Both the position numbers and the translations under genes were made by a program. Below, piece by piece: positions 1 to 64,000 of a stretch of DNA of 64,000 nt (the first letter of the stretch is position 1; every line of letters begins with the position of its first letter). The notes beneath the pieces are model-generated. The model was not told the DNA's origin and did not search any database. It worked only from the letters and a program-made list of their open reading frames with translations. This DNA is from Citricoccus zhacaiensis. Lineage in GTDB: Bacteria > Actinomycetota > Actinomycetes > Actinomycetales > Micrococcaceae. The stretch covers positions 72,052-136,051 of the forward strand of contig NZ_BMLQ01000007.1 in the NCBI RefSeq assembly GCF_014645315.1. Reading direction: 5' to 3'.

Positions 1-46
1 GTTCATCGTCCACCGGCCGGCCCGCGGCGGTTTCGGAAGGAAGAGC

Positions 47-346
47 TCACGTGGCCCGCGTGAGCAGGCGCCCGACGACGGCCCGCGGCGTCTCCGTCCC
101 CGTCCAGTCCGCGCCAGCAGCGGACCCGGGCGTCTCCAGCGAATCGAGTAATTCCTCCACATCCGCGAAGACGTCCTGGCGGCCGGTCCGGCGTCGCAGG
201 GTCCAGCCGTCACCCATCAGGGTGAGCGAACAGCCGGGAGCCAGCCCGCGGCGCAGCTCTGCCAGCGCCTGGCGCTTGCGCCCGAGCCGGTTGAGGGTGG
301 CCGTGGTGGGGGACACCGTGGTGCCCCCGGGGCATGCTCCGCACAT
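47..346 (-). CDS. Small CxxC-containing hypothetical protein
   Basis: A 99-residue protein of unknown function that begins MCGACPGG, so a CxxC pair sits at the extreme N-terminus. The rest is basic and then acidic, with no membrane segment or recognised domain. It lies 9 bp after the upstream SDR gene on the same strand. A GGGAG ribosome site overlaps the SDR stop codon (TAGGGAGTCACCATG), which suggests translation as the last visible gene of the asparaginase-to-SDR operon. Just beyond it, positions 4-6 hold an ATG on the minus strand that could start a further gene outside the window. The call rests on position and ribosome site, not on homology. Confidence 0.5.
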   Translation of the reverse strand: MCGACPGGTTVSPTTATLNRLGRKRQALAELRRGLAPGCSLTLMGDGWTLRRRTGRQDVFADVEELLDSLETPGSAAGADWTGTETPRAVVGRLLTRAT

Positions 347-355
347 GGTGACTCC

Positions 356-1105
356 CTACGGCATCACGTCGCCGCTGTTGGGCCCGAGCGTCTGACCCAC
401 GTAGATGTCCCCGCCCGGGGAGGATGCCAGCAGCAGGGCCGTCGGGGCGATCTCCTCGGCCGTGCCGAAGCGGCCCAGCGGCAGTTCGGCGCGCTTGGCC
501 GCCTTCCATTCCTCGGTCACGCCGTTCAGCAGGGGCGTGTCGATGGGGCCGGGGGCGATGGCGTTCACCAGGATCCCCTCGGGTGCCAGCTCCAGGGCCA
601 TCGCCTTGGTCATGCCGATCACCCCGGCCTTCGCCGCCACATAGTGCACCAGCCCGGTGCCGCCCTTGATGCCCAGCTGGGACGCGATGTTGATGATGCG
701 CCCGCCCCCGCGCGACTGCAGGTGCGGCAGGGCCCACCGGCCGGCGAGGAACACGCCCTTGAGGTCGATGTCCACCGTCCGGTCGAAGTCCTGCTCGGTC
801 ATCTCGGCCATCGGCTTCTCGTCCAGGATGCCGGCGGCGGTCACCAGGATGTCGATCCCGCCCAGCTGCTCTGCGACGGAGTCCATGGCCTGCCGGACCG
901 AATCCGAGCTGGTGACGTCCACTTCCGCGAACAGCGCCGTGGCGCCGGTCTCGGTCAGATGCCCGACGACGGCCGCGCCGGCTGCCGCGTCACGGTCCAG
1001 CACGGCGATGGCCGCGCCGTTCTCTGCGTACAGCCGGGCGATGGCCGCCCCGATCCCGCTGGCGCCGCCGGTGATGACGGCGACCTTGTCCTTCAGCGCT
1101 TCCAT
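356..1105 (-). CDS. SDR-family NAD(P)-dependent oxidoreductase
   Basis: A 249-residue classical short-chain dehydrogenase/reductase. It should interconvert an alcohol and a ketone with NAD(H) or NADP(H) in the cytoplasm. Visible motifs are the cofactor loop TGGASGIG near residue 12, the AAG motif in VTAAGIL, a catalytic Ser in NIASQLG and the Tyr-Lys pair in YVAAK. Length is normal for the family. The ATG has a strong AAGGAG-type ribosome site (GAGAAGGAGCAGGCGCATG). It follows a second SDR gene by 50 bp and precedes the small CxxC gene. Substrate is unknown. Operon context with an amidase-like gene suggests a hydroxy or keto acid intermediate, which is inference. Confidence 0.88.
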   Translation of the reverse strand: MEALKDKVAVITGGASGIGAAIARLYAENGAAIAVLDRDAAAGAAVVGHLTETGATALFAEVDVTSSDSVRQAMDSVAEQLGGIDILVTAAGILDEKPMAEMTEQDFDRTVDIDLKGVFLAGRWALPHLQSRGGGRIINIASQLGIKGGTGLVHYVAAKAGVIGMTKAMALELAPEGILVNAIAPGPIDTPLLNGVTEEWKAAKRAELPLGRFGTAEEIAPTALLLASSPGGDIYVGQTLGPNSGDVMP

Positions 1106-1155
1106 GCGCCTGCTCCTTCTCTCACGTGCTGACTGTCGATTCCGAAGTGGGTGGC

Positions 1156-1941
1156 TCAGCTGGGCCAGCGGATGGTCAGTCCGCCGTCCACGATGAGTTC
1201 CTGGCCGGTGACGTAGGCCGAATCGTCACTGGTGAGGAAGCGGATGGTGCGGGCGGTCTCGTCCACGGTGCCCACGCGGCCGGCGGGGATGATCTTCCCG
1301 GCGGCCTTGAGCCCCTCGTCCCCCAGGGAGTTCTTCGCGTCCTCGGACTGTGGGCTGCGAATCAGCCCCGGGATCACCGCGTTCACGCGGATCCCGCGCG
1401 GGGCCAGTTCCACGGCAAGGGAGCGGCACAGGCCCAGCACGCCGGACTTCGCCGCGGCATAGTGGGCGTGCTCCTCCCAGCCGTACACGCCGCCGGCGAT
1501 CGATGACGTCGCGACCATCGCGCCGCCGTCGGTCATCTTGGCGGCTGCCGTGCGGAAGATGCGCATCACGCCCGTGAGGTCCACGTCCAGCATGTCCTCC
1601 CAGGCCTGGTCCGTCATCTCGCCCAGCGGGTTGCGCCGCAGGATGCCGGCAGCGGCCACGGCGATGTCCAACCGGCCGAAATCCGCCATGGCGGCCTCGG
1701 CCATGGCGTCGCAGTCCTCGGTCCTGCGGACGTCGGCGGCCACGGCGATGCACCGTCCGCCGGCGGCCTCCACGGCCCGCACCGTCTCCTGGGAGTCGTG
1801 CGGGTCACCGGGGAAGTAGTTGACCACGCTGTGCGCACCGGCCCGGGCGTAGGCCACCGCCAATGCCTGGCCGATCCCGCTGGCGCCGCCGGAGATCAGT
1901 GCGACCTTGCCGGCCAGTCCGTCGTCTCGTTGGGTACTCAT
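1156..1941 (-). CDS. SDR-family NAD(P)-dependent oxidoreductase (second copy)
   Basis: A 261-residue classical SDR with cofactor loop SGGASGIG, AAAAGIL, a catalytic Ser in TSSIAGG and the pair YAAAK. It is clearly diverged from the neighbouring SDR and so is probably not a recent duplicate. A longer beta2-alpha region (NYFPGDPHDSQ) resembles SDRs that handle sugar or glucose-type substrates, but that is weak evidence. Its ATG overlaps the stop of the upstream MFS permease as TGATG, so translation of permease and dehydrogenase is coupled. Two SDRs in one operon suggest sequential oxidation or stereo-inversion of a hydroxy compound. Confidence 0.88.
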   Translation of the reverse strand: MSTQRDDGLAGKVALISGGASGIGQALAVAYARAGAHSVVNYFPGDPHDSQETVRAVEAAGGRCIAVAADVRRTEDCDAMAEAAMADFGRLDIAVAAAGILRRNPLGEMTDQAWEDMLDVDLTGVMRIFRTAAAKMTDGGAMVATSSIAGGVYGWEEHAHYAAAKSGVLGLCRSLAVELAPRGIRVNAVIPGLIRSPQSEDAKNSLGDEGLKAAGKIIPAGRVGTVDETARTIRFLTSDDSAYVTGQELIVDGGLTIRWPS

Positions 1942-3326
1942 CAGAGCGTCACCTCATCCTTCTCCGTGTCGGGGTGATTGCCGTGGCCCAGCAGATCGGC
2001 CGGGGCGTCCGCGCCGGATCCCTCGATCCTGCGGGTGCCCATCATGCACAGCCCAGCCAGGGCCAGCCCGAGAGTGCCGGAGAGGATGGCGGCGGCGGTC
2101 ATGGACAGGCCGGCGAAGAGCAGGGCGCTGAGCAGGCCGGAGCCCACGATCCCGCCCACCGGCGCCATCACATGGGCCACATTGGTGCCCATGCCGCGGG
2201 CGTGCGCCGGGAAGGACTCGCCCATGTAGTAGAGCAGTGCCGCGAACGGCCCGGTCAGGAAGAACAGGGTCAGGCCATACATGGCGATGATGAACCAGGT
2301 GGCCCCCGGGATGAGCAGCATGCCCAGGCTGGAGGCGGCGCCGGCCAGCCAGCCGAGGATCACGGTGCGCTGGCGGCCGATCCGGTCTCCGAGCCAGCCG
2401 TGGAACAGGTAGCCGACGAAGCCGACGGCGTTGGCGCCGATGAGGATGACCAGGGCGTTCTCGAAGGAGACGCCCTTGGCCTCCACGAGCACCGTGGTGC
2501 CCAGCACGGAGAAGACCTGGATGCCGATCCAGCTGAACAGCCAGGCCAGGGAGAGCAGGATGGTGTGCCGGCGCAGCGCCGGGGAGAAGACCTCCTTGAG
2601 GCCGCCCTGGGTCTCGCTGTCCATCTCGAGGCGGTGCTGGTCGATCAGGACCTGGGCGCCGGCGTCGTCCCCCACGGACTGGCGGCGGCGCGCCTCACGG
2701 ATGGCGGCGAAGGTGGGCGACTCGGGAAGGCGCGTGGCCACCAGGGCCACCGCGATGGCCAGTACGCCGGCGATCACGAAGGACCAGCGCCAGCCGATGA
2801 CCGGCAGCAGCAGGGCGGACATGCCGGCGGCCACCAGCGCGCCGATCGGGTAGCCGGCCTGCACCACGGAGTAGAAGAAGCCCTTGTTCTTGACGTCCTT
2901 GTAGATCTCGGAGAGATAGACCGCGTTGACGACCTCCTCGGAGAGGGACAGGCCGGTGAAGGAGCGCACCAGGATGATCGAGACGGCGCCGATCGCCATG
3001 CCGGTGAAGCCGGCGGCCAGGCCGCCGCCGATCATCAGGATCACCAGCGCGTTGCGCCGGCCCAGGCGGTCGATGATCGGCCCGACGATCAGCGAGACGA
3101 TGAACACGCCCACGTGGGCCAGGGTGTTGATCATCGTGGACTGGGCGGTGCTCCACCCGAAGTCCTCGGCGATCACCGGCAGCAGCGTGCCGAAGAGGGT
3201 GAAGTCGTAGACGGAGATGACCCAGGCCAGGAAGCAGACGATCGAGACCTTGCGGATCATGCCCGGGGTGACGGGGACGTCCCAGGGGGCCACGGGCCCG
3301 GTTGAGGCGGTGCGAGGAGAGGACAT
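1941..3326 (-). CDS. MFS transporter, sugar/organic-acid type
   Basis: A 461-residue major facilitator permease with about 12 hydrophobic segments and a long central cytoplasmic loop (around residues 210-255). The MFS signature between TM2 and TM3 reads GPIIDRLGRRNAL. A TM4-5 region with RSFTGLSLSEE and an RLPESPTF segment fit the proton-coupled aromatic- or carboxylic-acid and sugar symporter branch. It likely imports the substrate of the asparaginase/deacetylase/SDR operon. Its stop overlaps the next gene's start, while 81 bp separate it from the upstream hydrolase gene. The ribosome site before the ATG is weak. Substrate cannot be read from the sequence. Confidence 0.88.
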   Translation of the reverse strand: MSSPRTASTGPVAPWDVPVTPGMIRKVSIVCFLAWVISVYDFTLFGTLLPVIAEDFGWSTAQSTMINTLAHVGVFIVSLIVGPIIDRLGRRNALVILMIGGGLAAGFTGMAIGAVSIILVRSFTGLSLSEEVVNAVYLSEIYKDVKNKGFFYSVVQAGYPIGALVAAGMSALLLPVIGWRWSFVIAGVLAIAVALVATRLPESPTFAAIREARRRQSVGDDAGAQVLIDQHRLEMDSETQGGLKEVFSPALRRHTILLSLAWLFSWIGIQVFSVLGTTVLVEAKGVSFENALVILIGANAVGFVGYLFHGWLGDRIGRQRTVILGWLAGAASSLGMLLIPGATWFIIAMYGLTLFFLTGPFAALLYYMGESFPAHARGMGTNVAHVMAPVGGIVGSGLLSALLFAGLSMTAAAILSGTLGLALAGLCMMGTRRIEGSGADAPADLLGHGNHPDTEKDEVTL

Positions 3327-3407
3327 GGTGGGCTTTCGTGTGAGGGGATCACCCGGCCCAGTGGGCCGGGCGATCCATCCAAAGGGGAGTGGTGGCCGGT
3401 GGGCTGA

Positions 3408-4295
3408 TCAGGCCTGCGGGCGGGGGTGGCGCTGGGCGAAGTCCCGGGCGACGTCCTCCATGAAGGCGAACTCGACGCCGTCGTGACCCTGGATGTGGTC
3501 GAACAGCCGCTCGAGCATCAGCAGGTTCTGCGGGCGGCCGGAGACGTCCGGGTGGATGGTGATGGGGAAGACCGCGTAGTCCATCTCTCGGTAGACCCAG
3601 TCGAACTGGTCCTTCCAGAGCTGCTCCACGTCCCGCGGGGAGACAAAGCCGTGGCTGTTGGGGCTGGACTTGATGAACATCATCGGGGGCAGGTCGTCCA
3701 GGTACCAGGACGCCGGGATCTCGATGAGGTCGGTCTCCTCGCCGCGGACCAGCGGCTTCATCCAGTCGTGGGCCGAGTTGGCGGAGTAGTCGATCTTGGT
3801 CCAGGTGTCACCCACGCGCACGTAGTACGGGGTGTGGTCGTCATGCATCAGGGAGTGGTCGTAGAGGAAGCCGCGCTCGAGCAGGATCTCGTTGGTGACC
3901 TTGGAGAACTCCCACCACGGGGCCACGTAGCCCACGGGCTTCTTGCCGGAGCGCCGCTCGATCAGGTCGGTGCAGTAGTCCAGGATCTCCGTCTCCTGGG
4001 TGCGGGTCATGGCGATCGGATTCTCGTGCGAGTAGCCGTGCACGCCGATCTCATGGCCGGCGGCGACGACCTCGTCGAACTGCTGCGGGAAGGTCTCCAC
4101 CGAGTGGCCCGGCCAGAACCAGGTCACGGGGATCTCCCGGCGCTGGGCCAGCTGCAATAGGCGCGGCACGCCCACCTCGCCGGCGAACAGCCCGCGGGAG
4201 ATGTCACCGGGAGAGTCCTCGCCACCGTAGGAGCCGAGCCAGCCGCCCACGGCGTCGACGTCGATTCCCACGGACACGTAGATCTTCTTGGTCAT
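3408..4295 (-). CDS. CE4/polysaccharide-deacetylase-fold hydrolase (HpPgdA/cyclic-imidase-like)
   Basis: A 295-residue NodB-fold protein with no signal peptide, so probably cytoplasmic. The metal-binding set is visible: Asp12/Asp14 in GIDVDA, and His86 and His90 in HGYSHE. The [11 protein letters not shown] and [14 protein letters not shown] blocks are typical of the HpPgdA-like branch. That branch contains peptidoglycan deacetylases but also cytoplasmic hydrolases such as cyclic imide hydrolase (established for the family, not shown here). The lack of export and the 18-bp gap after an asparaginase-like amidase favour a small cyclic amide or imide over cell-wall glycan. The ATG has an AAAGGA ribosome site. 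Confidence 0.8.
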
Positions 4296-4313
4296 GTTCG
4301 TTCCTTTCTGTGG

Positions 4314-5327
4314 TCAGCGCAGTTCGCTGAACAGGGTGGTGAATTCGGTGGTGGAGGGATTCCCGGACAGCAGCGCCGCCGCGAGGATCCGTGCTTGGAA
4401 GGGGTTCAGGTGTCCGGCGCTGACGGCGCCGGCCGCGATCAGGTCCACGCCGCCGCCGTTGCCGTAGATGGGAACCATGGGGCCGCTCGGAACGCGGGTG
4501 CTCAGCACCACGGGGATCCCCGAGGAGACCAGATCCGCCACAGCGTCGGCATGCCCCGGACCCGCGTTCCCGACGCCGGTGCCCGCCAGCACCGCGCCCG
4601 CCGCGCCGCTCTGCGCCGCGTGCCGCAGCGCGTCAGGAGAGGAGCCGGGGTAGGCCGTGATGACATCCACCCGGGTGGTGCCGAACCCGGGGCCGGGCAG
4701 GGCCAGGGCGCGGGGCCGGGCCGGCCGGGCGACGAGGTCGAGCTCATCATTGCGGAACAGGCCCACGGTGGCGCCGCCGTCGAAGGGTTGGCTGGCGGTG
4801 GTGTGGGCCTTCCGGGCGCCACGGGCGGTCTGAACCCGGCCGTCGAACGCGATCAGGGCGCCCATGCCGCGGAAGCGCGGATCAGCGGCCACCGTCAGGG
4901 CCTGGCGGAGGTTGCGGGGGCCGTCCGAGTCCGGCTGATCAGCTGCGCGCTGGGCGCCGGTGAACACCACGGTGGTGTCCGTGCCGTTGACCAGATCCAC
5001 CAGGAATGCGGTCTCCTCGAGGGTGTCGGTGCCGTGGGTGACGACCACGCCGTCCACCGCCGTCTCGGCCGCGCGGGTGAGCGCCGCCGCGGTGATCTCC
5101 AGGATCTCCGGCAGTCCCAGCCGGTAGCTGCCCAGCGTCATGACGTCCTCGGTGGTGACCTGGAGGGCCTCATGGGCTGCGGCCGCCGGGGATGAGGCGA
5201 CGAGGTCACCGATCGTGTCCGAGGCGACCGAGCCGTCAACGTGGCCCATGCCCTCCGCACCCGCGCCGGCCTGCCCGGAACGGGACGCGATGGTCCCGCC
5301 GGTGCCGATGATGTGGACTCTGGTCAA
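4314..5327 (-). CDS. Type I/II L-asparaginase-like amidohydrolase
   Basis: A 337-residue asparaginase/glutaminase-family protein that would hydrolyse a side-chain amide to acid and ammonia. The nucleophile Thr12 lies in IIGTGGTIAS, and the second triad is THGTD with Thr100-Asp101, followed by Lys in GARKAH. No signal peptide is seen, so it is cytoplasmic. I place the start at a TTG at 5325-5327, preceded by a GAGGCGG ribosome site. A longer frame opens at an ATG at 5453, but it would begin upstream of the promoter and operator and adds residues outside the fold. It is first in the operon, 18 bp before the deacetylase-fold gene. Confidence 0.85.
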   Translation of the reverse strand: MTRVHIIGTGGTIASRSGQAGAGAEGMGHVDGSVASDTIGDLVASSPAAAAHEALQVTTEDVMTLGSYRLGLPEILEITAAALTRAAETAVDGVVVTHGTDTLEETAFLVDLVNGTDTTVVFTGAQRAADQPDSDGPRNLRQALTVAADPRFRGMGALIAFDGRVQTARGARKAHTTASQPFDGGATVGLFRNDELDLVARPARPRALALPGPGFGTTRVDVITAYPGSSPDALRHAAQSGAAGAVLAGTGVGNAGPGHADAVADLVSSGIPVVLSTRVPSGPMVPIYGNGGGVDLIAAGAVSAGHLNPFQARILAAALLSGNPSTTEFTTLFSELR

Positions 5328-5386
5328 TCCGTACCGCCTCTGATGCAAGTCGGGCCATGATCGGGAGCAGTGCCCCAATCGATTGC

Positions 5387-5400
5387 CACAAACGTTTGTG
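5387..5400. promoter_or_regulatory. LacI-family operator palindrome
   Basis: A perfect 14-bp palindrome, CACAAACGTTTGTG, with the central CG and AACGTT core typical of LacI-family operators. It lies between the divergent amidohydrolase operon and the LacI gene. It sits about 10-23 bp downstream of the predicted start of leftward transcription, a classic roadblock position. Confidence 0.85.
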
Positions 5401-5416
5401 TAAAGTGATGTGATGC

Positions 5417-5445
5417 ACATTAGAGTAGGAATCGACGTGATGCAA
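5417..5445 (-). promoter_or_regulatory. Sigma-70-type promoter for the amidohydrolase operon
   Basis: On the minus strand a -35 TTGCAT (5440-5445) and a -10 TAATGT (5417-5422) are separated by exactly 17 bp. The predicted transcription start near 5410 lies just upstream of the operator at 5387-5400. It also lies downstream of the ATG at 5453, which rules that codon out as the start of the amidohydrolase on this transcript. An ATGTG/CACAT inverted pair overlaps the -10. Confidence 0.65.
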
Positions 5446-5540
5446 GACTCCATGTTCGGCCCGTAGACTGACGGCGCTCCCTCCCGCCCTGCGGGGCGAG
5501 TCAGGCGACCGCCAGCACCCGACCACCACCGAAGGCCACC

Positions 5541-6542
5541 GTGAGCAAGCGATCATCCGTCACCCTGAAGGGGCTGGCCCAGGAGCTGGGTCTCAGTCCG
5601 TCCACGGTGTCCCGCGTGCTGAATGACGCGGCGGGCGAGGAATCGCGCTGGGCATCCCCGGAGACCAGCCGGCGCATCCTGGCCCTGGCCCACGAGGTCG
5701 GCTACGCCAAGAACCCCTACGCTGCTTCCCTGCGCACGGCCCGGTCGCGGTTGATCGGGGTGGTGGTGCCGCGGCTGCAGGACTACGTGCTGGCCACGAT
5801 CTACGAGGGCATTGACGAGGCCGCGGCCGAGCACGGCTACGTGGCGGTGGTGGCGAACTCCCTGGACAATCCCGACTCCCACGAGGCCCGCGTCCGGAAG
5901 CTGATGGACCGGCGCATCGATGGCCTGATCCTCGGGGACACGCCGTTCGACGGCTCCACCCTGACGGCGATCGAGGGGGAGGGCGTTCCCTTCGTGCTCG
6001 TCAACCGCCGGTCCCCGGGCTACCCCTCCGTGACCTGCAACGACTACCTCGGTGGGCAGCTCGCCGGGGAGCACCTCGCCGGACTGGGTATGGAGAGGAT
6101 ATTCCTGTTGGCCGGCAAGGACCGCATGTCCACCTCGATCGACCGCACGGCCGGATTCACCGAACGGCTGGCCGAGCACGGCATCCACGTTCCCGCCGAG
6201 CACATCGCCACTGGCGGATTCGACGCCGAGGCCGGCGAGGAGGCCACCCGGCGCCTGCTGGACACCGTGGGCGTGCCGGACGCGCTGTTCGCCGTCAACG
6301 ACTTCGCGGCCATCGGCGCCCTGGGCGTCCTGGCCGAGCGGGGGCTGTCCGTCCCGGACGACGTCAGGATCGTCGGGTACAACGACACCCCCTTGGCCAG
6401 CGGGGTGGGGCTGACCACGGTGCGCTCGCCGATGCACCAGATCGGGCGCCAGGGGCTGGAACTGCTCTTGGAGCGGATGGACGGCAAGGACGTGGAGAGC
6501 CGGCAACTGGATCCGGAGCTGGTGGTCCGGACCTCGGCGTAG
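5541..6542 (+). CDS. LacI-family transcriptional regulator
   Basis: A 333-residue LacI/GalR repressor. The N-terminal HTH reads VTLKGLAQELGLSPSTVSRV, followed by the hinge helix region and a periplasmic-binding-protein-like effector domain beginning RLIGVVVPRL. The start is GTG with GAAGG upstream. The gene is divergent from the amidohydrolase-deacetylase-MFS-SDR operon, and a perfect LacI-type palindrome lies between them. It is therefore the obvious local repressor of that operon and perhaps of itself. The effector is unknown, though an amide or hydroxy-acid intermediate is plausible. It ends 3 bp before the convergent M20 peptidase gene. Confidence 0.93.
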   Translation: MSKRSSVTLKGLAQELGLSPSTVSRVLNDAAGEESRWASPETSRRILALAHEVGYAKNPYAASLRTARSRLIGVVVPRLQDYVLATIYEGIDEAAAEHGYVAVVANSLDNPDSHEARVRKLMDRRIDGLILGDTPFDGSTLTAIEGEGVPFVLVNRRSPGYPSVTCNDYLGGQLAGEHLAGLGMERIFLLAGKDRMSTSIDRTAGFTERLAEHGIHVPAEHIATGGFDAEAGEEATRRLLDTVGVPDALFAVNDFAAIGALGVLAERGLSVPDDVRIVGYNDTPLASGVGLTTVRSPMHQIGRQGLELLLERMDGKDVESRQLDPELVVRTSA

Positions 6543-6545
6543 GGC

Positions 6546-8141
6546 TCATCCCACCCGGAACCTCTCGAACACCGTGTACATGTAGTCCGTGCCGGTCTTC
6601 AGCGCCTCCACGAAGATCCGCTCGTCGTCTCCATGCATCCCGATCAGTTGCTCGTTGGACAGCACATAGGGGTAGACGCCATAGCCGGGGATGCCCTTGG
6701 CACGCCAGGGGGCCAGGGAGGTTCCGGCCTCGAACAGGGCCGGGGCGAAGACCGCCTCCGGGTAGGTCGACTCGGCCGCTCCGGACAGCGCGTGGAACAG
6801 ATCGGTGTCGATGTCCGCCGGGGGAGCACCCCACGTCTGATCCAACTCGTTGAGGTAGTCCTCCTCGCTCGTCCCCTCCGGGGCGGCGATGCTGACCTCC
6901 ACGTCCCGCCGGGCTAACAAGCTTCGCACCTGTTTCAGGAATTCCCGTGGTTTCTGCCCTCCGGGAACCGCACGGCAGTTCAGCCGGGCCGTGGCGCTGG
7001 AGGGGATCACGTTCTCCTTGTACCCGGCCTCCTGGATCACGAAGGCGTGCGTGGTCCGCAGTAGGGCGCGGTGCAGATAGGGGTAGTCGGAGCGTGAGAC
7101 CACGAGCTTCTCGGCTCGTTCCCGCATCTTGGCGGACCGCGCCGAGAGCAGAATCCGGATGGCCTGGGCGAAACGTCGGTCATCGGTGGATGCAGCCAGG
7201 GCCTTGAAGTACTCGCGGGTCACGTCTGTCAGATGGACGGGCGCCTCCCAGTCGCCCAGGTCGGCCAGCGCCCGGGACAGCGTGACCATGGCCGCGTCCG
7301 GCATCGGCTTGGACGAGTGTGTGGCGGTGCCATTAGCGGTGATGTCCAGGTTGAAGTAGACCTTGTCCTGGCGGGTGGCCGTGATGAGCATCGGGGTGGT
7401 CGCGTCTCCCTGGGCCAGGAACCAGCCGCCCTCGGTCAGGACCGAACCGGCATTGATCTTGTCCCAGTGGTTCTCGGCCAGCCACCGGGAGCCGAAGGAT
7501 CCGGCCTCCTCATCGCAGTCGGTGAGGACGATGATGTCCCGGTCAAAGCGTGCCCCCTCCTGCAGGTGGCGCAGCAGGGCGCTGATGCTCGCGGCATTCG
7601 CGCCCTTCATGTCCAGCGCGCCGCGGCCGTACACCTCCCCGTCCCTCACCTCGCCGGAGAAGGGGTCCGCTGACCAGTTCTCCAGTTCCACGGGCACCAC
7701 GTCCGAGTGTCCGAGCAATAGCAGGGGCTCCGCGTTGCCGGCGCCGGCGATCCGCGCGATCAGGTGCACGTTGTCCGGTTGGGGCGTCTCGATGATCTCC
7801 GCATCCACACCCGCCCGGTCCCAGACCGCCTTGAGCATCTCGGCGTGCGGCCGGGTCTTGCCGCCCTGCCCGGAGTTCTGGGTGTCGAACGAGAGCATGC
7901 GTTGCAGCAGGTTCAGCGGATCTCTGTCCTCTGCCGGAATGGTCACAGCGGCGTCGGCGCGGGAGCTGGAGGTCAGCCCCGTGAGTGCTCCGGTGCCGAT
8001 GGCCGTCGCCCCGAAGGCGGCGGCGCCCACCCCTAAGAACGTACGACGCCGGATGGCCGGCTTGGGTGCGACGGTTGCGGTCGCGGTCGAGTCAGCGCCG
8101 GAGGTGGGAGTCGGGTCGAAGGATGCGGGTGATGGGCTCAT
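6546..8141 (-). CDS. Tat-exported M20-family metallopeptidase
   Basis: A 531-residue M20 (ArgE/DapE/carboxypeptidase G2-like) zinc peptidase. The N-terminus holds a twin-arginine signal, RRRTFLGVGAAAFG, at residues 31-44 after a Thr/Pro-rich lead, so the folded enzyme is probably exported. Metal and catalytic blocks seen in order are LLGHSDVVPV, GRGALDMKG, DCDEEAGSFGS with the Glu pair, the dimerisation-domain THSSKP and YKENVIPSS. The family hydrolyses dipeptides or N-acyl amino acids. The ATG has a GAGGAG ribosome site. It converges on the LacI gene and has its own upstream region, so it is likely a separate transcript. Confidence 0.9.
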   Translation of the reverse strand: MSPSPASFDPTPTSGADSTATATVAPKPAIRRRTFLGVGAAAFGATAIGTGALTGLTSSSRADAAVTIPAEDRDPLNLLQRMLSFDTQNSGQGGKTRPHAEMLKAVWDRAGVDAEIIETPQPDNVHLIARIAGAGNAEPLLLLGHSDVVPVELENWSADPFSGEVRDGEVYGRGALDMKGANAASISALLRHLQEGARFDRDIIVLTDCDEEAGSFGSRWLAENHWDKINAGSVLTEGGWFLAQGDATTPMLITATRQDKVYFNLDITANGTATHSSKPMPDAAMVTLSRALADLGDWEAPVHLTDVTREYFKALAASTDDRRFAQAIRILLSARSAKMRERAEKLVVSRSDYPYLHRALLRTTHAFVIQEAGYKENVIPSSATARLNCRAVPGGQKPREFLKQVRSLLARRDVEVSIAAPEGTSEEDYLNELDQTWGAPPADIDTDLFHALSGAAESTYPEAVFAPALFEAGTSLAPWRAKGIPGYGVYPYVLSNEQLIGMHGDDERIFVEALKTGTDYMYTVFERFRVG

Positions 8142-8363
8142 GGTGTCTCCTCAGGGTGGTGCAGAGGTGAGACGGCGAGGGAAAACACATGAGACGGATG
8201 TGGGGTGAGTCACATACTTGCATGACCTGTGAGAGGACTCAACGGGTACTTATCAGCCGATGGTCCAGAGGGACTGCAGGTTGGCTGCAGGCATACAGTG
8301 TCGGTGGTAGAGAGAATTCAGCTGCATAGGACGCCCGCGCCGGGCTGATCACGAAGGACCTAC
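8142..8363. other. Divergent intergenic region, M20 peptidase / YdeI-like gene
   Basis: A 222-bp gap that must hold two divergent promoters. I see no strong -35/-10 pair, no long palindrome and no hairpin. A GAAGGACC ribosome site precedes the YdeI-like ATG. Confidence 0.4.
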
Positions 8364-8960
8364 ATGAAGAACACATCTGCAGCCGGGGAACCCGGGGTCC
8401 TGATCGTGGAGGGCGTCGCGGCCTGGCGGGAGTGGTTGGATGCGCACGAGGAGAGTTCGGACGGCATCTGGCTGCTGCTGGCCAAGAAGGGAGCTACTTC
8501 CCCGACGTCGCTGACCTACCAGCAGGCCCTGCGGGAGGCGTTGTGCAGCGGCTGGATCGACGGCCAGTCCAAGTCGATCGATGCCACCACCTACCGTCAG
8601 CGGTACACGCCGCGCCGCAAGGCCTCGATGTGGTCCCAGCGCAATGTCACGCTCGTGGCCGAGCTGATCGAACAGGGGCGGATGCGGCCCCGCGGGCAGG
8701 CCGAGATCGACCGGGCGAAGTCCGACGGCCGGTGGGACCGCGCCTACGCCGGCCCAGCCACAGCCGAGGTCCCCGAGGACTTGGCCTCCGCGCTCGCCGC
8801 CTCACCGGCTGCTGCCGCCACCTTCGCCACCCTCAACGGTCAGAATCGGTACGCCGTCCTGCACCGGGTCCTCACCGCCCCGAGCCCGACCAGCCGGACC
8901 AATCGGCTGGTCAAGCTGGTCGGCATGCTGGAGCGTGGTGAGACGCCGTACCCGCAGTAA
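8364..8960 (+). CDS. YdeI/OmpD-associated family protein
   Basis: A 198-residue cytoplasmic protein of the YdeI family (bacteriocin-protection/OmpD-associated label in databases). Recognisable family blocks are GIWLLLAKKG, LTYQQALREALCSGWIDGQ, RQRYTPRRKASMWSQRN and a C-terminal alanine-rich helix ending in an RTNRLVKLVGML segment. The molecular function of the family is not established. The ATG is preceded by GAAGGACC. It stands alone on the plus strand between the M20 peptidase and the convergent peroxide operon, so the neighbourhood adds no functional hint. Confidence 0.85.
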   Translation: MKNTSAAGEPGVLIVEGVAAWREWLDAHEESSDGIWLLLAKKGATSPTSLTYQQALREALCSGWIDGQSKSIDATTYRQRYTPRRKASMWSQRNVTLVAELIEQGRMRPRGQAEIDRAKSDGRWDRAYAGPATAEVPEDLASALAASPAAAATFATLNGQNRYAVLHRVLTAPSPTSRTNRLVKLVGMLERGETPYPQ

Positions 8961-9070
8961 CGACATGTCCTCGGCAAACGTTGCTAGAAGGGCCTCGCGG
9001 CGTCTCGGGAGTGGCGGGGCAGCCGTCAGAGTGGTGATCAAGGCTTGAGGCGCCAGCGCCAGCGCCCACG

Positions 9071-9727
9071 TCAGCGGGGCAGGCGCACGGTGCTCGTCAG
9101 GGTCGTCAGACTGGGGTGGCGCGGGGTGGAGCTGAAGCCGAACTCGGCTGGCGGATCCAGGTCTGCCAGCCTGCCCAGGTCCTCTCCCGCCCAGGTGGCG
9201 GTGGAGGCCGTGATCCGGTGCAGGTCGCGTGCGGCATACCACTCGAGGCGGTCGTTCCCCGCGCTGCCCAGGGTGCGCACGCCGGGCATAGCCCATCGGG
9301 CCACCCGGTCGGTGATCCGCGCCATGGTCAGGCTGCGGCCCACCGGTCCGGGAACGGCACGCAACACATGGCCCAGCGGCATCCGGCCACCAACCTCGAA
9401 GGCCCATGTCAGAGGACCGGCGGTGACGTGCCAGCGGGAGCCGGCGGCAGCGCCGGCGTCGGGCACCTGGACCTGGACCGGCACCTCGAGTACCTCGTCG
9501 AAGGAGTAGGTGGCCGCCACGAACTCGGTCACCCAGGCGTCCGGGGCGAGCAGGATCCGGTGGCCGTCCGGGCGTTGGACCATCACGTCCGCGAACGGCC
9601 CGTGCGGGGACCTCATCCAGCGTCCGAGCACCAACCGGGTCCCGCCCGAGGTACCGGCCCCGGCGATGTGGCCGGTGAAGCGCAGCCGCGCCTGCCCGCC
9701 CTCCATGTCCCTTGGCCGCTTGTTCAC
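9071..9727 (-). CDS. Conserved hypothetical protein, last gene of peroxide operon
   Basis: A soluble protein of about 218 residues with no recognised enzyme motif. The core blocks are RLVLGRWMRSPHGPFADVM, an acidic/aromatic segment ATYSFDEVLEVPVQV and a C-terminal STPRHPSL. The start is ambiguous: a GTG at 9727 overlaps the stop of the glutathione peroxidase as GTGA, typical translational coupling, while an ATG at 9706 has AAGGGA just upstream. A longer frame to 9841 is antisense-like within gpx and is rejected. Co-transcription with ohrR-ohr-gpx suggests a role in peroxide or lipid-hydroperoxide stress, by context only. Confidence 0.65.
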   Translation of the reverse strand: MNKRPRDMEGGQARLRFTGHIAGAGTSGGTRLVLGRWMRSPHGPFADVMVQRPDGHRILLAPDAWVTEFVAATYSFDEVLEVPVQVQVPDAGAAAGSRWHVTAGPLTWAFEVGGRMPLGHVLRAVPGPVGRSLTMARITDRVARWAMPGVRTLGSAGNDRLEWYAARDLHRITASTATWAGEDLGRLADLDPPAEFGFSSTPRHPSLTTLTSTVRLPR

Positions 9728-10209
9728 TGCTGCGCCAGTGCCGTCTCGATCGCGCCGCGCATCTTGGCGGGGGCGGTGGTCGGTGCGAAGCGCTCGAGGA
9801 CGGTCCCGTCCCGGCCGATCAGGAACTTCGTGAAGTTCCACTTGACCGCGCCGCCGAGCATCCCCGAGGTCTCCTGCCGCAACCAGGCGAACAGCGGGTG
9901 CGCTCCCGAGCCATTGACCTCCACCTTGGCGAACATCGGGAAGTCGACGCCGTAGTTCAGCTGGCAGAACTCACTGGCCTCGGCGTCCGTGCCCGGCTCC
10001 TGGTGGGCGAACTGGTTGCAGGGGAAGCCGAGTATCACCAGCCCGCGGTCCCGGTAATCGGAGTAGAGCTCCTGCAGACCCTCGAACTGCGGGGTCAGAC
10101 CGCACTGGCTGGCTGTGTTGACCACGACCACCACGTGCCCCGCGTAGCCGGAGAGGGGCCGGTCCTCGCCGGTGGCCGTGCGAGCCGTGAAGTCGGAGAG
10201 CGAGGGCAT
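9724..10209 (-). CDS. Glutathione peroxidase-family thiol peroxidase
   Basis: A 161-residue GPx-family enzyme that reduces hydrogen peroxide or organic hydroperoxides, in bacteria usually with thioredoxin or another thiol donor. The peroxidatic Cys36 is in NTASQCGLTP, the second cysteine region is LGFPCNQF with the conserved Gln, and the WNF of the catalytic tetrad is in VKWNFTKFL. No signal peptide is present. The ATG overlaps the ohr stop by one base (TGATG). Being encoded with ohr and ohrR, it should be induced with them by organic peroxides. Confidence 0.93.
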   Translation of the reverse strand: MPSLSDFTARTATGEDRPLSGYAGHVVVVVNTASQCGLTPQFEGLQELYSDYRDRGLVILGFPCNQFAHQEPGTDAEASEFCQLNYGVDFPMFAKVEVNGSGAHPLFAWLRQETSGMLGGAVKWNFTKFLIGRDGTVLERFAPTTAPAKMRGAIETALAQQ

Positions 10210-10631
10210 CAGTCCTGCACCACGTTCACGGTGACGTCAATGTTGCCGCGGGTGGCATTGGAGTAGGGGCAGACCTGGTGGGCCTTCTCCGCCAGGTCCT
10301 GCGCCTCGTCCCGAGGAAGGTCCGGGATGACCACCTCGAGGGTGACCTCCAGGCTGTAGCCGCCGTCGTCATTCGGGCCGATCCCCACGCGGGCACCGAC
10401 GCTGGACTCGCCGAGGTCCTTCTTCGCCTGGCGGGCCACTCCCTGCAGGGCCGAATGGAAGCAGGCCGCGTAGCCGGCGGCGAAGAGTTGTTCCGGGTTG
10501 GCACCGTCACCGGTGCCGCCCATCTCCTTCGGGGTGGCGAGGTCCAAGCTGATCGTGCCGTCGGCGGTCTGGGTATGGCCGTTGCGGCCGCCTCCGGTGG
10601 AGAGGGCTTCTGCGGTGTACACGGTCTTCAT
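10209..10631 (-). CDS. ohr: Organic hydroperoxide resistance protein Ohr
   Basis: A 140-residue OsmC/Ohr-family peroxidase that reduces organic (fatty-acid) hydroperoxides with lipoylated donors. The two reactive cysteines are visible: Cys57 in GYAACFHSAL and Cys121 in QVCPYSNATRGN. I start it at the ATG at 10631, which has an AAGGAGAC ribosome site and the usual MKTVYTAEA N-terminus. An ATG 24 bases upstream lacks these. It follows ohrR by 28 bp and overlaps gpx by one base, so the three are one operon. Family length is normal. Confidence 0.95.
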   Translation of the reverse strand: MKTVYTAEALSTGGGRNGHTQTADGTISLDLATPKEMGGTGDGANPEQLFAAGYAACFHSALQGVARQAKKDLGESSVGARVGIGPNDDGGYSLEVTLEVVIPDLPRDEAQDLAEKAHQVCPYSNATRGNIDVTVNVVQD

Positions 10632-10659
10632 GCGGTCTCCTTGGGTTGAGGTCAAGAGG

Positions 10660-11100
10660 TCAGGCGTCCGAGCCGGCGAACCGGCGGGAGAGGTCCCGGA
10701 GGCTCAGCAGGTCCTCCGGGGGCAGAGGGACGGCGCCCTCCAGGCAGCGCTGCACCTCGGCGGCGCGCGAGCGGAGGTCATCACCCGCTGCGGTCAGGTG
10801 CACGGAGACTCGGCGTGCATCCGTTGACTGGCGCTCGCGGGTGATGAGGCCGTGCTCATCCAGGCGCCGCAACAGCGGGGACAGCGTGCCGCTGTCCAGG
10901 TGCAGCCGATCACCGAGGGCGGAAACGGTCTGCCCGTCCTGCTCCCAGAGCACCAACAGCACGAGGTACTGCGGGTAGGTCAGGCCGAGCTCATCCAACA
11001 GAGGGCGGTACGCCTGCTGAGCCGTCCGGGCGGCCGCATACAGGGCGAAGCACACCTGGTCCTCCAGGCGGACGGTGGTTTCCTGGGATGTGATGCTCAT
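10660..11100 (-). CDS. ohrR: OhrR, MarR-family organic peroxide sensor
   Basis: A 146-residue MarR-family repressor. The sensing cysteine Cys17 lies in the N-terminal helix (LEDQVCFALYAA), as in all OhrR proteins. A second cysteine, Cys119, in the C-terminal helix suggests the two-Cys disulfide type. The winged helix covers TVSALGDRLHLDSGTLSPLLRRL and the basic wing RERQSTDARR. I choose the ATG at 11100 (MSITSQE). An ATG at 11118 would lie inside the operator palindrome. It is first of the ohrR-ohr-gpx-hypothetical operon and should repress it through the palindrome at 11110-11136. Confidence 0.93.
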   Translation of the reverse strand: MSITSQETTVRLEDQVCFALYAAARTAQQAYRPLLDELGLTYPQYLVLLVLWEQDGQTVSALGDRLHLDSGTLSPLLRRLDEHGLITRERQSTDARRVSVHLTAAGDDLRSRAAEVQRCLEGAVPLPPEDLLSLRDLSRRFAGSDA

Positions 11101-11109
11101 GGCGAAAGC

Positions 11110-11136
11110 ATTGCGCACGATTCAATTGTGCGCAAT
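11110..11136. promoter_or_regulatory. OhrR operator, near-perfect 27-bp palindrome
   Basis: Arms ATTGCGCACGATT (11110-11122) and AATTGTGCGCAAT (11124-11136) flank a central C at 11123. Only one base pair of the thirteen is mismatched. The AATTGT element is shared with known OhrR sites. It lies 9 bp upstream of the ohrR ATG and about 140 bp upstream of the divergent alcohol dehydrogenase. Confidence 0.85.
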
Positions 11137-11278
11137 AGGCTGGGGGTGGCAGCACTGCCCACCGGCCAGCGATGTGCCTAGGGTTGGACGTGCGCCAGCC
11201 ACCACCGTGGCGCCGGGGCGGTCCCCGCCTCGTCACTCACCACCGATGCGCCACACACGCATCACAGAGAGGTTGATC

Positions 11279-12238
11279 ATGAAGGCCTGGCAGTTCGTTG
11301 GTACCGACAAGCCCCTGGAACTCAATGATGTCGCGGAGCCGAAGGCGGGTCCCGGGCAGGTCGTCGTGGACGTCAAGGCGTCCGGCGTCTGCCACTCCGA
11401 TGTCACCACGATCGATGATCCAGGCTGGATGGCCCTCTTCCAGCACGGCCTGCCCCGCACCATGGGTCACGAGTCCGCCGGTGTGATCAGCGAGGTCGGC
11501 GAGGGCATGGATCACTGGAAGGTCGGAGACCGCGTGGGCCTGGCCCCGGTGATGTCCGATGGCGACGCCCTGGGCTACGGCAAATGGGACGGCGGATTCG
11601 CCCCTCGGATGCTCGCCACGGACGACAACCTGGTCGCCCTCCCGGACGAGGTCTCCTTCGACCTCGGGGCCATGGCCACCGACGCCGGCCTGACCGCCTA
11701 CCACGCGATGATGGCCGTCGGCGGCGCGAAGAAGGGCATGAAGGTCGGCGTCATCGGCCTGGGCGGACTGGGGTACATCGGGGCGCGGGCGGCGGCCCTG
11801 GTGGGCGCGGAGGTCTACGGGGCGGAGATCAACCCGGAGACCCAGAAGCTGGCCGAGGAGATCGGACTGGCCGGCGTGGCCGATTCGATCGACGCCTTCA
11901 AAGACAAGGGCCTGGAATTGATCGTGGACTACGCCGGTTTCGGCACCACCACCTCGGCGGCTCTCGAGACGCTGGCGGAGTTCGGCACCCTGGTCCAGGT
12001 CGGCATGGGCCAGCTTGAATCGACCATCAACACCTACCCGCTGATCGTCAACCAGCTGTCCATCAAGGGCTCCAAGTCCGGAACGAAGGAGGACCTGGCC
12101 GGCATCTACGAGCTGATGCGCTCCGGCCAGCTCAACCCGCCGATCAACCACATCACCCCCGCCGACATCCCGGAGGCCATCGACAAGCTCCGCGTGGGCG
12201 GTGTGGTCGGCCGCTTCATCGCCATGTACGAGGGCTGA
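11279..12238 (+). CDS. Zinc-binding alcohol dehydrogenase lacking the structural-zinc lobe
   Basis: A 319-residue medium-chain dehydrogenase. Catalytic-zinc ligands are Cys38 (GVCHSD), His64-Glu65 (GHES) and Asp135 (ATDAGLTAYH), the Cys/His/Asp set known from ADH-A-type enzymes. The Rossmann motif is GVIGLGGLGYIG. The usual four-cysteine structural-zinc loop after GDRVG is missing and replaced by a short VMSDGDALGYGKWDGG stretch, which explains the length of about 20-30 residues below normal. The ATG at 11279 is preceded by AGAGAGG; an earlier frame is not needed. It is divergent from ohrR and convergent with the LuxR regulator. Confidence 0.88.
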   Translation: MKAWQFVGTDKPLELNDVAEPKAGPGQVVVDVKASGVCHSDVTTIDDPGWMALFQHGLPRTMGHESAGVISEVGEGMDHWKVGDRVGLAPVMSDGDALGYGKWDGGFAPRMLATDDNLVALPDEVSFDLGAMATDAGLTAYHAMMAVGGAKKGMKVGVIGLGGLGYIGARAAALVGAEVYGAEINPETQKLAEEIGLAGVADSIDAFKDKGLELIVDYAGFGTTTSAALETLAEFGTLVQVGMGQLESTINTYPLIVNQLSIKGSKSGTKEDLAGIYELMRSGQLNPPINHITPADIPEAIDKLRVGGVVGRFIAMYEG

Positions 12239-12258
12239 GGCGAGGCGGGGAGTGATCC

Positions 12259-15200
12259 TCAGGTAGCGCTCGGGCCGTCCTGGTCTGCTGGAAGGCCATC
12301 CACCGGGAGACCGCCCTCGGGGCCGGCCCGAGTCAGCGCCGGGACCAGCAGGGTCAGGGTGGCCGGCCGCAGGGCCTTCCGCAGGTCCACACGGCTGGTC
12401 ATCCCGAGCTTCGCGAGGCACGTGGCCACCCGGTACTCCACCGTATGCACATTGAGGAACAGGTCGGTGGCGATCTCACGATCGCTCTTACCCTGGGCCA
12501 CTTCGACGGCGATCTGCCGCTCGTGGGTGGACAGCTCGGCCATCAACCGGAACGCAGCCTGTGCCGGAGCCGAGACCAGTTCAAGGGCGCGGTCTGCCCC
12601 TTGGCCCGCCGCCGGTCCGGTGGCTTTGTCATCCTGCTGCTCCCGCAGGGCGGTGGCCAGTTCCTCCGCCTGGCCGTGGAGCGGCATCGCCCCACACCGC
12701 AGGAAGAAGTCGGCGGCCTGGCGGGCCCACCGGCCGGCGTCGCCCACTCGGTCCTCGGGCTGCTCGCCGGTGCCCGCGCCGCCCAGGGCGAGCCGGGACA
12801 GGTCCAGCGCCAGGAAGGCCCGGACCAAGGCATGGCCGCCGCCGGGCAGGATGTCCGGACCGATGCCGGCCACGTACGGAACCGGCTCGTCGTCCAGGGC
12901 GGCCAAGGCCTCTACCAGCTGCTCCCGTGCCTCGTCCGGTTGGGCCCGTGCGCGGTACAGCGCACCGAGCGTGGCCGCCTCCACGGCGCGCAGGACGCCC
13001 TCCGGGGCGGAGTCCATGCCCTCCGTGGCGTGGACGGCGAGGGTCTGCAGGCGGTGCACGTTTTCGGTCTCCGCCAGGGCCCGCGCGTACAGGCAGACCG
13101 TGGTGAACCCGGCGGTGGCCCACCCCACCCGGGTGGACTCGATGAGCTGGAACTGACGCGCGGCCTCCGGGTGGTCGCCGGCGAAGGTGGCGCCCATGGC
13201 GCGGGCGAAGGCCACGGCGCAGGCCACCACCTCACTGGTGGTGCCGGCGTCGTCCACCGCTCGCTGGATCAGCTGGCGGCCGGTCCGCTGTTCGCCACGG
13301 GCCAGCGGAACCAGCGCCGCCGTGGCATAGGCGGAGCGGACCCCGGCATCGGCCGGTTGCATCAGGCAGCTGTCCACAGCGTTCGTGGCATGCTCCAGCG
13401 CGCGGTCCCAGGCGCCCTGGTGGAAGGCCAGCTGGCTCAGGGTGGTCTCCAGGAAAACCCGCTGTTCGCGGGGGACCTGGGCGTCCTGGGCCGTGGCATC
13501 AAGGATCCGGGAGGCGGCGGCCACTTCCCCCTGGGCGCGGAGGCGCGAGCCGATCACCGCGGAGATCACGCTCCGCACGGGTTCGGTCCCCGGGACGGGA
13601 CGCAGGTCCTCCAGCAGGGATGTCATCTGTTCGGTGAACTCGCCCACGCGGCTGCGGTCACCATGCCGCAGGCCGGACCAGAGGGCGAGCAGTGCCTCCA
13701 CAGAGCGCGCCTCACTGACCTGGCGTAGAGCCTGGGGGTCCTGGCGGGCGGCGTGTTCGAACCCGCGGCGCACCGGTTCCAGCTCGTCCAACAGCGCGTC
13801 CACGGTGCTGCCCACAGCACCGAACCGTCCCGTGGCGTAGGCGACCCGTCCCGCAGCGGCCAGGGCATGGCCGAGCAGGAGCAGCCCAGCGTGCGCCTGA
13901 TCATCCTCCGGCAGGTGGAGACCCTGCCGGATCTGATCCACCGCCCCCTCCAGGTCCTCCGAGGCGAGCAGATCCCAGGCGCGTGCCGCGCACCCTGGCC
14001 GAGTCTGGGGCAACCCGGCCAGGACATCCCGCAACTCGAGCACAAGGTCCGGCCTGCGGGCCAGCACGGTGGCACGCAGGGCCAAGGTCAGGGCGACCGG
14101 ATCCCCGGTCAACCGCAGGGCCTGATGGAAGTGGCCGAAGGCCTCCACTCCGTCTCCGCGGCCCAAGGCCTCTACTCCGTACTGCATCAGCGTCCGGACG
14201 AGCAGCGGGGTCTCCGCCGGCTCCGGGTCCAGCCGCTGTGCCTGGACCCGGTGATTCAGGGCCACGGGCCCGTTCAGGATCGGGGCGAGGATCCGGTGCA
14301 GTTCCGCACGTCGCTGGGCCGGCAGCTGGGCCGCCATGAGCGTGGCCAGGTGCGGGTGGGACAGGGCCACTGTGCCCGCGGTGTGGGTGATGCGTACCTG
14401 GTCGGAGTCCAGCAGGCCATGATCCGGCAGGCCCGGGTAACCCAGCTCCACCAACGCGCCGCTCAGGTGCACGATGTGGAGTGGCTCGCCGGCCACCGCC
14501 AGCAGGCTGAGGGTGTCCCGCAGATGGGGAGAGACTGCCTCCAAGGAGGACTGCAGGGCACGGCCGAACAGGCGCTGGGACGCATCCTGACCCGTGCCCA
14601 AAGCCGCCATGGCATCCTGCAGCCGGCGGTGTCCTGGAGGGGCGTGGTCCAGCCACCCGGCCACCGCACCCACCAGCAGGGGGACCCCGCCCGTGCCGCG
14701 GTGGACTGTGCGGGCGAAGTCCTCGGACACGGGGATGCCCAGCCGCTCCCGCAGGACCTGCCGGCAGTCCGCTGCCCCCAACGGGCCCAACTGCAGGAGG
14801 GTACCGTGCCGCCCCGAGGCCAGGAAGCGCTCGAGGCCGACGGTGAGCTCGGTGGCCTGCGGGCGGAAGGTCAGGATGATCATGAAGGGCCCCGAGGTCA
14901 TGGCCTGGGCGCAACGCCACAGCACCTCGGCGGAGAACCGGTCCGCCCAGTGGAGGTCCTCCACCACGGTGATCCCCGCCCCATCAGCCGACTCCTGGAG
15001 GGCCTCGATGGCGTCGAAGACCACTTGCACGTAGTCCTCCACCGCGGTGGGCCACTGGGCCCGGTACTGACCGGTGATGGTGGACAGCAGCCGCTGGATC
15101 AGCGCCCCGGGGACGTCCACATCGGAGGGATACACCTCCACCACCGGCAGCACATTGCGCTTGCCGGCGAGGAAGGTCTCCACCAGGGTGGTCTTGCCGA

Positions 15201-15333
15201 TGCCGGCGGGGCCTTCGATGGCGACGAACTGAGGGGCACCGGTCTGCACCCGTTCCCACACGGCGTTCAAGCGCTGCAGCTCCGCCGTGCGGCCCGGCAA
15301 CGTCTTGGACTGACCGTGTGGGTGCTGCGTCAT
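12259..15333 (-). CDS. Large LuxR-family ATPase regulator (LAL type)
   Basis: A 1024-residue STAND/LAL-type regulator. The N-terminal AAA domain has Walker A GPAGIGKTT at residues 41-49 and a Walker B-like ITVVEDLHWADR. A long alpha-helical, TPR-like middle follows, and a C-terminal LuxR HTH reads LSTHERQIAVEVAQGKSD then TVEYRVATCLAKLGM. Such proteins activate transcription when bound to ATP and an inducer. The ATG at 15333 has CAGGGGA upstream; the frame remains open to 15888, but that part is unlike any domain. It converges with the alcohol dehydrogenase (20-bp gap). Its target is unknown. Confidence 0.9.
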   Translation of the reverse strand: MTQHPHGQSKTLPGRTAELQRLNAVWERVQTGAPQFVAIEGPAGIGKTTLVETFLAGKRNVLPVVEVYPSDVDVPGALIQRLLSTITGQYRAQWPTAVEDYVQVVFDAIEALQESADGAGITVVEDLHWADRFSAEVLWRCAQAMTSGPFMIILTFRPQATELTVGLERFLASGRHGTLLQLGPLGAADCRQVLRERLGIPVSEDFARTVHRGTGGVPLLVGAVAGWLDHAPPGHRRLQDAMAALGTGQDASQRLFGRALQSSLEAVSPHLRDTLSLLAVAGEPLHIVHLSGALVELGYPGLPDHGLLDSDQVRITHTAGTVALSHPHLATLMAAQLPAQRRAELHRILAPILNGPVALNHRVQAQRLDPEPAETPLLVRTLMQYGVEALGRGDGVEAFGHFHQALRLTGDPVALTLALRATVLARRPDLVLELRDVLAGLPQTRPGCAARAWDLLASEDLEGAVDQIRQGLHLPEDDQAHAGLLLLGHALAAAGRVAYATGRFGAVGSTVDALLDELEPVRRGFEHAARQDPQALRQVSEARSVEALLALWSGLRHGDRSRVGEFTEQMTSLLEDLRPVPGTEPVRSVISAVIGSRLRAQGEVAAASRILDATAQDAQVPREQRVFLETTLSQLAFHQGAWDRALEHATNAVDSCLMQPADAGVRSAYATAALVPLARGEQRTGRQLIQRAVDDAGTTSEVVACAVAFARAMGATFAGDHPEAARQFQLIESTRVGWATAGFTTVCLYARALAETENVHRLQTLAVHATEGMDSAPEGVLRAVEAATLGALYRARAQPDEAREQLVEALAALDDEPVPYVAGIGPDILPGGGHALVRAFLALDLSRLALGGAGTGEQPEDRVGDAGRWARQAADFFLRCGAMPLHGQAEELATALREQQDDKATGPAAGQGADRALELVSAPAQAAFRLMAELSTHERQIAVEVAQGKSDREIATDLFLNVHTVEYRVATCLAKLGMTSRVDLRKALRPATLTLLVPALTRAGPEGGLPVDGLPADQDGPSAT

Positions 15334-15436
15334 GGCGTATCCCCTGCTGGTTGATCGGACCCCCCAGGATCCGGGCGCGCGTGAGCCACGGCGAGGGTTC
15401 GTCTGCCGCCATGATAGGTGGATCACCGGGTGGCGT

Positions 15437-15466
15437 CCGGCCACGTCAGGTTGATGACGTGGCCGG
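15437..15466. promoter_or_regulatory. Palindrome in LuxR/GNAT divergent promoter region
   Basis: A perfect 12-bp inverted repeat, CCGGCCACGTCA / TGACGTGGCCGG, with a 6-nt spacer. It sits between the divergent LuxR regulator and GNAT genes, so it is more likely a protein site or 5-prime mRNA hairpin than a terminator. No U-tract follows on either strand. Confidence 0.45.
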
Positions 15467-15514
15467 CTCTGGGCAATCTGACCGTGGGCGCGAGACCCAG
15501 GAGACCATAGACCC

Positions 15515-15973
15515 ATGGTGACGATGCGAGCAGGACCCGCCCAGGCCGACGTCGTGGGCCGGCTGTTGCACGAGTTCAACACGGAGTTCGGCTCGCCCAC
15601 GCCCTCCGCGGAGGACTTCACGGCGCGCTTCGGCACGCTGCTGGCGGGCGACGACGTCCTCGTGCTGCTTTCGGGCAGCACCACGGCACCGACGGGCTTC
15701 GCGTTCCTGACCCTGCGCCCGACGCCGTACGGCAACGGACCGCTGGCACAGCTCGAGGAGCTGTACGTGCGGCCGGGACAGCGGGGACGAGGCATCGGCA
15801 CCGAACTGCTGCTGGACGCCATCGAGCGGGTGAGGGCGCGAGGCAGCGAGGAGATGCACATCAACGTGGATGAGATCGACGAGGACACCCGGCGCTTCTA
15901 CGAACGGCACGGGTTCACGAACATCCAGCCCGGCGAGGACTACCGCATGCTCTGTTACCTGCGGGAGTTCTGA
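15515..15973 (+). CDS. GNAT-family N-acetyltransferase
   Basis: A 152-residue GCN5-related acetyltransferase. The acetyl-CoA pyrophosphate loop is RPGQRGRGIGTELL, and motif B follows as DTRRFYERHGF. LEELYVRP is the usual beta4. Length is typical for a single-domain GNAT. No ribosome site is obvious before the ATG (ATGGTGACGATG), and an ATG three codons later is an alternative. The transferred-to substrate is unknown. It is followed by a strong GC hairpin with a T-run. Confidence 0.9.
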   Translation: MVTMRAGPAQADVVGRLLHEFNTEFGSPTPSAEDFTARFGTLLAGDDVLVLLSGSTTAPTGFAFLTLRPTPYGNGPLAQLEELYVRPGQRGRGIGTELLLDAIERVRARGSEEMHINVDEIDEDTRRFYERHGFTNIQPGEDYRMLCYLREF

Positions 15974-16019
15974 GGTCCGGGCCGGCAAGCCCGCTGGCGC
16001 GGTGGCCCGGCGGGGCGGA

Positions 16020-16048
16020 GCCGCCGGCCGGGGCCGGCGGCGAGGTTT
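16020..16048 (+). terminator. Intrinsic terminator of the GNAT gene
   Basis: A 10-bp perfect GC stem (16020-16029 / 16032-16041, arms GCCGCCGGCC and GGCCGGCGGC, 2-nt loop) is followed by GAGGTTTT on the plus strand, about 45 bp after the GNAT stop. Confidence 0.6.
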
Positions 16049-16050
16049 TC

Positions 16051-16206
16051 CTACCCCAGCAGGTGCAGGGCCACTTCAAAGACGCCGACGGCGGCGGCCG
16101 CGGAGATGATGCCGGTGACGGCCCAGAACGTGACGCGCTCGGTGGTGGCCGAGTAGGTGCCCGTGGTGGGGATTTCGGACGTGGAGAGAGACAGCGGAGT
16201 GGACAT
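16051..16206 (-). CDS. 51-residue single-span membrane protein
   Basis: A short open frame preceded by a near-ideal GGAGGAC ribosome site 3 nt before the ATG. The product begins MSTPLSLSTSEIPTTG, then TYSATTERVTFW, and has one strongly hydrophobic stretch of about 24 residues (WAVTGIISAAAAVGVF onward) ending VALHLLG. The pattern of a Ser/Thr-rich N-terminus and a single C-terminal helix suggests a small tail-anchored or subunit-like membrane protein. Nothing in the neighbourhood names its partner. It resembles the short membrane ORFs often missed in actinobacteria. Function unknown. Confidence 0.65.
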   Translation of the reverse strand: MSTPLSLSTSEIPTTGTYSATTERVTFWAVTGIISAAAAVGVFEVALHLLG

Positions 16207-16448
16207 GATGTCCTCCAAATGAGGGGATTCCGGGTCTGCCCAGAGCGGGCATCGGGCAGGACACTACCGCCGAAACCACACGGGTGAAAACGCCACGCCG
16301 GACGACACGCCGAACGGGTTCCGTCCGGAGCTTACGGGTCCGAAAACATGGCGACTGACCAGCGGAAACCTCTCAACCGGACGGCCTGTGTACGCTCCCG
16401 CCGGTGCCGTCTGCCAGCCCCGTCTGCCGGCCCCGTCTGCCGGCCCCG
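16207..16448. other. Intergenic region with tandem 13-bp repeat
   Basis: A 242-bp gap upstream of the small membrane protein gene. It must contain that gene's promoter. The far end carries about 3.7 copies of a 13-bp repeat (CCGTCTGCCGGCC-like) from 16407 to 16455, running into the last codons of the GntR gene. No further gene is seen. Confidence 0.5.
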
Positions 16449-16455
16449 TCAGCCC
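16407..16455. repeat. 13-bp tandem repeat, about 3.7 copies
   Basis: Copies start at 16407, 16420, 16433 and 16446 (the last partial). The first differs by one base (CAG for CGG). The array overlaps the 3-prime end of the GntR/FCD gene and could have arisen by slippage. Confidence 0.75.
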
Positions 16456-17093
16456 ATGGCGTGGCCGAGCATCCTCAGCCGCAGGGCGCGGGCCGTGGAC
16501 ATGTGGGCGCGCATGGCCTCACGCGCCCCGGCGGCCTCGTGCTCCCGGATGCAGCGGAGGATCTCCGCGTGCTCCTCCAAGGACTGCTCCCAGCGCCCCG
16601 GCGTGGTGAGGGTGGAAGTCGGCGCATGGATCTGGTGGGTGGAGAGCCGGTCCAGCAGATCACGCAGGATGGGGTTCCGGGCGGCCGACCACAGCGCCTC
16701 ATGGAACTCGATGTTGGTGTCCAGCCGGGTGGCATTGTCCGGGTCCGTGAGGGCCTGATCCCGGGAGAGGAGCCCCTCCAGCCGGACCAGGTCCAGCTCG
16801 GTCCGGGCCGAGGCGGCCTCCTCGGCGGCCTGGCCCTCCAGGAGGATGCGGAGGTCATAGACCTGCATCAGCTGCTCGGGGTCCAGGCGCCGCACCTGCA
16901 GCCCCCGCGTGCCGCGCTCGAGCAGGCCCTCCTGCTGCAGACGGCCCAGGGCCTCGCGCACCGGCGTCCGGGACACCCCGAACCGATCCGCCAGGGCCAC
17001 TTCGCGGAAGGGGGTGCCGGGGGAGTGCTCGCCGCGGAGGATCTCCGCCTTGAGCTCGCCGTGCATCGCGGCGGCGTCCATCTTCCCTGCCAC
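16449..17093 (-). CDS. GntR-family regulator with FCD domain
   Basis: A 214-residue FadR/VanR-type GntR repressor. The winged helix is visible in FREVALADRFGVSRTPVREALGRL (split here as ADRFGVSRTPVREALG), and the helical FCD domain carries the metal-binding acidic and histidine residues (FHEALW, EEHAEIL, MRAHMS). The start is GTG at 17093; an ATG four codons later (17081) has AGGGAAG upstream and is an alternative. It lies downstream of the TcuA-like flavoprotein on the same strand, with a long hairpin between. It is the likely regulator of the flavoprotein through the TGTATACA site at 18748. Confidence 0.9.
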   Translation of the reverse strand: MAGKMDAAAMHGELKAEILRGEHSPGTPFREVALADRFGVSRTPVREALGRLQQEGLLERGTRGLQVRRLDPEQLMQVYDLRILLEGQAAEEAASARTELDLVRLEGLLSRDQALTDPDNATRLDTNIEFHEALWSAARNPILRDLLDRLSTHQIHAPTSTLTTPGRWEQSLEEHAEILRCIREHEAAGAREAMRAHMSTARALRLRMLGHAMG

Positions 17094-17120
17094 AGGTGTC
17101 CCCTTCGTCCGCTCTCAGCG

Positions 17121-17167
17121 GTGCCGGCCGGCGTCGGGAAAACAAGGTTCCCGACGCCGGCCGGCAC
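17121..17167. terminator. 20-bp perfect hairpin between flavoprotein and GntR genes
   Basis: Perfect 20-bp arms at 17121-17140 and 17148-17167 (outer bases GTGCCGGCCGG) with a 7-nt loop. It starts 13 bp after the flavoprotein stop, so it most likely terminates or attenuates leftward transcription before the GntR gene, although no T-run follows on that strand. On the plus strand TTTT follows at about 17171. Confidence 0.65.
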
Positions 17168-17179
17168 GCCTTTTCGATG

Positions 17180-18697
17180 TCAGGCCAGCGTACCGGCGCG
17201 TCGTCCGAAGACCACGCCCGCGGCCAGGCCGGAACCGCCGGGGTAGTTGCCGGCGAACAGGCCGCCGAGCATCTCACCGCAGACGTACAGCCCGGAGATG
17301 TGCTCGCCCTCGGCGTCCAGGACCCGGCCGTGGGTGTCTGACTTCAGGCCGCCGAAGGTGAACGTGATGCCACAGGTGACCGCGTAGGCGTAGAACGGTC
17401 CCTCGGTCAGGGGGGTGGCCCAGTTGGACTTGACCGGGGTGGTCTCCGCCCGGCGGCCGTCCTTGACGGTGGGGTCCCAGGGGATGGTGGTGTCGATGGA
17501 CCCGTTGTAGTCCTGGACGGTCCCGGTCAGGGCCTCCGGGGCGATCCCGATCTTCTCGGCCAGCTCCTCGAGGGTGTCCGCCTCGGCCACGGTGATGCCG
17601 GGCATGTCATACTCCTCAGTCCGCAGCATGGCCCGCAGGGGGGCGTCGAAGATCTGGTAGGCGACCGAGCCCGGCTGCTTGAGGATCTCCCGGCCGAACT
17701 TCGCGTAGGTGTAGTTGCGGAAGTCCTCGCCCTCGTCCACGAACCGCTGGCCCTCGGTGTTGACGATGATCCCCAGCGGGTAGGACTGGCGGGTCAGGCG
17801 GTTGGTGAGCTCGCGGTTGGACTCGTTGTTCGGGGTGAAGGCATCCCACTGAGTGGAGTGGCAGGTGGACCAGTGCCCGGCCTTCTGCGCGCCGATCTCG
17901 AGGCCGGCGGCGATCATGTCCCCGTTGTTGAAGGGGGTGCCGCGGACCTTGGCGTTCTCCCAGCCCTCGCCGAGGTGCTCCCGGCGCCACTCGGCGTTCG
18001 ACTCGAAGCCGCCGGCGCCCAGGATCACGGACTCGGCGCGCAGCTCCTGCAGGGATCCATCCTCCTGGCGGACGGTGACGCCCTTGACCTGGCCCTCCTC
18101 AACGACCAGCCCGGTCACATCCTGGCCGTAGCGGACCTCGGTGCCCAGCTGCTCGGCCACGCGGACGTGGTCATGCATCAGGCCCTCGCCGCCACCGACG
18201 TTGCCGACATGCAGCCCTCCCCAGAACAGGTAGCTGCCGTCCTCGCGCTGGTAGGCCTGACGCTCGTACATCAGGCGGTACTTCAGGCCCAGTGACTGCA
18301 GCCACCGCAGGTTCGGGGCGGCCTCCTGCACCAGGACCTCGGTCAGCTCCGGGTCGTTGCGGCCGTCGGTGACGCGGACCAGGTCCGCGGCGTAGTCCGC
18401 GGCGGAGTAGGCCGGGACCTCGGTGACGGCGTGGCGCTCGTCCGGCTCGATGAAGTCCTGCAGGTCCTCGAGACCGGCATGGGCGATGCGCGTGGCGCCG
18501 GCGGTGTAGTAGCTGTTGCCGCCGAAGGCGTCGCGGGGGGCCTTCTCCAGCAGGAGCACCTTCCGGCCCCGCTCGGCTGCTGCGTGGGCGGCGGTGAACG
18601 CCGCGTTGCCGCCGCCGACGACGATGACGTCGGCCTCCAGGCCGGTGCCGGTCTGGGCGCCGCCGGTGCGGGCGTCCGGGGTGGGGGAGGTGGTCAT
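17180..18697 (-). CDS. tcuA: FAD-dependent tricarballylate dehydrogenase-like flavoprotein
   Basis: A 505-residue flavoprotein of the fumarate reductase/succinate dehydrogenase family. TcuA oxidises tricarballylate to cis-aconitate. The FAD dinucleotide motif reads VIVVGGGNAAFTAAHAAAE, then LLLEKAPRDAFGGNS; a second FAD block is near the end (GLYVCGEMLGGLFAGNYPGG). The ATG at 18697 has AAAGGGACC upstream; upstream in-frame codons lie in the promoter. The assignment to TcuA rather than another fumarate-reductase-like enzyme rests on the GGGNAA/AGATR pattern and the adjacent tricarboxylate transporter. The membrane partner TcuB is not in the window. Confidence 0.75.
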   Translation of the reverse strand: MTTSPTPDARTGGAQTGTGLEADVIVVGGGNAAFTAAHAAAERGRKVLLLEKAPRDAFGGNSYYTAGATRIAHAGLEDLQDFIEPDERHAVTEVPAYSAADYAADLVRVTDGRNDPELTEVLVQEAAPNLRWLQSLGLKYRLMYERQAYQREDGSYLFWGGLHVGNVGGGEGLMHDHVRVAEQLGTEVRYGQDVTGLVVEEGQVKGVTVRQEDGSLQELRAESVILGAGGFESNAEWRREHLGEGWENAKVRGTPFNNGDMIAAGLEIGAQKAGHWSTCHSTQWDAFTPNNESNRELTNRLTRQSYPLGIIVNTEGQRFVDEGEDFRNYTYAKFGREILKQPGSVAYQIFDAPLRAMLRTEEYDMPGITVAEADTLEELAEKIGIAPEALTGTVQDYNGSIDTTIPWDPTVKDGRRAETTPVKSNWATPLTEGPFYAYAVTCGITFTFGGLKSDTHGRVLDAEGEHISGLYVCGEMLGGLFAGNYPGGSGLAAGVVFGRRAGTLA

Positions 18698-18747
18698 GAG
18701 GGTCCCTTTCAGTCGGCTCGCCGGTCCGCCCGACGACTGTGCACGAA

Positions 18748-18755
18748 TGTATACA
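18748..18755. promoter_or_regulatory. Candidate GntR/FCD operator upstream of the flavoprotein
   Basis: The palindrome TGTATACA lies about 50 bp upstream of the flavoprotein ATG. GTATAC cores of this type are common for FadR-subfamily (FCD) GntR repressors, one of which is encoded just downstream of the flavoprotein. It is a short site, so the confidence is moderate. Confidence 0.5.
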
Positions 18756-18801
18756 AATGTGGACAGAGGTGCAAGCGGTGGTCCCGCCGACCCTCCGGAC
18801 C

Positions 18802-19620
18802 TCAGCTGATCCAGGCGTACCGGTGTTCGGGGCGCCCGGTGGCGCCGTAGCGCGGGCGCAGCTCGGCTCGGCCGCGATCGGTCAGCAGCTCGAGATAGCG
18901 GCGGGCGCTGACCCGGGAGATCCCGCAAGCGGCCGCCACCTCGCGCGCCGAGAGGTCGACGCCGGCCCCAGCCTCCCGCAGCGCGGCCGCCACCAGGTTC
19001 AGCGTGGGGGCCGAGTAGCCCTTGGGCAGGCGGTCCGGGGGCCCGCTCGGTGGGGCGGCCGCTCCCGCGTGGTGGGCCGTGCCGGATGGCACCCCCGCCC
19101 TCGGCTGCTCCGCCGTGCTGGACTGCACCGCCGTGGGCGACTGCTCCGCGTTGCCCGGGGACCGGCCGGAGGCGCCCCGGACCAACCGGTCGATCTCGGT
19201 CTGGTCCAGCTCCGGGGCGGTGCCGGCGCCCTGGTCGGAGCCGCCGTGGGATGCGAGGAGGGCGGCGAACTCACGGAGGCGCTCATTGAACTCCTCGCGG
19301 CTGAACGGCTTGACCAGGTAACCGTCCACCCCGTGGCCCACCGCGCGGCGGACGGTGTCCCGCTCGCTGGCGGCGGTCACCATGATCACCGCGACGTCAT
19401 GACCAGCAGATCGCAGATCCTCCAGCACCTGGACGCCGCCCCGGTCCGGTAGGTGCACGTCCAGCAGCACGAGGTCCACCTCGTGTTGGGCCAGGAACTC
19501 TGCGACCGGCAGGCCACGCTCCAGGACGCCCACCACCTCGAACCCTTCGAGGGCCTCCACGAAGCGCCGGTGCATCCCCGCGACCGCGAAGTCGTCATCC
19601 ACCACGAGTGTCTTGATCAA
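18802..19620 (-). CDS. CitB/DctR-type response regulator
   Basis: A 272-residue response regulator. The receiver domain shows the acidic pair in VVDDDFAVAG, the phosphorylated Asp54 in LLDVHLPD and Lys in YLVKPF. A long Ala/Gly/Pro linker (residues about 125-200) leads to an HTH with AREVAAACGISRVSARRYLE. The start is a TTG at 19620 that overlaps the kinase stop as TTGA, so the pair is translationally coupled. CitA/CitB-type systems sense extracellular C4 or C6 carboxylates and activate their uptake genes. Here the divergent tctCBA operon and perhaps tcuA are the obvious targets. Confidence 0.9.
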   Translation of the reverse strand: MIKTLVVDDDFAVAGMHRRFVEALEGFEVVGVLERGLPVAEFLAQHEVDLVLLDVHLPDRGGVQVLEDLRSAGHDVAVIMVTAASERDTVRRAVGHGVDGYLVKPFSREEFNERLREFAALLASHGGSDQGAGTAPELDQTEIDRLVRGASGRSPGNAEQSPTAVQSSTAEQPRAGVPSGTAHHAGAAAPPSGPPDRLPKGYSAPTLNLVAAALREAGAGVDLSAREVAAACGISRVSARRYLELLTDRGRAELRPRYGATGRPEHRYAWIS

Positions 19621-21404
19621 CGGATATCCCCACTGTCCTCGGTGTTCGGTGTCCCGGTGTTGTTTCGGCCGGTTCCAGCATCGTCGCCGGTGCCGGTGCC
19701 AGTACCAGTGCCAGTGCCGGCGGCCGCCGGCCAGGCGGCTCGGAACCGGGCCCCGCCCCACGGTGACGGGGTGACCTCCACCCGGCCGTGCCGGCGTCGG
19801 GCAATCCGGTCCACCAGAGCGAGGCCGATGCCGCGGCCTCCGGCGGGACGCGATGACGCCGGGCCGGTGTCCTTGGTGGAGGCACCCCAGCGGAACAGGG
19901 TCTGCGCCGCCTCCGGGTCCAGCCCGGGGCCCGAATCGTCCACCTGGACGGCGAATCCGGCGGCCCCGGCGGTCACCTCCAGCATCACCCGGCCGCCGTC
20001 CCCGGCCGCCTCGATGGCATTCGTCAGCAGGTTGGCCACCACCGTGAGAGCGTCGTCGTCCGCACGCCAGTCCGCCTCCACCGAGCCGTCGGCGGTCAGC
20101 TCCAGCACGACGCCGGCCTCCCGGGCGAGCGCTGATTTCGCGCCGACCAGTGCGGACAGGGACGCATCCGAGAGGTCGTGCTGGAAGGGTCCGCCGGCCA
20201 GGCCCGTCAGGCCCCGGATGTACTCCTGCGCCTCCTCGGTCTCGCCGAGGGACAGCAGCCCGGAGATCACGTGAAGCCGGTTCGAGAACTCGTGGGTCTG
20301 TGACCGCAACGTCTCCGTCAGGCTGCGCTGGCCCTCCAGCTCGCGCAGGCTGGACTCCAGCTCGGTGCGGTCCTGCACGGTCAGGGTCCGGCCGATCTGC
20401 CGGCCCTGCGCCCGCGCCGGCCGCACCCGGGCCAGCAGGATGCGCTCGCCGGCCAGGGCGAAGGTCGTCAGGTCCCAGTCGGCCTCGTCTGCCGTCGTGC
20501 GGCGTGGCCCCGCATCGGCTGCCTTGCCCGTGGCCGATGTGGGAGCTGAGGTGGGGGCCGGTGTGGGGGAGGGTCCCAGGAGGGCGGCCAGGTCCGCGTC
20601 CAGCACCTCCGCAGCCGAGCGGCCCTCGACGTCCGCCCCCACCCCGAGCAGTCGGGTGGCCTCATCGTTGACGAGGGTGATGGTGCCGTCCTCGTCCACG
20701 CCGATGACGCCGTCTCCGACGCTGTGCAGCAGCGCCTGGCGGGACTGGTGCAGTCCGGCCATCTCCTCCGGGCCGGCACCGTAGATCCTGGTGCGCACGT
20801 AGCGGGACGCCCAGGCGGCCCCGGCGGTGCCCAGGCCGGCGGCCAGCAGGACCCAGGGGGCGAAGCCGAGGACGACCTCGAGAAGGTCGCCGCGGATCTC
20901 GCTCTGCAGCAGGCCCACCGAGACGGTGCCCACCACCTCGTCGCCGTCCCAGATCGGGACCTTGGAGCGCAGCGACACCCCCAGGGGGCCCTCCTCGGTA
21001 CCGCGGAAGGTCTCACCGGCGCGGATCGGGGCGTGGTCCGAGGAGACCGGCTGGCCGATCTGCGCCGGGTCGGGGTGGGCCACCCGGATGCCGTCCCGGT
21101 CCGCGACGACCACGAACTCGACCCCCGCGGCCCGTTCGGCCAGATGGGCGATGGGCTGGATTCTCTCCACCGCATCGGCTGCGTTCACCGTGGCGATCAC
21201 CTCGGGGACGCTGGCGATCTCGGTGGCCACGGTGTGGACCTCTTCGAAGGCGAGTTCCCGGGTGCGCAGTTCCTCGAAGCGCAGCACGATGGCCGCCACG
21301 GCCAGCACCGTCAGCAGCACGATGGCCAGCTGCAGGGTGATCAGTTGCAGGCGGAATCGGCGGCGGGGCCGGGGCCCGTGCAGGCGAGGCGGGGGACGAA
21401 ACAC
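19617..21404 (-). CDS. CitA/DcuS-type sensor histidine kinase
   Basis: A 595-residue carboxylate-sensing kinase. Two membrane spans (about residues 20-42 and 180-200) bracket an extracytoplasmic sensing domain. A PAS domain follows, then the H-box SQTHEFSNRLHVISG with His371, the N-box NLLTNAIEAA, and the G-boxes DDSGPGLDP and GRGIGLALVDRI. I start at GTG 21404, which has AGGAG at proper spacing; a TTG at 21428 is the alternative. The C-terminal tail is a low-complexity Gly-Thr run encoded by a hexanucleotide repeat. Divergent from tctCBA and coupled to the response regulator. Confidence 0.92.
   Translation of the reverse strand: MFRPPPRLHGPRPRRRFRLQLITLQLAIVLLTVLAVAAIVLRFEELRTRELAFEEVHTVATEIASVPEVIATVNAADAVERIQPIAHLAERAAGVEFVVVADRDGIRVAHPDPAQIGQPVSSDHAPIRAGETFRGTEEGPLGVSLRSKVPIWDGDEVVGTVSVGLLQSEIRGDLLEVVLGFAPWVLLAAGLGTAGAAWASRYVRTRIYGAGPEEMAGLHQSRQALLHSVGDGVIGVDEDGTITLVNDEATRLLGVGADVEGRSAAEVLDADLAALLGPSPTPAPTSAPTSATGKAADAGPRRTTADEADWDLTTFALAGERILLARVRPARAQGRQIGRTLTVQDRTELESSLRELEGQRSLTETLRSQTHEFSNRLHVISGLLSLGETEEAQEYIRGLTGLAGGPFQHDLSDASLSALVGAKSALAREAGVVLELTADGSVEADWRADDDALTVVANLLTNAIEAAGDGGRVMLEVTAGAAGFAVQVDDSGPGLDPEAAQTLFRWGASTKDTGPASSRPAGGRGIGLALVDRIARRRHGRVEVTPSPWGGARFRAAWPAAAGTGTGTGTGTGDDAGTGRNNTGTPNTEDSGDIR
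19687..19716. repeat. Hexanucleotide repeat encoding the kinase Gly-Thr tail
   Basis: Five consecutive 6-bp units of the type CC(G/A)GT(G/A) in the extreme 3-prime end of the kinase gene. On the coding strand they give alternating Gly-Thr. Because the unit is a multiple of three, slippage would change tail length without shifting the frame or the coupled regulator. Confidence 0.7.
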
Positions 21405-21630
21405 CGTGTCGGACTCCTGGGGGATCAAGGGGCGGTCTGGGGTGCGGATGGACGGACGTGCGGTGGTGCGCTGCGGTGTTGTGACGATGCGGCGTTGTCA
21501 GAAGTTTCTTAACCACCCCTTATGACCACAACCACGATTCCGCTGTGCCATGGGTCACGTTTCTGTCAACGTGGAGGATCGGCCACGGCTTAAGTGGTCC
21601 GAATCACTGACGTAGAGAGTACGGAAGACC
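21405..21630. other. Divergent promoter region, kinase / tctC
   Basis: A 226-bp gap between the CitA-type kinase and the tricarboxylate transport operon. It must carry the response-regulator-dependent tct promoter. AT-richer patches occur at about 21494-21540 and before tctC. I could not define a convincing palindrome or a -35/-10 pair. Confidence 0.4.
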
Positions 21631-22614
21631 ATGAGTTCACGCACCTTCACCAAGGCCGCCCTCGGCGTGGCAGCCGCCGGCGTCGTCGGCCTTGCCTTGG
21701 TCAATGCCGCCGCTGGCGGAGGCGAGGCCACCGCCCGATCCAAGCTGGTGCTGATGGCACCGGCGGCGCCCGGCGGCGGTTGGGACGGCTTCGCCCGCGA
21801 ATCCCAGCAGGCCATCAAATCCGATGGCATCTCCAACAATGTCCAGGTCGTCAACGTCCCCGGCGCCGGCGGCACCATCGGCCTGGGACAGTTCGCCCAG
21901 ATGGAGGGCCGCTCGGACATGATGATGGTCACCGGCGGCGTGATGGTCGGCGCGGTTGAGCTGGCGGACTCCGGGGTCTCCATGGAGGACGTCGAGCCGC
22001 TGGTCCGGTTGGCGGACGACTACGCCGCCCTCGTGGTGCCGGCGGACTCGCCGTACGAGACCCTGGATGACTTCATCGAAGCGTGGAAGCAGGACCCGGG
22101 CGGCACGTCCATCTCCGGCGGCTCGCTCGGCTCGATCGACCATCTACTGACCGGCCTGGTGGCGGAGAAGGTGGGGATCGACCCGTCCCAGACCAACTAC
22201 ATCGCCTACTCCGGCGGTGGCGAGGCCCTGACCTCCATGCTCTCCGGCACCACCGTGGCCGGCATGTCCGGCTACAACGAGGTGGCGGACCAGATCGAGG
22301 CCGGCAACCTGCGGGCCCTGGCCATCTCCTCGAAGGAGCGGCTGCCCGGCGTGGACGTGCCCACCTTCCTGGAGCAGGGCGTGGACGCCGAGATGGCCAA
22401 CTGGCGCGGCCTGGCCGCAGCTCCCGGCGTCTCCGAGGAGGACCGGGGCGAGCTGCTGGAGATCGTGGAGGAGTACCGCCAGACGGAGCACTGGCAGGAC
22501 GCCCTCGAGCGCAACAGCTGGACGGACAGCTACATGACGGGCGACGAGTTCGAGGCCTTCCTCGACGAGGAGATCTCCCGGACCGAAGACATCGTGGAAG
22601 GACTCGGACTGTGA
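21631..22614 (+). CDS. tctC: TctC, tricarboxylate-binding extracytoplasmic protein
   Basis: A 327-residue Bug/TctC-type solute-binding protein of the tripartite tricarboxylate transporter (TTT). An N-terminal hydrophobic segment (TKAALGVAAAGVVGLALV) acts as signal or anchor, and no lipobox Cys is seen. The mature part has PAAPGGGWDGFAR, NVPGAGGTIGLGQF, SGGSLGSIDHLL and NYIAYSGGGEAL, the family ligand-binding loops. It overlaps tctB by 4 bp (GTGA). With the CitAB-type sensor and TcuA-like enzyme next door the cargo is probably citrate or tricarballylate. A strong ribosome site is not evident; GAAGACC precedes the ATG. Confidence 0.9.
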   Translation: MSSRTFTKAALGVAAAGVVGLALVNAAAGGGEATARSKLVLMAPAAPGGGWDGFARESQQAIKSDGISNNVQVVNVPGAGGTIGLGQFAQMEGRSDMMMVTGGVMVGAVELADSGVSMEDVEPLVRLADDYAALVVPADSPYETLDDFIEAWKQDPGGTSISGGSLGSIDHLLTGLVAEKVGIDPSQTNYIAYSGGGEALTSMLSGTTVAGMSGYNEVADQIEAGNLRALAISSKERLPGVDVPTFLEQGVDAEMANWRGLAAAPGVSEEDRGELLEIVEEYRQTEHWQDALERNSWTDSYMTGDEFEAFLDEEISRTEDIVEGLGL

Positions 22615-23318
22615 GCCAGCAGCAGACTGTACCCCCGGCCGGCAATCCGGCTGAGACGGCCGGAACCGCCGGGGCGCCCGGCGGGCCGCAGGGCCCGACG
22701 CCGGCCGCACCCCGGGGCGGGACCGCGCGTCGCGGATTCTGGGCCGGCCGCAGCGAACTGATCATGCCCCTGCTGGTGGCCGGCATCGCCACCTGGCTCG
22801 CCATCGAGACGGCGACCATGAACGTCATGGGCGACTCTGTGCCAGGGCCCCAGTTCTTCCCGACGATCGTCTGCATCGTGCTCTACGCCGTCGCTCTCGT
22901 CCACGCCATCCAGCTGCTGCGCCACCCGCGGCTGCCGGACCTCACGGACGATGCGGTGAACGCGGACACGTCCTCGGACCTGCTCGGCGACCTGGCCTCC
23001 GCCTCCGAGCGCGGCCGGGAGCGGATCGCGGGCCGCACTCCCGGCGCCACGCTGCCCCAGGGCTGGAAGACGTACACCGACTGGAAGACCGTGGGCCTGA
23101 TTGTCGGCGGGATCGCCGTGTTCATCCTCGTGCTGCCCGTCCTGGGCTGGGTGCTCTCCGCGGCCGGCCTGTTCTGGGTGGTCTGCAAGGCCCTGGGCAG
23201 CCAGCGTCCGCTGTTCGACCTCATCATCTCGCTGGTGTTCTCCTCGGTCATCCAGCTGGCCTTCAACGCCGGACTCGGACTGAACCTGCCCGGCGGCTTC
23301 CTGGAAGGACTGATCTGA
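22611..23318 (+). CDS. tctB: TctB, small membrane subunit of TTT transporter
   Basis: A 235-residue TctB-family membrane protein. The start is a GTG inside the tctC stop (GTGA overlap). A Pro/Gly-rich cytoplasmic N-terminus of about 45 residues precedes the first helix (ELIMPLLVAGIATWLAI). A charged loop of about 70 residues separates it from three or four further helices (TVGLIVGGIAVFILVLPVLG, SAAGLFWVVCKALG, LVFSSVIQLAFNAGL). This is longer than the usual 150-170 residues because of the N-terminal and loop extensions. It works with TctA as the permease. Confidence 0.85.
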   Translation: MSQQQTVPPAGNPAETAGTAGAPGGPQGPTPAAPRGGTARRGFWAGRSELIMPLLVAGIATWLAIETATMNVMGDSVPGPQFFPTIVCIVLYAVALVHAIQLLRHPRLPDLTDDAVNADTSSDLLGDLASASERGRERIAGRTPGATLPQGWKTYTDWKTVGLIVGGIAVFILVLPVLGWVLSAAGLFWVVCKALGSQRPLFDLIISLVFSSVIQLAFNAGLGLNLPGGFLEGLI

Positions 23319-23319
23319 C

Positions 23320-24996
23320 ATGGACCAGTTGAACCTCCTGCTCGAGGGCTTCGGCTCCGCCCTCACCCCGATCAACCTGCTGTGGGTGCTGATCGGCGCC
23401 CTGCTGGGCACCGCTGTGGGCGTGCTGCCCGGCCTCGGCTCGTCGATGGCCGTGGCCCTGCTGCTGCCCATCACCTTCACGCTGGACCCGACCGCCGCGT
23501 TCATCATGTTCGCCGGCGTCTACTTCGGCGGCCTCTTCGGTGACTCCACCGCCGGGATCCTGCTGAACACCCCCGGCAACTCCGCGGCGATCGCCGGCTC
23601 GTTCGAGGGCCACCGGATGGCCAAGGACGGCCGGGCCGCCAAGGCTCTGGCGACGGCCGCCGTCGGCGCCTTCGTGGGTGGTCTGATCGCCACCACCCTG
23701 GTGGTGTTCTTCGCGCCCCTCCTGGTCAAGATGGCCACCGCCTTCGGCCCGGCGGAGTATTTCGCCCTGGCCGTGTTCGCCTTCCTGGCGATCTCTTCCG
23801 TGGTCTCCGAGTCCGTGGTGAAGGGCCTGGGTGCCCTCGGCATCGGCCTGGTCCTGGCCATGGTCGGCGTGGACGGCCCCTCCGGCACCGTCCGGTACAC
23901 CCTGGGGATGCCGCAGCTGTTCGACGGCATCTCGATCGTGGTCATCACCGTGGGCCTGCTGGCCCTCGGCGAGGTGCTGCACATCGCCGGCCGTATCCAC
24001 CGGGACCCCGCCATGGAACGGATCGGCACCAACGGCCGGGCCCGGCTGGAACGCACGGACGTCCGCAAGGCCCTGCCGGCCTGGCTGCGCGGAACGGCCT
24101 TCGGCGTGCCCTTCGGCATCATCCCCGCCGGTGGCGCCGAGGTCCCCACGTTCCTGGCCTACGGCACCGAGAAGCGCCTGGCCAAGCGCCGCGGGGACAA
24201 GGAATTCGGTTCGACCGGCTCCATCCGCGGTGTGGCCGCTCCCGAGGCCGCGGGCAACGCGACCGCCGGTACCGCCATGGGTGCCCTGCTCGCGCTCGGA
24301 CTGCCCACCTCCGCCACCGCGGCGATCATGCTGGCCGCCTTCCAGCAGTACGGCATGCAGCCCGGCCCCCTGCTCTTCGAGCGCAGTGGTGAACTGGTCT
24401 GGACCCTGCTGGCCTCGCTGTTCATCGGCCTCGTGGTCCTGGTCATCCTGAACATGCAGTTCGCGGTGGTGTGGGCCAAGCTGCTGCTGATTCCGCGCCA
24501 TTACCTCTACGCCGGCATCACGGTGCTGTCCATGCTGGGCGTGTACGCCATCAGCTCCTCGACGCTGGACCTCTGGGTCCTCCTGGTGATCGGTCTGCTC
24601 GGCTTCGTGATGCGGCGCTACCAGTTCCCGCTGGCCCCCGTGTTGATCGCCGTGGTCCTCGGCCCGCTGGCCGAGACCGAACTGCGCCGCGCGCTGACCG
24701 TCTCCGAGGGTGACGTGTCCGTCCTGGTCTCCAGCCCGGTCACCGTGATCCTGTACTCCGTCCTGGTCCTGGCCCTCGTGGTCAGCGCCCTGCAGCACCT
24801 GCGTCACCGCCGCCAGAAGTCGGCCGCGGCCCTGGGCGGCACCGGTGAAGGTCCCGACGGCGGCTCCGGCGGGTCCGGCGGTTCCGGCGGGGAGCCGGTG
24901 GCCCCCTCGGGACCGACCGGTTCGACGGCGGCGGCCGACGCCTCCGGGCCGTCCGGCACCGCCAGGGAGACCGAGAAAATGGGGACCCGGCTGTAA
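23320..24996 (+). CDS. tctA: TctA, large permease subunit of TTT transporter
   Basis: A 558-residue TctA protein with about 11-12 membrane helices. Family signatures are LLGTAVGVLPGLGSSM (N-terminal Gly-rich motif), YFGGLFGDSTAGILLNTPG and the inverted second copy PAGGAEVPTFLAYG with AAPEAAGNATAG. It begins one base after the tctB stop. The last ~55 residues are a Gly/Ser-rich cytoplasmic tail (GGSGGSGGSGG) absent from most family members. Sodium- or proton-driven uptake of tricarboxylates is the family function. A perfect 18-bp hairpin follows at 25055. Confidence 0.92.
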   Translation: MDQLNLLLEGFGSALTPINLLWVLIGALLGTAVGVLPGLGSSMAVALLLPITFTLDPTAAFIMFAGVYFGGLFGDSTAGILLNTPGNSAAIAGSFEGHRMAKDGRAAKALATAAVGAFVGGLIATTLVVFFAPLLVKMATAFGPAEYFALAVFAFLAISSVVSESVVKGLGALGIGLVLAMVGVDGPSGTVRYTLGMPQLFDGISIVVITVGLLALGEVLHIAGRIHRDPAMERIGTNGRARLERTDVRKALPAWLRGTAFGVPFGIIPAGGAEVPTFLAYGTEKRLAKRRGDKEFGSTGSIRGVAAPEAAGNATAGTAMGALLALGLPTSATAAIMLAAFQQYGMQPGPLLFERSGELVWTLLASLFIGLVVLVILNMQFAVVWAKLLLIPRHYLYAGITVLSMLGVYAISSSTLDLWVLLVIGLLGFVMRRYQFPLAPVLIAVVLGPLAETELRRALTVSEGDVSVLVSSPVTVILYSVLVLALVVSALQHLRHRRQKSAAALGGTGEGPDGGSGGSGGSGGEPVAPSGPTGSTAAADASGPSGTARETEKMGTRL

Positions 24997-25054
24997 CCAC
25001 TGCTGAGTCGCCGTACCTTCGAGCGCTTCTCATTGCTGCAGCGTCCTGCTCCAA

Positions 25055-25096
25055 ACGCCACTGCCCCTCCGGATCCCACCGGAGGGGCAGTGGCGT
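25055..25096 (+). terminator. Terminator hairpin of tctCBA
   Basis: Perfect 18-bp arms (25055-25072 and 25079-25096, starting ACGCCACTGCCCC) with a 6-nt loop, 58 bp after the tctA stop. No U-tract follows, as is usual in high-GC actinobacteria. Confidence 0.8.
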
Positions 25097-25261
25097 CTGC
25101 GGTCCGGTGATCGGCAGCCGGGGTCGGCGTGGCGCGACGACCGGCGGGCGTGATGCCGGGGGGATCCGGGTGATAGGTTCCCGCACAGGGGCCGGACATG
25201 CCCCACCCGCCACCCGGACCAGGATCGCGCGGGGCATCACGAGCGAACACCAGGAGGAGCG

Positions 25262-26314
25262 GTGGACACATCACGGCTGGGCCAGGACCGCCTCTCCGCG
25301 ATGGAGCGCCGCCTCGGCCTTCTCCTACGCTCCCAGCCCTTCGCGGTGTCCTGGTGCGTCGTCCCCATCGGCGGGGCCGTCCCGACCGGTGGAGCAGTAG
25401 CCACCCAGAGCCTCGGTGCGGGCGCCCTGCCGATTGCCGGCGGAGTGCACGCCATCGGCGACCGTGCCGATACGGTGGTGCCCTCCTTCTCCACGCGCAA
25501 GGTGAGCATCCTCTGCGCGGTGCTCGCGCTCGCCCGTGCCGGCCGGCTGGACCTCGGCCAGCGGCACACGATCACCGAGGCGCACCGAGACGGTGTCCAG
25601 GCCGGAATCATGCGCACCCTCAGCGCCGGGCTCGAACTGACCTTGGCAGACTGCCTGACGCAGATGATGTGCACCTCGGACAACATCTGCACCCAGCTGG
25701 TCTTCGAGGCGATCGGTGCGGCCGTGGGCGGCGGCGCGGCGGACGGCGAGGCCGCCCGCGAGGCCGCTCGCGGAGTCGCCGGTGTGGCGGCAGAACGTGC
25801 GGCGCTGCAGTATGTCAACGATTACTGCGCCTGGGCGGGGATGCGCTCCACCCTCCACCGTGAGGTCTTCCCTCGCACCGGTGGCCTCGCCTGGCACCAC
25901 CCGATCGACGGGCTCACCGTCACCACGGCCGCCGACCAGGCCCACCTGCTGGCGCTGATCGGCTCCGGCGCCGGTGAGGGGTCAGCGGCCGTCAGTGCCG
26001 CCCGCATCCAGCTCCGCCCCGAGGACTGCCGCCGGATCATCGGCCTCATGCAGGGCATCTACACCCCACGCCTCGGTGCCGCGACCACGCGCATCAGCTT
26101 CGCGGAGAAGAACGGCCGCGGCCTGCGCTCGTTGTCCCAGGTGGGGCTGGCACTGGACGCGCACGGGGCGCCGCTGGCCGCCGTCGCCGTCTATGCCGAG
26201 ACCATCCCCACCGCCCTGCCGGACGGGGTGCCGGGCCGCAACGCCGTCTTCACCGCCTTCGCCGAGGTCGGCCGCGCGATCGAGGACTGGGCCGTGCCGG
26301 TGGTCACCGCGTGA
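25262..26314 (+). CDS. Class-A beta-lactamase-fold serine hydrolase
   Basis: A 350-residue serine hydrolase with all three class-A-type motifs: Ser77-x-x-Lys80 (FSTRKVS), Ser139-Asp140-Asn141 (CTSDN) and Lys283-Asn-Gly285 (EKNGRG). No signal peptide is visible, unusual for a penicillin-interacting enzyme and pointing to a cytoplasmic acyl-hydrolase of unknown substrate. Start is GTG with AGGAGGAGCG upstream. Its stop overlaps the start of a second, homologous but motif-less protein (GTGA), so the two are translated together. An Ala/Glu-rich insertion (residues about 155-185) separates SDN from the next helix. Confidence 0.85.
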   Translation: MDTSRLGQDRLSAMERRLGLLLRSQPFAVSWCVVPIGGAVPTGGAVATQSLGAGALPIAGGVHAIGDRADTVVPSFSTRKVSILCAVLALARAGRLDLGQRHTITEAHRDGVQAGIMRTLSAGLELTLADCLTQMMCTSDNICTQLVFEAIGAAVGGGAADGEAAREAARGVAGVAAERAALQYVNDYCAWAGMRSTLHREVFPRTGGLAWHHPIDGLTVTTAADQAHLLALIGSGAGEGSAAVSAARIQLRPEDCRRIIGLMQGIYTPRLGAATTRISFAEKNGRGLRSLSQVGLALDAHGAPLAAVAVYAETIPTALPDGVPGRNAVFTAFAEVGRAIEDWAVPVVTA

Positions 26315-27237
26315 GCCGGGTGCCTGCTGTGCGTGCCCTGCGCCTCGGTGAGATCCCGGTGGCGTACCCGCAGCTGCGCTTCGCCGTCCGGTTCGCGGAC
26401 GGCAGGGATTTCTCGCACGACGCCGGCGCCCGCCATCCGCTCGCCGGCACCGGCGCGGTGGTGCTCGCCGCGGCGGTGGCCCGGCTGGCCGAGTCCGATC
26501 CAGGGCTGTTGGGGGAGCGGCTCACCCTGACCGCCGACCGCCTCAGGGGGTCCCGGACGGGGACCCTGCGGAGGATGGACAGCGAGCTGCAACTGACGGT
26601 GGATGACGCGCTGTCCCTCATCGTGGGGACCGGCGATGGGGCGTGCCTCCAGGCGGTGCTCGAGTTCTTGGCGGGACGGGGTGTCGACCTGCTGGACGTG
26701 GCCCGCACCGTGGTCACCGATTGGGACCTGGCGGATACCGAGATCACCGGGTTCGCACCGGAAGCCGGTATGACGACGCCTGCCGACCTGTGCACCGCGC
26801 TGTCCCGGCTGCCCCAGCGGGTGCTGGGCTGGATGGGCCAGGTCTTCGAGCCGGCCGGCCTGGCCAGCGCACTGCCGGGATTCGGACCACGGACGGTGCC
26901 CCACCACACTGTGGCCGGCTGGGTACCGGCCAACGCAGTGAACGGCGAACCGACTGGGGACCTGTCCCGGAGGGGGTTCGCCTCGGTCCTCGTCCTGCCC
27001 GGTGCCGACGGGGGCGCAGGCGGGGACATGGACGGTGACAGGGGCGCGGGGGCGGGCGCCGCCGTCGTCGCGGCCTATCTTCCGGCGCTCCACCGGGACG
27101 GGACCGCCGTCACGCCCCTGGAGGCGTCCACCGCCTTCGGCACGCTCGGGCTGACCGTCTGGCGGGACTGGACGGGCCTGGAGCATCCGCCGTTCCCACC
27201 ACCGTCTACTTCGCCGTCCATGCCGCAATCCACCTGA
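26311..27237 (+). CDS. Beta-lactamase-fold pseudo-hydrolase, paralogue of the preceding gene
   Basis: A 308-residue protein that aligns with the preceding hydrolase around its active-site helices. The region equivalent to STRK reads AGTG (about residues 45-48), the SDN equivalent reads GDG (108-110), and the KxG strand lacks lysine (PHHTVAGW). All catalytic residues are therefore missing, while spacing of the motifs and the helix patterns are kept (AVVLAAAVARLAESD against ILCAVLALARAGRLD). It is coupled by a GTGA overlap. It probably forms a heterodimer with, or regulates, the active partner. Homology is judged by eye. Confidence 0.75.
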   Translation: MSRVPAVRALRLGEIPVAYPQLRFAVRFADGRDFSHDAGARHPLAGTGAVVLAAAVARLAESDPGLLGERLTLTADRLRGSRTGTLRRMDSELQLTVDDALSLIVGTGDGACLQAVLEFLAGRGVDLLDVARTVVTDWDLADTEITGFAPEAGMTTPADLCTALSRLPQRVLGWMGQVFEPAGLASALPGFGPRTVPHHTVAGWVPANAVNGEPTGDLSRRGFASVLVLPGADGGAGGDMDGDRGAGAGAAVVAAYLPALHRDGTAVTPLEASTAFGTLGLTVWRDWTGLEHPPFPPPSTSPSMPQST

Positions 27238-27323
27238 CGGGAAACTGGCAAGGCCCTGTGCATCCGCCGCCACACCGGCAGGCCGTTTGACGCGGCCAGC
27301 CCCGGCTCGGAACCCTTGAAGGG

Positions 27324-27980
27324 ATGACCAGAACTACTGAGGTGAAGACCCCCGAGGAACGCGCCGCCGAGGCCCTGGCCGCCAGGAGCGGACACGACGA
27401 GCCCCGCGGCGTCGAGTGGCAGCGGGCGGGAGGAGCCCCCTTCCGCCCTGCCGCCAGTGGCTCCACGCCGTCCGCCTCAGCCACGCCGTCTGCCGCCACC
27501 GCCTCTTCCAGTGCGAGGACCGCGGACGCGGATCCCAGCTTGGTCCCCATCCCGCAGCTGATCCGAGATGCCGTGCTGCTCCTGGCACGGGTGGTCCTCG
27601 GCGTGGTGCTCGTGGCCCATGGGATGCAGAAGGTCCTTCAGGGTGTGTCCGCCACCGCTCAGGGATTCGGCGGAATGGGCGTCCCCCTGCCGGAGGCCGC
27701 GGCCGTGATCACGATGGCCGTGGAGATCGGTGGCGGCGTGCTGCTCATCCTGGGCCTGCTGACGCCGATCGCCGGCGTGCTGGCCGGCCTCGTCTTGGCC
27801 GGGGCGGTGGTGTTCGCCCACTTCAGCAACGGCCTCTTCGCCGCTGATGGAGGGTGGGAGCTGGCCGCCGGACTGGGCGTCGGTGCCCTGGTGCTGGCCG
27901 TCGTCGGACCGGGCCGGATCAGCCTGGACCGGTTACTGCTCCGCCGTCTGCGCGGCCCTGAAACCCTGGCAGCACCGTGA
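27324..27980 (+). CDS. DoxX-family membrane protein
   Basis: A 218-residue protein with a disordered Ala/Ser/Pro-rich N-terminus of about 75 residues and a DoxX domain of four helices. Family marks are ARVVLGVVLVAHGMQKV and FGGMGVPLPEAAA, then AVEIGGGVLLILGLLTP. DoxX proteins are inner-membrane proteins, linked in mycobacteria to redox homeostasis with superoxide dismutase and thiosulfate sulfurtransferase. The cytoplasmic extension is unusual in length. An AAGG ribosome site precedes the ATG. It is 86 bp after the pseudo-hydrolase gene, so it could be cotranscribed. Confidence 0.88.
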   Translation: MTRTTEVKTPEERAAEALAARSGHDEPRGVEWQRAGGAPFRPAASGSTPSASATPSAATASSSARTADADPSLVPIPQLIRDAVLLLARVVLGVVLVAHGMQKVLQGVSATAQGFGGMGVPLPEAAAVITMAVEIGGGVLLILGLLTPIAGVLAGLVLAGAVVFAHFSNGLFAADGGWELAAGLGVGALVLAVVGPGRISLDRLLLRRLRGPETLAAP

Positions 27981-28000
27981 GACCGTGATCGCGCCGTGAG

Positions 28001-28043
28001 CTGTGCGCAGGTGCCACCCCGGTGGCGCTGAGCAGGCACAGCA
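28001..28043. terminator. Nested hairpin between convergent DoxX and ArsR-like genes
   Basis: Outer arms GCTGTGC (28001-28007) / GCACAGC (28037-28043) enclose an inner stem GCCACC (28014-28019) / GGTGGC (28022-28027). The position between convergent genes suggests a bidirectional terminator. Confidence 0.4.
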
Positions 28044-28086
28044 CATGCTGCGAGGACTGCACTCGTAGGAGGCCAGAGGGTGGAGT

Positions 28087-28752
28087 TCAGTCCTCGATCA
28101 CCAGGGGGAAGACGCTGAGGTAGAGACGGACCCGGCGGGTCTCCTCGCCGTCCGCGGTCTGCCCGGAGAGGGCGTCCGGGGCCGGCTCCGCATGGTCCAG
28201 CGCCTGCTCGTGACGCTCGATCACGGACATCAGCTCCTCGCTCAGGGCCCGCGCCTGCCGGGCGGTCATGGTGCGGGTGCTGGAGGAGTCGATGGAGGCC
28301 CTGACCCATTCGGGATCGGCGTGGTTCTCCACGCTCAACCACCGTCCGAGGGCTTGCGCCCGCTGGTTGAGGGTCGTCTGGAACAGGGCCTGGATGGCAG
28401 GGCGGTTGGACTCGTCCTGCGAGAGTTCGTAGGTCGGCACCGCGAACCCCACGGGTTTCCACCAGCGCTCCCGGCCGGAGCCCCGTCCGGTGTCCTCCTC
28501 CACGAAGCCGTGCTTCTCCAGCTGACGCAGGTGGTAGCTGGTCTGACCGGTGCTCTCGTTCAGGTGCTGGGCCATCGAGGTGGCCGTCGCCGTGCCACGG
28601 TCAGTGAGGAAGGAGTACATCGCCATCCGCAGCGGGTGGGCGAACGCCTTCATGGCGCGGGCGTCGAGCGCCCGGGACGCCACCCCCGGCATGGCGTCCT
28701 TGCCGATGACCGGATCGGGGGAATCGTGCGCGGAGGTCTTGTCATCGGCCAT
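28087..28752 (-). CDS. ArsR-like winged-helix regulator
   Basis: A 221-residue regulator with an N-terminal winged helix: ALDARAMKAFAHPLRMAMYS, then SMAQHLNESTGQTSYHLRQL, then a wing with GRGSGRERWWKP. The longer C-terminal helical part resembles ArsR/HTH_20-type regulators that sense small molecules or membrane stress. I start at the ATG at 28752, but an in-frame ATG at 28800 extends the frame through the repeat array; the repeats are better explained as promoter DNA. A five-copy 14-bp-period TTTGCA array directly abuts the start, so autoregulation is likely. Confidence 0.82.
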   Translation of the reverse strand: MADDKTSAHDSPDPVIGKDAMPGVASRALDARAMKAFAHPLRMAMYSFLTDRGTATATSMAQHLNESTGQTSYHLRQLEKHGFVEEDTGRGSGRERWWKPVGFAVPTYELSQDESNRPAIQALFQTTLNQRAQALGRWLSVENHADPEWVRASIDSSSTRTMTARQARALSEELMSVIERHEQALDHAEPAPDALSGQTADGEETRRVRLYLSVFPLVIED

Positions 28753-28821
28753 TTGCAGAGCTACCTTTGCATAGACATCTTTGCAGAGAAATCTCTGCAT
28801 AAACTTCTTGGCATCAGTCTA
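28752..28821. repeat. 14-bp-period TTTGCA array at the ArsR-like promoter
   Basis: TTTGCA begins at 28752, 28766 and 28780, TCTGCA at 28794 and TTGGCA at 28808, exactly 14 bp apart each time. Copies three and four also form the perfect inverted repeat TGCAGAGAAATCTCTGCA (28782-28799). The array covers the likely promoter and leader of the regulator gene. Confidence 0.8.
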
Positions 28822-28835
28822 CGGAGATGATGAGC

Positions 28836-29015
28836 ATGCTGCGATCCACCCCGAACTCCCCGCTCCCTCGGGCCGGCCGGTCCGAACTGAGGCCCACGCC
28901 GGACGCCGCCGCGGAGGCCCTGACCCCATCGTGGCGGGACCAGCGCTCTGCGGACCCGACGGTCCAGAGGGTGCTGCGTGCCGGCGTCGTCGGTGGGGGG
29001 CCGGGACTGCGATGA
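28836..29015 (+). CDS. Doubtful small ORF, divergent from ArsR-like gene
   Basis: A 59-codon frame beginning MLRSTPNSPLPRAG, with GGAG at good spacing before the ATG. The product is Pro/Arg-rich with no domain or membrane segment, and the stop falls at the edge of a 15-bp tandem repeat (29001-29030). It could be a real small protein controlled by the regulator, a decayed 5-prime end of a lost transporter gene, or chance. It occupies most of the otherwise gene-free 28753-29076. Confidence 0.25.
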   Translation: MLRSTPNSPLPRAGRSELRPTPDAAAEALTPSWRDQRSADPTVQRVLRAGVVGGGPGLR

Positions 29016-29030
29016 CCGGGACTGCGATGA
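29001..29030. repeat. 15-bp tandem duplication
   Basis: CCGGGACTGCGATGA occurs twice head to tail at 29001-29015 and 29016-29030, in the gap between the ArsR-like and cyclodeaminase genes. Confidence 0.75.
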
Positions 29031-29076
29031 GAGCTGCGCCGCAACAGTCGGCACAGTGATCCTCGATCGCGGATCC

Positions 29077-29670
29077 TCAGCCGCGGATCCGCTGGCGCGT
29101 GTGGCCGATGAGCTCGTCGGTGCGGCCGGTCAGGCGGTCGGCCTCGCGGATGTGCGCGCCGACCTGGGCACTGGCGTCCTTGTCCTGCAGCGGGGCCAGG
29201 TCCGTCTCCAGGGTCACCGCCGCAGCCACCAGCGTCCCACGCACACAGCCGAGCCCGGCCCCGACATCGCTGAGCACGTTCGCGTTGCAGTCCGCCAACA
29301 CGTCCTCCGCGATCCGCAGGGCATCACCCGAGGCCTCCACCAGATCCCGCGGTGGCACGGCGGCTGCCCGGATCGCCTCCTGGATCCGGCCGGAGCGTTT
29401 CTGGCGGTCCGCGTCCGTGTCCTTCGGCAGGCCGAAGGCCTCAGAGACCCGGGCGAAGGCCTGCTCGTCGTCATCGGAGAGGGCGAGGGCGCGCGAGGCC
29501 AGCGTGGCCGCCCGCTCCGCCAGTTCCTCGTGGTCACTGAACCGGGCGGCCATGGCCAGCAGGCCGACTCCCTGGGCCAGCAGCAGGGCACCGGTGGCCC
29601 CTCCTCCTGGCGTGGGCTCACCGGAGGCCAGCCGTTCCACGTATCCCTCGATGCTTTCGTCGCGGATCAT
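29077..29670 (-). CDS. Cyclodeaminase/cyclohydrolase-family protein
   Basis: A 197-residue all-helical protein homologous to the C-terminal domain of formiminotransferase-cyclodeaminase and to serine-cycle FchA. The folate-binding segment SGEPTPGGGATGAL is visible near residue 16, then DDDEQAFARVSEAFGLP. It may convert formimino- or methenyl-tetrahydrofolate. No partner formiminotransferase is nearby. The ATG has no ribosome site but lies 6 nt after TACCCT on the coding strand, so the mRNA may be leaderless. Confidence 0.88.
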   Translation of the reverse strand: MIRDESIEGYVERLASGEPTPGGGATGALLLAQGVGLLAMAARFSDHEELAERAATLASRALALSDDDEQAFARVSEAFGLPKDTDADRQKRSGRIQEAIRAAAVPPRDLVEASGDALRIAEDVLADCNANVLSDVGAGLGCVRGTLVAAAVTLETDLAPLQDKDASAQVGAHIREADRLTGRTDELIGHTRQRIRG

Positions 29671-29676
29671 GGTCCG

Positions 29677-29682
29677 AGGGTA
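29677..29682 (-). promoter_or_regulatory. -10 element of leaderless cyclodeaminase promoter
   Basis: TACCCT on the minus strand ends 6 nt before the ATG, matching the TANNNT-N6/7-start pattern found at several genes in this window. Confidence 0.45.
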
Positions 29683-29779
29683 GCCGGAGTCCCCGGTGCT
29701 GTCAGCCGCCCCGGCTCCGGGTGGTTCTCCGGGTGGGATTCAGGGTCCTCCCTGAAGGCATCTTGTCCGGGGGCCGCCG

Positions 29780-29785
29780 TAGACT
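29780..29785 (+). promoter_or_regulatory. -10 element of leaderless AI-2E-type permease promoter
   Basis: TAGACT followed by exactly 7 nt and the GTG at 29793. No ribosome site exists upstream of that codon, so the transcript probably begins at the start codon. Confidence 0.5.
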
Positions 29786-29792
29786 CTCGGAC

Positions 29793-31130
29793 GTGGACAC
29801 TGCAGATGCCTCCGGCATGACCCCCGAGACCAGGTCACACCGCGTCTGGCCGCGATTCCTGGTGATCGTGCTGTGCCTGGCCGGCCTGGTCATCACGCTG
29901 CAATTCGTGCAGGGTCTCCAGACCATCATTGGTCCCGTGTTCCTCGGACTGAACCTGGTGATCATCGCCTATCCGTTACAGGCTTGGCTCATCAAGAAGG
30001 GCGTGCACCGTTTCATCGGTGCCGCGGTCACCGTACTGGTGGTCGTCGTCGTGCTGCTGGTGTTCATGGCGCTGATCCTGTGGTCCGCCTCCGAACTCGT
30101 GATGGCCCTGCCCGAGTACGGGCAGCAGTTCAACGAGATCTACAACAGCATGATCACCTGGATCGGCAGCTTCGGCGTCACCCCGGACATGATGATCGAG
30201 CAGCTCGCCGGCCTCAACATGTCCACCGTGGTGTCCACGGCCACCGGGATCGTCACCGCGCTGCTCTCCAACGTCACCGCCATCCTGGGGCTGCTGGCCA
30301 CCGTGATCATGGCCGTCTTCTTCCTCGCCATGGACTCCGTGGCCGTGGACCGCCGCATGGCTCTGCTGAACACCGCCAAGTACGAGCTCGGCGCTGCCCT
30401 CACCGCTTTCGCCTACGGGGTGCGCCGGTACTGGGTCGTCACCACCCTCTTCGGGTTGATCGTGGCCGGACTGGACATCGTGGCCCTGGCGATCATCGGG
30501 GTGCCCATGATCTGGGTCTGGGGCGTCCTGAGCTTCCTGACGAACTACATCCCCAACATCGGCTTCATCATCGGCATGGTCCCGCCGGCCCTGCTCGGAC
30601 TGGTCGAAGGCGGCTGGGGTGCGTTCTTCGCCGTGGTGGCCTCCTACTCGGTGCTGAACTTCGTCATCCAATCGATCATCCAGCCCAAGTTCACCGGCGA
30701 TGCCGTGGGCGTGATCCCCACCGTCTCCTTCCTGTCCCTGCTGTTCTGGGCCTGGATCCTCGGGCCGCTCGGCGCCATCCTGGCCCTGCCCGCCACACTG
30801 CTGCTGAAGGCCATCATGATCGACGCCGATCCCCAGTCGCGGTGGATCAACTCCTTCATCGCCTCTGACCTGAAGGGCATGGAGTCACGGCACCGCAAGG
30901 CCAGGATCGCGACGGCGGCGCCCGCGAACGCCGGGGGCGCAGCCGGAACCGTCGAGGGCCTGGACGACGGGACGAGTGCCGGTGGTGGCGCCGGTGCGGG
31001 TGGTGACTCGGCGGCCTCCGACCAGCCGGAAGACTCCGGCGACGGGGCCGCCGTCGCCCTCGGGTCCGACGACCGGGCCCGTGCCGGAACTGACGCTGGA
31101 ACCCCCGTGCGGACTGTGGAGAACGGCTGA
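29793..31130 (+). CDS. AI-2E/PerM-family permease
   Basis: A 445-residue membrane protein of the AI-2 exporter-like (PerM/YdbI/TqsA) family with about eight helices. Signatures are a long amphipathic region (MALPEYGQQFNEIYNSM), GVPMIWVWGVLSFLTNYIPNIGFIIG (split at LSFLTNYIPNIG) and VIPTVSFLSLLFWAWILGPLGAI as LLFWAWILGPLGAI. The substrate is unproven for most members; some are Na+/H+ antiporters or stress permeases. The C-terminal ~75 residues are a disordered Ala/Gly/Asp tail. I choose GTG 29793 because of the leaderless promoter; ATG 29817 is the alternative. Confidence 0.88.
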   Translation: MDTADASGMTPETRSHRVWPRFLVIVLCLAGLVITLQFVQGLQTIIGPVFLGLNLVIIAYPLQAWLIKKGVHRFIGAAVTVLVVVVVLLVFMALILWSASELVMALPEYGQQFNEIYNSMITWIGSFGVTPDMMIEQLAGLNMSTVVSTATGIVTALLSNVTAILGLLATVIMAVFFLAMDSVAVDRRMALLNTAKYELGAALTAFAYGVRRYWVVTTLFGLIVAGLDIVALAIIGVPMIWVWGVLSFLTNYIPNIGFIIGMVPPALLGLVEGGWGAFFAVVASYSVLNFVIQSIIQPKFTGDAVGVIPTVSFLSLLFWAWILGPLGAILALPATLLLKAIMIDADPQSRWINSFIASDLKGMESRHRKARIATAAPANAGGAAGTVEGLDDGTSAGGGAGAGGDSAASDQPEDSGDGAAVALGSDDRARAGTDAGTPVRTVENG

Positions 31131-31161
31131 CCGTGTCCGTGGGCCGTGAAACGATGGAGGG

Positions 31162-34100
31162 ATGAGCGGTTCCCCCTCCTACCCCTATGTCGCCGACCAG
31201 GACATCACCCGGCTGGTGGGTGCCCAGGCGGCCGAGCGCGGCAAGAAGTACGCGCGCCAGGGAGTGGTCTCAGGGCTGCTGTGGGAGCCGACGGATGGCG
31301 GCTCCGGACCGGACCGCGCCGGGGAGCCGGCACCGAACTCACCGCGCACCTTGTTCGGGCAGGTCCAGGGCAACGACCCGCTGCCGTATGACACGTTCGC
31401 GATCCTCGTGCCGGGCCGCGCCTCCTCGGAGTCCCTGCCGCGCCAATGGACTCCGCTGCGGGGCGGGTGCAGCTGCCCGGTCCGCAACGACTGCAAGCAT
31501 GCCGCCGCACTGCTCTATGCAGCCACGACCTTGTCGATCCGGGACCACCTGCGGCCGCCGGCTCCCGGGACCCCGCTGGCCGGGATGTTCGATCCGAATG
31601 CTGCCCCGCCAGCCCAGGGCTGGGGCGAGGTGGACCGCTACACGGATGGTGCCGGCGCCGGGAATCAGGCGTCTCAGCACGGCGGTAGCGCCCAGGCTGC
31701 TTCAACGGCGGGCGACTGGCGGACCGTGCTCGGTGAGTTGACCGGGCAGGAGGCCGTCACGCACGCCGAGGAGCCGGTGGGGATCGGCGTGGAGTTGCTG
31801 GCCGAGCCGCGCAGTGAGATGCGCCGGCGCTGGGGCGCCAACGAGGCGTCGGTGGCGGACATCCAGGAGAGGGCGCCGCTGCACGTCCAACTACGGCCGA
31901 TGCGCCGGGGTACTCGGGACAACTGGATCAAGGGCGGGCTGACCTGGAAGAAGTTCCAATACGGCGGCCTGCGCCACCAGCTGCGCGGGGACCATGTGGA
32001 CCTGCTCGGACAGCTCTACCGCCTCTACCTCGCCGAGCGGCCGCACGCCTACGGCAATGACGAGACCCTGCGGCTGGACTCCCTGTCCGGTCCAGCGGCC
32101 TGGCAACTCCTGCTGCGCGCGCGGGACCTGGGCGTCGAATTCGTGGGCCAGGGCATCCTCAGCGAGGTGGTCTTCACCGGACCGGCCACCGTGCGGCTGG
32201 ACGTCAGCGGACCGGACCAGGGACTGGAAGTGGCCCCGATCGTGGAATCCGAGGGTGAGGTCATCCCCGGGGCCCGGGCCGCCGGCACCGGCGGATTCGT
32301 GGCCACCGAGATCCTCGACGACGCCCCGCGCCATCTCGCGCCCGTGCGCCTGACGCTCGCGCCGGCGTCGGCGGCCATCCCCCGTCCGGTGCTGGACCTG
32401 TTGCAGCAGCCGGAACCCTTGCGGATCCCGCAGGAGGAGTCCGAGGAATTCTTCTACGACGTCTACCCGCGGCTGTCCCGCATCATGGACGTGGACAGCG
32501 CGGATGGGACCGTGGAGTTCCCCGAGGTCCCGGCCCCGGAGTTGTGGCTCGAGGTGGACCACCGGAAGAACCATGAGACCGCGCTGGAGTGGTACTGGCT
32601 GTACTGGGGGCCGCGCCGCGAACTGCCCGTGGAACACCGGCGCCCCCACACCCGCGGTGGCTGGTCCCCGACCGGCTACTCCGGCCGGGCCCGCGGGGTG
32701 GACGTGGACCGGGACGTCGAGCACGAGGATGCCGTGCTGGAAGCGGTCCGCGCGGCCGCCGAGGAGGCCACAGAGGGCGTGGCCGTGCTCCCTGGAACCA
32801 TACGCAACACGCACCTGCACGGAGCGGACACCGCCCGGTTCGTCGAGTACGTGCTGCCGATGCTCTCGAAACTGGAGCACGTCAAGGTCGTCGAGCACGG
32901 CAAGCGCCCGGACTACCGCGAGCTGACGGACGATCCCCAGGTCCGCGTCACCCAGGTCGAGGCGGCGAACCCACGGGACAACGACTGGTTCGACCTCGGC
33001 TTCGAGATCACCGTCGGCGGCCAGCTCATCCCGTTCACCGCGGTCTTCAAGGCGCTGGCCCAGGGCAAGAAGACCCTGATGCTGAACGACGGCAGCTACT
33101 TCTCGCTCGACCACCCCGGGCTGAATCGCCTGCGCGAGCTCATCTCCGAGGCCGAGTCCATGGGCGAGTGGAAGTCTGACGCGCCGCGGATCAACAAATA
33201 CGACGTCGCGCTCTGGGAGGAGTTCGAGGACCTCGCGGACGAGTCCGAGGAGGCGGTCGCCTGGCGTGAGTCCGTGGGTGCGCTCAAGGACCTCGCCGAG
33301 ATCCCGACGCCGGCAGTCCCCTCCGGCCTGCAGGCCACCTTGCGTCCGTACCAGCTGGAGGGGTTCGCGTGGCTGTCCTTCCTCTACGATCACCGCCTCG
33401 GCGGGATCCTGGCTGACGACATGGGGCTGGGCAAGACGATCCAGACCCTGGCGCTGATGGTCCGTGCGCGCGAGCTGAGCGCCCCCGGGCCCAGCGAACA
33501 CATCCACGATGCCATGGCGGCACAGTATGCGGAGATCCACGGTGAACCCGTGCCGCCTCCGCTGCAGGCACCGCCATTCTTGGTGGTCGCGCCGTCGTCG
33601 GTCCTGTCTGTCTGGGAGGACGAAGCCGCGCGGTTCGCGCCGGACCTGACCCTGCGGGTGCTCGACACCACCACCGCCAAGCGGGGGACGAGCGTCGCGG
33701 AGGAAGCCGCCGGAACCGACGTCGTGATCACCAGCTACACCTTGTTGCGGCTGGACTCGGAGGAGTACACCGGGCTCGACTGGGACGGACTCGTGCTGGA
33801 CGAGGCGCAGTTCGTGAAGAACCGGGCCGCGAAGGCGCACCAGGCGGCCAAGGCCATCCGGGCGCCGTTCCGGTTGGCGATCACGGGCACGCCCATGGAG
33901 AACTCGCTGTCCGACCTGTGGGCGCTGCTCTCCCTGACGGCCTCGGGCCTGTTCCCCTCACCGACGGTGTTCCGCTCCGAGTACACCAAGCCGATCGAGC
34001 AGCCAGATTCCTCCGAGGACGGCCGGCGGTTCGCCGCCAAGCGCATGGCCCGGTTGCGGCGGCGGATCCGGCCGTTCATGCTGCGGCGCACCAAGGACCT

Positions 34101-34842
34101 CGTGGCCTCGGACCTGCCGCCGAAGCAGGAGCAGGTCACCCACGTGGAGCTGGTGCCGAAGCACCGCCGGCTCTACGACCAGGTGCTCCAGCGCGAGCGG
34201 CAGAAGGTCCTGGGGCTGCTGGAGAACATGGAGGAGAACCGCTTCATCATCTTCAAGTCGCTGACCCTGCTGCGCATGCTGGCGCTGGATCCGGCGATCG
34301 TGGACGAGAAGTACGCCGCCGTGCCGTCCTCCAAGATGGAGGCGCTCATGGGGCAACTCGAGGAGATCGTCTCCGAGGGGCACCGGGTGATCATCTTCAG
34401 CCAGTTCACCTCCTTCCTGACGCGCGTGGGGGACGCCCTGGCGGACCGTGGGGTGGCGTTCGCGTATCTGGACGGATCCACGCGGAACCGCTCGAAGGTG
34501 ATCGAGGGGTTCAAGACCGGGACGGCACCGGCCTTCCTCATCAGCCTCAAGGCCGGCGGCTTCGGCCTGACCCTGACCGAGGCCGACTACGTGTTCCTGC
34601 TGGACCCATGGTGGAATCCCGCCACCGAGGCCCAGGCCGTGGACCGCGCCCACCGCATCGGGCAGGACCGGACCGTGATGGTCTACCGCATGGTGGCCGA
34701 GGGCACGATCGAGGAGAAGGTGCTCGCGCTGCAACAGAAGAAGGCGGCCCTGTTCTCCTCGCTGACCGACGGGGACGCCGCCTTCTCCTCCACCATCACC
34801 GCTGACGACGTCCGGGAGCTCTTCACCCCCGACACCGACTGA
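31162..34842 (+). CDS. SNF2-family helicase with SWIM zinc finger
   Basis: A 1226-residue RapA/HepA-like Swi2/Snf2 ATPase. An N-terminal SWIM zinc finger is Cys103-x-Cys105-x5-Cys111-x-His113 (CSCPVRNDCKH). A large linker domain follows, then motif I DDMGLGKT (Lys758), DEAQ box at residues 880-883, motif III ITGTPMENSLSDLW, and the C-terminal helicase half with FSQFTSFLTRVG, SLKAGGFGLTLTEADYV and DRAHRIGQ. Such proteins remodel protein-DNA complexes, for example stalled RNA polymerase. The ATG has GGAGGG. It follows the permease gene by 31 bp and has no obvious functional partner. Confidence 0.95.
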   Translation: MSGSPSYPYVADQDITRLVGAQAAERGKKYARQGVVSGLLWEPTDGGSGPDRAGEPAPNSPRTLFGQVQGNDPLPYDTFAILVPGRASSESLPRQWTPLRGGCSCPVRNDCKHAAALLYAATTLSIRDHLRPPAPGTPLAGMFDPNAAPPAQGWGEVDRYTDGAGAGNQASQHGGSAQAASTAGDWRTVLGELTGQEAVTHAEEPVGIGVELLAEPRSEMRRRWGANEASVADIQERAPLHVQLRPMRRGTRDNWIKGGLTWKKFQYGGLRHQLRGDHVDLLGQLYRLYLAERPHAYGNDETLRLDSLSGPAAWQLLLRARDLGVEFVGQGILSEVVFTGPATVRLDVSGPDQGLEVAPIVESEGEVIPGARAAGTGGFVATEILDDAPRHLAPVRLTLAPASAAIPRPVLDLLQQPEPLRIPQEESEEFFYDVYPRLSRIMDVDSADGTVEFPEVPAPELWLEVDHRKNHETALEWYWLYWGPRRELPVEHRRPHTRGGWSPTGYSGRARGVDVDRDVEHEDAVLEAVRAAAEEATEGVAVLPGTIRNTHLHGADTARFVEYVLPMLSKLEHVKVVEHGKRPDYRELTDDPQVRVTQVEAANPRDNDWFDLGFEITVGGQLIPFTAVFKALAQGKKTLMLNDGSYFSLDHPGLNRLRELISEAESMGEWKSDAPRINKYDVALWEEFEDLADESEEAVAWRESVGALKDLAEIPTPAVPSGLQATLRPYQLEGFAWLSFLYDHRLGGILADDMGLGKTIQTLALMVRARELSAPGPSEHIHDAMAAQYAEIHGEPVPPPLQAPPFLVVAPSSVLSVWEDEAARFAPDLTLRVLDTTTAKRGTSVAEEAAGTDVVITSYTLLRLDSEEYTGLDWDGLVLDEAQFVKNRAAKAHQAAKAIRAPFRLAITGTPMENSLSDLWALLSLTASGLFPSPTVFRSEYTKPIEQPDSSEDGRRFAAKRMARLRRRIRPFMLRRTKDLVASDLPPKQEQVTHVELVPKHRRLYDQVLQRERQKVLGLLENMEENRFIIFKSLTLLRMLALDPAIVDEKYAAVPSSKMEALMGQLEEIVSEGHRVIIFSQFTSFLTRVGDALADRGVAFAYLDGSTRNRSKVIEGFKTGTAPAFLISLKAGGFGLTLTEADYVFLLDPWWNPATEAQAVDRAHRIGQDRTVMVYRMVAEGTIEEKVLALQQKKAALFSSLTDGDAAFSSTITADDVRELFTPDTD

Positions 34843-35089
34843 CGTGGGGCCCTGTGCCTGCGCCTGCGCTGATCGTGCGCCGATTCCCGCCGTCATTGCC
34901 GCCGTCATTGCCGTCATCATTGCCGTCACGTGCGGTTACCTGCACTGATTGGGCTTCGATTCCCGGCGATCGTGGGGATTCCCCATGATGATGACGGGAA
35001 TTATTCACTATCGTCGGGAATCCTCAAAGTGTCGGGCGCTGAGCCGTCTGCTGCGAACGGCTGGCGAGTATCTCAGCAGTATTCAGTCT
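34843..35089. other. Intergenic region between SNF2 helicase and AbiEi-like gene
   Basis: A 247-bp gap between convergent genes. It holds a short CCGTCATTG-type reiteration (34888-34930) and an inverted repeat with 17-bp arms (34958-34974 / 35006-35022), the second arm of which is part of the 47-bp element repeated upstream of the AbiEi-like gene. No gene seen. Confidence 0.5.
34976..35022. repeat. 47-bp direct repeat, copy A (flanks AbiEi-like gene)
   Basis: Matches 36319-36365 at 36 of 47 positions without gaps; the last 17 bp (CACTATCGTCGGGAATC) differ at one base. Together with 34958-34974 it also forms an inverted repeat (15 of 17 matching). Confidence 0.65.
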
Positions 35090-36316
35090 TCAGCGACGCG
35101 GGACGCCGGCGCGCAGCAGCTTGGCTTCCAACCGACGGGGTGACGTCAGGTCATCCCACATCCAGCGGACGAAGCGAACGTCTTCTTCCTGGATACGTTC
35201 TGATCTCAACTTCTCGTCCAGGATCACCGGATCGACGTCGCGCCCCGAGTAGCTGTTGCCGCCGGCATACTTCCGCTTCCCGTCGAACTCACCGGCAAGC
35301 CGCAGTCCCTTCCACCAGAAGTCGAGGATGCCCAGGAGTTGACCGTCGGCAGTCCGGACATGATGCTGCAGTTCTGGCGGTTCGAAGCCAAGCTGCTCTA
35401 TGACCACTCGGCTCCACGATTCGCCGGGGGAGCCAGACAAGGGCGAGGCGAAGTCCGCGATCCGACGCAGGCGGTGGGCGGCCTTCTGGGTGGAGCTCGT
35501 GTCCGCCATAGAGTTGAGGTCCTGCGCGGTCCACGGCGTCGCAACCACCGCCGGCATGTTGATCGGCGAGTTCCGCAGTCCACTCAACAGTGCGTCTGCC
35601 ACCACTATCGCGTCTTCCCACGGGAGTCGCGGCAAGGTGTCCGCCAGGCACAGCCGGAGGTCCTCGAGCACCAGCGAGGATCCCGGGACGAGGCGCTGCC
35701 GGAACGGGTGCTGCTGTGCCGAAGAGAGGTCACTCCACGCCCGTGGCACGGAGATCCTCCGCTCGTCGAAAAGCGGCCAGGTAGCCCCCTTCGGCTTCGA
35801 ACGTTTGACGGAGCCGGCCACACTGGTGCTTGAGGCGCGCAGGGTCAGGAGTGCGGGCCTGTTGACGAGTGGCAGCCCATACAGCAGGAGCGCCGTCTCC
35901 CGGCAGAAGACGGGGTCGGTCCGGCTGGTCAGGGCGAGAGCCGTCGCGGAAGCACCGAAGCGGTCATCGCGCGATGCCGTGTTCCACGGCTCGGCCGGGG
36001 CGAAGACACCGGGGCGGACTCTGATGAGTTCCCCGGATCTGGCCTTTCTGAACACCATGGGTGCGTCGTCCGTCGGTACACCGTCTTCGGTGGTTCGGCG
36101 CAGGGGGATCCCCCAGGCGGTGACGTCCTGCGGGGAGGTCGCCTCGAGTGGAAGCTGGAGATCCGGGGCTGAGAATCCTGCCGTGGCGGCCATCATGCCA
36201 GTCAGGACATCACAAGCGGGCGGCCCCTCATGGTCAGCTGGAGGGCCGATGTGGACCACTCTGAGCATCTCGCCGGCTGTGGAGGATCGGGCACTGCAGC
36301 CTTTCCCGCTCATCAT
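35090..36316 (-). CDS. AbiEi-like/DUF559 nuclease-fold protein
   Basis: A protein of up to 408 residues. The middle (PLRRTTEDGVP... GELIRVRPGVFAP) resembles the wHTH and AbiEi-type antitoxin domain. The C-terminus has a PD-(D/E)XK-like nuclease core: Asp in GILDFWWKGL, then Glu and Lys in AGEFDGKRKY, as in Vsr/DUF559 proteins. Family members are common in Micrococcaceae, often without an AbiEii toxin; none is adjacent here. Start uncertain: ATGs at 36316, 36268 and 36196 are all in frame. Bracketed by 47-bp direct repeats, which hints at cassette-like acquisition. Confidence 0.72.
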   Translation of the reverse strand: MMSGKGCSARSSTAGEMLRVVHIGPPADHEGPPACDVLTGMMAATAGFSAPDLQLPLEATSPQDVTAWGIPLRRTTEDGVPTDDAPMVFRKARSGELIRVRPGVFAPAEPWNTASRDDRFGASATALALTSRTDPVFCRETALLLYGLPLVNRPALLTLRASSTSVAGSVKRSKPKGATWPLFDERRISVPRAWSDLSSAQQHPFRQRLVPGSSLVLEDLRLCLADTLPRLPWEDAIVVADALLSGLRNSPINMPAVVATPWTAQDLNSMADTSSTQKAAHRLRRIADFASPLSGSPGESWSRVVIEQLGFEPPELQHHVRTADGQLLGILDFWWKGLRLAGEFDGKRKYAGGNSYSGRDVDPVILDEKLRSERIQEEDVRFVRWMWDDLTSPRRLEAKLLRAGVPRR

Positions 36317-36318
36317 GA

Positions 36319-36365
36319 GGAATCCCGGTCATTCTGACGGGGAAACTTCACGATCGTCGGGAATC
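36319..36365. repeat. 47-bp direct repeat, copy B (flanks AbiEi-like gene)
   Basis: Second copy of the element at 34976-35022, lying 2 bp upstream of the farthest possible start of the AbiEi-like gene, in the same orientation. The two copies are 1343 bp apart. Confidence 0.65.
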
Positions 36366-36432
36366 GCGGTGCAGAACGTGAGCGGTGGCCGCCACGACCA
36401 GCCGAGACTCCACCCGCCCAGCACCCCTCGGC

Positions 36433-37551
36433 CTAGGCTGGCGCCCTTCGGGAGGGCTGCGGCAGGACTACCTGGCGGATGCCGACGCCGCGTCGGTACA
36501 GCCGCTGTGCCGGGATGGGCACCACCGTTCGCCCCGGGTAGGCGGCCCGCAAGAGCTGGTGAGCGCCGTCGTCGTGCGGGTCCTCGAAGGAGGGGACCAC
36601 CACGGCGCCGTTGACGGGCAGGACGTTGACGTAGGACCAGGCGAGGGGGCCGCGATCGTCCTGGCCGGCCAGGGGTGCGGTCAGGGTGGCCACGTTCAGG
36701 GGCCGGCCCTGGGCGTCGGTCTCGTGCTGGAGGATGGACAGCGCGCGAGCAGAGACAGCGTGGTCCGGGTGGGCCGGGTTCTCCTGCCAGTGGAGCAGCA
36801 GCACGGTCGGGGAGGCAAAGGTGACGAGTTGGTCGATGTGCCCGCCCAGGCCGAACCGCCCCTGATTGCGGGTGAGCCCGCCGGGCAACCAGATGATCTT
36901 GCGGATGTCCGTGTAGCGGGTGAACTCGGCCTCGACATGCTCGCGGGTCCAACCGCCATTGCGGGCGGGATCCAGCAGGACGGCCTCGGAGGCGATCAGG
37001 GTGCCCTCGCCGTCCGTGATGAAGGCACCGCCCTCGTTGACCATGAGGGAGAGCTGGCGCCGGGCGTTGGTGAGGTCGGCGATGGTGCCGCCCACCACGT
37101 CGTCCAGGCGGTACTCGAATCCGGGCCGGCGGCCGAAACCGTTGAAGACCCAGTCGATCATGCCGAGCTGGCGCTGGCCCGTGTCCGGATCCACGTCACC
37201 GGTGGTGAAGGTCGGACCGGTCAGGCCGAGGAACGGGTTGTCCATGGCCAGCGGCACGATGGGGAACATAGGATCCACGTAGGTGTGCACGATCTGCCGG
37301 TCCGCCGGATCCACCAGCAGGGTCACCGGCTCGTAGTCCATGACCGCGTGCGCCACCCGTGTCCAGGCGCGACGGGCCCCGGACAGCTCCCACGTGGAGG
37401 TGCCCATCTGCGCATAGTCGCGGGGGAAGGCCATCCACAGCCGTTCCTGCGGCTCGGTGTCCGCGGGCAGGTGCCACACCGCTGTCGACTGGTCCGTGGA
37501 CAGGTCCGTCGCGACCCCGCCGAGCGGCAGTGCCTGCGGATCCTGGCGCAT
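36433..37551 (-). CDS. Agmatine deiminase-family protein lacking the catalytic Cys
   Basis: A 372-residue member of the guanidino-modifying (GME)/peptidyl-arginine-deiminase-like superfamily. Conserved parts are WMAFPRD, VNEGGAFITDGEGT (Glu173), WLPGG and GGHIDQL (His238, Asp240). The C-terminal block that normally reads GGGNIHCITQQ is GVGIRQVVLPQP, so the nucleophilic Cys is Gln360. The upstream WxRDxGPTF motif is FLGLTGPTF. It is thus unlikely to be an ordinary agmatine deiminase. No frameshift restores the Cys. The ATG has AAAGGGACC upstream. It is next to a LysR gene on the same strand. Confidence 0.8.
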   Translation of the reverse strand: MRQDPQALPLGGVATDLSTDQSTAVWHLPADTEPQERLWMAFPRDYAQMGTSTWELSGARRAWTRVAHAVMDYEPVTLLVDPADRQIVHTYVDPMFPIVPLAMDNPFLGLTGPTFTTGDVDPDTGQRQLGMIDWVFNGFGRRPGFEYRLDDVVGGTIADLTNARRQLSLMVNEGGAFITDGEGTLIASEAVLLDPARNGGWTREHVEAEFTRYTDIRKIIWLPGGLTRNQGRFGLGGHIDQLVTFASPTVLLLHWQENPAHPDHAVSARALSILQHETDAQGRPLNVATLTAPLAGQDDRGPLAWSYVNVLPVNGAVVVPSFEDPHDDGAHQLLRAAYPGRTVVPIPAQRLYRRGVGIRQVVLPQPSRRAPA

Positions 37552-37696
37552 GGGTCCCTTTCGTCAGGTGCTTCACGGGCATCAAGTGCGTCGGTCCTGA
37601 CGTGGGCAGGGCAGCGAACATCTGGTCACCGACTCACCCATGGTATGCGAGTGCGCAACCCCATGGCCCCGTTCCGCGCCGGTCGCGACCTGTTCG

Positions 37697-38659
37697 TTAT
37701 CCGCGGGGCCCATGGTCAGTGCCGTTCTCGGCGTCCAGCGGCTGTGCCGCCTCCTCCAGGGCGGCACGGACGGCGACGACGGCCGGAGACCGAGCCGACG
37801 AGGACCGGATGGACGTGAAGACGGTGCGCAAGGGCCGCCCGCGCAGGGAGATCCGGCGCAGCCGCTGAGGGTGGTCCACCAGAGTCAATCCGGGCAACAG
37901 TGCCAACGCGTTGCCGGACTCGACGAGCTTCACGTGGGACTGCAGGTCTGCCGAGACGAAGCGGACGTCCGGCTCATGGCCGGCGGACCGGATCAGCTGT
38001 TCGGCCCAGTGCCGGGTGGCCGTGCCCCGTGGTTCCATGACCCAGGGCAGCGGCCGGTGCTGCAGAACGGTGGCCAGTTCCTCCCCGGCGGGCAGCGGCT
38101 GGCCGTCAATCGTGAGCCCGGCGGGCACGGCGAGCTGCAGCTCGTCCCTCAGCAACTGACGGCGGTCCAGTCCCGGCCAGTGCGGGGCGGAATGTCCGGG
38201 GTACTGTTCGGCGACGACCACGTCGAAGTCCCGCGCCCACGTCTCATGCAGTGCTTCCTCCGGTTCGTACTGGACCATCTCCAGCCGCAGAGCGGGATGG
38301 CGCTCGCGCAACAGGGACAGGGCCGGCGGGATCAGCACCAGGGCGGCGGACTGGAACACCGCCAGGCGCACACGCCCGCTGAGGGCACCGCCGGCCGATC
38401 CGGCTGAGATGAGGGCGGTCTCGGCTTCCTCGAGGGCACCGAGGATCGGCTCCACCCGTTCCACAAGGGCCATCGCCGCCTCCGTGAGCTGCACGTTCCT
38501 CCCGACACGGCGCAACAGCTGGGTCTTGGTCTCGCGCTCCAGCAGGGACAACTGCTCGGAGACGGAGGAGGGGGCCAGGTTCATGGCCCGGGCCACCGCG
38601 GAGATCGTGCCTCGGATGGACAGCTCGCGCAGCAGGACGAGACGGCGGACGTCCAGCAT
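37697..38659 (-). CDS. LysR-family regulator divergent from putA
   Basis: A 320-residue LysR-type regulator. The HTH is in the first 60 residues (GTISAVARAMNLAPSSVSEQL, split at MNLAPSSVSEQLSLLE), followed by the periplasmic-binding-like effector domain. Begins MLDVRRLVLL, an N-terminus frequent in actinobacterial LysR proteins that control proline or amino-acid catabolism. It is divergent from putA with an 88-bp gap containing a perfect 17-bp palindrome. By position it should regulate putA and itself, and perhaps the deiminase-like gene downstream. Confidence 0.92.
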   Translation of the reverse strand: MLDVRRLVLLRELSIRGTISAVARAMNLAPSSVSEQLSLLERETKTQLLRRVGRNVQLTEAAMALVERVEPILGALEEAETALISAGSAGGALSGRVRLAVFQSAALVLIPPALSLLRERHPALRLEMVQYEPEEALHETWARDFDVVVAEQYPGHSAPHWPGLDRRQLLRDELQLAVPAGLTIDGQPLPAGEELATVLQHRPLPWVMEPRGTATRHWAEQLIRSAGHEPDVRFVSADLQSHVKLVESGNALALLPGLTLVDHPQRLRRISLRGRPLRTVFTSIRSSSARSPAVVAVRAALEEAAQPLDAENGTDHGPRG

Positions 38660-38673
38660 GATTCAGGCCTTTC

Positions 38674-38690
38674 GTTCGGTTCAACCGAAC
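38674..38690. promoter_or_regulatory. Candidate LysR operator at putA
   Basis: Perfect palindrome GTTCGGTTCAACCGAAC (8-bp arms, one central C) midway between the divergent LysR and putA genes. It contains a TTC-N9-GAA core of the type LysR dimers bind. Confidence 0.75.
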
Positions 38691-38747
38691 AATACTCTGC
38701 GGAAACGTTCGCTAGTCACGCACAGTGCGGGAGAGAACAATGACAGC

Positions 38748-41700
38748 ATGACCACCCACCCCGTTGATCGCTCCGCCCAGCCCGCAGACCCAGCCATCCC
38801 GGACCCCGCGGAACTGCGCGCACTGGCCCCGGCCGCCGTCGAGCAGGTCCGGACCTGGCTCCGGGAGGCGCGAAAGCACCCTGCGAACTTCTCGGCCAAG
38901 CAGCTGGCGGGCGTGCTGAAGGACCCGGCGGGACTGGACTTCACGGTCGGCTTCGTGGACCGTGTGGTGCGCCCCGATGACCACCGGATCGCGGCGGAGG
39001 CGCTCGCGGACCTGGCGCCCCAGACGCCCGGTTTCCTGCCCTGGTACATGAAGTCGGCCATGAACCTGGGCGGCCGGCTGGCGCCTGCCGTGGCCCCGAT
39101 CGCCGTGCCGGCGGCCCGCAAGGTCCTGCGCGAGCTGGTCTCCCACCTGATCGTGGACGCCACGGACGCCAAGCTCGGCCCGGCCATCGCCAAGCTGAAG
39201 ACCGAGGGCATCCGCCTGAACATCAACCTGCTGGGCGAGGCCATCCTCGGCCAGCGAGAAGCCGACCGCCGGATGGACGGCATCCGCACCCTGATCGAGC
39301 GGGATGATGTGGACTACGTCTCCGTCAAGGTCTCCGCCGCCACCGCCCCGCACAGCGCCTGGGCGTTCAACGAGGCGGTCGAGGAGGTCACCGCCCACCT
39401 TCTGCCGCTCTACGAGCTCGCCGCCTCGCAGGGTGCTGCCGATGGATCCACCAGCAGCGGTCCCACGTTCATCAACCTGGACATGGAGGAGTATCACGAC
39501 CTGGACATGACGCTGGCCGTGTTCATGCGCCTGATGGATAACCCCGCGCTCCACGATCTCGAGGCCGGGATCGTGCTGCAGGCCTACCTGCCGGACGCCC
39601 TGGATGCCATGATCCGCCTACAGGAGTTCGCCGCCCGCCGCGTGGCCGCCGGCGGTGCCCCGCTCAAGGTCCGCGTGGTCAAGGGCGCCAACCTGCCCAT
39701 GGAACAGGTCCAGGCCTCCATCACCGGCTGGCCCGCCGCCACGGTGCCCTCCAAGCAGGCGGCGGACACCAACTACAAGCGTGTGCTGAACTACGCCCTC
39801 ACGCCCGAGCACACCCGGAACGTGCGGATCGGTGTGGCCGGGCACAACCTCTTCGACGTGGCGCTGGCCTGGCTGCTCGTACAGGAACGCGGGCTCACCA
39901 CCCAGTGGAAGGACGGTGGCCGCAGCCCGGACGTCGAGTTCGAGATGCTGCTGGGCATGGCCACCGGTCAGGCCGAGGCCGTCCGGCAGGACGTCGGCTC
40001 GCTGCTGCTCTACACCCCCGTGGTCCACCCGCACGAGTTCGACGTGGCCATCTCCTACCTGATCCGCCGCCTCGAGGAGGGAGCCAGCCAGGAGAACTTC
40101 ATGTCCGCCGTCTTCGAGCTGGACACGGACCCGGCGCTCTTCGCCCGTGAGCAGGACCGTTTCCTGGCCTCGCTCGAGGACCTGGACACCGCCATCCCGA
40201 CGCCGGCCCGCACCCAGAACCGGCAGCTCGCCTCTGAGGCGGGCCTGAAGGCCGCGCGCGGCCCGGCCCCGGAGCCGGTGGACGGCTTCGCCAACACCCC
40301 GGACACCGACCCTTCCCTCGCGGCGAATCGCGACTGGGGGCGGTCCATCACGGCCAACATCCCGGGCTCCACGCTCGGCACCGAGACCGTGGCCGCCGCC
40401 ACGGTGACCTCACCGGACCAGGTGCAGGCCGCCGTCGGGAAGGCCGTTGCGGCGGGGAAGGCATGGGCGAGCCTGACCGGGACCGAGCGGGAGCGCGTGC
40501 TGGGCGCTGTGGCCGATTCCCTCGAGGCGCACCGCGCGGACCTGCTCGAGGTGGCGGCCGCCGAGGCCGGCAAGACGCTGGACCAGGGTGATCCGGAGGT
40601 CTCCGAGGCCATCGACTTCGCGCGGTACTACGGCCGGCTGGCCCGCGGGCTCGACGAGGTACCCGGTGCGCAGTTCCACCCGTCCAAGCTCGTGCTCGTC
40701 ATCCCCCCGTGGAACTTCCCCGTGGCCATCCCGACGGGCGGCGTGCTCGCCGGACTGGCCTCCGGGGCGCCCGTGGTGTTCAAGCCGGCCCCGCAGTCGG
40801 TCCGGACCGGGGCCGTCGTCTTCGAAGCCATCCGTGAGGGCCTCGTGGCGGGACTCACCGCCCTGGACGGCGTCAGTGCCGATGAGGCCGGGGCGCTCGC
40901 CTCCGACGTGGTGAGCTTCATCAGCATCGACCCGGAGCGGGAGGCCGAGCTCGGTAAGGGACTCGTTGCGCACCCGGATGTGGAACGGGTCATCCTGACC
41001 GGCGGCTACGAGACGGCGAAGCTGTTCCGTTCCTTCCGCCCGGACCTGCCGCTGCTGGCCGAGACCTCCGGCAAGAACGCGATCATCGTGACCCCGAGCG
41101 CCGACCTGGACCTGGCCGCCAAGGACGTGGTGACCTCAGCGTTCGGCCATGCCGGGCAGAAGTGCTCGGCGTCCTCGCTGGTGATTCTCGTCGGCTCCGT
41201 GGCCACCTCCCCGCGCTTCCACCGCCAGCTGGTGGACGCCGCGAACTCCCTGACCGTGCGATATCCGGAAGACCCGCGCTCGCAGATGGGGCCCGTGATC
41301 GAGGTCCCGGGCGAGAAGCTGCAGCGGGGGCTGACCGAACTGGGCACCGGAGAGACCTGGGCGCTGGAACCGCGTCAGCTGGACGAGTCCGGGCGGCTCT
41401 GGAGTCCCGGCATCCGCGCCGGGGTCCGCCCGGGCTCGGACGCACACCTCACCGAGTACTTCGGGCCCGTGCTCGGCGTGATGACCGCCGAGACGCTGGA
41501 GGACGCCATCGAACTCGTCAACGCCGTGGACTACGGCCTGACCTCGGGCATCCACTCCCTGGACCCGGACGAGATCGGGGCCTGGCTGGAGACGGTGAAC
41601 GCCGGCAACCTCTACGTGAACCGCGGCATCACCGGCGCGATCGTCCGGCGACAGCCCTTCGGCGGCTGGAAGCGCTCCGCCGTCGGCGTCGGCACCAAGG

Positions 41701-42437
41701 CCGGTGGCCCGCACTACCTGCATGGATTGGGGTCCTGGACGGACGCCCCGGTCGCCGGTCCACCGGAGGAGAAAACCGCCGACGCCGGCCACGCCTTGGC
41801 AGGGTCCGTCCTGCGACTGGCCGAGGCTGCCGGTCTCGAGGCCGAGGACCGCGTATGGCTGGCCGGTGCCGCTGCCCTGGACGAGCAGGCGTGGAACGAG
41901 TGCTTCGGCGTGGCCACGGATGTCTCCGGGCTGATGGCGGAGCGCAACGTGCTGCGCCACCGCCCGGTCCCGGTGACCGTCCGGTGGGAGTCCGGCCCGC
42001 TGGTGCACCTGCTGCGCGTGATCATCGCCGGCCTCCGGGCCGGGGCACCGCTCACGGTGAGCGTGACCGAGGGGCTGCTGGCCGGCGTCGGGCAGGTCCT
42101 GGCGGGCGACCCGCAGGTGGAGTTGCGAGTGGAGGATACTGAGGCGTTCCACGCCCGGGCGGCCCAGCTGACCCAGCTGCCGCCGTCCGCGCCCTCCGGC
42201 GGGGATCCGCGCATTCGCCTGGTGCTGGACTGGTCGGCGGACGAGGCCCAGGTATCCCGTGCGGCCGTGCTGGCCCTGCATGAGGCGCTCGACGGTTCGC
42301 CGGACGTGGCCGTCTACGCGAATCCCGTGGTCTCGGCGGGGGACGTGGAGCTGCTGCCCTTCGTGCACGAGCAGGCCATCTCGATCACGGCCCATCGCTT
42401 CGGCACCCCGGATCACCTGACCGACCACCTGCTCTGA
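38748..42437 (+). CDS. putA: PutA, bifunctional proline dehydrogenase/P5C dehydrogenase
   Basis: A 1229-residue enzyme that oxidises proline to glutamate in two steps. The N-terminal FAD-dependent ProDH half shows RLNINLLGEAILG, DYVSVKVSA, FINLDMEEYHDLDMT and KGANLPMEQ. The P5CDH half has PPWNFPVAIPTGG, ILTGGYETAKLF, LAETSGKNA and the catalytic Cys806 in GHAGQKCSASS. A C-terminal domain of about 200 residues (PVTVRWESGPLVHLLRVI region) matches the ALDH-like lid of long actinobacterial PutA proteins. No DNA-binding RHH domain is present; regulation falls to the LysR. ATG 38748 chosen; GGGAG lies somewhat far upstream. Confidence 0.95.
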   Translation: MTTHPVDRSAQPADPAIPDPAELRALAPAAVEQVRTWLREARKHPANFSAKQLAGVLKDPAGLDFTVGFVDRVVRPDDHRIAAEALADLAPQTPGFLPWYMKSAMNLGGRLAPAVAPIAVPAARKVLRELVSHLIVDATDAKLGPAIAKLKTEGIRLNINLLGEAILGQREADRRMDGIRTLIERDDVDYVSVKVSAATAPHSAWAFNEAVEEVTAHLLPLYELAASQGAADGSTSSGPTFINLDMEEYHDLDMTLAVFMRLMDNPALHDLEAGIVLQAYLPDALDAMIRLQEFAARRVAAGGAPLKVRVVKGANLPMEQVQASITGWPAATVPSKQAADTNYKRVLNYALTPEHTRNVRIGVAGHNLFDVALAWLLVQERGLTTQWKDGGRSPDVEFEMLLGMATGQAEAVRQDVGSLLLYTPVVHPHEFDVAISYLIRRLEEGASQENFMSAVFELDTDPALFAREQDRFLASLEDLDTAIPTPARTQNRQLASEAGLKAARGPAPEPVDGFANTPDTDPSLAANRDWGRSITANIPGSTLGTETVAAATVTSPDQVQAAVGKAVAAGKAWASLTGTERERVLGAVADSLEAHRADLLEVAAAEAGKTLDQGDPEVSEAIDFARYYGRLARGLDEVPGAQFHPSKLVLVIPPWNFPVAIPTGGVLAGLASGAPVVFKPAPQSVRTGAVVFEAIREGLVAGLTALDGVSADEAGALASDVVSFISIDPEREAELGKGLVAHPDVERVILTGGYETAKLFRSFRPDLPLLAETSGKNAIIVTPSADLDLAAKDVVTSAFGHAGQKCSASSLVILVGSVATSPRFHRQLVDAANSLTVRYPEDPRSQMGPVIEVPGEKLQRGLTELGTGETWALEPRQLDESGRLWSPGIRAGVRPGSDAHLTEYFGPVLGVMTAETLEDAIELVNAVDYGLTSGIHSLDPDEIGAWLETVNAGNLYVNRGITGAIVRRQPFGGWKRSAVGVGTKAGGPHYLHGLGSWTDAPVAGPPEEKTADAGHALAGSVLRLAEAAGLEAEDRVWLAGAAALDEQAWNECFGVATDVSGLMAERNVLRHRPVPVTVRWESGPLVHLLRVIIAGLRAGAPLTVSVTEGLLAGVGQVLAGDPQVELRVEDTEAFHARAAQLTQLPPSAPSGGDPRIRLVLDWSADEAQVSRAAVLALHEALDGSPDVAVYANPVVSAGDVELLPFVHEQAISITAHRFGTPDHLTDHLL

Positions 42438-42467
42438 CCACTCCTGGCAACTCCACTCCTGGCAACT
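42438..42467. repeat. 15-bp tandem duplication after putA
   Basis: CCACTCCTGGCAACT occurs twice head to tail (42438-42452, 42453-42467), starting at the first base after the putA stop and running straight into the hairpin. Confidence 0.8.
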
Positions 42468-42530
42468 GGAGGTCGAATCCGCACCGCCTACCCGCGAGTA
42501 ATGGGCGAGAACGGTGCGAATTCGACCTCC
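42468..42530. terminator. Long hairpin downstream of putA
   Basis: Arms of 19 bp (42468-42486 and 42512-42530; GGAGGTCGAATCCGCACCG against its complement) with one mismatch and a 25-nt loop that can itself pair around CCCGC/GGGCG. Likely putA terminator, or a dispersed intergenic repeat used as one. Confidence 0.6.
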
Positions 42531-42557
42531 TGATGGGGAGGGCGGGGCGGGGCTGGA

Positions 42558-42563
42558 TAGAGT
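42558..42563 (+). promoter_or_regulatory. -10 element of leaderless TetR promoter
   Basis: TAGAGT followed by exactly 7 nt and the ATG at 42571; no ribosome site present. Confidence 0.5.
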
Positions 42564-42570
42564 CGGGCGC

Positions 42571-43419
42571 ATGACTCTGGAACCTGCGCAGTCCCGATCC
42601 GTCGAGGTCCGATCCCTGGTGGTCGAGGCCGCCGTGGAGCTTTTCAGCGAGCGGGGCTTCGAGGCCACCAGCGTGGACGACCTGGCGCGTGCCGCCGGGC
42701 TGTCCCGTTCCACGTACTTCCGTCAGGTCGGCGGCAAGGAGGACGCGGTCTTCGCGGACCACCCGCCGCTGATCGAGGAACTCGCCGCGTGGATGGACGA
42801 TCAGCCGAGTGATCCCTGGACCACCGTGTGCGCCGCCTCGGAGCGGGTCTTCGCGCATCTGTCCGAGGACCTGGAGCTGGCGCGACGCCGGTACGCCGTG
42901 GTCGGCGGGGTGCAGGCCCTGCGTGACCGCGAGATCGTCACGGAACGCCGCTACGAGCAGCTCTTCTCCGGGCATCTGCGCCGGACCGTGCCCGGACTCG
43001 AGCCCGTGGACGCCATCGGGTTCGCTGCCCTCGTCACGGCCACCCACAACCACTTCCTGCGCCAGGCCGTCCGCAGCGGTGGCGAGGGGGGCAGTGGTGG
43101 CCACGGTGACAGGGAAGCGGCCGCCGAGGTCACGGCGCGCTATGCGGAGGCGCTGGACCGGGCGCTGGCCTTGGTTCGGCTGCGTTTCGGGGTCGGTTCC
43201 CCGGCGGATGCAGAGACGGGGGCCGGTCCGGGACGTGTGCCGCACCCCGCGGACGACGCCGGCCCGGCGGCGGGCGCGGACCTCGCCGACGGCTCCGGTC
43301 GGGTTCCTGACCCAGCCCTCGCACCCGGCCAGGTGGTGGTCGCGAGCTTTCCCACGACGATGCCCTCGGGCGAGGTGCTGCGCCGGGTCCGCGAGGCGCT
43401 GGAGTCGAACTCACCGTAA
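42571..43419 (+). CDS. TetR-family regulator
   Basis: A 282-residue TetR repressor. The HTH reads AAVELFSERGFEATSVDDLA then RAAGLSRSTYFRQVGGKEDAV. The ligand domain includes ERRYEQLFSGHLRRTVPGL. A Gly/Pro/Ala-rich stretch of about 60 residues near the C-terminus is followed by PGQVVVASFPTTMPSGEVLR, an unusual ordered tail for a TetR protein. Start ATG 42571 is set by the leaderless promoter; an in-frame codon at 42514 lies inside the putA hairpin. It is 9 bp upstream of the LysE exporter gene and probably controls it or the acyl-CoA dehydrogenase. Confidence 0.88.
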   Translation: MTLEPAQSRSVEVRSLVVEAAVELFSERGFEATSVDDLARAAGLSRSTYFRQVGGKEDAVFADHPPLIEELAAWMDDQPSDPWTTVCAASERVFAHLSEDLELARRRYAVVGGVQALRDREIVTERRYEQLFSGHLRRTVPGLEPVDAIGFAALVTATHNHFLRQAVRSGGEGGSGGHGDREAAAEVTARYAEALDRALALVRLRFGVGSPADAETGAGPGRVPHPADDAGPAAGADLADGSGRVPDPALAPGQVVVASFPTTMPSGEVLRRVREALESNSP

Positions 43420-43422
43420 TCT
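43417..43422 (+). promoter_or_regulatory. -10 element of leaderless LysE promoter
   Basis: TAATCT, overlapping the TetR stop codon, followed by 6 nt and the ATG at 43429. Confidence 0.4.
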
Positions 43423-43428
43423 GGGCTG

Positions 43429-44118
43429 ATGACGATCCTCGATGCCGTGCTGGCCTTCGCCGTGGTGGCCGGCCTCCTGACGCTGGTCCCAGGCCTGGAC
43501 ACGGCCCTGGTGCTGCGGTCCTCCCTGACCCGGACCCGTCCCTATGCCTGGGCGACCGCCGTGGGCGTGGCCACCGGGGCCATGGTCTGGGGGATTGCCG
43601 CCGCCGTGGGGATCTCGGCGCTGCTGACGGCGTCCGAGGTGGCGTACCGAGTGCTGACCGTCGCCGGTGCCGGGTACATGATCTGGCTGGGCGCCTCCAT
43701 GCTCTGGAAGTCCTTCCGACGTGACGGTGATCCGCGTGAGGGCACCGCGGCCACGCCCCCGGCGGCGGCCTCACCGTGGCAGGGATGGATGGTGGGGGCC
43801 GGTACCAACCTGCTCAATCCCAAGGTGGGGGTCTTCTACATCGCCACGATCCCGCAGTTCCTTCCGCCGGGGGTCTCCCCGCTGCTCATGGGTGCGGTGC
43901 TGGCCGGGGTGCACTGCGCGCTGTCCCTGGCATGGTTCGCGGTCCTGATCCTCGGCGGTGGCTACGCCCGCCGGTGGCTGGGCAACACGCGGGGGGTGGC
44001 GGTGATCGACCGGATCACCGGCGTGGTCCTGGGTGCCTTCGGCGGCAAGTTGCTCATCGATTCGTTCGCTGGCGGGCCGCCCTCCTCGCTGGCACTGCCC
44101 AGCACCGTTCGGTATTGA
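43429..44118 (+). CDS. LysE/RhtB-family exporter
   Basis: A 229-residue membrane protein with about six helices. The family signature at the N-terminus is FAVVAGLLTLVPGLDTALVL, and the central GWMVGAGTNLLNPKVGVFY is the usual NPK motif. The family exports amino acids such as lysine, threonine or homoserine and related compounds. It follows the TetR gene by 9 bp and has its own possible leaderless start. Next to the PutA region it may relieve amino-acid overload, but the cargo cannot be deduced. Confidence 0.9.
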   Translation: MTILDAVLAFAVVAGLLTLVPGLDTALVLRSSLTRTRPYAWATAVGVATGAMVWGIAAAVGISALLTASEVAYRVLTVAGAGYMIWLGASMLWKSFRRDGDPREGTAATPPAAASPWQGWMVGAGTNLLNPKVGVFYIATIPQFLPPGVSPLLMGAVLAGVHCALSLAWFAVLILGGGYARRWLGNTRGVAVIDRITGVVLGAFGGKLLIDSFAGGPPSSLALPSTVRY

Positions 44119-44148
44119 GTTCCACTAGATCTGATACGCAGTCCCACC

Positions 44149-44154
44149 TATGCT
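44149..44154 (+). promoter_or_regulatory. Possible -10 element of the acyl-CoA dehydrogenase gene
   Basis: TATGCT followed by 6 nt (GAGGGG) and the ATG at 44161. The same GAGGGG could serve as ribosome site, so leaderless initiation is only one reading. Confidence 0.35.
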
Positions 44155-44160
44155 GAGGGG

Positions 44161-45429
44161 ATGACTGAGAACCCTGCCCGCGCCGAGCGTGCGTCTGGCG
44201 CCGCCGGATCGCCGTTTCCAGGCGCCACTGAACCCGCCTATGACGTCACGAGCCCACTGGACATCGACTACTACGGCGCCTTCCGGGCCATCCCCGCCGC
44301 TGACCGCGAGGTCTGGGAGCGGGCGCGCAAGGCTGCCACCGCCGTCGCTGATCAGATGGCCATGGGCTGGGACCGCCACGAATACCCCATCGAGGCGGCC
44401 ACCAGCCTCGGACGCCACCAGCTGTTCAACGACGGGCTGACCCACCCGGACCTGGAGCAGTTCTCCCCGCTGGCTACGGGTCTGGTCAACATGGAGCTTT
44501 CCCGCGTGGACGGCTCCCTGGGCACCGTGCTGGCGGTCCAGGGTGGGCTCGCGCTGCGCACCCTCGTGTACTTCGGCAGCCAGGAGCAGCAGGAGCGGTA
44601 CGTGAAGCGCATCGCCGCGGGGGAGGTGCTCGGATCCTTCGCGCTGACCGAGCCGGACCACGGCTCAGACTCCTCGGGACTGGCCACCCGGGCCACCCGC
44701 ACCGCAGCCGGCTGGGTGCTGCGCGGGGCCAAGAAATGGATTGGCAACGGGGCATCAGGCGGTGTGACCTTCGTCTGGGCACGCGTGGACTCCGAAGGCG
44801 AGGAGGACCACGGAGCGGTCCGCTGTTTCCTCGTCCCGCAGGAGACCCCCGGCTACCGGGCTGAGGTCATTGCCGGCAAGGGCGCCCTACGCGCCATCGA
44901 CCAGGCCCTGATCCACCTGGACGACGTGGAACTGCCCGCGGAGGCCCTGCTGCCCGGCGCGCACTCGTTCAAGGACACCTCCAGGGTCCTCTATGCCACC
45001 CGCGCCGGCGTGGCGTGGTCCGCGCTCGGCCATGCCACGGCCTGCTTCGAGTCCGCGCTGGCCTACTCACAGCAGCGGGTGCAGTTCGGCAAGAAGCTGG
45101 CCCAGCACCAGATGGTCCAGGAGAAGCTGACCCGGCTGCTCTCCCACCTGGTGGCCATGCAGATGTACTGCATGAACCTGGCCCACCTCGAGTCCGAGGG
45201 CATCCTGCGGCCCACCCAGGCGTCCCTGGCGAAGTACCACAACACGCGCACCGCACGCCTGATCGCCTCCGAGGCCCGGGACATGCTCGGCGGCAACGGC
45301 ATCCTGCTGGAGAACGGGGTCATCCGCCACCAGGCGGACATCGAGGCGATCCACACGTACGAGGGCACGGAATCCGTGCAGGCACTGCTGATCGGCCGCG
45401 ACCTCACCGGGTTCAGCGCCTTCGCCTGA
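44161..45429 (+). CDS. Acyl-CoA dehydrogenase, glutaryl-CoA dehydrogenase-like
   Basis: A 422-residue FAD acyl-CoA dehydrogenase. The FAD/substrate segment is ALTEPDHGSDSSGL, the C-terminal helices carry ARDMLGGNGILLENGVIRH, and the catalytic Glu401 is in TYEGTESVQALLIGRDLTG. The YEGT...GRDLTG ending is characteristic of the glutaryl-CoA dehydrogenase branch, which oxidises C5 dicarboxyl-CoA thioesters, with or without decarboxylation. The convergent neighbours on the other strand (crotonase, type III CoA-transferase, MatC-type permease, IclR) make a coherent dicarboxylate pathway. It has a ~35-residue N-terminal extension. Confidence 0.9.
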   Translation: MTENPARAERASGAAGSPFPGATEPAYDVTSPLDIDYYGAFRAIPAADREVWERARKAATAVADQMAMGWDRHEYPIEAATSLGRHQLFNDGLTHPDLEQFSPLATGLVNMELSRVDGSLGTVLAVQGGLALRTLVYFGSQEQQERYVKRIAAGEVLGSFALTEPDHGSDSSGLATRATRTAAGWVLRGAKKWIGNGASGGVTFVWARVDSEGEEDHGAVRCFLVPQETPGYRAEVIAGKGALRAIDQALIHLDDVELPAEALLPGAHSFKDTSRVLYATRAGVAWSALGHATACFESALAYSQQRVQFGKKLAQHQMVQEKLTRLLSHLVAMQMYCMNLAHLESEGILRPTQASLAKYHNTRTARLIASEARDMLGGNGILLENGVIRHQADIEAIHTYEGTESVQALLIGRDLTGFSAFA

Positions 45430-45491
45430 GAACACGCGCTTCACCTATGCAGGCCGAGGCTGAGATCGTCTCGAGGTTGCCCTCGCATCGC

Positions 45492-45517
45492 CCCGGGCCT
45501 GCCAACGCGGGCCCGGG
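45492..45517. terminator. GC hairpin between convergent dehydrogenase and crotonase genes
   Basis: Arms CCCGGGCC (45492-45499) and GGCCCGGG (45510-45517) with a 10-nt loop, in the 112-bp gap between convergent genes; probably bidirectional. Confidence 0.5.
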
Positions 45518-45541
45518 CGTGCACGTCCATGACCCGATCGG

Positions 45542-46477
45542 CTACATGCGGGCCGGCTGGCCTCGGCCCAGGCGCCAGGTGAACACGGGTTGCTCCTTGG
45601 CAGCGAAGGCCCGGCGTCCTTCGGCAAGATCCTCTCCGGACCGGAAATCGGCCCAAGAGCGGTTCCAGTCCGCCTCGTAGGCACCGACTTCGCCCTCTTG
45701 GCCCTCGCCGCATGGAGCCGCGGCCAGACGGGCATAGCTGTCGAGCAGGCGCTTCTGGGTCACCGTAGAGAACAGAGATCTCGACTGGATGGTCCGCACC
45801 GTCGCGGCGGCCTGCTCGGCGAAGTCCTCCGCCGGGATCAGGAGGGTGATCAGCCCCCACTCCGCGGCCTGGCGCGGGGTCACTTCGGCGGCGGTCAGCA
45901 GCAGATACTTGGCCCGGTCCAAGCCCACCCGGTCGACCAGCCGTTCCAGTCCCGAGCGCGGGTAGATGATGCCCAGCTTGGACGGAGTGATGGCAATCCG
46001 GGCGGTGGTTGAGGCGATGAGTAGATCGGCAGCGGCAGCGATCTGCCAGCCACCGCCCATGCAGATCCCTTCCACGAGGGACACGGTCGGCTTGCGCACC
46101 GCACGGATGGCCGCGTCCGCCTCGCTGAGCCGGTCGACACCTGTGTCTGGCACGCCTGCGGTTACGGCATCTGGAGCCTTCGCTGCCTCTGGCGGCTCCG
46201 GAATCGATGCCACGGACCCGGAGCCGCCCAGTGGGGGAGCGCCGTCGAACAGGACCTCATCGAAGGTGTCCAGCCCGGCCCCGGCGCAGAAATCGCCGCC
46301 GGTTCCCGAGATCGCCACCACGCCCACGTCCGGGTGGGCGTCCAGCACGGCCAGCGCCTCCACGAGCGACCGGCACATGTGCCGGCTCAGCGCGTTGCGG
46401 TGGCTGGGCCGGTCCAGCACCACGTTCCCCACGCCGCCGTGCACCTCCACGTGGATCTGGCCCTCGTCGGTGTTCAT
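45542..46477 (-). CDS. Crotonase-family protein with altered catalytic positions
   Basis: A 311-residue enoyl-CoA hydratase/isomerase superfamily member. The oxyanion-hole segments are GGDFCAGAGLDTF and EGICMGGGWQIA. The two hydratase glutamates are not present: GGGCELA reads GGGWQIA (Gln145) and the PEIKLG segment reads PSKLG (Ser166). A Pro/Gly/Ala-rich insertion of about 45 residues (75-118) separates the first loop from the next helix. A simple hydratase is thus doubtful; isomerase, hydrolase or decarboxylase activity is possible. Its ATG overlaps the CoA-transferase stop (ATGA). Confidence 0.82.
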   Translation of the reverse strand: MNTDEGQIHVEVHGGVGNVVLDRPSHRNALSRHMCRSLVEALAVLDAHPDVGVVAISGTGGDFCAGAGLDTFDEVLFDGAPPLGGSGSVASIPEPPEAAKAPDAVTAGVPDTGVDRLSEADAAIRAVRKPTVSLVEGICMGGGWQIAAAADLLIASTTARIAITPSKLGIIYPRSGLERLVDRVGLDRAKYLLLTAAEVTPRQAAEWGLITLLIPAEDFAEQAAATVRTIQSRSLFSTVTQKRLLDSYARLAAAPCGEGQEGEVGAYEADWNRSWADFRSGEDLAEGRRAFAAKEQPVFTWRLGRGQPARM

Positions 46478-47787
46478 CGGGAGACCACCTCCTGGAGCGC
46501 GGCATCAGCGGGGGTCGCCTGTGGTGATGAATCGGGTTGAGCCTTGACGACGCCTGCCGCCACGAGGCGGTCGATGTCGGCCTCGGGAATCCCTAGGCCG
46601 GCGAGGATGCTCAGGGCATTTGCCGAGAGTCCCGGCGGTGCGGAACGGACCGGCGTCGGGTAGCCGGCCAGGCTGACGGGACCGCGGAGGATTTCCAGCT
46701 CGCGTCCGTCCGGACGGCGGGTGCGCTGGATCATGTCGAGGGCCAGGGTGTGCTCGTCCGCCATGACCTGCCCATAGTCGCGGATCGGGCCGGCCGGGAT
46801 ACCAAGGCCGCGAATGTCCTCGATCCACTTCTCGGCCGGGTGGGACCGCAGAGAGGCGGCGATCTCCCGGTCCAGCGCGTCCCGATGTTCCGTCCGCTCT
46901 TGGCCGTTGACGAAGCGAGGGTCCTCGAGCAGGTCGGTGCGGCCGATCAGCGTGCAGAAGTCGGTCCAGTGCCGCTGGGTGGAGACGGCCAGAACGATCG
47001 GAACGGTGGCCGTGGGGTAGGAACCGTACGGGGTGATGCTGGGGTGGCTGTTGCCCTGGCGGTGAGGTGTGGTCCCCGTGCTCAGGGCCTTCTGGCCCTG
47101 GAAAACGGACATGGCCACGGCGGTCTCGTAGAGGGAGGTGGCCCCGGTGCGGGTGGGATTGCCGCGTTCCCGTCCGAAGAGCAGTGATACGGCGGTGAAG
47201 GCGGCCACCATGCCCGAGGCGATGTCCACGATGGGCAGTCCCACCCGGTAGCCGTCCCCATCGGCCGGGCCGGTCACCGAGGTGATGCCGGTGATGCCCT
47301 GAATAACCTGGTCGAGCCCGGGCAGGTCCCGTAGGGGACCCTTCTGTCCGTAAGCGTTAACGCTGACATGGACCAAGTCCGGGTTGAGGTTGTGGAGGTC
47401 CTCCGTGCTGTAGCCCATCTTCTCCAGGGTGCCCAGTTTGAAGTTCTCCACCAGGACGTCGGCGGAACTGAGCAGGGTCCGGAACACCTCCTTGCCGTCC
47501 TCGGAGTAGAGGTCGATCCAGATCGACTCCTTGTTGCGATTAGTCGAGTCGAAGTACAGACTGTCCTTGCCGTCGAACGGTGGCCACTGACGGGACGGGT
47601 CCCCGGTGCCGGACTCCACCTTCACCACGCGGGCTCCGAGATCTGCCAACAAGGCAGTGCAATAGGGTCCGGCCAGGGCCCGGCTCAGATCGACGACGGT
47701 GACGCCGTCGAGCGGAAGGGGAGCCGGGGTCTCCTGGTCGGGGGCTTTCGAGATGGGCAGGGCCTGGGGTTCGGGAAGCGGTGACAT
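46474..47787 (-). CDS. Type III (CaiB/BaiF) CoA-transferase
   Basis: A 437-residue family III CoA-transferase. The N-terminal DGVTVVDLSRALAGPYCTALLADLGARV is represented by LSRALAGPYC and ADLGARVVKVE. The catalytic Asp lies in the GLDQVIQGITG region after DLPGL. Such enzymes move CoA between acids, for example from succinyl-CoA to glutarate. The ATG at 47787 has GAAAGGACC; upstream frame is non-homologous. Coupled to the crotonase gene by ATGA and 113 bp after the permease gene, it is the probable activation step of the imported dicarboxylate. Confidence 0.92.
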   Translation of the reverse strand: MSPLPEPQALPISKAPDQETPAPLPLDGVTVVDLSRALAGPYCTALLADLGARVVKVESGTGDPSRQWPPFDGKDSLYFDSTNRNKESIWIDLYSEDGKEVFRTLLSSADVLVENFKLGTLEKMGYSTEDLHNLNPDLVHVSVNAYGQKGPLRDLPGLDQVIQGITGITSVTGPADGDGYRVGLPIVDIASGMVAAFTAVSLLFGRERGNPTRTGATSLYETAVAMSVFQGQKALSTGTTPHRQGNSHPSITPYGSYPTATVPIVLAVSTQRHWTDFCTLIGRTDLLEDPRFVNGQERTEHRDALDREIAASLRSHPAEKWIEDIRGLGIPAGPIRDYGQVMADEHTLALDMIQRTRRPDGRELEILRGPVSLAGYPTPVRSAPPGLSANALSILAGLGIPEADIDRLVAAGVVKAQPDSSPQATPADAALQEVVSR

Positions 47788-47900
47788 GGTGGTCCTTTCA
47801 AAGCGGTCCCGGCCCGGAGAGGCCAGCGGTGCGGCCCTCGATGGAGATTTCTTGCGGGCATCCGAGCGAGGGTGGGGGCGGACGGGGGGTACTACTCCGG

Positions 47901-49280
47901 TCAGAGCATGGTGGGCAGCACCAGGGCGCCGACCATGGCAAGCGGTCCCACGACCACCATGGACAGGCCCCAGCGGGTCAGGTTCGCGGTGACACGTGGA
48001 CGCTCGTCCTCGTCCACGGTGGCCACGGCGGTGGCCCCCACGGTCGAGAATGGAGAGACATCCACGATCGAGGAGCAGACCCCCAGGGCAGCGATCACAG
48101 CCCAGCCGGCGATGTCGCCGCCGGAGACCAGGGGGATGGCCAGGGGCACGAGCGCAGCCAGCATGCCAGTGGTGGAGGCGAAGGCGGATACCAGGCCGCC
48201 GATCAGGCAGATGATGAAGGCGGCGAGCAGCGGCGTGCCCACGCTGCTGGCGGCCTCGCCGAGCATGTCCACGGCGCCCATGGTCTGCAGCACCCCCACG
48301 TAGGTGATGATGCCACCCACCATGAGGATGGTGGACCAGTCGATCTTGGCGACGGCGGCACGGCCGGTGGACGGGTCCACGAGGGTCATCACCGTGGCGA
48401 AGACGAAGCAGAGGATGCCGATGTCCGGGTCGAGGCCGACCATGGCGACGGCCACCACGGAGAGGACGAGGCCGGCCATGCAGAGCACAGTGCACTTCTG
48501 AGCGAGTGTCATCGGGGTGGAGGCAGGTGGAGCCTCGGAGGCACGCTCCAGGACGGTGGTGGCCACCGCCCGGGAGCGGGTGGTGTAGCCCTCGCGCTCG
48601 AAGGGGTGTGAGGGCAACGGATCCTTCGTGGCGAAGCCCGGACGTGGGGTGGTGTCCCGATCGAAGCGGTCGGGGGACTTCAGCAACTTCAGCCCGCCGA
48701 AGAGGATGAACGCCGTCAGTAAGAGCACCACGTTGAAGGCCAGGGCGATGACGAACAGCAGTAGCGGGTTCAGATCGATGCCGACCGAGTGGGCGGTCCC
48801 ATAGGTGACGATGCCAAAGAGGCTGGTGGGGGCGAAGCCGCCACCGCTGATGCCGCTGCCTACGGCGATCCCCATCAGGGTCCGGTTGATTCCGTACTTC
48901 TTGGCCAGCGGCATGGCGATGGGCATCATCACCAGCCCGGCCAAGGGGGCGCCCATGGCTGCGATGCCCGTGGTCAGCCCGAACATGGCGAAGGGCAACA
49001 GCACGGCCCGATCGCCGATCCGGGTGATCACCACGTTGATGATGCGGTCAACAGTGCCGTTCTGCTGGGCAATGGCGAAGAAATAGGTCACGCCGGCGAG
49101 GAGGACGAGGAGGGAGACGGGGAACCCCCCGATGATGTCATCCATCTCCATGTCTGCGAGCCAGATGCCGACGCCGGCTGCGGCCGCGAGCATGATGACC
49201 CCCAAATGGACCTTGCGCAGGGTGGCCAGTGTGAAGACTGCCACGAAGATCACGATTGCCAGGATCTGTAGTCCCACCAT
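47901..49280 (-). CDS. MatC-type dicarboxylate permease
   Basis: A 459-residue membrane protein with about 12 helices, of the MatC/SLC13-ArsB superfamily. The N-terminal half matches the MatC dicarboxylate-carrier domain (VTYFFAIAQQNGTVDRI, MGAPLAGLVMMPIAMPLAKK, GSGISGGGFAPTSLFGI) and the second half repeats the pattern (SAFASTTGMLAALVPLAIPL, VCSSIVDVSPFSTVGA). A cytoplasmic loop of about 60 residues joins them. It likely imports the acid used by the CoA-transferase. ATG 49280 chosen; a TTG one codon earlier is in frame; GAAGGG is upstream. An IclR-type palindrome lies 15 bp away. Confidence 0.85.
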   Translation of the reverse strand: MVGLQILAIVIFVAVFTLATLRKVHLGVIMLAAAAGVGIWLADMEMDDIIGGFPVSLLVLLAGVTYFFAIAQQNGTVDRIINVVITRIGDRAVLLPFAMFGLTTGIAAMGAPLAGLVMMPIAMPLAKKYGINRTLMGIAVGSGISGGGFAPTSLFGIVTYGTAHSVGIDLNPLLLFVIALAFNVVLLLTAFILFGGLKLLKSPDRFDRDTTPRPGFATKDPLPSHPFEREGYTTRSRAVATTVLERASEAPPASTPMTLAQKCTVLCMAGLVLSVVAVAMVGLDPDIGILCFVFATVMTLVDPSTGRAAVAKIDWSTILMVGGIITYVGVLQTMGAVDMLGEAASSVGTPLLAAFIICLIGGLVSAFASTTGMLAALVPLAIPLVSGGDIAGWAVIAALGVCSSIVDVSPFSTVGATAVATVDEDERPRVTANLTRWGLSMVVVGPLAMVGALVLPTML

Positions 49281-49294
49281 CAACCCTTCGTTTG

Positions 49295-49313
49295 TGGTTC
49301 ACTAGATGAACCA
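49295..49313. promoter_or_regulatory. Candidate IclR operator at the permease promoter
   Basis: TGGTTCA-CTAGA-TGAACCA: 7-bp arms around a 5-bp spacer, with a third half-site GGTTCA at 49316-49321. It lies between the divergent MatC-type permease and IclR genes. Confidence 0.75.
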
Positions 49314-49441
49314 TCGGTTCATTTGCTCGTCCAAGTAACCTAGGTCACATCAGATGGTCGGTCAAGGGTGACCGGCGCTGGCGGGGCCGATGACGCGTGC
49401 CCGGGGCAGCAGAAGCCCCCGGAGGATTGAAAGGGGTCGTC

Positions 49442-50200
49442 ATGACCACCCGAAGTGTGGACACGGCCTTGTCGATTGTCGAAATCCTGGCGGAGGATGG
49501 CGCGCTGGGCCTCTCTGAGATGGCTCGTCGCCTCGAGATGTCCAAGGCCACGGCCCTGCGGCTGCTCAAGACCCTGGAGGCCAAGGGGTGGGTTCGGCAG
49601 GAGCCGGAGCCGTCCTTGGCTTGGAGCCTGTCCCAGCAATTTGCGTGGCTGGGGCGGCAGGTCTCCATGGATACCTCTCTTCGGGAAATCGCCCTGGACA
49701 GCATGAACCGGCTGCAATTGGAGACCACGGAGACGGTGCACCTCACCGCCGTGCAGCTGGACCACCTGGTGCTCATTGAGCGGCTCGATTCACCGCATGA
49801 GCTGCGTGCCTTTTTCGCCCTGGGAACACAGTTGCCGTTCCATGCCTCGGCCTCCGGGCTTGCCTACCTGTCGGCCCTGCCGGATGTGGAGGTCGAGGGG
49901 CTGCTCCGAGGAGTGCTGGAGCGGAAGACCGAGCGAACGCTGACCGACCCCGAGGTCATCGGCGGCGCCGTGCGAGAGGTGCGTACTCGGGGTTACTCCC
50001 TCAACAACGGAGGGCTGGTGGGAGATATCTCCTCAGTCGGCGCACCCCTGGTGGGCGCCGATGGACGGCCGGTGGGAGCCCTCTCCGTGTCTGGTCCGAC
50101 CAGTCGCCTGACGGAGGAGCGCCGGATGGCCGTGGGCCCCCTCGTGGTCGGCGCCGCTCGTGAGGTGTCTAGGCGCCTCGCCCGGGGCCCTGGGTCTTGA
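49442..50200 (+). CDS. IclR-family regulator of the dicarboxylate cluster
   Basis: A 252-residue IclR regulator. The winged HTH is ALGLSEMARRLEMSKATALR then LLKTLEAKGWVRQE, followed by the GAF-like effector domain with GTQLPFHASASGLAYLSALP and the late SSVGAPLVGADGRPVGALSV. I start at the ATG at 49442 with AAAGGGG upstream; an in-frame ATG at 49397 has no ribosome site. It is divergent from the permease-CoA-transferase-crotonase operon and the palindrome at 49295 lies between, so it is the obvious local regulator. Confidence 0.93.
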   Translation: MTTRSVDTALSIVEILAEDGALGLSEMARRLEMSKATALRLLKTLEAKGWVRQEPEPSLAWSLSQQFAWLGRQVSMDTSLREIALDSMNRLQLETTETVHLTAVQLDHLVLIERLDSPHELRAFFALGTQLPFHASASGLAYLSALPDVEVEGLLRGVLERKTERTLTDPEVIGGAVREVRTRGYSLNNGGLVGDISSVGAPLVGADGRPVGALSVSGPTSRLTEERRMAVGPLVVGAAREVSRRLARGPGS

Positions 50201-50236
50201 GTCGCGCGCTACCCATGAGTAACTTCTCGTGACAGC

Positions 50237-50803
50237 ATGGTGCACATGCACCTGATCTTCCGCACCCTGCTGTTGCTCATCACCTCGCGGCGCCGCTCCA
50301 AGCTGAGCATCTGGGGCAGTTCCTCGCTGCCGCTGAGGGCCCTGCCGACCGACGTGGACATCGCGGTGCACGTCAACAACGGGATGTACTTCTCCCTCAT
50401 GGACCTGGGCCGCTTAGACCTGATGGTCCGTGCCGGTGTCTGGGACCTGATGCGGAGGAAGAAGTGGTCACCGGTAGTGCAGGCCGAGCAGATCGCCTTC
50501 CGGAAGTCGGTGAACCTGTGGCAGCGCTACACCTTGGAGACCCGGATCATCGGCCTGGATGACAAGTCCATCTGGTTCGAGCAGCGCTTCGTGGTGGACG
50601 GCGAGGTCTACGTCAGGGCCCATGTGGCCACCCGGCTCCTCGGTGTGGATGGCCCGGTGTCCAACGAGGAGATCCTGACGGCGGTCGCCGAGGAGCTCGG
50701 TCAGCCGAAGCCGCCCGAGCTCGAGTTGCCCGAGTGGCTGCACGAGTGGCGCACCAATGTCGCCCTGCCCGGCTCTCGGAAGCCGGCCCCACACCTCTGG
50801 TGA
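50237..50803 (+). CDS. Hotdog-fold thioesterase family protein
   Basis: A 188-residue 4HBT-like (THEM6/YbgC-type) protein. The conserved segment DVDIAVHVNNGMYFSLMDLGR includes the family's HxNN motif with an Asp nearby, followed by PVVQAEQIAFRKSV and YTLETRIIGLDDKSIWFEQRF. It should hydrolyse an acyl-CoA or acyl-ACP thioester. A hydrophobic N-terminal stretch (LIFRTLLLLITS) may anchor it. Two in-frame ATGs (50237, 50246) are possible starts. It follows IclR by 36 bp and precedes a glutamate-synthase-like gene. Confidence 0.85.
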   Translation: MVHMHLIFRTLLLLITSRRRSKLSIWGSSSLPLRALPTDVDIAVHVNNGMYFSLMDLGRLDLMVRAGVWDLMRRKKWSPVVQAEQIAFRKSVNLWQRYTLETRIIGLDDKSIWFEQRFVVDGEVYVRAHVATRLLGVDGPVSNEEILTAVAEELGQPKPPELELPEWLHEWRTNVALPGSRKPAPHLW

Positions 50804-50869
50804 GATGAACGCGGGAGGCCGCGCGCCGCCGTCGTGCGTTCTGCGTCACGTGGGTGCAGGATGGGAGGC

Positions 50870-52828
50870 ATGAACAACCGCCTCCTCATCATCGGCGGGC
50901 TCACCACGCTCGTCCTCATCCTGGTCATCGCCTACCTGGTCGGGTTCTGGGCGTGGATCTTCCTCGGCCTGGTCGCACTGCTGCTCGTGGGGCTGGCCAT
51001 CTGGGACGTGACCCAGAAGCGGCATGCGATCCTGCGGAACTTCCCGGTGATCGGGCACATGCGGTACCTGCTGGAATCGATCCGTCCGGAGATCCAGCAG
51101 TACTTCATCGAGCGGAACTTCGACGGCAAGCCCTTCGACCGGGACACCCGTTCGATCGTGTACTCGCGGTCCAAGGGCGCGGATGACCACAAGGCCTTCG
51201 GCACGGAGCGGGACACGGGGCGGATCGGCTACGAGTTCCTCCTGCATTCCACGGCCCCCGTGGCGCCGCCGGAGAAGATCCCCACCGTGCGGATCGGCGG
51301 GCCTGACTGCCGCCAGCCCTATGACCTGTCCCTGATGAACATCTCCTCCATGTCCTTCGGCTCGCTGTCCAAGAACGCGGTGGTGGCCATGAACAAGGGG
51401 GCCGCCCTGGGCGGGTTCATCCACGAGACCGGCGAGGGCGGGTTGACGAAGTACCACCGCGGCAACGGGGCGGACCTGTTCTGGGAGATCGGCTCGGGCT
51501 ACTTCGGCTGCCGCACCGAGGACGGCCGGTTCAACCCGGAGAGCTTCGCGGAGAAGGCCACCCTGCCGGAGGTCAAGGGAATCACCATCAAACTCTCCCA
51601 GGGGGCCAAGCCCGGGCTCGGCGGGGTGCTGCCCGGCCCCAAGGTCACCCCGGAAATCGCGGAGGCGCGCGAGGTGCCGGTCGGCGTCGACTGCATCTCC
51701 CCGGCCTCCCATTCGGCCTTCACCACACCCCGGGAGATGGTCCGGTTCATCGGCCACCTGCGCCAACTCTCCGATGGGAAACCGATCGGCATCAAATTCT
51801 GCGTCGGTTCCCGCACGGACGTGCTGGCCATGTGCAAGGCCATCTGGGAGGAGCGGACCGCCCCCGACTACATCATCGTGGACGGTTCAGAGGGCGGCAC
51901 CGGCGCGGCTCCGCTGGAGTACTCCGACCACGTGGGCACTCCGCTGACCGAGGGCCTCATGCTGGTGCACAACGCCCTGGTCGGCACGGGGCTGCGGCAC
52001 ATGATCAAGCTGGGCGCCGCGGGCAAGGTCGCCACCGGATCGGACATCGTCAAACGGCTGATCCAGGGGGCCGACTTCACCATGTCCGCCCGCGCCATGA
52101 TGATGGCCACCGGTTGCATCCAGGCCCAGAAGTGCCACACGAACCACTGCCCCGTGGGCGTGGCCACGCAGGACCCACGGCTCACCCGGGCGCTGGACGT
52201 GGAGGACAAGTCCAAGCGCGTGCACAACTACCAGAAGCTCACCGTCCGTGAGGCCGTGCAGATCATGGCGTCCATGGGCCTGAACCATCCGTCCCAGCTG
52301 AACACCCGCATGCTGCGCCGCCGGGTGGACCACCTCAACACCCGCTCCTACGCCTCCATCTACCACTGGTTGCGTGAGGACGAGCTGCTCAACGAGCCAC
52401 CGCGCGGCTGGGCCGCCGACTGGCGGGAGGCGGACGCGGACCACTTCGGCGAACACGCGCCCGTCAGCTATCTGACCGAGCCGGATCCGCAGTGGCGTGA
52501 TGAACTGGACGTGCAGACCTCCGCGATGTCCCTCGAGGACCTGCGCGACTCCCTGCGTTCCGGTGAAGTGCAACGGCCAGTCCCGACGCCGGCCGGTTCC
52601 GCCAGCGCGGGCAGAGGCTCAGGCACGGGTACAGACTCAGCCGCCGACCGCAGCGGCGAGGGACAGAGCGAAGGCGAGGGCGAACCTCGTTCCGAGGGTC
52701 GGCCACCCGAGCGCAACGCCGACGAGAAGGACATCGACGGCGCCCGGCCGCGGCGTTCGGGTTCGGACACCGGTTCCACGCCCGTGGTCAGCAACGAGCC
52801 CCGGCCGGAGGGCCGGCTGGGGTCCTGA
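50870..52828 (+). CDS. FMN-binding glutamate synthase-family protein, membrane anchored
   Basis: A 652-residue protein. The N-terminus has two adjacent hydrophobic helices (LLIIGGLTTLVLILVIAYLV, FWAWIFLGLVALLLVG). The main body is the GltB FMN/2-oxoglutarate-site (TIM-barrel) domain with HETGEGGLTKYH, GVDCISPASHSAF, IIVDGSEGGTGAAP and the 3Fe-4S loop CIQAQKCHTNHCPVGVATQ. There is no amidotransferase domain. Such stand-alone proteins are widespread, with unproven activity. A charged low-complexity tail of about 90 residues ends it. ATG 50870 has GGGAGG. Confidence 0.9.
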   Translation: MNNRLLIIGGLTTLVLILVIAYLVGFWAWIFLGLVALLLVGLAIWDVTQKRHAILRNFPVIGHMRYLLESIRPEIQQYFIERNFDGKPFDRDTRSIVYSRSKGADDHKAFGTERDTGRIGYEFLLHSTAPVAPPEKIPTVRIGGPDCRQPYDLSLMNISSMSFGSLSKNAVVAMNKGAALGGFIHETGEGGLTKYHRGNGADLFWEIGSGYFGCRTEDGRFNPESFAEKATLPEVKGITIKLSQGAKPGLGGVLPGPKVTPEIAEAREVPVGVDCISPASHSAFTTPREMVRFIGHLRQLSDGKPIGIKFCVGSRTDVLAMCKAIWEERTAPDYIIVDGSEGGTGAAPLEYSDHVGTPLTEGLMLVHNALVGTGLRHMIKLGAAGKVATGSDIVKRLIQGADFTMSARAMMMATGCIQAQKCHTNHCPVGVATQDPRLTRALDVEDKSKRVHNYQKLTVREAVQIMASMGLNHPSQLNTRMLRRRVDHLNTRSYASIYHWLREDELLNEPPRGWAADWREADADHFGEHAPVSYLTEPDPQWRDELDVQTSAMSLEDLRDSLRSGEVQRPVPTPAGSASAGRGSGTGTDSAADRSGEGQSEGEGEPRSEGRPPERNADEKDIDGARPRRSGSDTGSTPVVSNEPRPEGRLGS

Positions 52829-52840
52829 CGGCCATCGCCT

Positions 52841-53746
52841 TCACGGCGCCGGTGCGACCTGCGGACCCAGGGCGATGGCCAGGTCCACGAAGCTCCGGCC
52901 CGGCGCGGGCAGCCTCCTCCGTTCCGCCCAGGCGATGGACGCCCGTTCCAGGTGGGGCACAGGGTCCAGGGGAACGCAGGCCACAGGCAGGCCTTCGTAG
53001 GAGACGTCCTGCCGGGGCCGCTGGATGAAGATCGAATAACCCAGGCCGCGGGCCACCAGGGACCGGATGAGCTCGAAGTCCGGGGACTTCATCCGCACGT
53101 TCGGGGCCGCACCGTGGTGGGCGAAGTACGAGAGGATGTCGTCGGAACTGGGGGAGACGTCCATGAGCAGCAGGGGCTCCGCCGCCAGTTCGGCCAGGGG
53201 TGCCCGTCCCTGTTCGGCGAAGCGGTGATCGGCCGGCAACAGGGCGTACATCGTCGTGTCGTAGAGGCGGGCGGAGCCCAATCCGGGCAGGGCATGGAGG
53301 TTGTACGCCAGGACCACGTCCAGGATTCCGAGGGAGAGCTGCTCCACGAGCTCGGCCCGGTTCCCGGTGGTCACAGAGACGGTGACGCCGGGGTGCCGGG
53401 AGGCGAACTCGGACCAGAGCGCGGGCAGGACCGTCGGGGCCAGGGACCGGAAACAACCGATGGCGAGGGTTCCGCCGAGTTGCCGGTCGCCGTCGGGCAC
53501 CTCGAGGTCAAGGGCCTGGTCCAGCACCGAGCGCGCCCGGACGAAGAAGTCCTCCCCGGAGGCGGTGAGGACCACGCCCTCGGCCTTGCTGCGGCGGCAC
53601 AGCACGGTGCCGGAGATGCGCTCGAGGGTGTCCAGGGCCTCCGTGATGGAGGTCCTGGACACCCTCAGCTGGGCGGCCGCGGCGCTGATGCTGCCGGTCC
53701 GGGCCACGGCGCAGAAGTGTTCGAGTTGGCGCAGTGTGAGTCGCAC
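52841..53746 (-). CDS. LysR-family regulator (MHS permease cluster)
   Basis: A 301-residue LysR-type regulator. HTH: FCAVARTGSISAAAAQLRVS then RTSITEALDTLE. Effector domain begins LGGTLAIGCFRSLAPTVLP. Start is GTG at 53746. It is 37 bp downstream of the MHS permease gene on the same strand, hence probably cotranscribed with it, and converges on the glutamate-synthase-like gene. The palindrome at 55218-55232 between the permease and the DUF3237 gene is its most likely target. Confidence 0.92.
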   Translation of the reverse strand: MRLTLRQLEHFCAVARTGSISAAAAQLRVSRTSITEALDTLERISGTVLCRRSKAEGVVLTASGEDFFVRARSVLDQALDLEVPDGDRQLGGTLAIGCFRSLAPTVLPALWSEFASRHPGVTVSVTTGNRAELVEQLSLGILDVVLAYNLHALPGLGSARLYDTTMYALLPADHRFAEQGRAPLAELAAEPLLLMDVSPSSDDILSYFAHHGAAPNVRMKSPDFELIRSLVARGLGYSIFIQRPRQDVSYEGLPVACVPLDPVPHLERASIAWAERRRLPAPGRSFVDLAIALGPQVAPAP

Positions 53747-53783
53747 CCGTCCCCGTCTTCCTGCCGGACCGGTGCCGGCGGGT

Positions 53784-55169
53784 TCAGCGGAGGTCGCGGC
53801 GGGCGGTCTCCGGCATCTTGATGATGACCACCACGCTAACCAGGCAGAGCAGGATCATGTAGCCCACGAACAGCCCGTGCATCCCGATGCTGGACAACCA
53901 GGTGTTCAGATAGGGCGCCGTGCCGCCGAAGATCGCCCCGGAGGTGGCGTATCCGACGCCGATCAGCGTGGCTCGCAGCTTGGTCGGGACCAGTTCGGCG
54001 AAGACGGCGCCGAGCGGGGCGCAGTTCGCGGCCAGCAGCAGCGAGCCGGCGGCCATGGCCAGGAAGAGCATGAACGGGCTCGGGCCGAGCATCCACTCCA
54101 GGGGAAAGGCCACGAGTGCGAAGCCGGCGGCGAAGACCATCAGCACCGGCTTGCGCCCGAAGCGGTCGGAGAGTCTGCCCATCACGGGGATGGCCACCAG
54201 GAACACGGCCTGTCCGCACAACCCGGCCACCAGGGAAGCGTTCGGGTCCATGCCGAACTCGCGTGATGCGTAGCCGGGGGCGAAGATGAACCAGGTGTAG
54301 AAGGCCACCACGCCGGAGATCGTCAGGCCGACGATCTGCAGCAGCGGCTTCCACTCGCGGCCCAGCTCAGAGAAGACCTCCCGCAGGGACTGGGAGTCCG
54401 CACCCTCGCGTTCGTCACGCTCCTTGCGCTCGGTATGCACCTCGGACTCATTCATGGTCCTGCGGATGTAGAGCGCATAGACCCCGAGGACAGCCGCGAC
54501 GGCGAAGGGGATGCGCCAGCCGAACTCGGCCATCTGCGCCTCGGAGAGCAGTGCGGTCAGCAGCACGCCGACGCCGGTGGCGAGCATGGTGCCCACCCCC
54601 ACGCCGAGCCACGGGGTAGAGGCCCAGAAGCCGCGCTTGTCCTGCGGGGCGATCTCCGCCAGATAGGTGAACGCGCTGCCGGTCTCGCCGCCATGCGACA
54701 GGCCCTGGATGAGGCGGGCCACCAGGAGGACGACGCCGGCCCACACACCGATCGCGTCAAAGGTCGGTGCGACGGCGATCAGCAGGGAACCGAAGGAGGC
54801 CAGCAGGATGGCCAGGGTCAGGCTGAACTTCCTCCCCTTGTCATCCGCCAGCCGGCCGAACAGCCACCCGCCCACCGGACGCATAAGAAAACCGACCGCA
54901 AAGACGGCCAGCGTGGAGAGCAGGCTGGAGACCGGGTCCTCAGCGCGGAAGAACTGGGCGGCGAAGAACGGCGCGAAGATCGCGTAGATGTTCCAGTCGA
55001 ACCACTCCAGGGCATTGCCGATGTTGACGGCGACGAGGTCCCGGGGCCGGCCGGCGCGCGGCGCGGTGCCGGCGGTGGTGGCCGTGTGGGGACCGGGCGA
55101 TGAGACGGATGCGGGGTCCGGAGAAGGGCCACCCGAGGCGCGGGGCTGGGAAACGGTGCTGTGATCCAT
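53784..55169 (-). CDS. MHS-family MFS transporter
   Basis: A 461-residue permease of the metabolite:H+ symporter (MHS) branch. About 12 helices; signatures NIGNALEWFDWNIYAIFAPF as ALEWFDWNIYAIF, RPVGGWLFGRLADDKGRK, LIQGLSHGGETGSAFTYLAE and the second-half RLSDRFGRKPVL. The N-terminal 40 residues are Pro/Ser-rich and cytoplasmic. MHS carriers take up organic acids, aromatic acids, proline/betaine or shikimate. GAGGTG precedes the ATG. Divergent from a DUF3237 gene, downstream of it the LysR gene. Confidence 0.9.
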   Translation of the reverse strand: MDHSTVSQPRASGGPSPDPASVSSPGPHTATTAGTAPRAGRPRDLVAVNIGNALEWFDWNIYAIFAPFFAAQFFRAEDPVSSLLSTLAVFAVGFLMRPVGGWLFGRLADDKGRKFSLTLAILLASFGSLLIAVAPTFDAIGVWAGVVLLVARLIQGLSHGGETGSAFTYLAEIAPQDKRGFWASTPWLGVGVGTMLATGVGVLLTALLSEAQMAEFGWRIPFAVAAVLGVYALYIRRTMNESEVHTERKERDEREGADSQSLREVFSELGREWKPLLQIVGLTISGVVAFYTWFIFAPGYASREFGMDPNASLVAGLCGQAVFLVAIPVMGRLSDRFGRKPVLMVFAAGFALVAFPLEWMLGPSPFMLFLAMAAGSLLLAANCAPLGAVFAELVPTKLRATLIGVGYATSGAIFGGTAPYLNTWLSSIGMHGLFVGYMILLCLVSVVVIIKMPETARRDLR

Positions 55170-55217
55170 AACACCTCATGGTGCCCCTGACCGTTGGTGA
55201 TCTCAACGGAATTCGCT

Positions 55218-55232
55218 GTGCATCGGATGCAC
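55218..55232. promoter_or_regulatory. Candidate operator between MHS permease and DUF3237 gene
   Basis: Perfect 15-bp palindrome GTGCATCGGATGCAC with a further TGTGCAT half-site at about 55240. Located 48 bp from the permease start and 36 bp from the -10 of the DUF3237 gene. Confidence 0.65.
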
Positions 55233-55267
55233 GGAGGATGTGCATGGCGTCCGCAGCGAGCCGGCCC

Positions 55268-55273
55268 TAGCGT
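55268..55273 (+). promoter_or_regulatory. -10 element of leaderless DUF3237 gene
   Basis: TAGCGT followed by exactly 7 nt and the ATG at 55281; no ribosome site upstream. Confidence 0.5.
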
Positions 55274-55280
55274 GGTGCTC

Positions 55281-55817
55281 ATGTCCCAGATTTCCACCCC
55301 CGCCTCCTCGGCGCCGGCCTCTGTCTCCACCGCCGGGCGCCCCGACGCCACCGCTGGCCCCACGCCGCCCCGACTCGAGTTCCTGGCCACCGTGGCGGTG
55401 GACGTGGCCGAGCCCGTGGAGGTCGGACGGACCCACCGGGGGTTGCGCCGCGTCATCCCGATCTCCGGCGGCACCGTCACCGGCCCCGGGCTGAACGGTC
55501 GCATCCTGCCCGGCGGGGCGGACTTCCAGCTCATCCAGTCGGAGACGGCTTCGGACCTGGATGCCCGGTACGTCATCGAGACCGACGACGGCGACCGGCT
55601 CTACGTCATGAACGCGGCCTACCGCACGGGCTCGGCCGAGGACATCTCCGCCCTGGCCCGCGGTGAACGGGTGCCCGCCGAACGGATCTACTTCCGCTGC
55701 GCGCCCCGCTTCGAGGTGGCCGGCGAGACCTGGTCCTGGCTGGAGTCCACCGTGGTCATCGGCTCCGGCCGCCGTGAGCCCGACCGGGTCATCATCGACC
55801 TCTGGACGGTCTGCTGA
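55281..55817 (+). CDS. DUF3237 (UPF0311) family protein
   Basis: A 178-residue protein with a disordered N-terminus of about 28 residues and a DUF3237 beta-barrel domain: VGRTHRGLRRVIPISGGTV, LNGRILPGGADFQLI, DARYVIETDDGDRLYVMN and a C-terminal RVIIDLWTV. Biochemical function of the family is not established, though members sit in aromatic or terpenoid catabolic clusters. The start is set by the leaderless promoter; an upstream in-frame codon at 55194 lies before it. Divergent from the MHS permease and convergent (9 bp) with the Lrp-type regulator. Confidence 0.88.
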   Translation: MSQISTPASSAPASVSTAGRPDATAGPTPPRLEFLATVAVDVAEPVEVGRTHRGLRRVIPISGGTVTGPGLNGRILPGGADFQLIQSETASDLDARYVIETDDGDRLYVMNAAYRTGSAEDISALARGERVPAERIYFRCAPRFEVAGETWSWLESTVVIGSGRREPDRVIIDLWTVC

Positions 55818-55826
55818 AGGACTGCA

Positions 55827-56855
55827 TCAATCCCAGTGGTGGCCCACCTCGACGAAGTCCTCCTGCCGCCGCCCGTCGGTGTCCAAGTGCCACCCGGCAC
55901 GTTTGGGGATATTCGAGATGATGACGGTCTCGCGGATCTCCAGGCGGGGCAGCCTCTCTGATGCCCGCCGCTCCAAGGCCATGATGTCCGTGGGGGATCG
56001 GTGCCACATCATGAACATGAAGTTGGAACGGCCCGTCGTCGAGGCGCACAGGCGCAGGGCGCCGAGCCCGGCCAGTTCGGTGGCCGCTGCGTCGTGGTCG
56101 GCGGCCGGGAGCCGGGCGAACCACTGGCACATCACGGGATAGCCCGTGGCCCGGTGGGACACGTCGCAGCGAAAGCTCAAGGTGCCGGAGTCCAGCACCC
56201 GCTGGAGCCGGCGTCGTGCTGTGGCCGGGTGCAGGCCGGTGGCCTCGGCGACCTGTGCCGCAGAAGCCCGGCCATCGCGGCCGAGGACGCGCAGAATGGG
56301 GCCGAAGGACGGCGGCGGGGGCCCCGGGTGCGCCTCGGGTGCCGACGGCGGACCGGCGGCCGCACGGAGTGCGCGCCGCTGAGCGGAACTCAGGGCATCG
56401 AGTTCCCAGTTGGCCGCGGTGCGGTGCAGGCGGGTGCAGAAGGTGGACTCATAGCCGGACAGGTGGGCAATGTCTTCGAGCTGCGGATAGACGATCTCCG
56501 TGAGCTGGGTTGGATCGGGGGAGATGACGGTCAGCATGAAATCCCGGTCCCGGTGACATTCCTCCACCGAGAACACCTCCGGAATCCTGCCGATGGCCTC
56601 GGCAACTTGCCGCCGGTGGCCGGGTTGGCACCGGACGTCATGGAAGGACAGGGCCATCTGATCCGGGTGCCCCAGAGGGTGGGCGGTGATCCAGGCGGAG
56701 CCGCTGCGCTCGAGTCGGCGCCACCGGGCGGCCAGTGAGGTCGGATGCTGGCCGAGGATCTCGCCCAAGACCGTCCATGGCAAGCGTGGGCCGATCTGCA
56801 GGGCATGGACCAGTTGGAGATCGCCTTCATCCAGGAGCCGGGGGTCATTGTTCAT
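55827..56855 (-). CDS. Duplicated Lrp/AsnC-family regulator
   Basis: A 342-residue protein made of two AsnC/Lrp modules in tandem. Module one: LDEGDLQLVHALQIGPRLPW with HTH GEILGQHPTSLAARWRRLER, then a ligand domain to about residue 150. Module two: FGPILRVLGRDGRASAAQVA with ATGLHPATARRRLQRVL, then a RAM-like domain to the end. Double-Lrp proteins are known in actinobacteria. ATG 56855 has GGGGAAG upstream. It is divergent from the DUF5058 operon (145-bp gap), making it the probable regulator of that system, with an amino acid or peptide product as effector. Confidence 0.9.
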   Translation of the reverse strand: MNNDPRLLDEGDLQLVHALQIGPRLPWTVLGEILGQHPTSLAARWRRLERSGSAWITAHPLGHPDQMALSFHDVRCQPGHRRQVAEAIGRIPEVFSVEECHRDRDFMLTVISPDPTQLTEIVYPQLEDIAHLSGYESTFCTRLHRTAANWELDALSSAQRRALRAAAGPPSAPEAHPGPPPPSFGPILRVLGRDGRASAAQVAEATGLHPATARRRLQRVLDSGTLSFRCDVSHRATGYPVMCQWFARLPAADHDAAATELAGLGALRLCASTTGRSNFMFMMWHRSPTDIMALERRASERLPRLEIRETVIISNIPKRAGWHLDTDGRRQEDFVEVGHHWD

Positions 56856-57000
56856 GATCTTCCCCAAGCAGCCAACGAGTGTAAATTTCCTGCGAATGTC
56901 CACGAAGTGATGTAGCGCACACCACAATGGTAGCGACCAACTGCATCAATCTGCTTCCGGGCTCCGCACTGGAACCGAACTCACGAATCGAAGGACCGCC

Positions 57001-57780
57001 ATGATCGCTGCAGCAAGCGTGGCCGCCGCCCAGGCCGCCGACCCGAGCTCGGATCCGAATGCTGTGTTGGCCCTGGCCAACATGCCCGTCCTCTGGATCT
57101 GTGCCCTGGGCGTCTTCCTGGTCATCGCCATCCAATCGGTGATCTACATGATGGCCGCCCGCAAGGCTGCGCCGGCCGCCGGCCTGAGCCAACAGGAGCT
57201 GAAGACCACGTTCCGGACCGGGGCCATCGCGGCGATCGGTCCTTCGCTGGCGGTCGTCCTCGTGGCCGTCGCCCTGCTGGCCCTGTTCGGCACCCCGGCC
57301 ACCCTGGTCCGCATCGGCCTGATCGGATCGGTGCAGTATGAGACGGCCGCCGCCAGCATCGCAGCCGGGACGGTCGGCGCGGAACTGGGCGGTCCCTCCT
57401 ATGACCAGCAGGCATTCGCCATCATGTTCTTCGCCATGAGCCTGGGCGGGGCCATGTGGATGCTTTCCACCCTGATCCTCACGCCCCTGCTGAAGAAGGG
57501 CGAGCACCGCATGGCCAAGGTCAACCCGGCTCTCATGACCGTGGTCCCGGCGGCCGCCCTGCTGGGTGCCTTCCTCTCCCTCGGCTTCGCCGAGGTGCCC
57601 AAAAGCTCCGTGCACGTGATCACCCTGGCCGCCTCGGCGCTAGTGATGGGGGCGTGCCTGCTGCTGGCCCGCCTGCCGGGGATGCGGTGGCTGCGCGAGT
57701 GGGGACTCGGCATCGCCATCCTCCTCGGCCTCGCCGCCGCCTACCTCGCCCAGGCCGCCGGGTTCGCGCCCGCCGCCTGA
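57001..57780 (+). CDS. DUF5058 family membrane protein
   Basis: A 259-residue integral membrane protein with about six or seven helices, matching what I know as DUF5058. Identifiable stretches are MPVLWICALGVFLVIAIQSV, then the cytoplasmic FRTGAIAAIGPSLAVVLV, an extracytoplasmic or re-entrant GSVQYETAAASIAAGTVGAE, and AMSLGGAMWMLSTLILTPLL. It is first of three genes: this protein, a second membrane protein 51 bp on, and a coupled M20 peptidase. The pair is likely a two-component transporter for the peptidase substrate. GAAGGACCGCC precedes the ATG. Confidence 0.8.
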   Translation: MIAAASVAAAQAADPSSDPNAVLALANMPVLWICALGVFLVIAIQSVIYMMAARKAAPAAGLSQQELKTTFRTGAIAAIGPSLAVVLVAVALLALFGTPATLVRIGLIGSVQYETAAASIAAGTVGAELGGPSYDQQAFAIMFFAMSLGGAMWMLSTLILTPLLKKGEHRMAKVNPALMTVVPAAALLGAFLSLGFAEVPKSSVHVITLAASALVMGACLLLARLPGMRWLREWGLGIAILLGLAAAYLAQAAGFAPAA

Positions 57781-57831
57781 GCCCGCCCGCCCCGCACACC
57801 CCTTGACCTCCCTCCATCGCCAGGAGTCCTG

Positions 57832-58602
57832 ATGACCGCACCATTCGCCACCACATCCGGTGCCACCGCCACCACCTCCACACCCGCCGCGTCGCCGGGC
57901 AGCATGGCCGAATTCGACGCCACCACCTCGCGGTGGGGCCGGCTGACCATGCTGGCCGGCCTAGTCTTCTCCCTGGCCGGCCCGCTCTACCTGGTCTTCT
58001 TCGCCGACCTCGGCGTGACCGCCACCGCCCTCTTCACGGCCTTCGCCGCCGTCGCCGGCACCTTCTTCGTCATCTGGATCATCGAGCCGATCACCTATTT
58101 CCCGATCCTGGGCCCGGCCTCGATGTACCAGGCGTTCATGATCGGCAACATCTCCAACAAGCTGCTGCCCTCTGCCCTCATCGCCCAGGCGCGGATCGAC
58201 GCCAGGCCGGGGACGCACCGCGGCGGCCTCGCGGCCGTCATGGCCATCTGCGGTGCGGCCTTCGTACACCTGCTCTCCCTGCTCGTCTTCGTGGGGATCC
58301 TCGGCACCTGGCTCATCAGCGTGATCCCGGAATCCGTCACGGACGTGGTCCGGGTGTACGTCCTGCCCGCTGTGCTGGGCGCGGTCATCATCCAGGCCAT
58401 CGTCTCCCTCAAGCAGGTCCGCGCCACGGCGGTGGCCGCGGTCGTGGCCGCCCTGGTGCAGTTCGTGCTGGTTCCCCTGGTGCCCGCCCTGGGCATGGCC
58501 GCCACGGCGATCTCCGTGATCGTCACCCTCGTGATCGGCTGGTACGTGCGCAAGCGCGAGCCGTTCGAGCCCACCACCACCGAAGGAGAGACTCACCCAT
58601 GA
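57832..58602 (+). CDS. Membrane partner protein of DUF5058
   Basis: A 256-residue membrane protein with about seven helices. I do not recognise a named family. After a Thr/Ala-rich N-terminus come LTMLAGLVFSLAGPLYLVFF, TAFAAVAGTFFVIWIIEP, a conserved-looking loop ITYFPILGPASMYQAFMIGN with ISNKLLPSALIAQ, then four helices and a basic C-terminus (VRKREPFEP). The loop with Pro, Gly and Asn resembles a substrate-path element. AGGAG precedes the ATG. Its stop overlaps the peptidase ATG (ATGA), so the membrane pair and the peptidase are synthesised together. Confidence 0.78.
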   Translation: MTAPFATTSGATATTSTPAASPGSMAEFDATTSRWGRLTMLAGLVFSLAGPLYLVFFADLGVTATALFTAFAAVAGTFFVIWIIEPITYFPILGPASMYQAFMIGNISNKLLPSALIAQARIDARPGTHRGGLAAVMAICGAAFVHLLSLLVFVGILGTWLISVIPESVTDVVRVYVLPAVLGAVIIQAIVSLKQVRATAVAAVVAALVQFVLVPLVPALGMAATAISVIVTLVIGWYVRKREPFEPTTTEGETHP

Positions 58603-59825
58603 CCGACATCAGCGAGTATCCGGACATTCCGGCTGAGCTGCGCCAACGCATGCTCGACTTCTACCGGCACCTGCACGCGAACCCGGAGCTGTCCATGCAG
58701 GAGCACGCCACGGCGGCGTTCATCGAGGCGCACCTGGACACGCTGGGCATCGAACACTTCCGCTGCGGCGGCACCGGCGTCGTGGGTGTGCTGCGCAACG
58801 GAGAGGGGCCCGTCGTCGGGTTCCGGGCAGACACGGACGGATTGCCGATCCAGGAGGACTCCACGGTCGACTACCGCAGCACCGCCCGTGGCACTCTGGC
58901 CGATGGCACCGAGGTGCCGGTGATGCACGGCTGCGGCCATGACACCCACGTGGCCGCGCTGATGACGGCCGCCGAGGTCCTGGCTGCGGACCGGGACAGC
59001 TGGTCCGGCACCCTGGTGCTCCTCTTCCAGCCGGGGGAGGAGACCGCGGCCGGTGCCCAGGCGATGGTGGAGGACGGCCTGTGGGAGAAGGCCCCGCAGC
59101 CCGAGATCATCTACGGGCAGCACGTCATGCCGGGGTTGGCCGGGACCGTCGAGGTGGTCTCCGGGCCGGCCATGGCCTATGCGGACTCCTGGAAGGTGAC
59201 GCTGTACGGCGAGCAGTCCCACGGCTCGCAGCCCCAGGACTCCATCGACCCCATCGTGCTTGGGGCGCACATCGTCACCCGCCTCCAGGGCATCGTCTCC
59301 CGGGAGATCGGACCCCGCCGGGCCGCCGTCGTGACCGTGGGCACCTTCCACGCCGGCCTGAAGGAGAACATCATCCCGGCCACCGCCGAGTTCACGCTGA
59401 ACGTGCGCACCATGGAGGACGACGTCCGCGAGAGCGTCCTGGCCGCGATCCGCCGCATCATCTCCGCCGAGGCGGCCGCCTCCGGCGCCCCCGAGCCCCG
59501 GATCGAGGAGCTGTACCGCTTCCCGCGGAACCTCAACGACCCGGACGCGACGGCGGCGCTCGCCGAGGTGCTGCGCGGCGCCCTGGGTGCCGAGAACGTG
59601 CTGGACGGCGAACCCCGGATGGGCTCCGAGGACTTCGGCACCCTGCCCGGGGCGCTCGGTGTACCCTCCGTGTTCTGGTTCTTCGGCGGCTTCGACGCGG
59701 CCACCGTGGAGTCCGGCACCATGCCGGTCAACCACTCGCCCCGCTTCGTCCCCGTGCCGGAGCCCACCCTCTGGACGGCGGCGACGGCGGCACTCGCCGC
59801 CCTGCGATCCCGCCTCGGTTCCTGA
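58599..59825 (+). CDS. M20D-family amidohydrolase (IAA-amino-acid hydrolase/AbgB-like)
   Basis: A 408-residue cytoplasmic zinc or manganese amidohydrolase. Metal and catalytic motifs in order are GFRADTDGLPIQE, MHGCGHDTHVA with the Cys-Gly-His-Asp-x-His signature, LFQPGEETAAG with the Glu pair, GQHVMPG, and MGSEDFG near the end. No signal peptide. The family cleaves N-acyl or N-aroyl amino acids and amide conjugates. ATG 58599 overlaps the membrane partner stop and has GGAGAG upstream. The substrate is presumably brought in by the two preceding membrane proteins. Confidence 0.92.
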   Translation: MTDISEYPDIPAELRQRMLDFYRHLHANPELSMQEHATAAFIEAHLDTLGIEHFRCGGTGVVGVLRNGEGPVVGFRADTDGLPIQEDSTVDYRSTARGTLADGTEVPVMHGCGHDTHVAALMTAAEVLAADRDSWSGTLVLLFQPGEETAAGAQAMVEDGLWEKAPQPEIIYGQHVMPGLAGTVEVVSGPAMAYADSWKVTLYGEQSHGSQPQDSIDPIVLGAHIVTRLQGIVSREIGPRRAAVVTVGTFHAGLKENIIPATAEFTLNVRTMEDDVRESVLAAIRRIISAEAAASGAPEPRIEELYRFPRNLNDPDATAALAEVLRGALGAENVLDGEPRMGSEDFGTLPGALGVPSVFWFFGGFDAATVESGTMPVNHSPRFVPVPEPTLWTAATAALAALRSRLGS

Positions 59826-59839
59826 TCCCGAACCAACGC

Positions 59840-59896
59840 TTTCAGTCGAGTTGGGGTGGGTGGTTTCGCAGAAGACCCACCCCAACTCGACTGAAA
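59840..59896. terminator. 22-bp perfect hairpin between convergent genes
   Basis: Perfect 22-bp arms (59840-59861 and 59875-59896, outer bases TTTCAGTCGAG / CTCGACTGAAA) with a 13-nt loop between the convergent peptidase and ACMSD-type amidohydrolase genes. The A/T ends of the stem give a short U-tract in both directions, so it should act bidirectionally. Confidence 0.85.
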
Positions 59897-59906
59897 AGGT
59901 GTGGGG

Positions 59907-60962
59907 TCAGAGCTCCAAGTCGAACACGCGAGTGGCGATGCCCTCGAAGAACTCGAACCTCTCCTCGTCCGTCAGCGGCAGCTTGTCCTGGAGCTCCACC
60001 TCGGAGGGCTCGTACTGGTACGGGTAGTCCATCGCGTACATCACCCGGTCCGCACCCATCATCTTCCGGACGAACATGATCTCGTCCTCCCAGGGCATGC
60101 CGCTGGTGGTGATCCAGACGTTGCGGCGGATGTACTCCGAGGGCTTCAGCGGCAGCGGCTTCACGTGCGCGTAGCGGCCGGTGGCCACCTGCTTGCCGTA
60201 CATGTAGTCGATCCGGTTCAGCCAGAACGGCACGGCCTCGCCGAGGTGGCCGACCACGAGCTTCAGGGCCGGAAAGCGCTCGAACACCCCGGAGACCACC
60301 AGCCGCATCAGGTGCAGGCCGGTCTCCACCCCGAAGCCGTACATCGAGCCGTCCAGGCCTCGGTCATGCAGCGGCTTGAACAGGCCGGCGGAGGGGGCGT
60401 TGGGATGCAGGTAGACGGGCACCCCCAGGGACGCGGCGGCCTCGTAGAACGGCAGGAACTCGGGGGAATCCGTGTAGCGGTCCCGCACGTGGGAGTTCAG
60501 GATGGCGCCCTTGAGGCCCAGTTGCGTGACGGCCCGCTCAAGCTCGGCGGCGCCGGCATCGGCTGCGGTGAAGGGCACGGCGGCCAGCCCGGAGAAGCGG
60601 TCGGGCCGCTTCCGGACGATGTCCCCCAGGTGGTCGTTCGCCACCCGGGCGAGGTCGGTGGCCTGGGCGGCGGCCAGGGGGTTGGTCCCCGGTGCGGTCA
60701 GGGCCAGGATCTGATGGTCGACGCCGGCCGCGTCCATCTCCTGCAGGCGCACCCCCTCGGTGTCCACCATGCGCTCCCGGATGAACCGCGGGCGCTCCCC
60801 GTCGCCGAGCGCGTAGTAACCCATCAGGCTCATGAAGCCCGGATCGTCCTCAGGGTGCTCGCCCAGGATCCGGCGGAAGAGGTCGAACATCTCCGGCGGG
60901 GCCCAGGCCTCCTCGGTGGCGATACGGCGGTAGGGGCGGGGGGCTGCGGCGGGGCTGGTCAT
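59907..60962 (-). CDS. Amidohydrolase-2 (ACMSD/gamma-resorcylate decarboxylase type)
   Basis: A 351-residue metal-dependent TIM-barrel protein of the amidohydrolase-2 family, which includes ACMSD, LigW-type and gamma-resorcylate decarboxylases. Metal ligands visible are Glu in ATEEAWAP, His in PVYLHPN, His in VVGHLGE and Asp in AMDYPYQ. It should decarboxylate or hydrolyse an aromatic or unsaturated acid. ATG 60962 has AAGGACC upstream; an in-frame ATG at 61022 overlaps the upstream gene stop. It is 56 bp after an ABC binding lipoprotein gene and near IclR, consistent with an aromatic-acid module. Confidence 0.9.
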   Translation of the reverse strand: MTSPAAAPRPYRRIATEEAWAPPEMFDLFRRILGEHPEDDPGFMSLMGYYALGDGERPRFIRERMVDTEGVRLQEMDAAGVDHQILALTAPGTNPLAAAQATDLARVANDHLGDIVRKRPDRFSGLAAVPFTAADAGAAELERAVTQLGLKGAILNSHVRDRYTDSPEFLPFYEAAASLGVPVYLHPNAPSAGLFKPLHDRGLDGSMYGFGVETGLHLMRLVVSGVFERFPALKLVVGHLGEAVPFWLNRIDYMYGKQVATGRYAHVKPLPLKPSEYIRRNVWITTSGMPWEDEIMFVRKMMGADRVMYAMDYPYQYEPSEVELQDKLPLTDEERFEFFEGIATRVFDLEL

Positions 60963-61018
60963 GTGCGGGGGTCCTTGTCTCTCTCGGGGGTGGTCGTCGG
61001 CGGTGGTGCGGGACGGGG

Positions 61019-62074
61019 TCACTCGGCCGCGGGGGTAACGATGTCCTCCACGGTGATCTCCTCGTCCATGAGCCCATAGCGGACCATGCGCTCGTTGAGG
61101 AACTGCAGGGTCTCCTCGTCCACGCTGGCGTTCCAGACCGGCAGGTGGATCTGGCCGGCGAGGTCGGGTTCGATCGTGGTGACCTCGGGGAGGGCCTCAC
61201 GGAACGCGTCCGGGTCCTCGGCGATCGCCTGGCCCGTGGCGTCGACGCCCCGCTGGAACGCCTCCACCACCTCCGGGTTCTCGGCGGCGTAGTCCTCGGA
61301 GGTCATGTAGGTGCCCACCATCATGTCCGGCCGGGATTCGGTATAGGGGCTGGCGACCTCCACGGCCCCCTGGTCCAGTGCCATGGTGACGAAGGGTTCG
61401 ATGAGCAGGGCGCCGTCCACCTGGCCGTTGGCCACCGCCGGGAGCATGTCGGAGAAGCCCATCTCCGCGAAATTGACCTGCTCGCGGTCCGCGCCCGCAT
61501 CCTCCATCAAGGTCATGATGACCACGTCGTTGATGTTCTCCAGCGTGTTGACCGCGATGGTGGCGCCCTCGAGGTCGGAGACCTCCTCGATCCCGCTGGA
61601 GCTGGAAGCCACGATGCGGGCGAAATCCTCGGCGGGTTCCGCCACGGTGCGGGTGCCGGCTGCCACGATGGTGATGGGCAGGCCCTTGCTGGCGGCCAGG
61701 ATGGCACTGACGGTGTTCGAGCCGGCGAACTGGGTCTCTCCGTTGACCACGGCCGGCACGGCTGCGGCACCGCCGATGCTGACGTCCACCGTGACGTCCA
61801 GGCCCTCCGCCTCGAAGTAGCCCTCGTTCACCCCGTACTGGAGGAAGGCCGAGGGCATGCCGGCGGTGTCCGCCACCCGGACCTCCGTGGTGCCCTCCGT
61901 CCCGCCCGTTCCGGTAGCGGCGCCCTCGGCGGGCGACCCTGTTCCAGCGCCGGACTCCTGGCCTGAGGTGCCGCCACCGCCGCAAGCGGTCAGCAGCAAG
62001 GGTGCTGCCAGCAGTGGTGCCAGCCAGCGGCTGCGTCGCCGGGGGCTCGTCCATGTCCTCGCGGTCGTGCTCAT
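61019..62074 (-). CDS. NMT1/SsuA-type ABC substrate-binding lipoprotein
   Basis: A 351-residue binding protein. Signal peptide with lipobox: RRRSRWLAPLLAAPLLLTAC, Cys at about residue 31, then a Gly/Thr-rich linker. The mature domain has AFLQYGVNEGYFEAEGLDV, AGSNTVSAILAASKGLPITI and DLEGATIAVNTLENINDVV, typical of the NMT1/THI5/SsuA family that binds nitrate, sulfonates, aromatic acids or thiamine precursors. No ATPase or permease gene is in the window, so it is either an orphan or uses a distant transporter. AAGGAG precedes the ATG. Confidence 0.9.
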   Translation of the reverse strand: MSTTARTWTSPRRRSRWLAPLLAAPLLLTACGGGGTSGQESGAGTGSPAEGAATGTGGTEGTTEVRVADTAGMPSAFLQYGVNEGYFEAEGLDVTVDVSIGGAAAVPAVVNGETQFAGSNTVSAILAASKGLPITIVAAGTRTVAEPAEDFARIVASSSSGIEEVSDLEGATIAVNTLENINDVVIMTLMEDAGADREQVNFAEMGFSDMLPAVANGQVDGALLIEPFVTMALDQGAVEVASPYTESRPDMMVGTYMTSEDYAAENPEVVEAFQRGVDATGQAIAEDPDAFREALPEVTTIEPDLAGQIHLPVWNASVDEETLQFLNERMVRYGLMDEEITVEDIVTPAAE

Positions 62075-62184
62075 CGGTGCTCCTTGCTCGTGCCGGTGTG
62101 GCTGTCCCGGCTGCTGTGGATGGTGACTCCGGTGTTTCCAGAAGCGTAGGATGCGAGATCATCAGGCGGAACGATTCAGCTAAG

Positions 62185-62203
62185 TGTTCTGATGTACGGA
62201 ACA
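62185..62203. promoter_or_regulatory. Possible IclR site in the lipoprotein/IclR divergent region
   Basis: TGTTC-N9-GAACA, 5-bp arms, 32 bp upstream of the IclR start and about 110 bp upstream of the divergent lipoprotein gene. A nearby GGAAC at 62168 could add a half-site. Short arms, so tentative. Confidence 0.4.
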
Positions 62204-62234
62204 ACGGCCCGCAGGGATAGACGAGGAGGGTGCC

Positions 62235-62993
62235 ATGACGGAGATCAGGTCCGTGGTCCACGCACTGACAGTGGTGGACCGCGTCATGGCGGAGGGCGGC
62301 GTCCGCGTGCGGGAGATTGCCGAGGACCTCGGCATCGCCCCGTCCAGCGCACACCGCCTCCTGGGCACGCTGGCCTCGCGGGACTACGTGGTCCAGGATC
62401 CCTACAGCCGCGTCTACCGACCGGGTGCCGCCCTGCTCTCCCTGGCCGGTGGCGGGATGGAGAACCGGGAGATCCGGCGGGCCGCGCACCGCCCCATGGA
62501 GTCCCTGGCCGCGGCCACGGGGGAGTCGGTCTCCCTGTCCGTGCTGGTCCGCTCCGAGGTCGAGTTCGTCGACGGGATCGAGTCCGCCCACGTTCTCCGC
62601 GCTTCTCCTCGCATCGGCGCCCGGATGCCTGCGTACGGCACGGCCGGAGGCCGGGTGATGCTGGCAGATCTGGCCCCGGCCGACGTCGCCGGAATGTTCG
62701 GCGGTGGTCTGAAGAAGCTGACGGACCACACCGTGGACACCGTGCCGGACCTGACGGGGATGCTGGCTAGAATCCGACAGGCCGGCTACGCGGTGTCCCG
62801 TGGCGAGAGCACGGAGGGGATCTCCGCCATCGCGGTGCCACTGAGGGATGTCACCGGCCGCACTGTGGCCGGCTTGGCCGTCGTGGCCCCCACGGAGCGG
62901 CTGCCGGACGCCGGGCTGTCGGTCCTCATCGACCAGCTCCAGCAGGCCGCCGAGGCGTTTTCCGAGTCGCTAGGGAATCGAGGAATGGAGTGA
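62235..62993 (+). CDS. IclR-family regulator
   Basis: A 252-residue IclR regulator. HTH: GGVRVREIAEDLGIAPSSAH then RLLGTLASRDYVVQ; effector domain with SASPRIGARMPAYGTAGGRV-like text (IGARMPAYGTAGGRVML) and the closing EGISAIAVPLRDVTG. GAGGAGG precedes the ATG. Its stop overlaps the start of an MFS permease (GTGA), and it is divergent from the binding lipoprotein and amidohydrolase, so it probably controls both arms in response to an aromatic or organic acid. Confidence 0.93.
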   Translation: MTEIRSVVHALTVVDRVMAEGGVRVREIAEDLGIAPSSAHRLLGTLASRDYVVQDPYSRVYRPGAALLSLAGGGMENREIRRAAHRPMESLAAATGESVSLSVLVRSEVEFVDGIESAHVLRASPRIGARMPAYGTAGGRVMLADLAPADVAGMFGGGLKKLTDHTVDTVPDLTGMLARIRQAGYAVSRGESTEGISAIAVPLRDVTGRTVAGLAVVAPTERLPDAGLSVLIDQLQQAAEAFSESLGNRGME

Positions 62994-64000
62994 GCCAGGC
63001 AACGCCGGCGCCGCAACCGGAGGTGCCGAAGGCCGGCGCGGCGCTGTTGACCGTGCTGCTCATCGCCATGGGCGTGGGCCCGCTGCTCAACTACGGGCTC
63101 TCGGCGACCTCGGACTTGCTGATCCAGGAGCTCGGGGTCTCGGCCGGCCAGTTCGGCCTCCTCGTGACGGTGCTGTTCGTCAGCGCCGCCGTCTCCTCCA
63201 TGGTGATCGGACGGCTCGCCGACGTCCTCAGCATCCGCAGCCAACTGGTCTTCAACTACGGCGGAACCGTGCTGGCGCTGCTGGTCTCGGCCCTCGGCCC
63301 GCAGTACTGGACCTTGATCGTGGCCTGCGTCCTCGTCGGGCCGGCTCAGGTGATCGCCAACCCGACCACCAACCGCGTCATCTACTCGGCCGTGCCCGCC
63401 GTCAAGCGGTCCGGCTGGATCGGCGTCAAACAGTCCGGGGTCCAGGCCAGCCAACTGGTGGCCGGGCTGCTCTTTCCGGCTGCGGCCCTCTGGGCCGGTT
63501 GGTCCGGTGCGGCGCTCGCCGCCGCCGCGGGGGTGCTGGTGCTGCTGTGGTGGTCTCTGCGCCACATCCCGCCGGAGGACCCCACGGACTGGTCGGCCGT
63601 CCGCAATGTCCTGGCGGACCGGTTCCGGCGTCGGCGCCCCGGCTCGGCGGCCTCCCTGCCGGTCCAGGTCTGGCTGTTCGCCGCCGTCGCCTTCTTCTCG
63701 GGCATGGGCACTCAGGCCACCAACGTGTATCTGCCGCTCTTCGCGGTGCGGGACCACGGCTACAGCCTGCTCATCGGAGGCCTCGCCGCCGGACTCTCCG
63801 GAGTGGTGGGCGTGGCCAGCCGCATCTACTGGGGCCGTGCCCTGGGTGCCGGGCGCCGGCCGGGCACATTGCTACTGCTGATCTCCTCCGGCGCCCTGCT
63901 CGGCATGGCCTGCATGGCCACCTCGTCCCTCTGGGATCTGCCCGCCCTGTTCTGGGCCGGGGTCGTCCTGCACGGATTGACCGTGCTCGGCACCAATGTG
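62990..64000 (+). CDS. MFS transporter, 3-prime end outside the window
   Basis: An open frame of 337 codons running off the right edge without a stop. It begins at a GTG overlapping the IclR stop (GTGA). The product starts SQATPAPQPEVPKAG, then shows TVLLIAMGVGPLLNYGLSAT, a TM2-3 loop VIGRLADVLSIRSQLV, and at least nine helices in the visible part, with GWIGVKQSGVQASQL in TM5. This matches CynX/ACS-like MFS carriers for organic anions. Coupled to IclR, it is a likely second uptake route for the substrate of the amidohydrolase. Confidence 0.88.
   Translation, partial: MSQATPAPQPEVPKAGAALLTVLLIAMGVGPLLNYGLSATSDLLIQELGVSAGQFGLLVTVLFVSAAVSSMVIGRLADVLSIRSQLVFNYGGTVLALLVSALGPQYWTLIVACVLVGPAQVIANPTTNRVIYSAVPAVKRSGWIGVKQSGVQASQLVAGLLFPAAALWAGWSGAALAAAAGVLVLLWWSLRHIPPEDPTDWSAVRNVLADRFRRRRPGSAASLPVQVWLFAAVAFFSGMGTQATNVYLPLFAVRDHGYSLLIGGLAAGLSGVVGVASRIYWGRALGAGRRPGTLLLLISSGALLGMACMATSSLWDLPALFWAGVVLHGLTVLGTNV

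Follow-up and report, generated by a model that had tools for sequence, protein, structure and literature searches.

The membrane protein DUF5058 and an unnamed partner membrane protein form a strict gene pair in bacteria and archaea, very strongly linked to genes for amide hydrolases. We consider it likely that the two are obligate subunits of one importer of amide-conjugated amino acids, which the linked M20 hydrolase would cleave. In the window, by which we mean the whole 64,000-nucleotide stretch of Citricoccus zhacaiensis DNA that was analysed, the unit lies on the forward strand and comprises genes for DUF5058 (57001-57780, 259 amino acids; PF16481, E 1.7e-65), for the partner (57832-58602, 256 amino acids; without Pfam or NCBIfam family) and for an M20D amidohydrolase (58599-59825, 408 amino acids; TIGR01891, with 6SLF as its best PDB match). 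Read from the sequence, the ATG of the hydrolase gene at 58599 overlaps the TGA of the partner gene at 58600-58602 as ATGA. This arrangement, first noted from the sequence alone, was confirmed by open reading frames, Pfam and NCBIfam.

The system had been called undescribed, and in keeping with this no description of DUF5058 or PF16481 was found in the open-access papers searched. In bacteria and archaea alike, the pair probably serves as a two-subunit importer of conjugated amino acids that has so far gone without a name; if so, both DUF5058 and the partner family acquire a function. According to a review on axillary odour (PMC7209930), acyl-glutamine precursors must be taken up into skin bacteria by a transport protein that is unknown, and a second review makes the same point for Corynebacterium striatum (PMC12609316). 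An importer of conjugated amino acids is thus missing in at least one studied case, in which the pair might play a role.

Gene pairing and linkage to hydrolases

Co-occurrence of the partner with DUF5058 had been set beforehand as a test by which the original prediction could be refuted, and the prediction passed it very clearly. Among 100 family-level genomes, DUF5058 and the partner have 37 matches each, in the same 30 genomes, and all 37 are adjacent, a result obtained independently from either query. In 50 distant genomes, adjacent pairs account for 92 of 96 partner matches and 92 of 95 DUF5058 matches; possession of a partner locus was the criterion for choosing these genomes, so only the further copies and the adjacency are informative. 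Of the seven unpaired matches, four come from the ends of contigs (G801 C115 and C135; G794 C27 and C28), one is part of a gene that is itself paired, and the remaining two have E-values of about 4e-4. Locus by locus, DUF5058 adjoins the partner in 79 of 80 (78 by HMM and one, L069, by a fragment at a contig edge), the exception being L046, where the partner stands without a detectable DUF5058. The pair occurs in Arthrobacter relatives, gut Clostridia, Alphaproteobacteria, spirochaetes and haloarchaea. A single genome can carry as many as five copies, and the gene order is kept in archaea.

The survey of neighbourhoods clearly supports the coupling of this two-protein membrane system to an amidohydrolase. 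In 76 of 80 loci the pair has an M20-type hydrolase gene no more than 500 bp away, a count for which some seeds were drawn from the near genes themselves; with outside seeds only (E. coli AbgA, E. coli AbgB and 6SLF) the figure is 69 of 80. By gene, M20 hydrolases make up 82 of 139 near genes compared with 1 of 387 genes more than 4 kb away, or 74 and 0, respectively, with the outside seeds. Two loci can be set beside the 76: L069, with an M20 gene next to the pair, and L098, with a PF01425 amidase. At L052 the pair is adjoined by an MFS gene and no hydrolase, and 2 of 19 family loci (L017 and L028) have no M20 gene within the 1.5 kb examined. The neighbour sets leave out the plasmid loci L033 and L034, whose reading frames are broken or scattered.

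The class of hydrolase varies between loci while the pair stays constant. E. coli AbgB is the best match for 31 of the 64 proteins encoded directly downstream (38-43% identity, at least 420 amino acids), so the position of the pair beside AbgB-like genes resembles that of AbgT in the abg operon. In two haloarchaeal loci that were compared, the enzymes beside the pair are AbgA-like (38-39% identity). The triad is present in all six haloarchaeal plasmid loci, three of which have gcv genes within 6 kb and two more lpdA and lipA.

The hydrolase of the window scores 265.4 bits against the TIGR01891 subfamily model (cut-off 153.75) and is 41.6% identical over 373 amino acids to the N-alpha-acyl-glutamine aminoacylase AgaA of C. 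striatum (6SLF). The two-zinc site is conserved, its five ligands (Cys, three His and Glu) and the neighbouring Glu aligning with 6SLF as C112, H114, E147, E148, H175 and H379. E147 is the general base, and the Arg and Asn that bind the substrate alpha-carboxylate are likewise kept. No signal peptide is visible by eye. Together with the retained active-site residues, this suggests that the substrate would need to cross into the cell. The contacts to the glutamine side chain are only half retained: Glu140 and Asp340 of 6SLF are kept, but Asp301 is replaced by Y306 and Asn191 by S197, and five of the six acyl-pocket residues inspected differ. Glutamine specificity is therefore not predicted for the window enzyme. 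Its assignment as an AgaA orthologue was rejected on the loss of the two side-chain contacts, and is also disfavoured by a gene on contig C1 of the same genome which is closer to AgaA (49% compared with 44%). The sample contains no close AgaA orthologue, the best near-full-length matches having 49% identity and one partial match 50%.

Family, fold and topology of the pair

DUF5058 of the window matches PF16481 over its entire length (221 bits, cut-off 28.2, profile positions 1-222 of 222). The partner has no Pfam or NCBIfam match at E≤0.1, and a Pfam scan of 81 members of its family returned only scattered weak matches, the best with an E-value of 0.003. Neither protein matches the AbgT family profile PF03806, and comparison of the E. 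coli AbgT sequence with both profiles gave probabilities of 0.1-0.2%, the level of the reversed control (0.1-0.3%), so homology of either protein to E. coli AbgT was rejected. Searching the PDB by sequence gave nothing for the partner and one weak, unrelated match for DUF5058 (E 0.43), and by fold neither monomer model matched at an E-value below 1.

Each protein has six predicted transmembrane helices. The AlphaFold models (pLDDT 85.6 and pTM 0.69 for DUF5058; 77.1 and 0.57 for the partner) contain broken helices at residues 98-107/111-124 of DUF5058 and 64-104/107-121 of the partner. The broken-helix region of DUF5058 is conserved (residues 96-137, with P99, R104, G109 and E114), as is residues 85-135 of the partner, with E85, P86, Y89, P91, G94, Y99, F102, G105, N106, N109 and P113. 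Of the columns conserved at 90% or more in the two proteins, 8 of 14 and 12 of 17 fall between helices 2 and 3. Charge patterns suggest that the two have opposite topologies, with the N-terminus of DUF5058 probably outside and that of the partner probably inside, and with each C-terminus predicted on the same side as its N-terminus; the pattern is consistent with opposite orientation in 162 of 170 DUF5058-partner pairs, the faces having been assigned after the charges were seen.

Sequence homology between DUF5058 and the partner was rejected. Comparisons by hhalign with 11 and 10, 76 and 81, and 170 and 170 sequences gave probabilities below 1%, and the largest did no better than reversed controls. 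Since the profiles show no mutual homology, it is from layout and charge that we infer the two genes to encode the halves of one inverted repeat. When mean-field DCA was applied to the 170 pairs (Neff about 109 at 80%), 55 of the 100 highest-ranked pairs of positions were inter-protein, close to the proportion of such pairs overall (about 51%), and the analysis is thus silent on contacts. Shuffling reduced the number to 7, 1 and 0 within clades and to 0 and 0 in full, a drop which is explicable by the shared ancestry of neighbouring genes and from which no claim is drawn.

The proposed importer and competing explanations

In the mechanism that we favour, DUF5058 and the partner would be subunits 1 and 2 of one membrane transporter. 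Each is predicted to contribute six transmembrane helices and one broken-helix, hairpin-like segment in opposite membrane orientation, and together they may form a pseudo-symmetric heteromer operating by alternating access. N-acyl or otherwise amide-conjugated amino acids with a free alpha-carboxylate would be brought into the cell, where the cytosolic M20-type hydrolase encoded alongside would cleave the amide to release the amino acid together with an aryl or acyl acid. Which amino acid this is probably varies from lineage to lineage. For the haloarchaea glycine is a fair guess, and at loci with an AbgB-like enzyme it is a fair guess that the substrate is of the p-aminobenzoyl-glutamate type.

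The proposal shares its logic, a carrier beside M20-type hydrolases, with the abgA-abgB-abgT operon of E. coli, which encodes p-aminobenzoyl-glutamate hydrolase and the AbgT symporter. There, however, the carrier is one protein of 508 amino acids, as opposed to two small proteins without PF03806 similarity in the window. Opposite orientation of two gene products within one transporter is known from heteromeric antiparallel SMR pairs such as EbrAB. Those subunits are roughly half as large as DUF5058 and the partner and are homologous to each other, whereas between DUF5058 and the partner no mutual homology is detectable. The predicted layout of the pair also recalls AbgT-type and other elevator transporters with two helical hairpins and inverted repeats, since the two proteins together would have twelve helices, with a broken-helix region in each half and the halves in opposite orientation; two hairpins and inverted repeats are listed for MtrF and YdaH in a table of a review (PMC7329351). 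The pair differs from the elevators in being split over two genes, in showing no detectable sequence similarity to AbgT and in that the monomer models gave no PDB fold match. More tentatively, and at somewhat less than an even chance, the pair may constitute a transporter family of new fold, an inverted repeat divided between two unrelated-looking genes, whose antiparallel heteromer scavenges N-acyl and conjugated amino acids and takes the place of AbgT next to enzymes of the AbgB type in Bacillota and of the AbgA type in haloarchaea. If true, the division of an inverted repeat into two halves with no detectable homology would bear on transporter evolution.

Gene linkage alone proves neither a complex nor a direction of transport, and both import and heteromer formation are inferred here. 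The two proteins might instead be separate components of one pathway, one being perhaps a transporter and the other an accessory membrane protein or chaperone. Their lack of homology would fit such a division, DCA gives no sign either way, and no fused gene was noticed in passing. We nevertheless regard it as unlikely, given the near-absolute one-to-one pairing and matching copy number across phyla, the identical order in archaea, the similar size and layout of the proteins and their complementary charge pattern.

Rather improbable, too, is a heteromeric exporter or exchanger that expels the amino acid or the freed acid while the conjugate enters by another carrier. Direction is not given by linkage, 17 of the 50 pair-bearing genomes also have an AbgT match at an E-value below 1e-100, and an MFS gene lies near the window unit (53784-55169, by Pfam) as one does beside the pair in L052. 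Against this, one and the same pair accompanies hydrolase classes that differ in their products, and by hand reading 18 of 22 genomes with an AbgB-type neighbour at the examined locus lack an AbgT match below 1e-100, leaving them no obvious importer of the AbgT type. It seems very improbable that the hydrolases are only incidental neighbours of a pair with some general function, for instance in ion homeostasis or lipid handling. In 4 of the 6 haloarchaeal loci a gene for a TRIC-family cation channel is found within 3 kb of the pair, and the fold searches gave no match that would exclude such a role, but the concentration of M20 hydrolases among near genes, with outside seeds as well, speaks against it.

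Divergent regulator and inverted repeat

Upstream of the importer candidate, on the reverse strand, lies a gene for an Lrp/AsnC-type regulator of 342 amino acids (55827-56855; Pfam HTH_AsnC-type, AsnC_trans_reg and HTH_24). Its reading frame reaches a TTG at 56927, but we chose the ATG at 56855 as the more likely start. The regulator had been described as a double Lrp protein. Two HTH regions are indeed present (residues 32-73 and 211-248), and PF13404 and PF01037 both exceed their cut-offs, whereas Pfam detected a single AsnC ligand-binding domain (98-165) and a second is presumed. Among 51 non-overlapping loci sampled from the same order and phylum, 12 have a divergent Lrp-like gene, and in only 7 of these does the identity reach at least 38%; an earlier count of 19 of 70, which this recount replaces, included overlapping loci of the same genomes. 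A constant place for the regulator in the system was accordingly rejected. The Lrp link is confined to particular lineages, and in a mostly Bacillota set the pair often has PucR-type regulators as neighbours instead. That the freed amino acid serves as Lrp ligand, as originally proposed, is at most a possibility.

Between the hydrolase gene and a convergent Amidohydro_2 gene lies a 22-bp perfect inverted repeat (59840-59896), with exact arms at 59840-59861 and 59875-59896 and a 13-nt loop. The original prediction took it for a perfect bidirectional terminator, and the exact inverted repeat was upheld, with a predicted RNA fold of -45.8 kcal/mol on the forward strand (z -10). Its role as a terminator special to the unit was not. 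The sequence has no U-run on either side, and a terminator scan of 55000-61000 found none. Allowing up to two mismatches, the 22-mer has 19 matches across the genome, 14 of which form seven arm pairs, compared with 0 for the reversed control, and the repeat is thus a recurrent element of this genome rather than a feature particular to the unit.

A two-gene membrane module

Three collinear genes on the forward strand, at 57001-59825, encode a DUF5058 (PF16481) membrane protein of 259 aa, a partner membrane protein of 256 aa and an M20D amidohydrolase of 408 aa whose ATG overlaps the TGA of the partner gene, as the original prediction had described. The DUF5058 match here is the only one in its genome, and no papers on DUF5058 or PF16481 were found in the open-access library searched.

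DUF5058 and the partner form one module. Their co-occurrence, chosen beforehand as the test that could refute the proposal, holds in distant genomes. When the DUF5058 Pfam model and the partner protein were used as separate queries, each gave 37 matches in an identical 30 of 100 family-level genomes; all 37 pairs were adjacent, with DUF5058 always first. Among the best 80 of 470 relatives, which were recovered by a partner-alignment search of genome contigs and include Alpha- and Betaproteobacteria, Bacillota, Desulfotignum, spirochaetes and Pyramidobacter, DUF5058 lies immediately upstream of the partner in 78 loci. At a 79th (L069) it is also upstream, with only its end on the contig, and at the remaining one (L046) no DUF5058 was detected beside the partner. 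Both families were then sought across 50 of the 80 genomes (L052-L101), which had been picked for holding a partner locus, so that one pair or more per genome was to be expected; adjacent pairs accounted for 92/96 partner and 92/95 DUF5058 matches. Their median spacing is 52 bp, and a genome has up to five matches. Of the seven unpaired leftovers, four are at contig ends, two have E ~4e-4 and one is an additional piece of a gene that is already paired.

DUF5058 is scarce at phylum level (3/396 genomes over the cut-off, counting the window's own) and was found in 27 of 297 genomes at order level. A single genus (code f79/g271) contributes 16 of the 28 genomes with a match at that level. On a Vibrio diabolicus plasmid (L032, 5986-7417) the DUF5058 gene is broken in two beside an apparently intact partner gene, and three transposase genes are in the vicinity.

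A proposed split transporter

The AlphaFold model of DUF5058 is fair (pLDDT 85.6, pTM 0.69) and that of the partner weaker (pLDDT 77.1, pTM 0.57). Foldseek gave no PDB match at E <1 for either monomer model; a profile search of PDB sequences returned one weak match for DUF5058 (E 0.43) and none for the partner. No sequence homology between the two proteins was found, and in a mean-field DCA of the pairs 55 of the 100 top-scoring couplings ran between the proteins, much as their share of all pairs (about 51%) would give. In 170 unique pairs of the 247 found, each protein has six hydropathy peaks and the positive charges alternate oppositely, fitting an N-out DUF5058 in 163/170, an N-in partner in 169/170 and both in 162/170, although this speaks to consistency and is no independent proof, as the faces were assigned after the means had been seen and the sequences are related. 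In the same set, the segment between helices 2 and 3 is rich in columns conserved at ≥90%, with 8/14 in DUF5058 (hypergeometric 7e-4) and 12/17 in the partner (1e-5), and both models show a break in the helix at a conserved Gly of this segment. Elevator carriers are described as having helical hairpins in many cases and inverted repeats in almost all (PMC7329351). From these features, the opposite charge layout and the conserved broken helix, it is proposed that DUF5058 and the partner are the two halves of one putative transporter, each half of which would be encoded by its own gene.

Linkage to amide hydrolases

The pair is linked to amide hydrolases: an M20-type enzyme is encoded within 500 bp of it, on one side or the other, in 76/80 loci. 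Among called genes (at least ~200 aa), 82/139 within 500 bp were M20 versus 1/387 beyond 4 kb, with naive ORFs serving as gene calls and three of the seven seeds being themselves pair neighbours. Outside seeds alone (E. coli AbgA and AbgB, and 6SLF, the PDB entry of the Corynebacterium striatum N-alpha-acyl-glutamine aminoacylase AgaA) gave 69/80 loci, with 74/139 near and 0/387 far genes. By best seed, the hydrolases are AgaA-type (M20D) in 36 loci, AbgB-type in 33 (seven with a second, M20D gene), PepT-like in five and carbamoylase-like in two. Beside the pair, three of the other four loci have an M20 gene (L069), a PF01425 amidase gene (L098) or an MFS gene (L052), and nothing was found beside the partner at L046. 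The hydrolase gene mostly precedes the pair in Alphaproteobacteria and mostly follows it in Bacillota; in the window's own family, M20 was present within the fetched 1.5 kb in 17/19 loci.

TIGR01891 was matched at ≤1e-5 by 58/64 downstream neighbours, and a PucR domain occurs in 17/40 second downstream genes. E. coli AbgB is the best match for 31/64 directly downstream proteins (38-43% identity), and two haloarchaeal hydrolases compared with AbgA are 38-39% identical to it. The transporter AbgT is matched at E <1e-100 in 17/50 pair-holding genomes (22/50 pass the cut-off when short matches count) and in 4/22 genomes with an AbgB-type neighbour at the fetched locus, as read by hand. No paper on a gene cluster of amidohydrolase, AbgB, PucR and membrane protein was found in the open-access library searched. 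The predicted divergent regulator, of Lrp/AsnC type, is present upstream of DUF5058 in the window, its best start being an ATG at 56855, but is conserved only in part, in 12/51 non-overlapping loci (seven at 39-93% identity, five at 24-27%).

In all six haloarchaeal plasmid loci DUF5058 is followed by a hypothetical protein and then by an amidohydrolase or M20 hydrolase. Three of them have gcv genes at most 6 kb from the unit (in a row of four in two) and two others have lpdA and lipA at that range; enoyl-CoA hydratase and hydroxyacyl-CoA dehydrogenase genes are near the sixth. Given these neighbours, acyl-glycines are a fair guess at the haloarchaeal substrate. Four of the six (L031, L300, L301, L303) also carry a gene of the TRIC cation channel family no more than 3 kb from the unit.

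The window hydrolase and its surroundings

The closest PDB entry to the window hydrolase is 6SLF (41.6% identity over 373 aa). Of the active-site residues named for 6SLF in PMC7209930, the five zinc ligands, Glu140, Asp340 and the carboxylate holders Arg264 and Asn251 are retained, whereas the Gln-pocket residues Asp301 and Asn191 are not, and five of the six acyl-pocket residues other than His168 are changed. This pattern makes an amide-linked amino acid whose carboxylate is free the likely substrate; it does not imply glutamine. According to reviews, it is not known which protein imports acyl-glutamine odour precursors (PMC7209930, PMC12609316). Genes neighbouring the unit in the window (Amidohydro_2, an MFS carrier, a lipoprotein-like gene) offer no clear hint at a substrate.

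The perfect 22-bp inverted repeat 3' of the hydrolase gene (59840-59896) has a strong predicted fold, but the bidirectional terminator predicted there is not borne out, as the repeat lacks an adjacent U-run, drew no call in a terminator scan and recurs in the genome. Its arm, near TTTCAGTCGAGTTGGGGTGGGT, has 19 copies genome-wide at ≤2 mismatches, 14 of which form seven pairs; besides the window, arms lie on contigs C1, C2, C3, C4, C6, C7, C8, C11 and C12, and at five sites inspected the element is located between long (naive) ORFs. Convergent to the unit are an Amidohydro_2 (PF04909) gene at 59907-61022 (-) and an ORF at 61019-62074 (-) that by eye resembles either a lipoprotein or the binding protein of a substrate; the two may be a unit of their own for uptake and degradation.

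A second AgaA-like hydrolase of the same genome (L230, contig C1 31995-33131) is nearer AgaA, at 49% identity, than the window's enzyme, and has no pair beside it, since the sole DUF5058 match is in the window. Across 394 class-level genomes, the best near-full-length matches to AgaA are at 49%.
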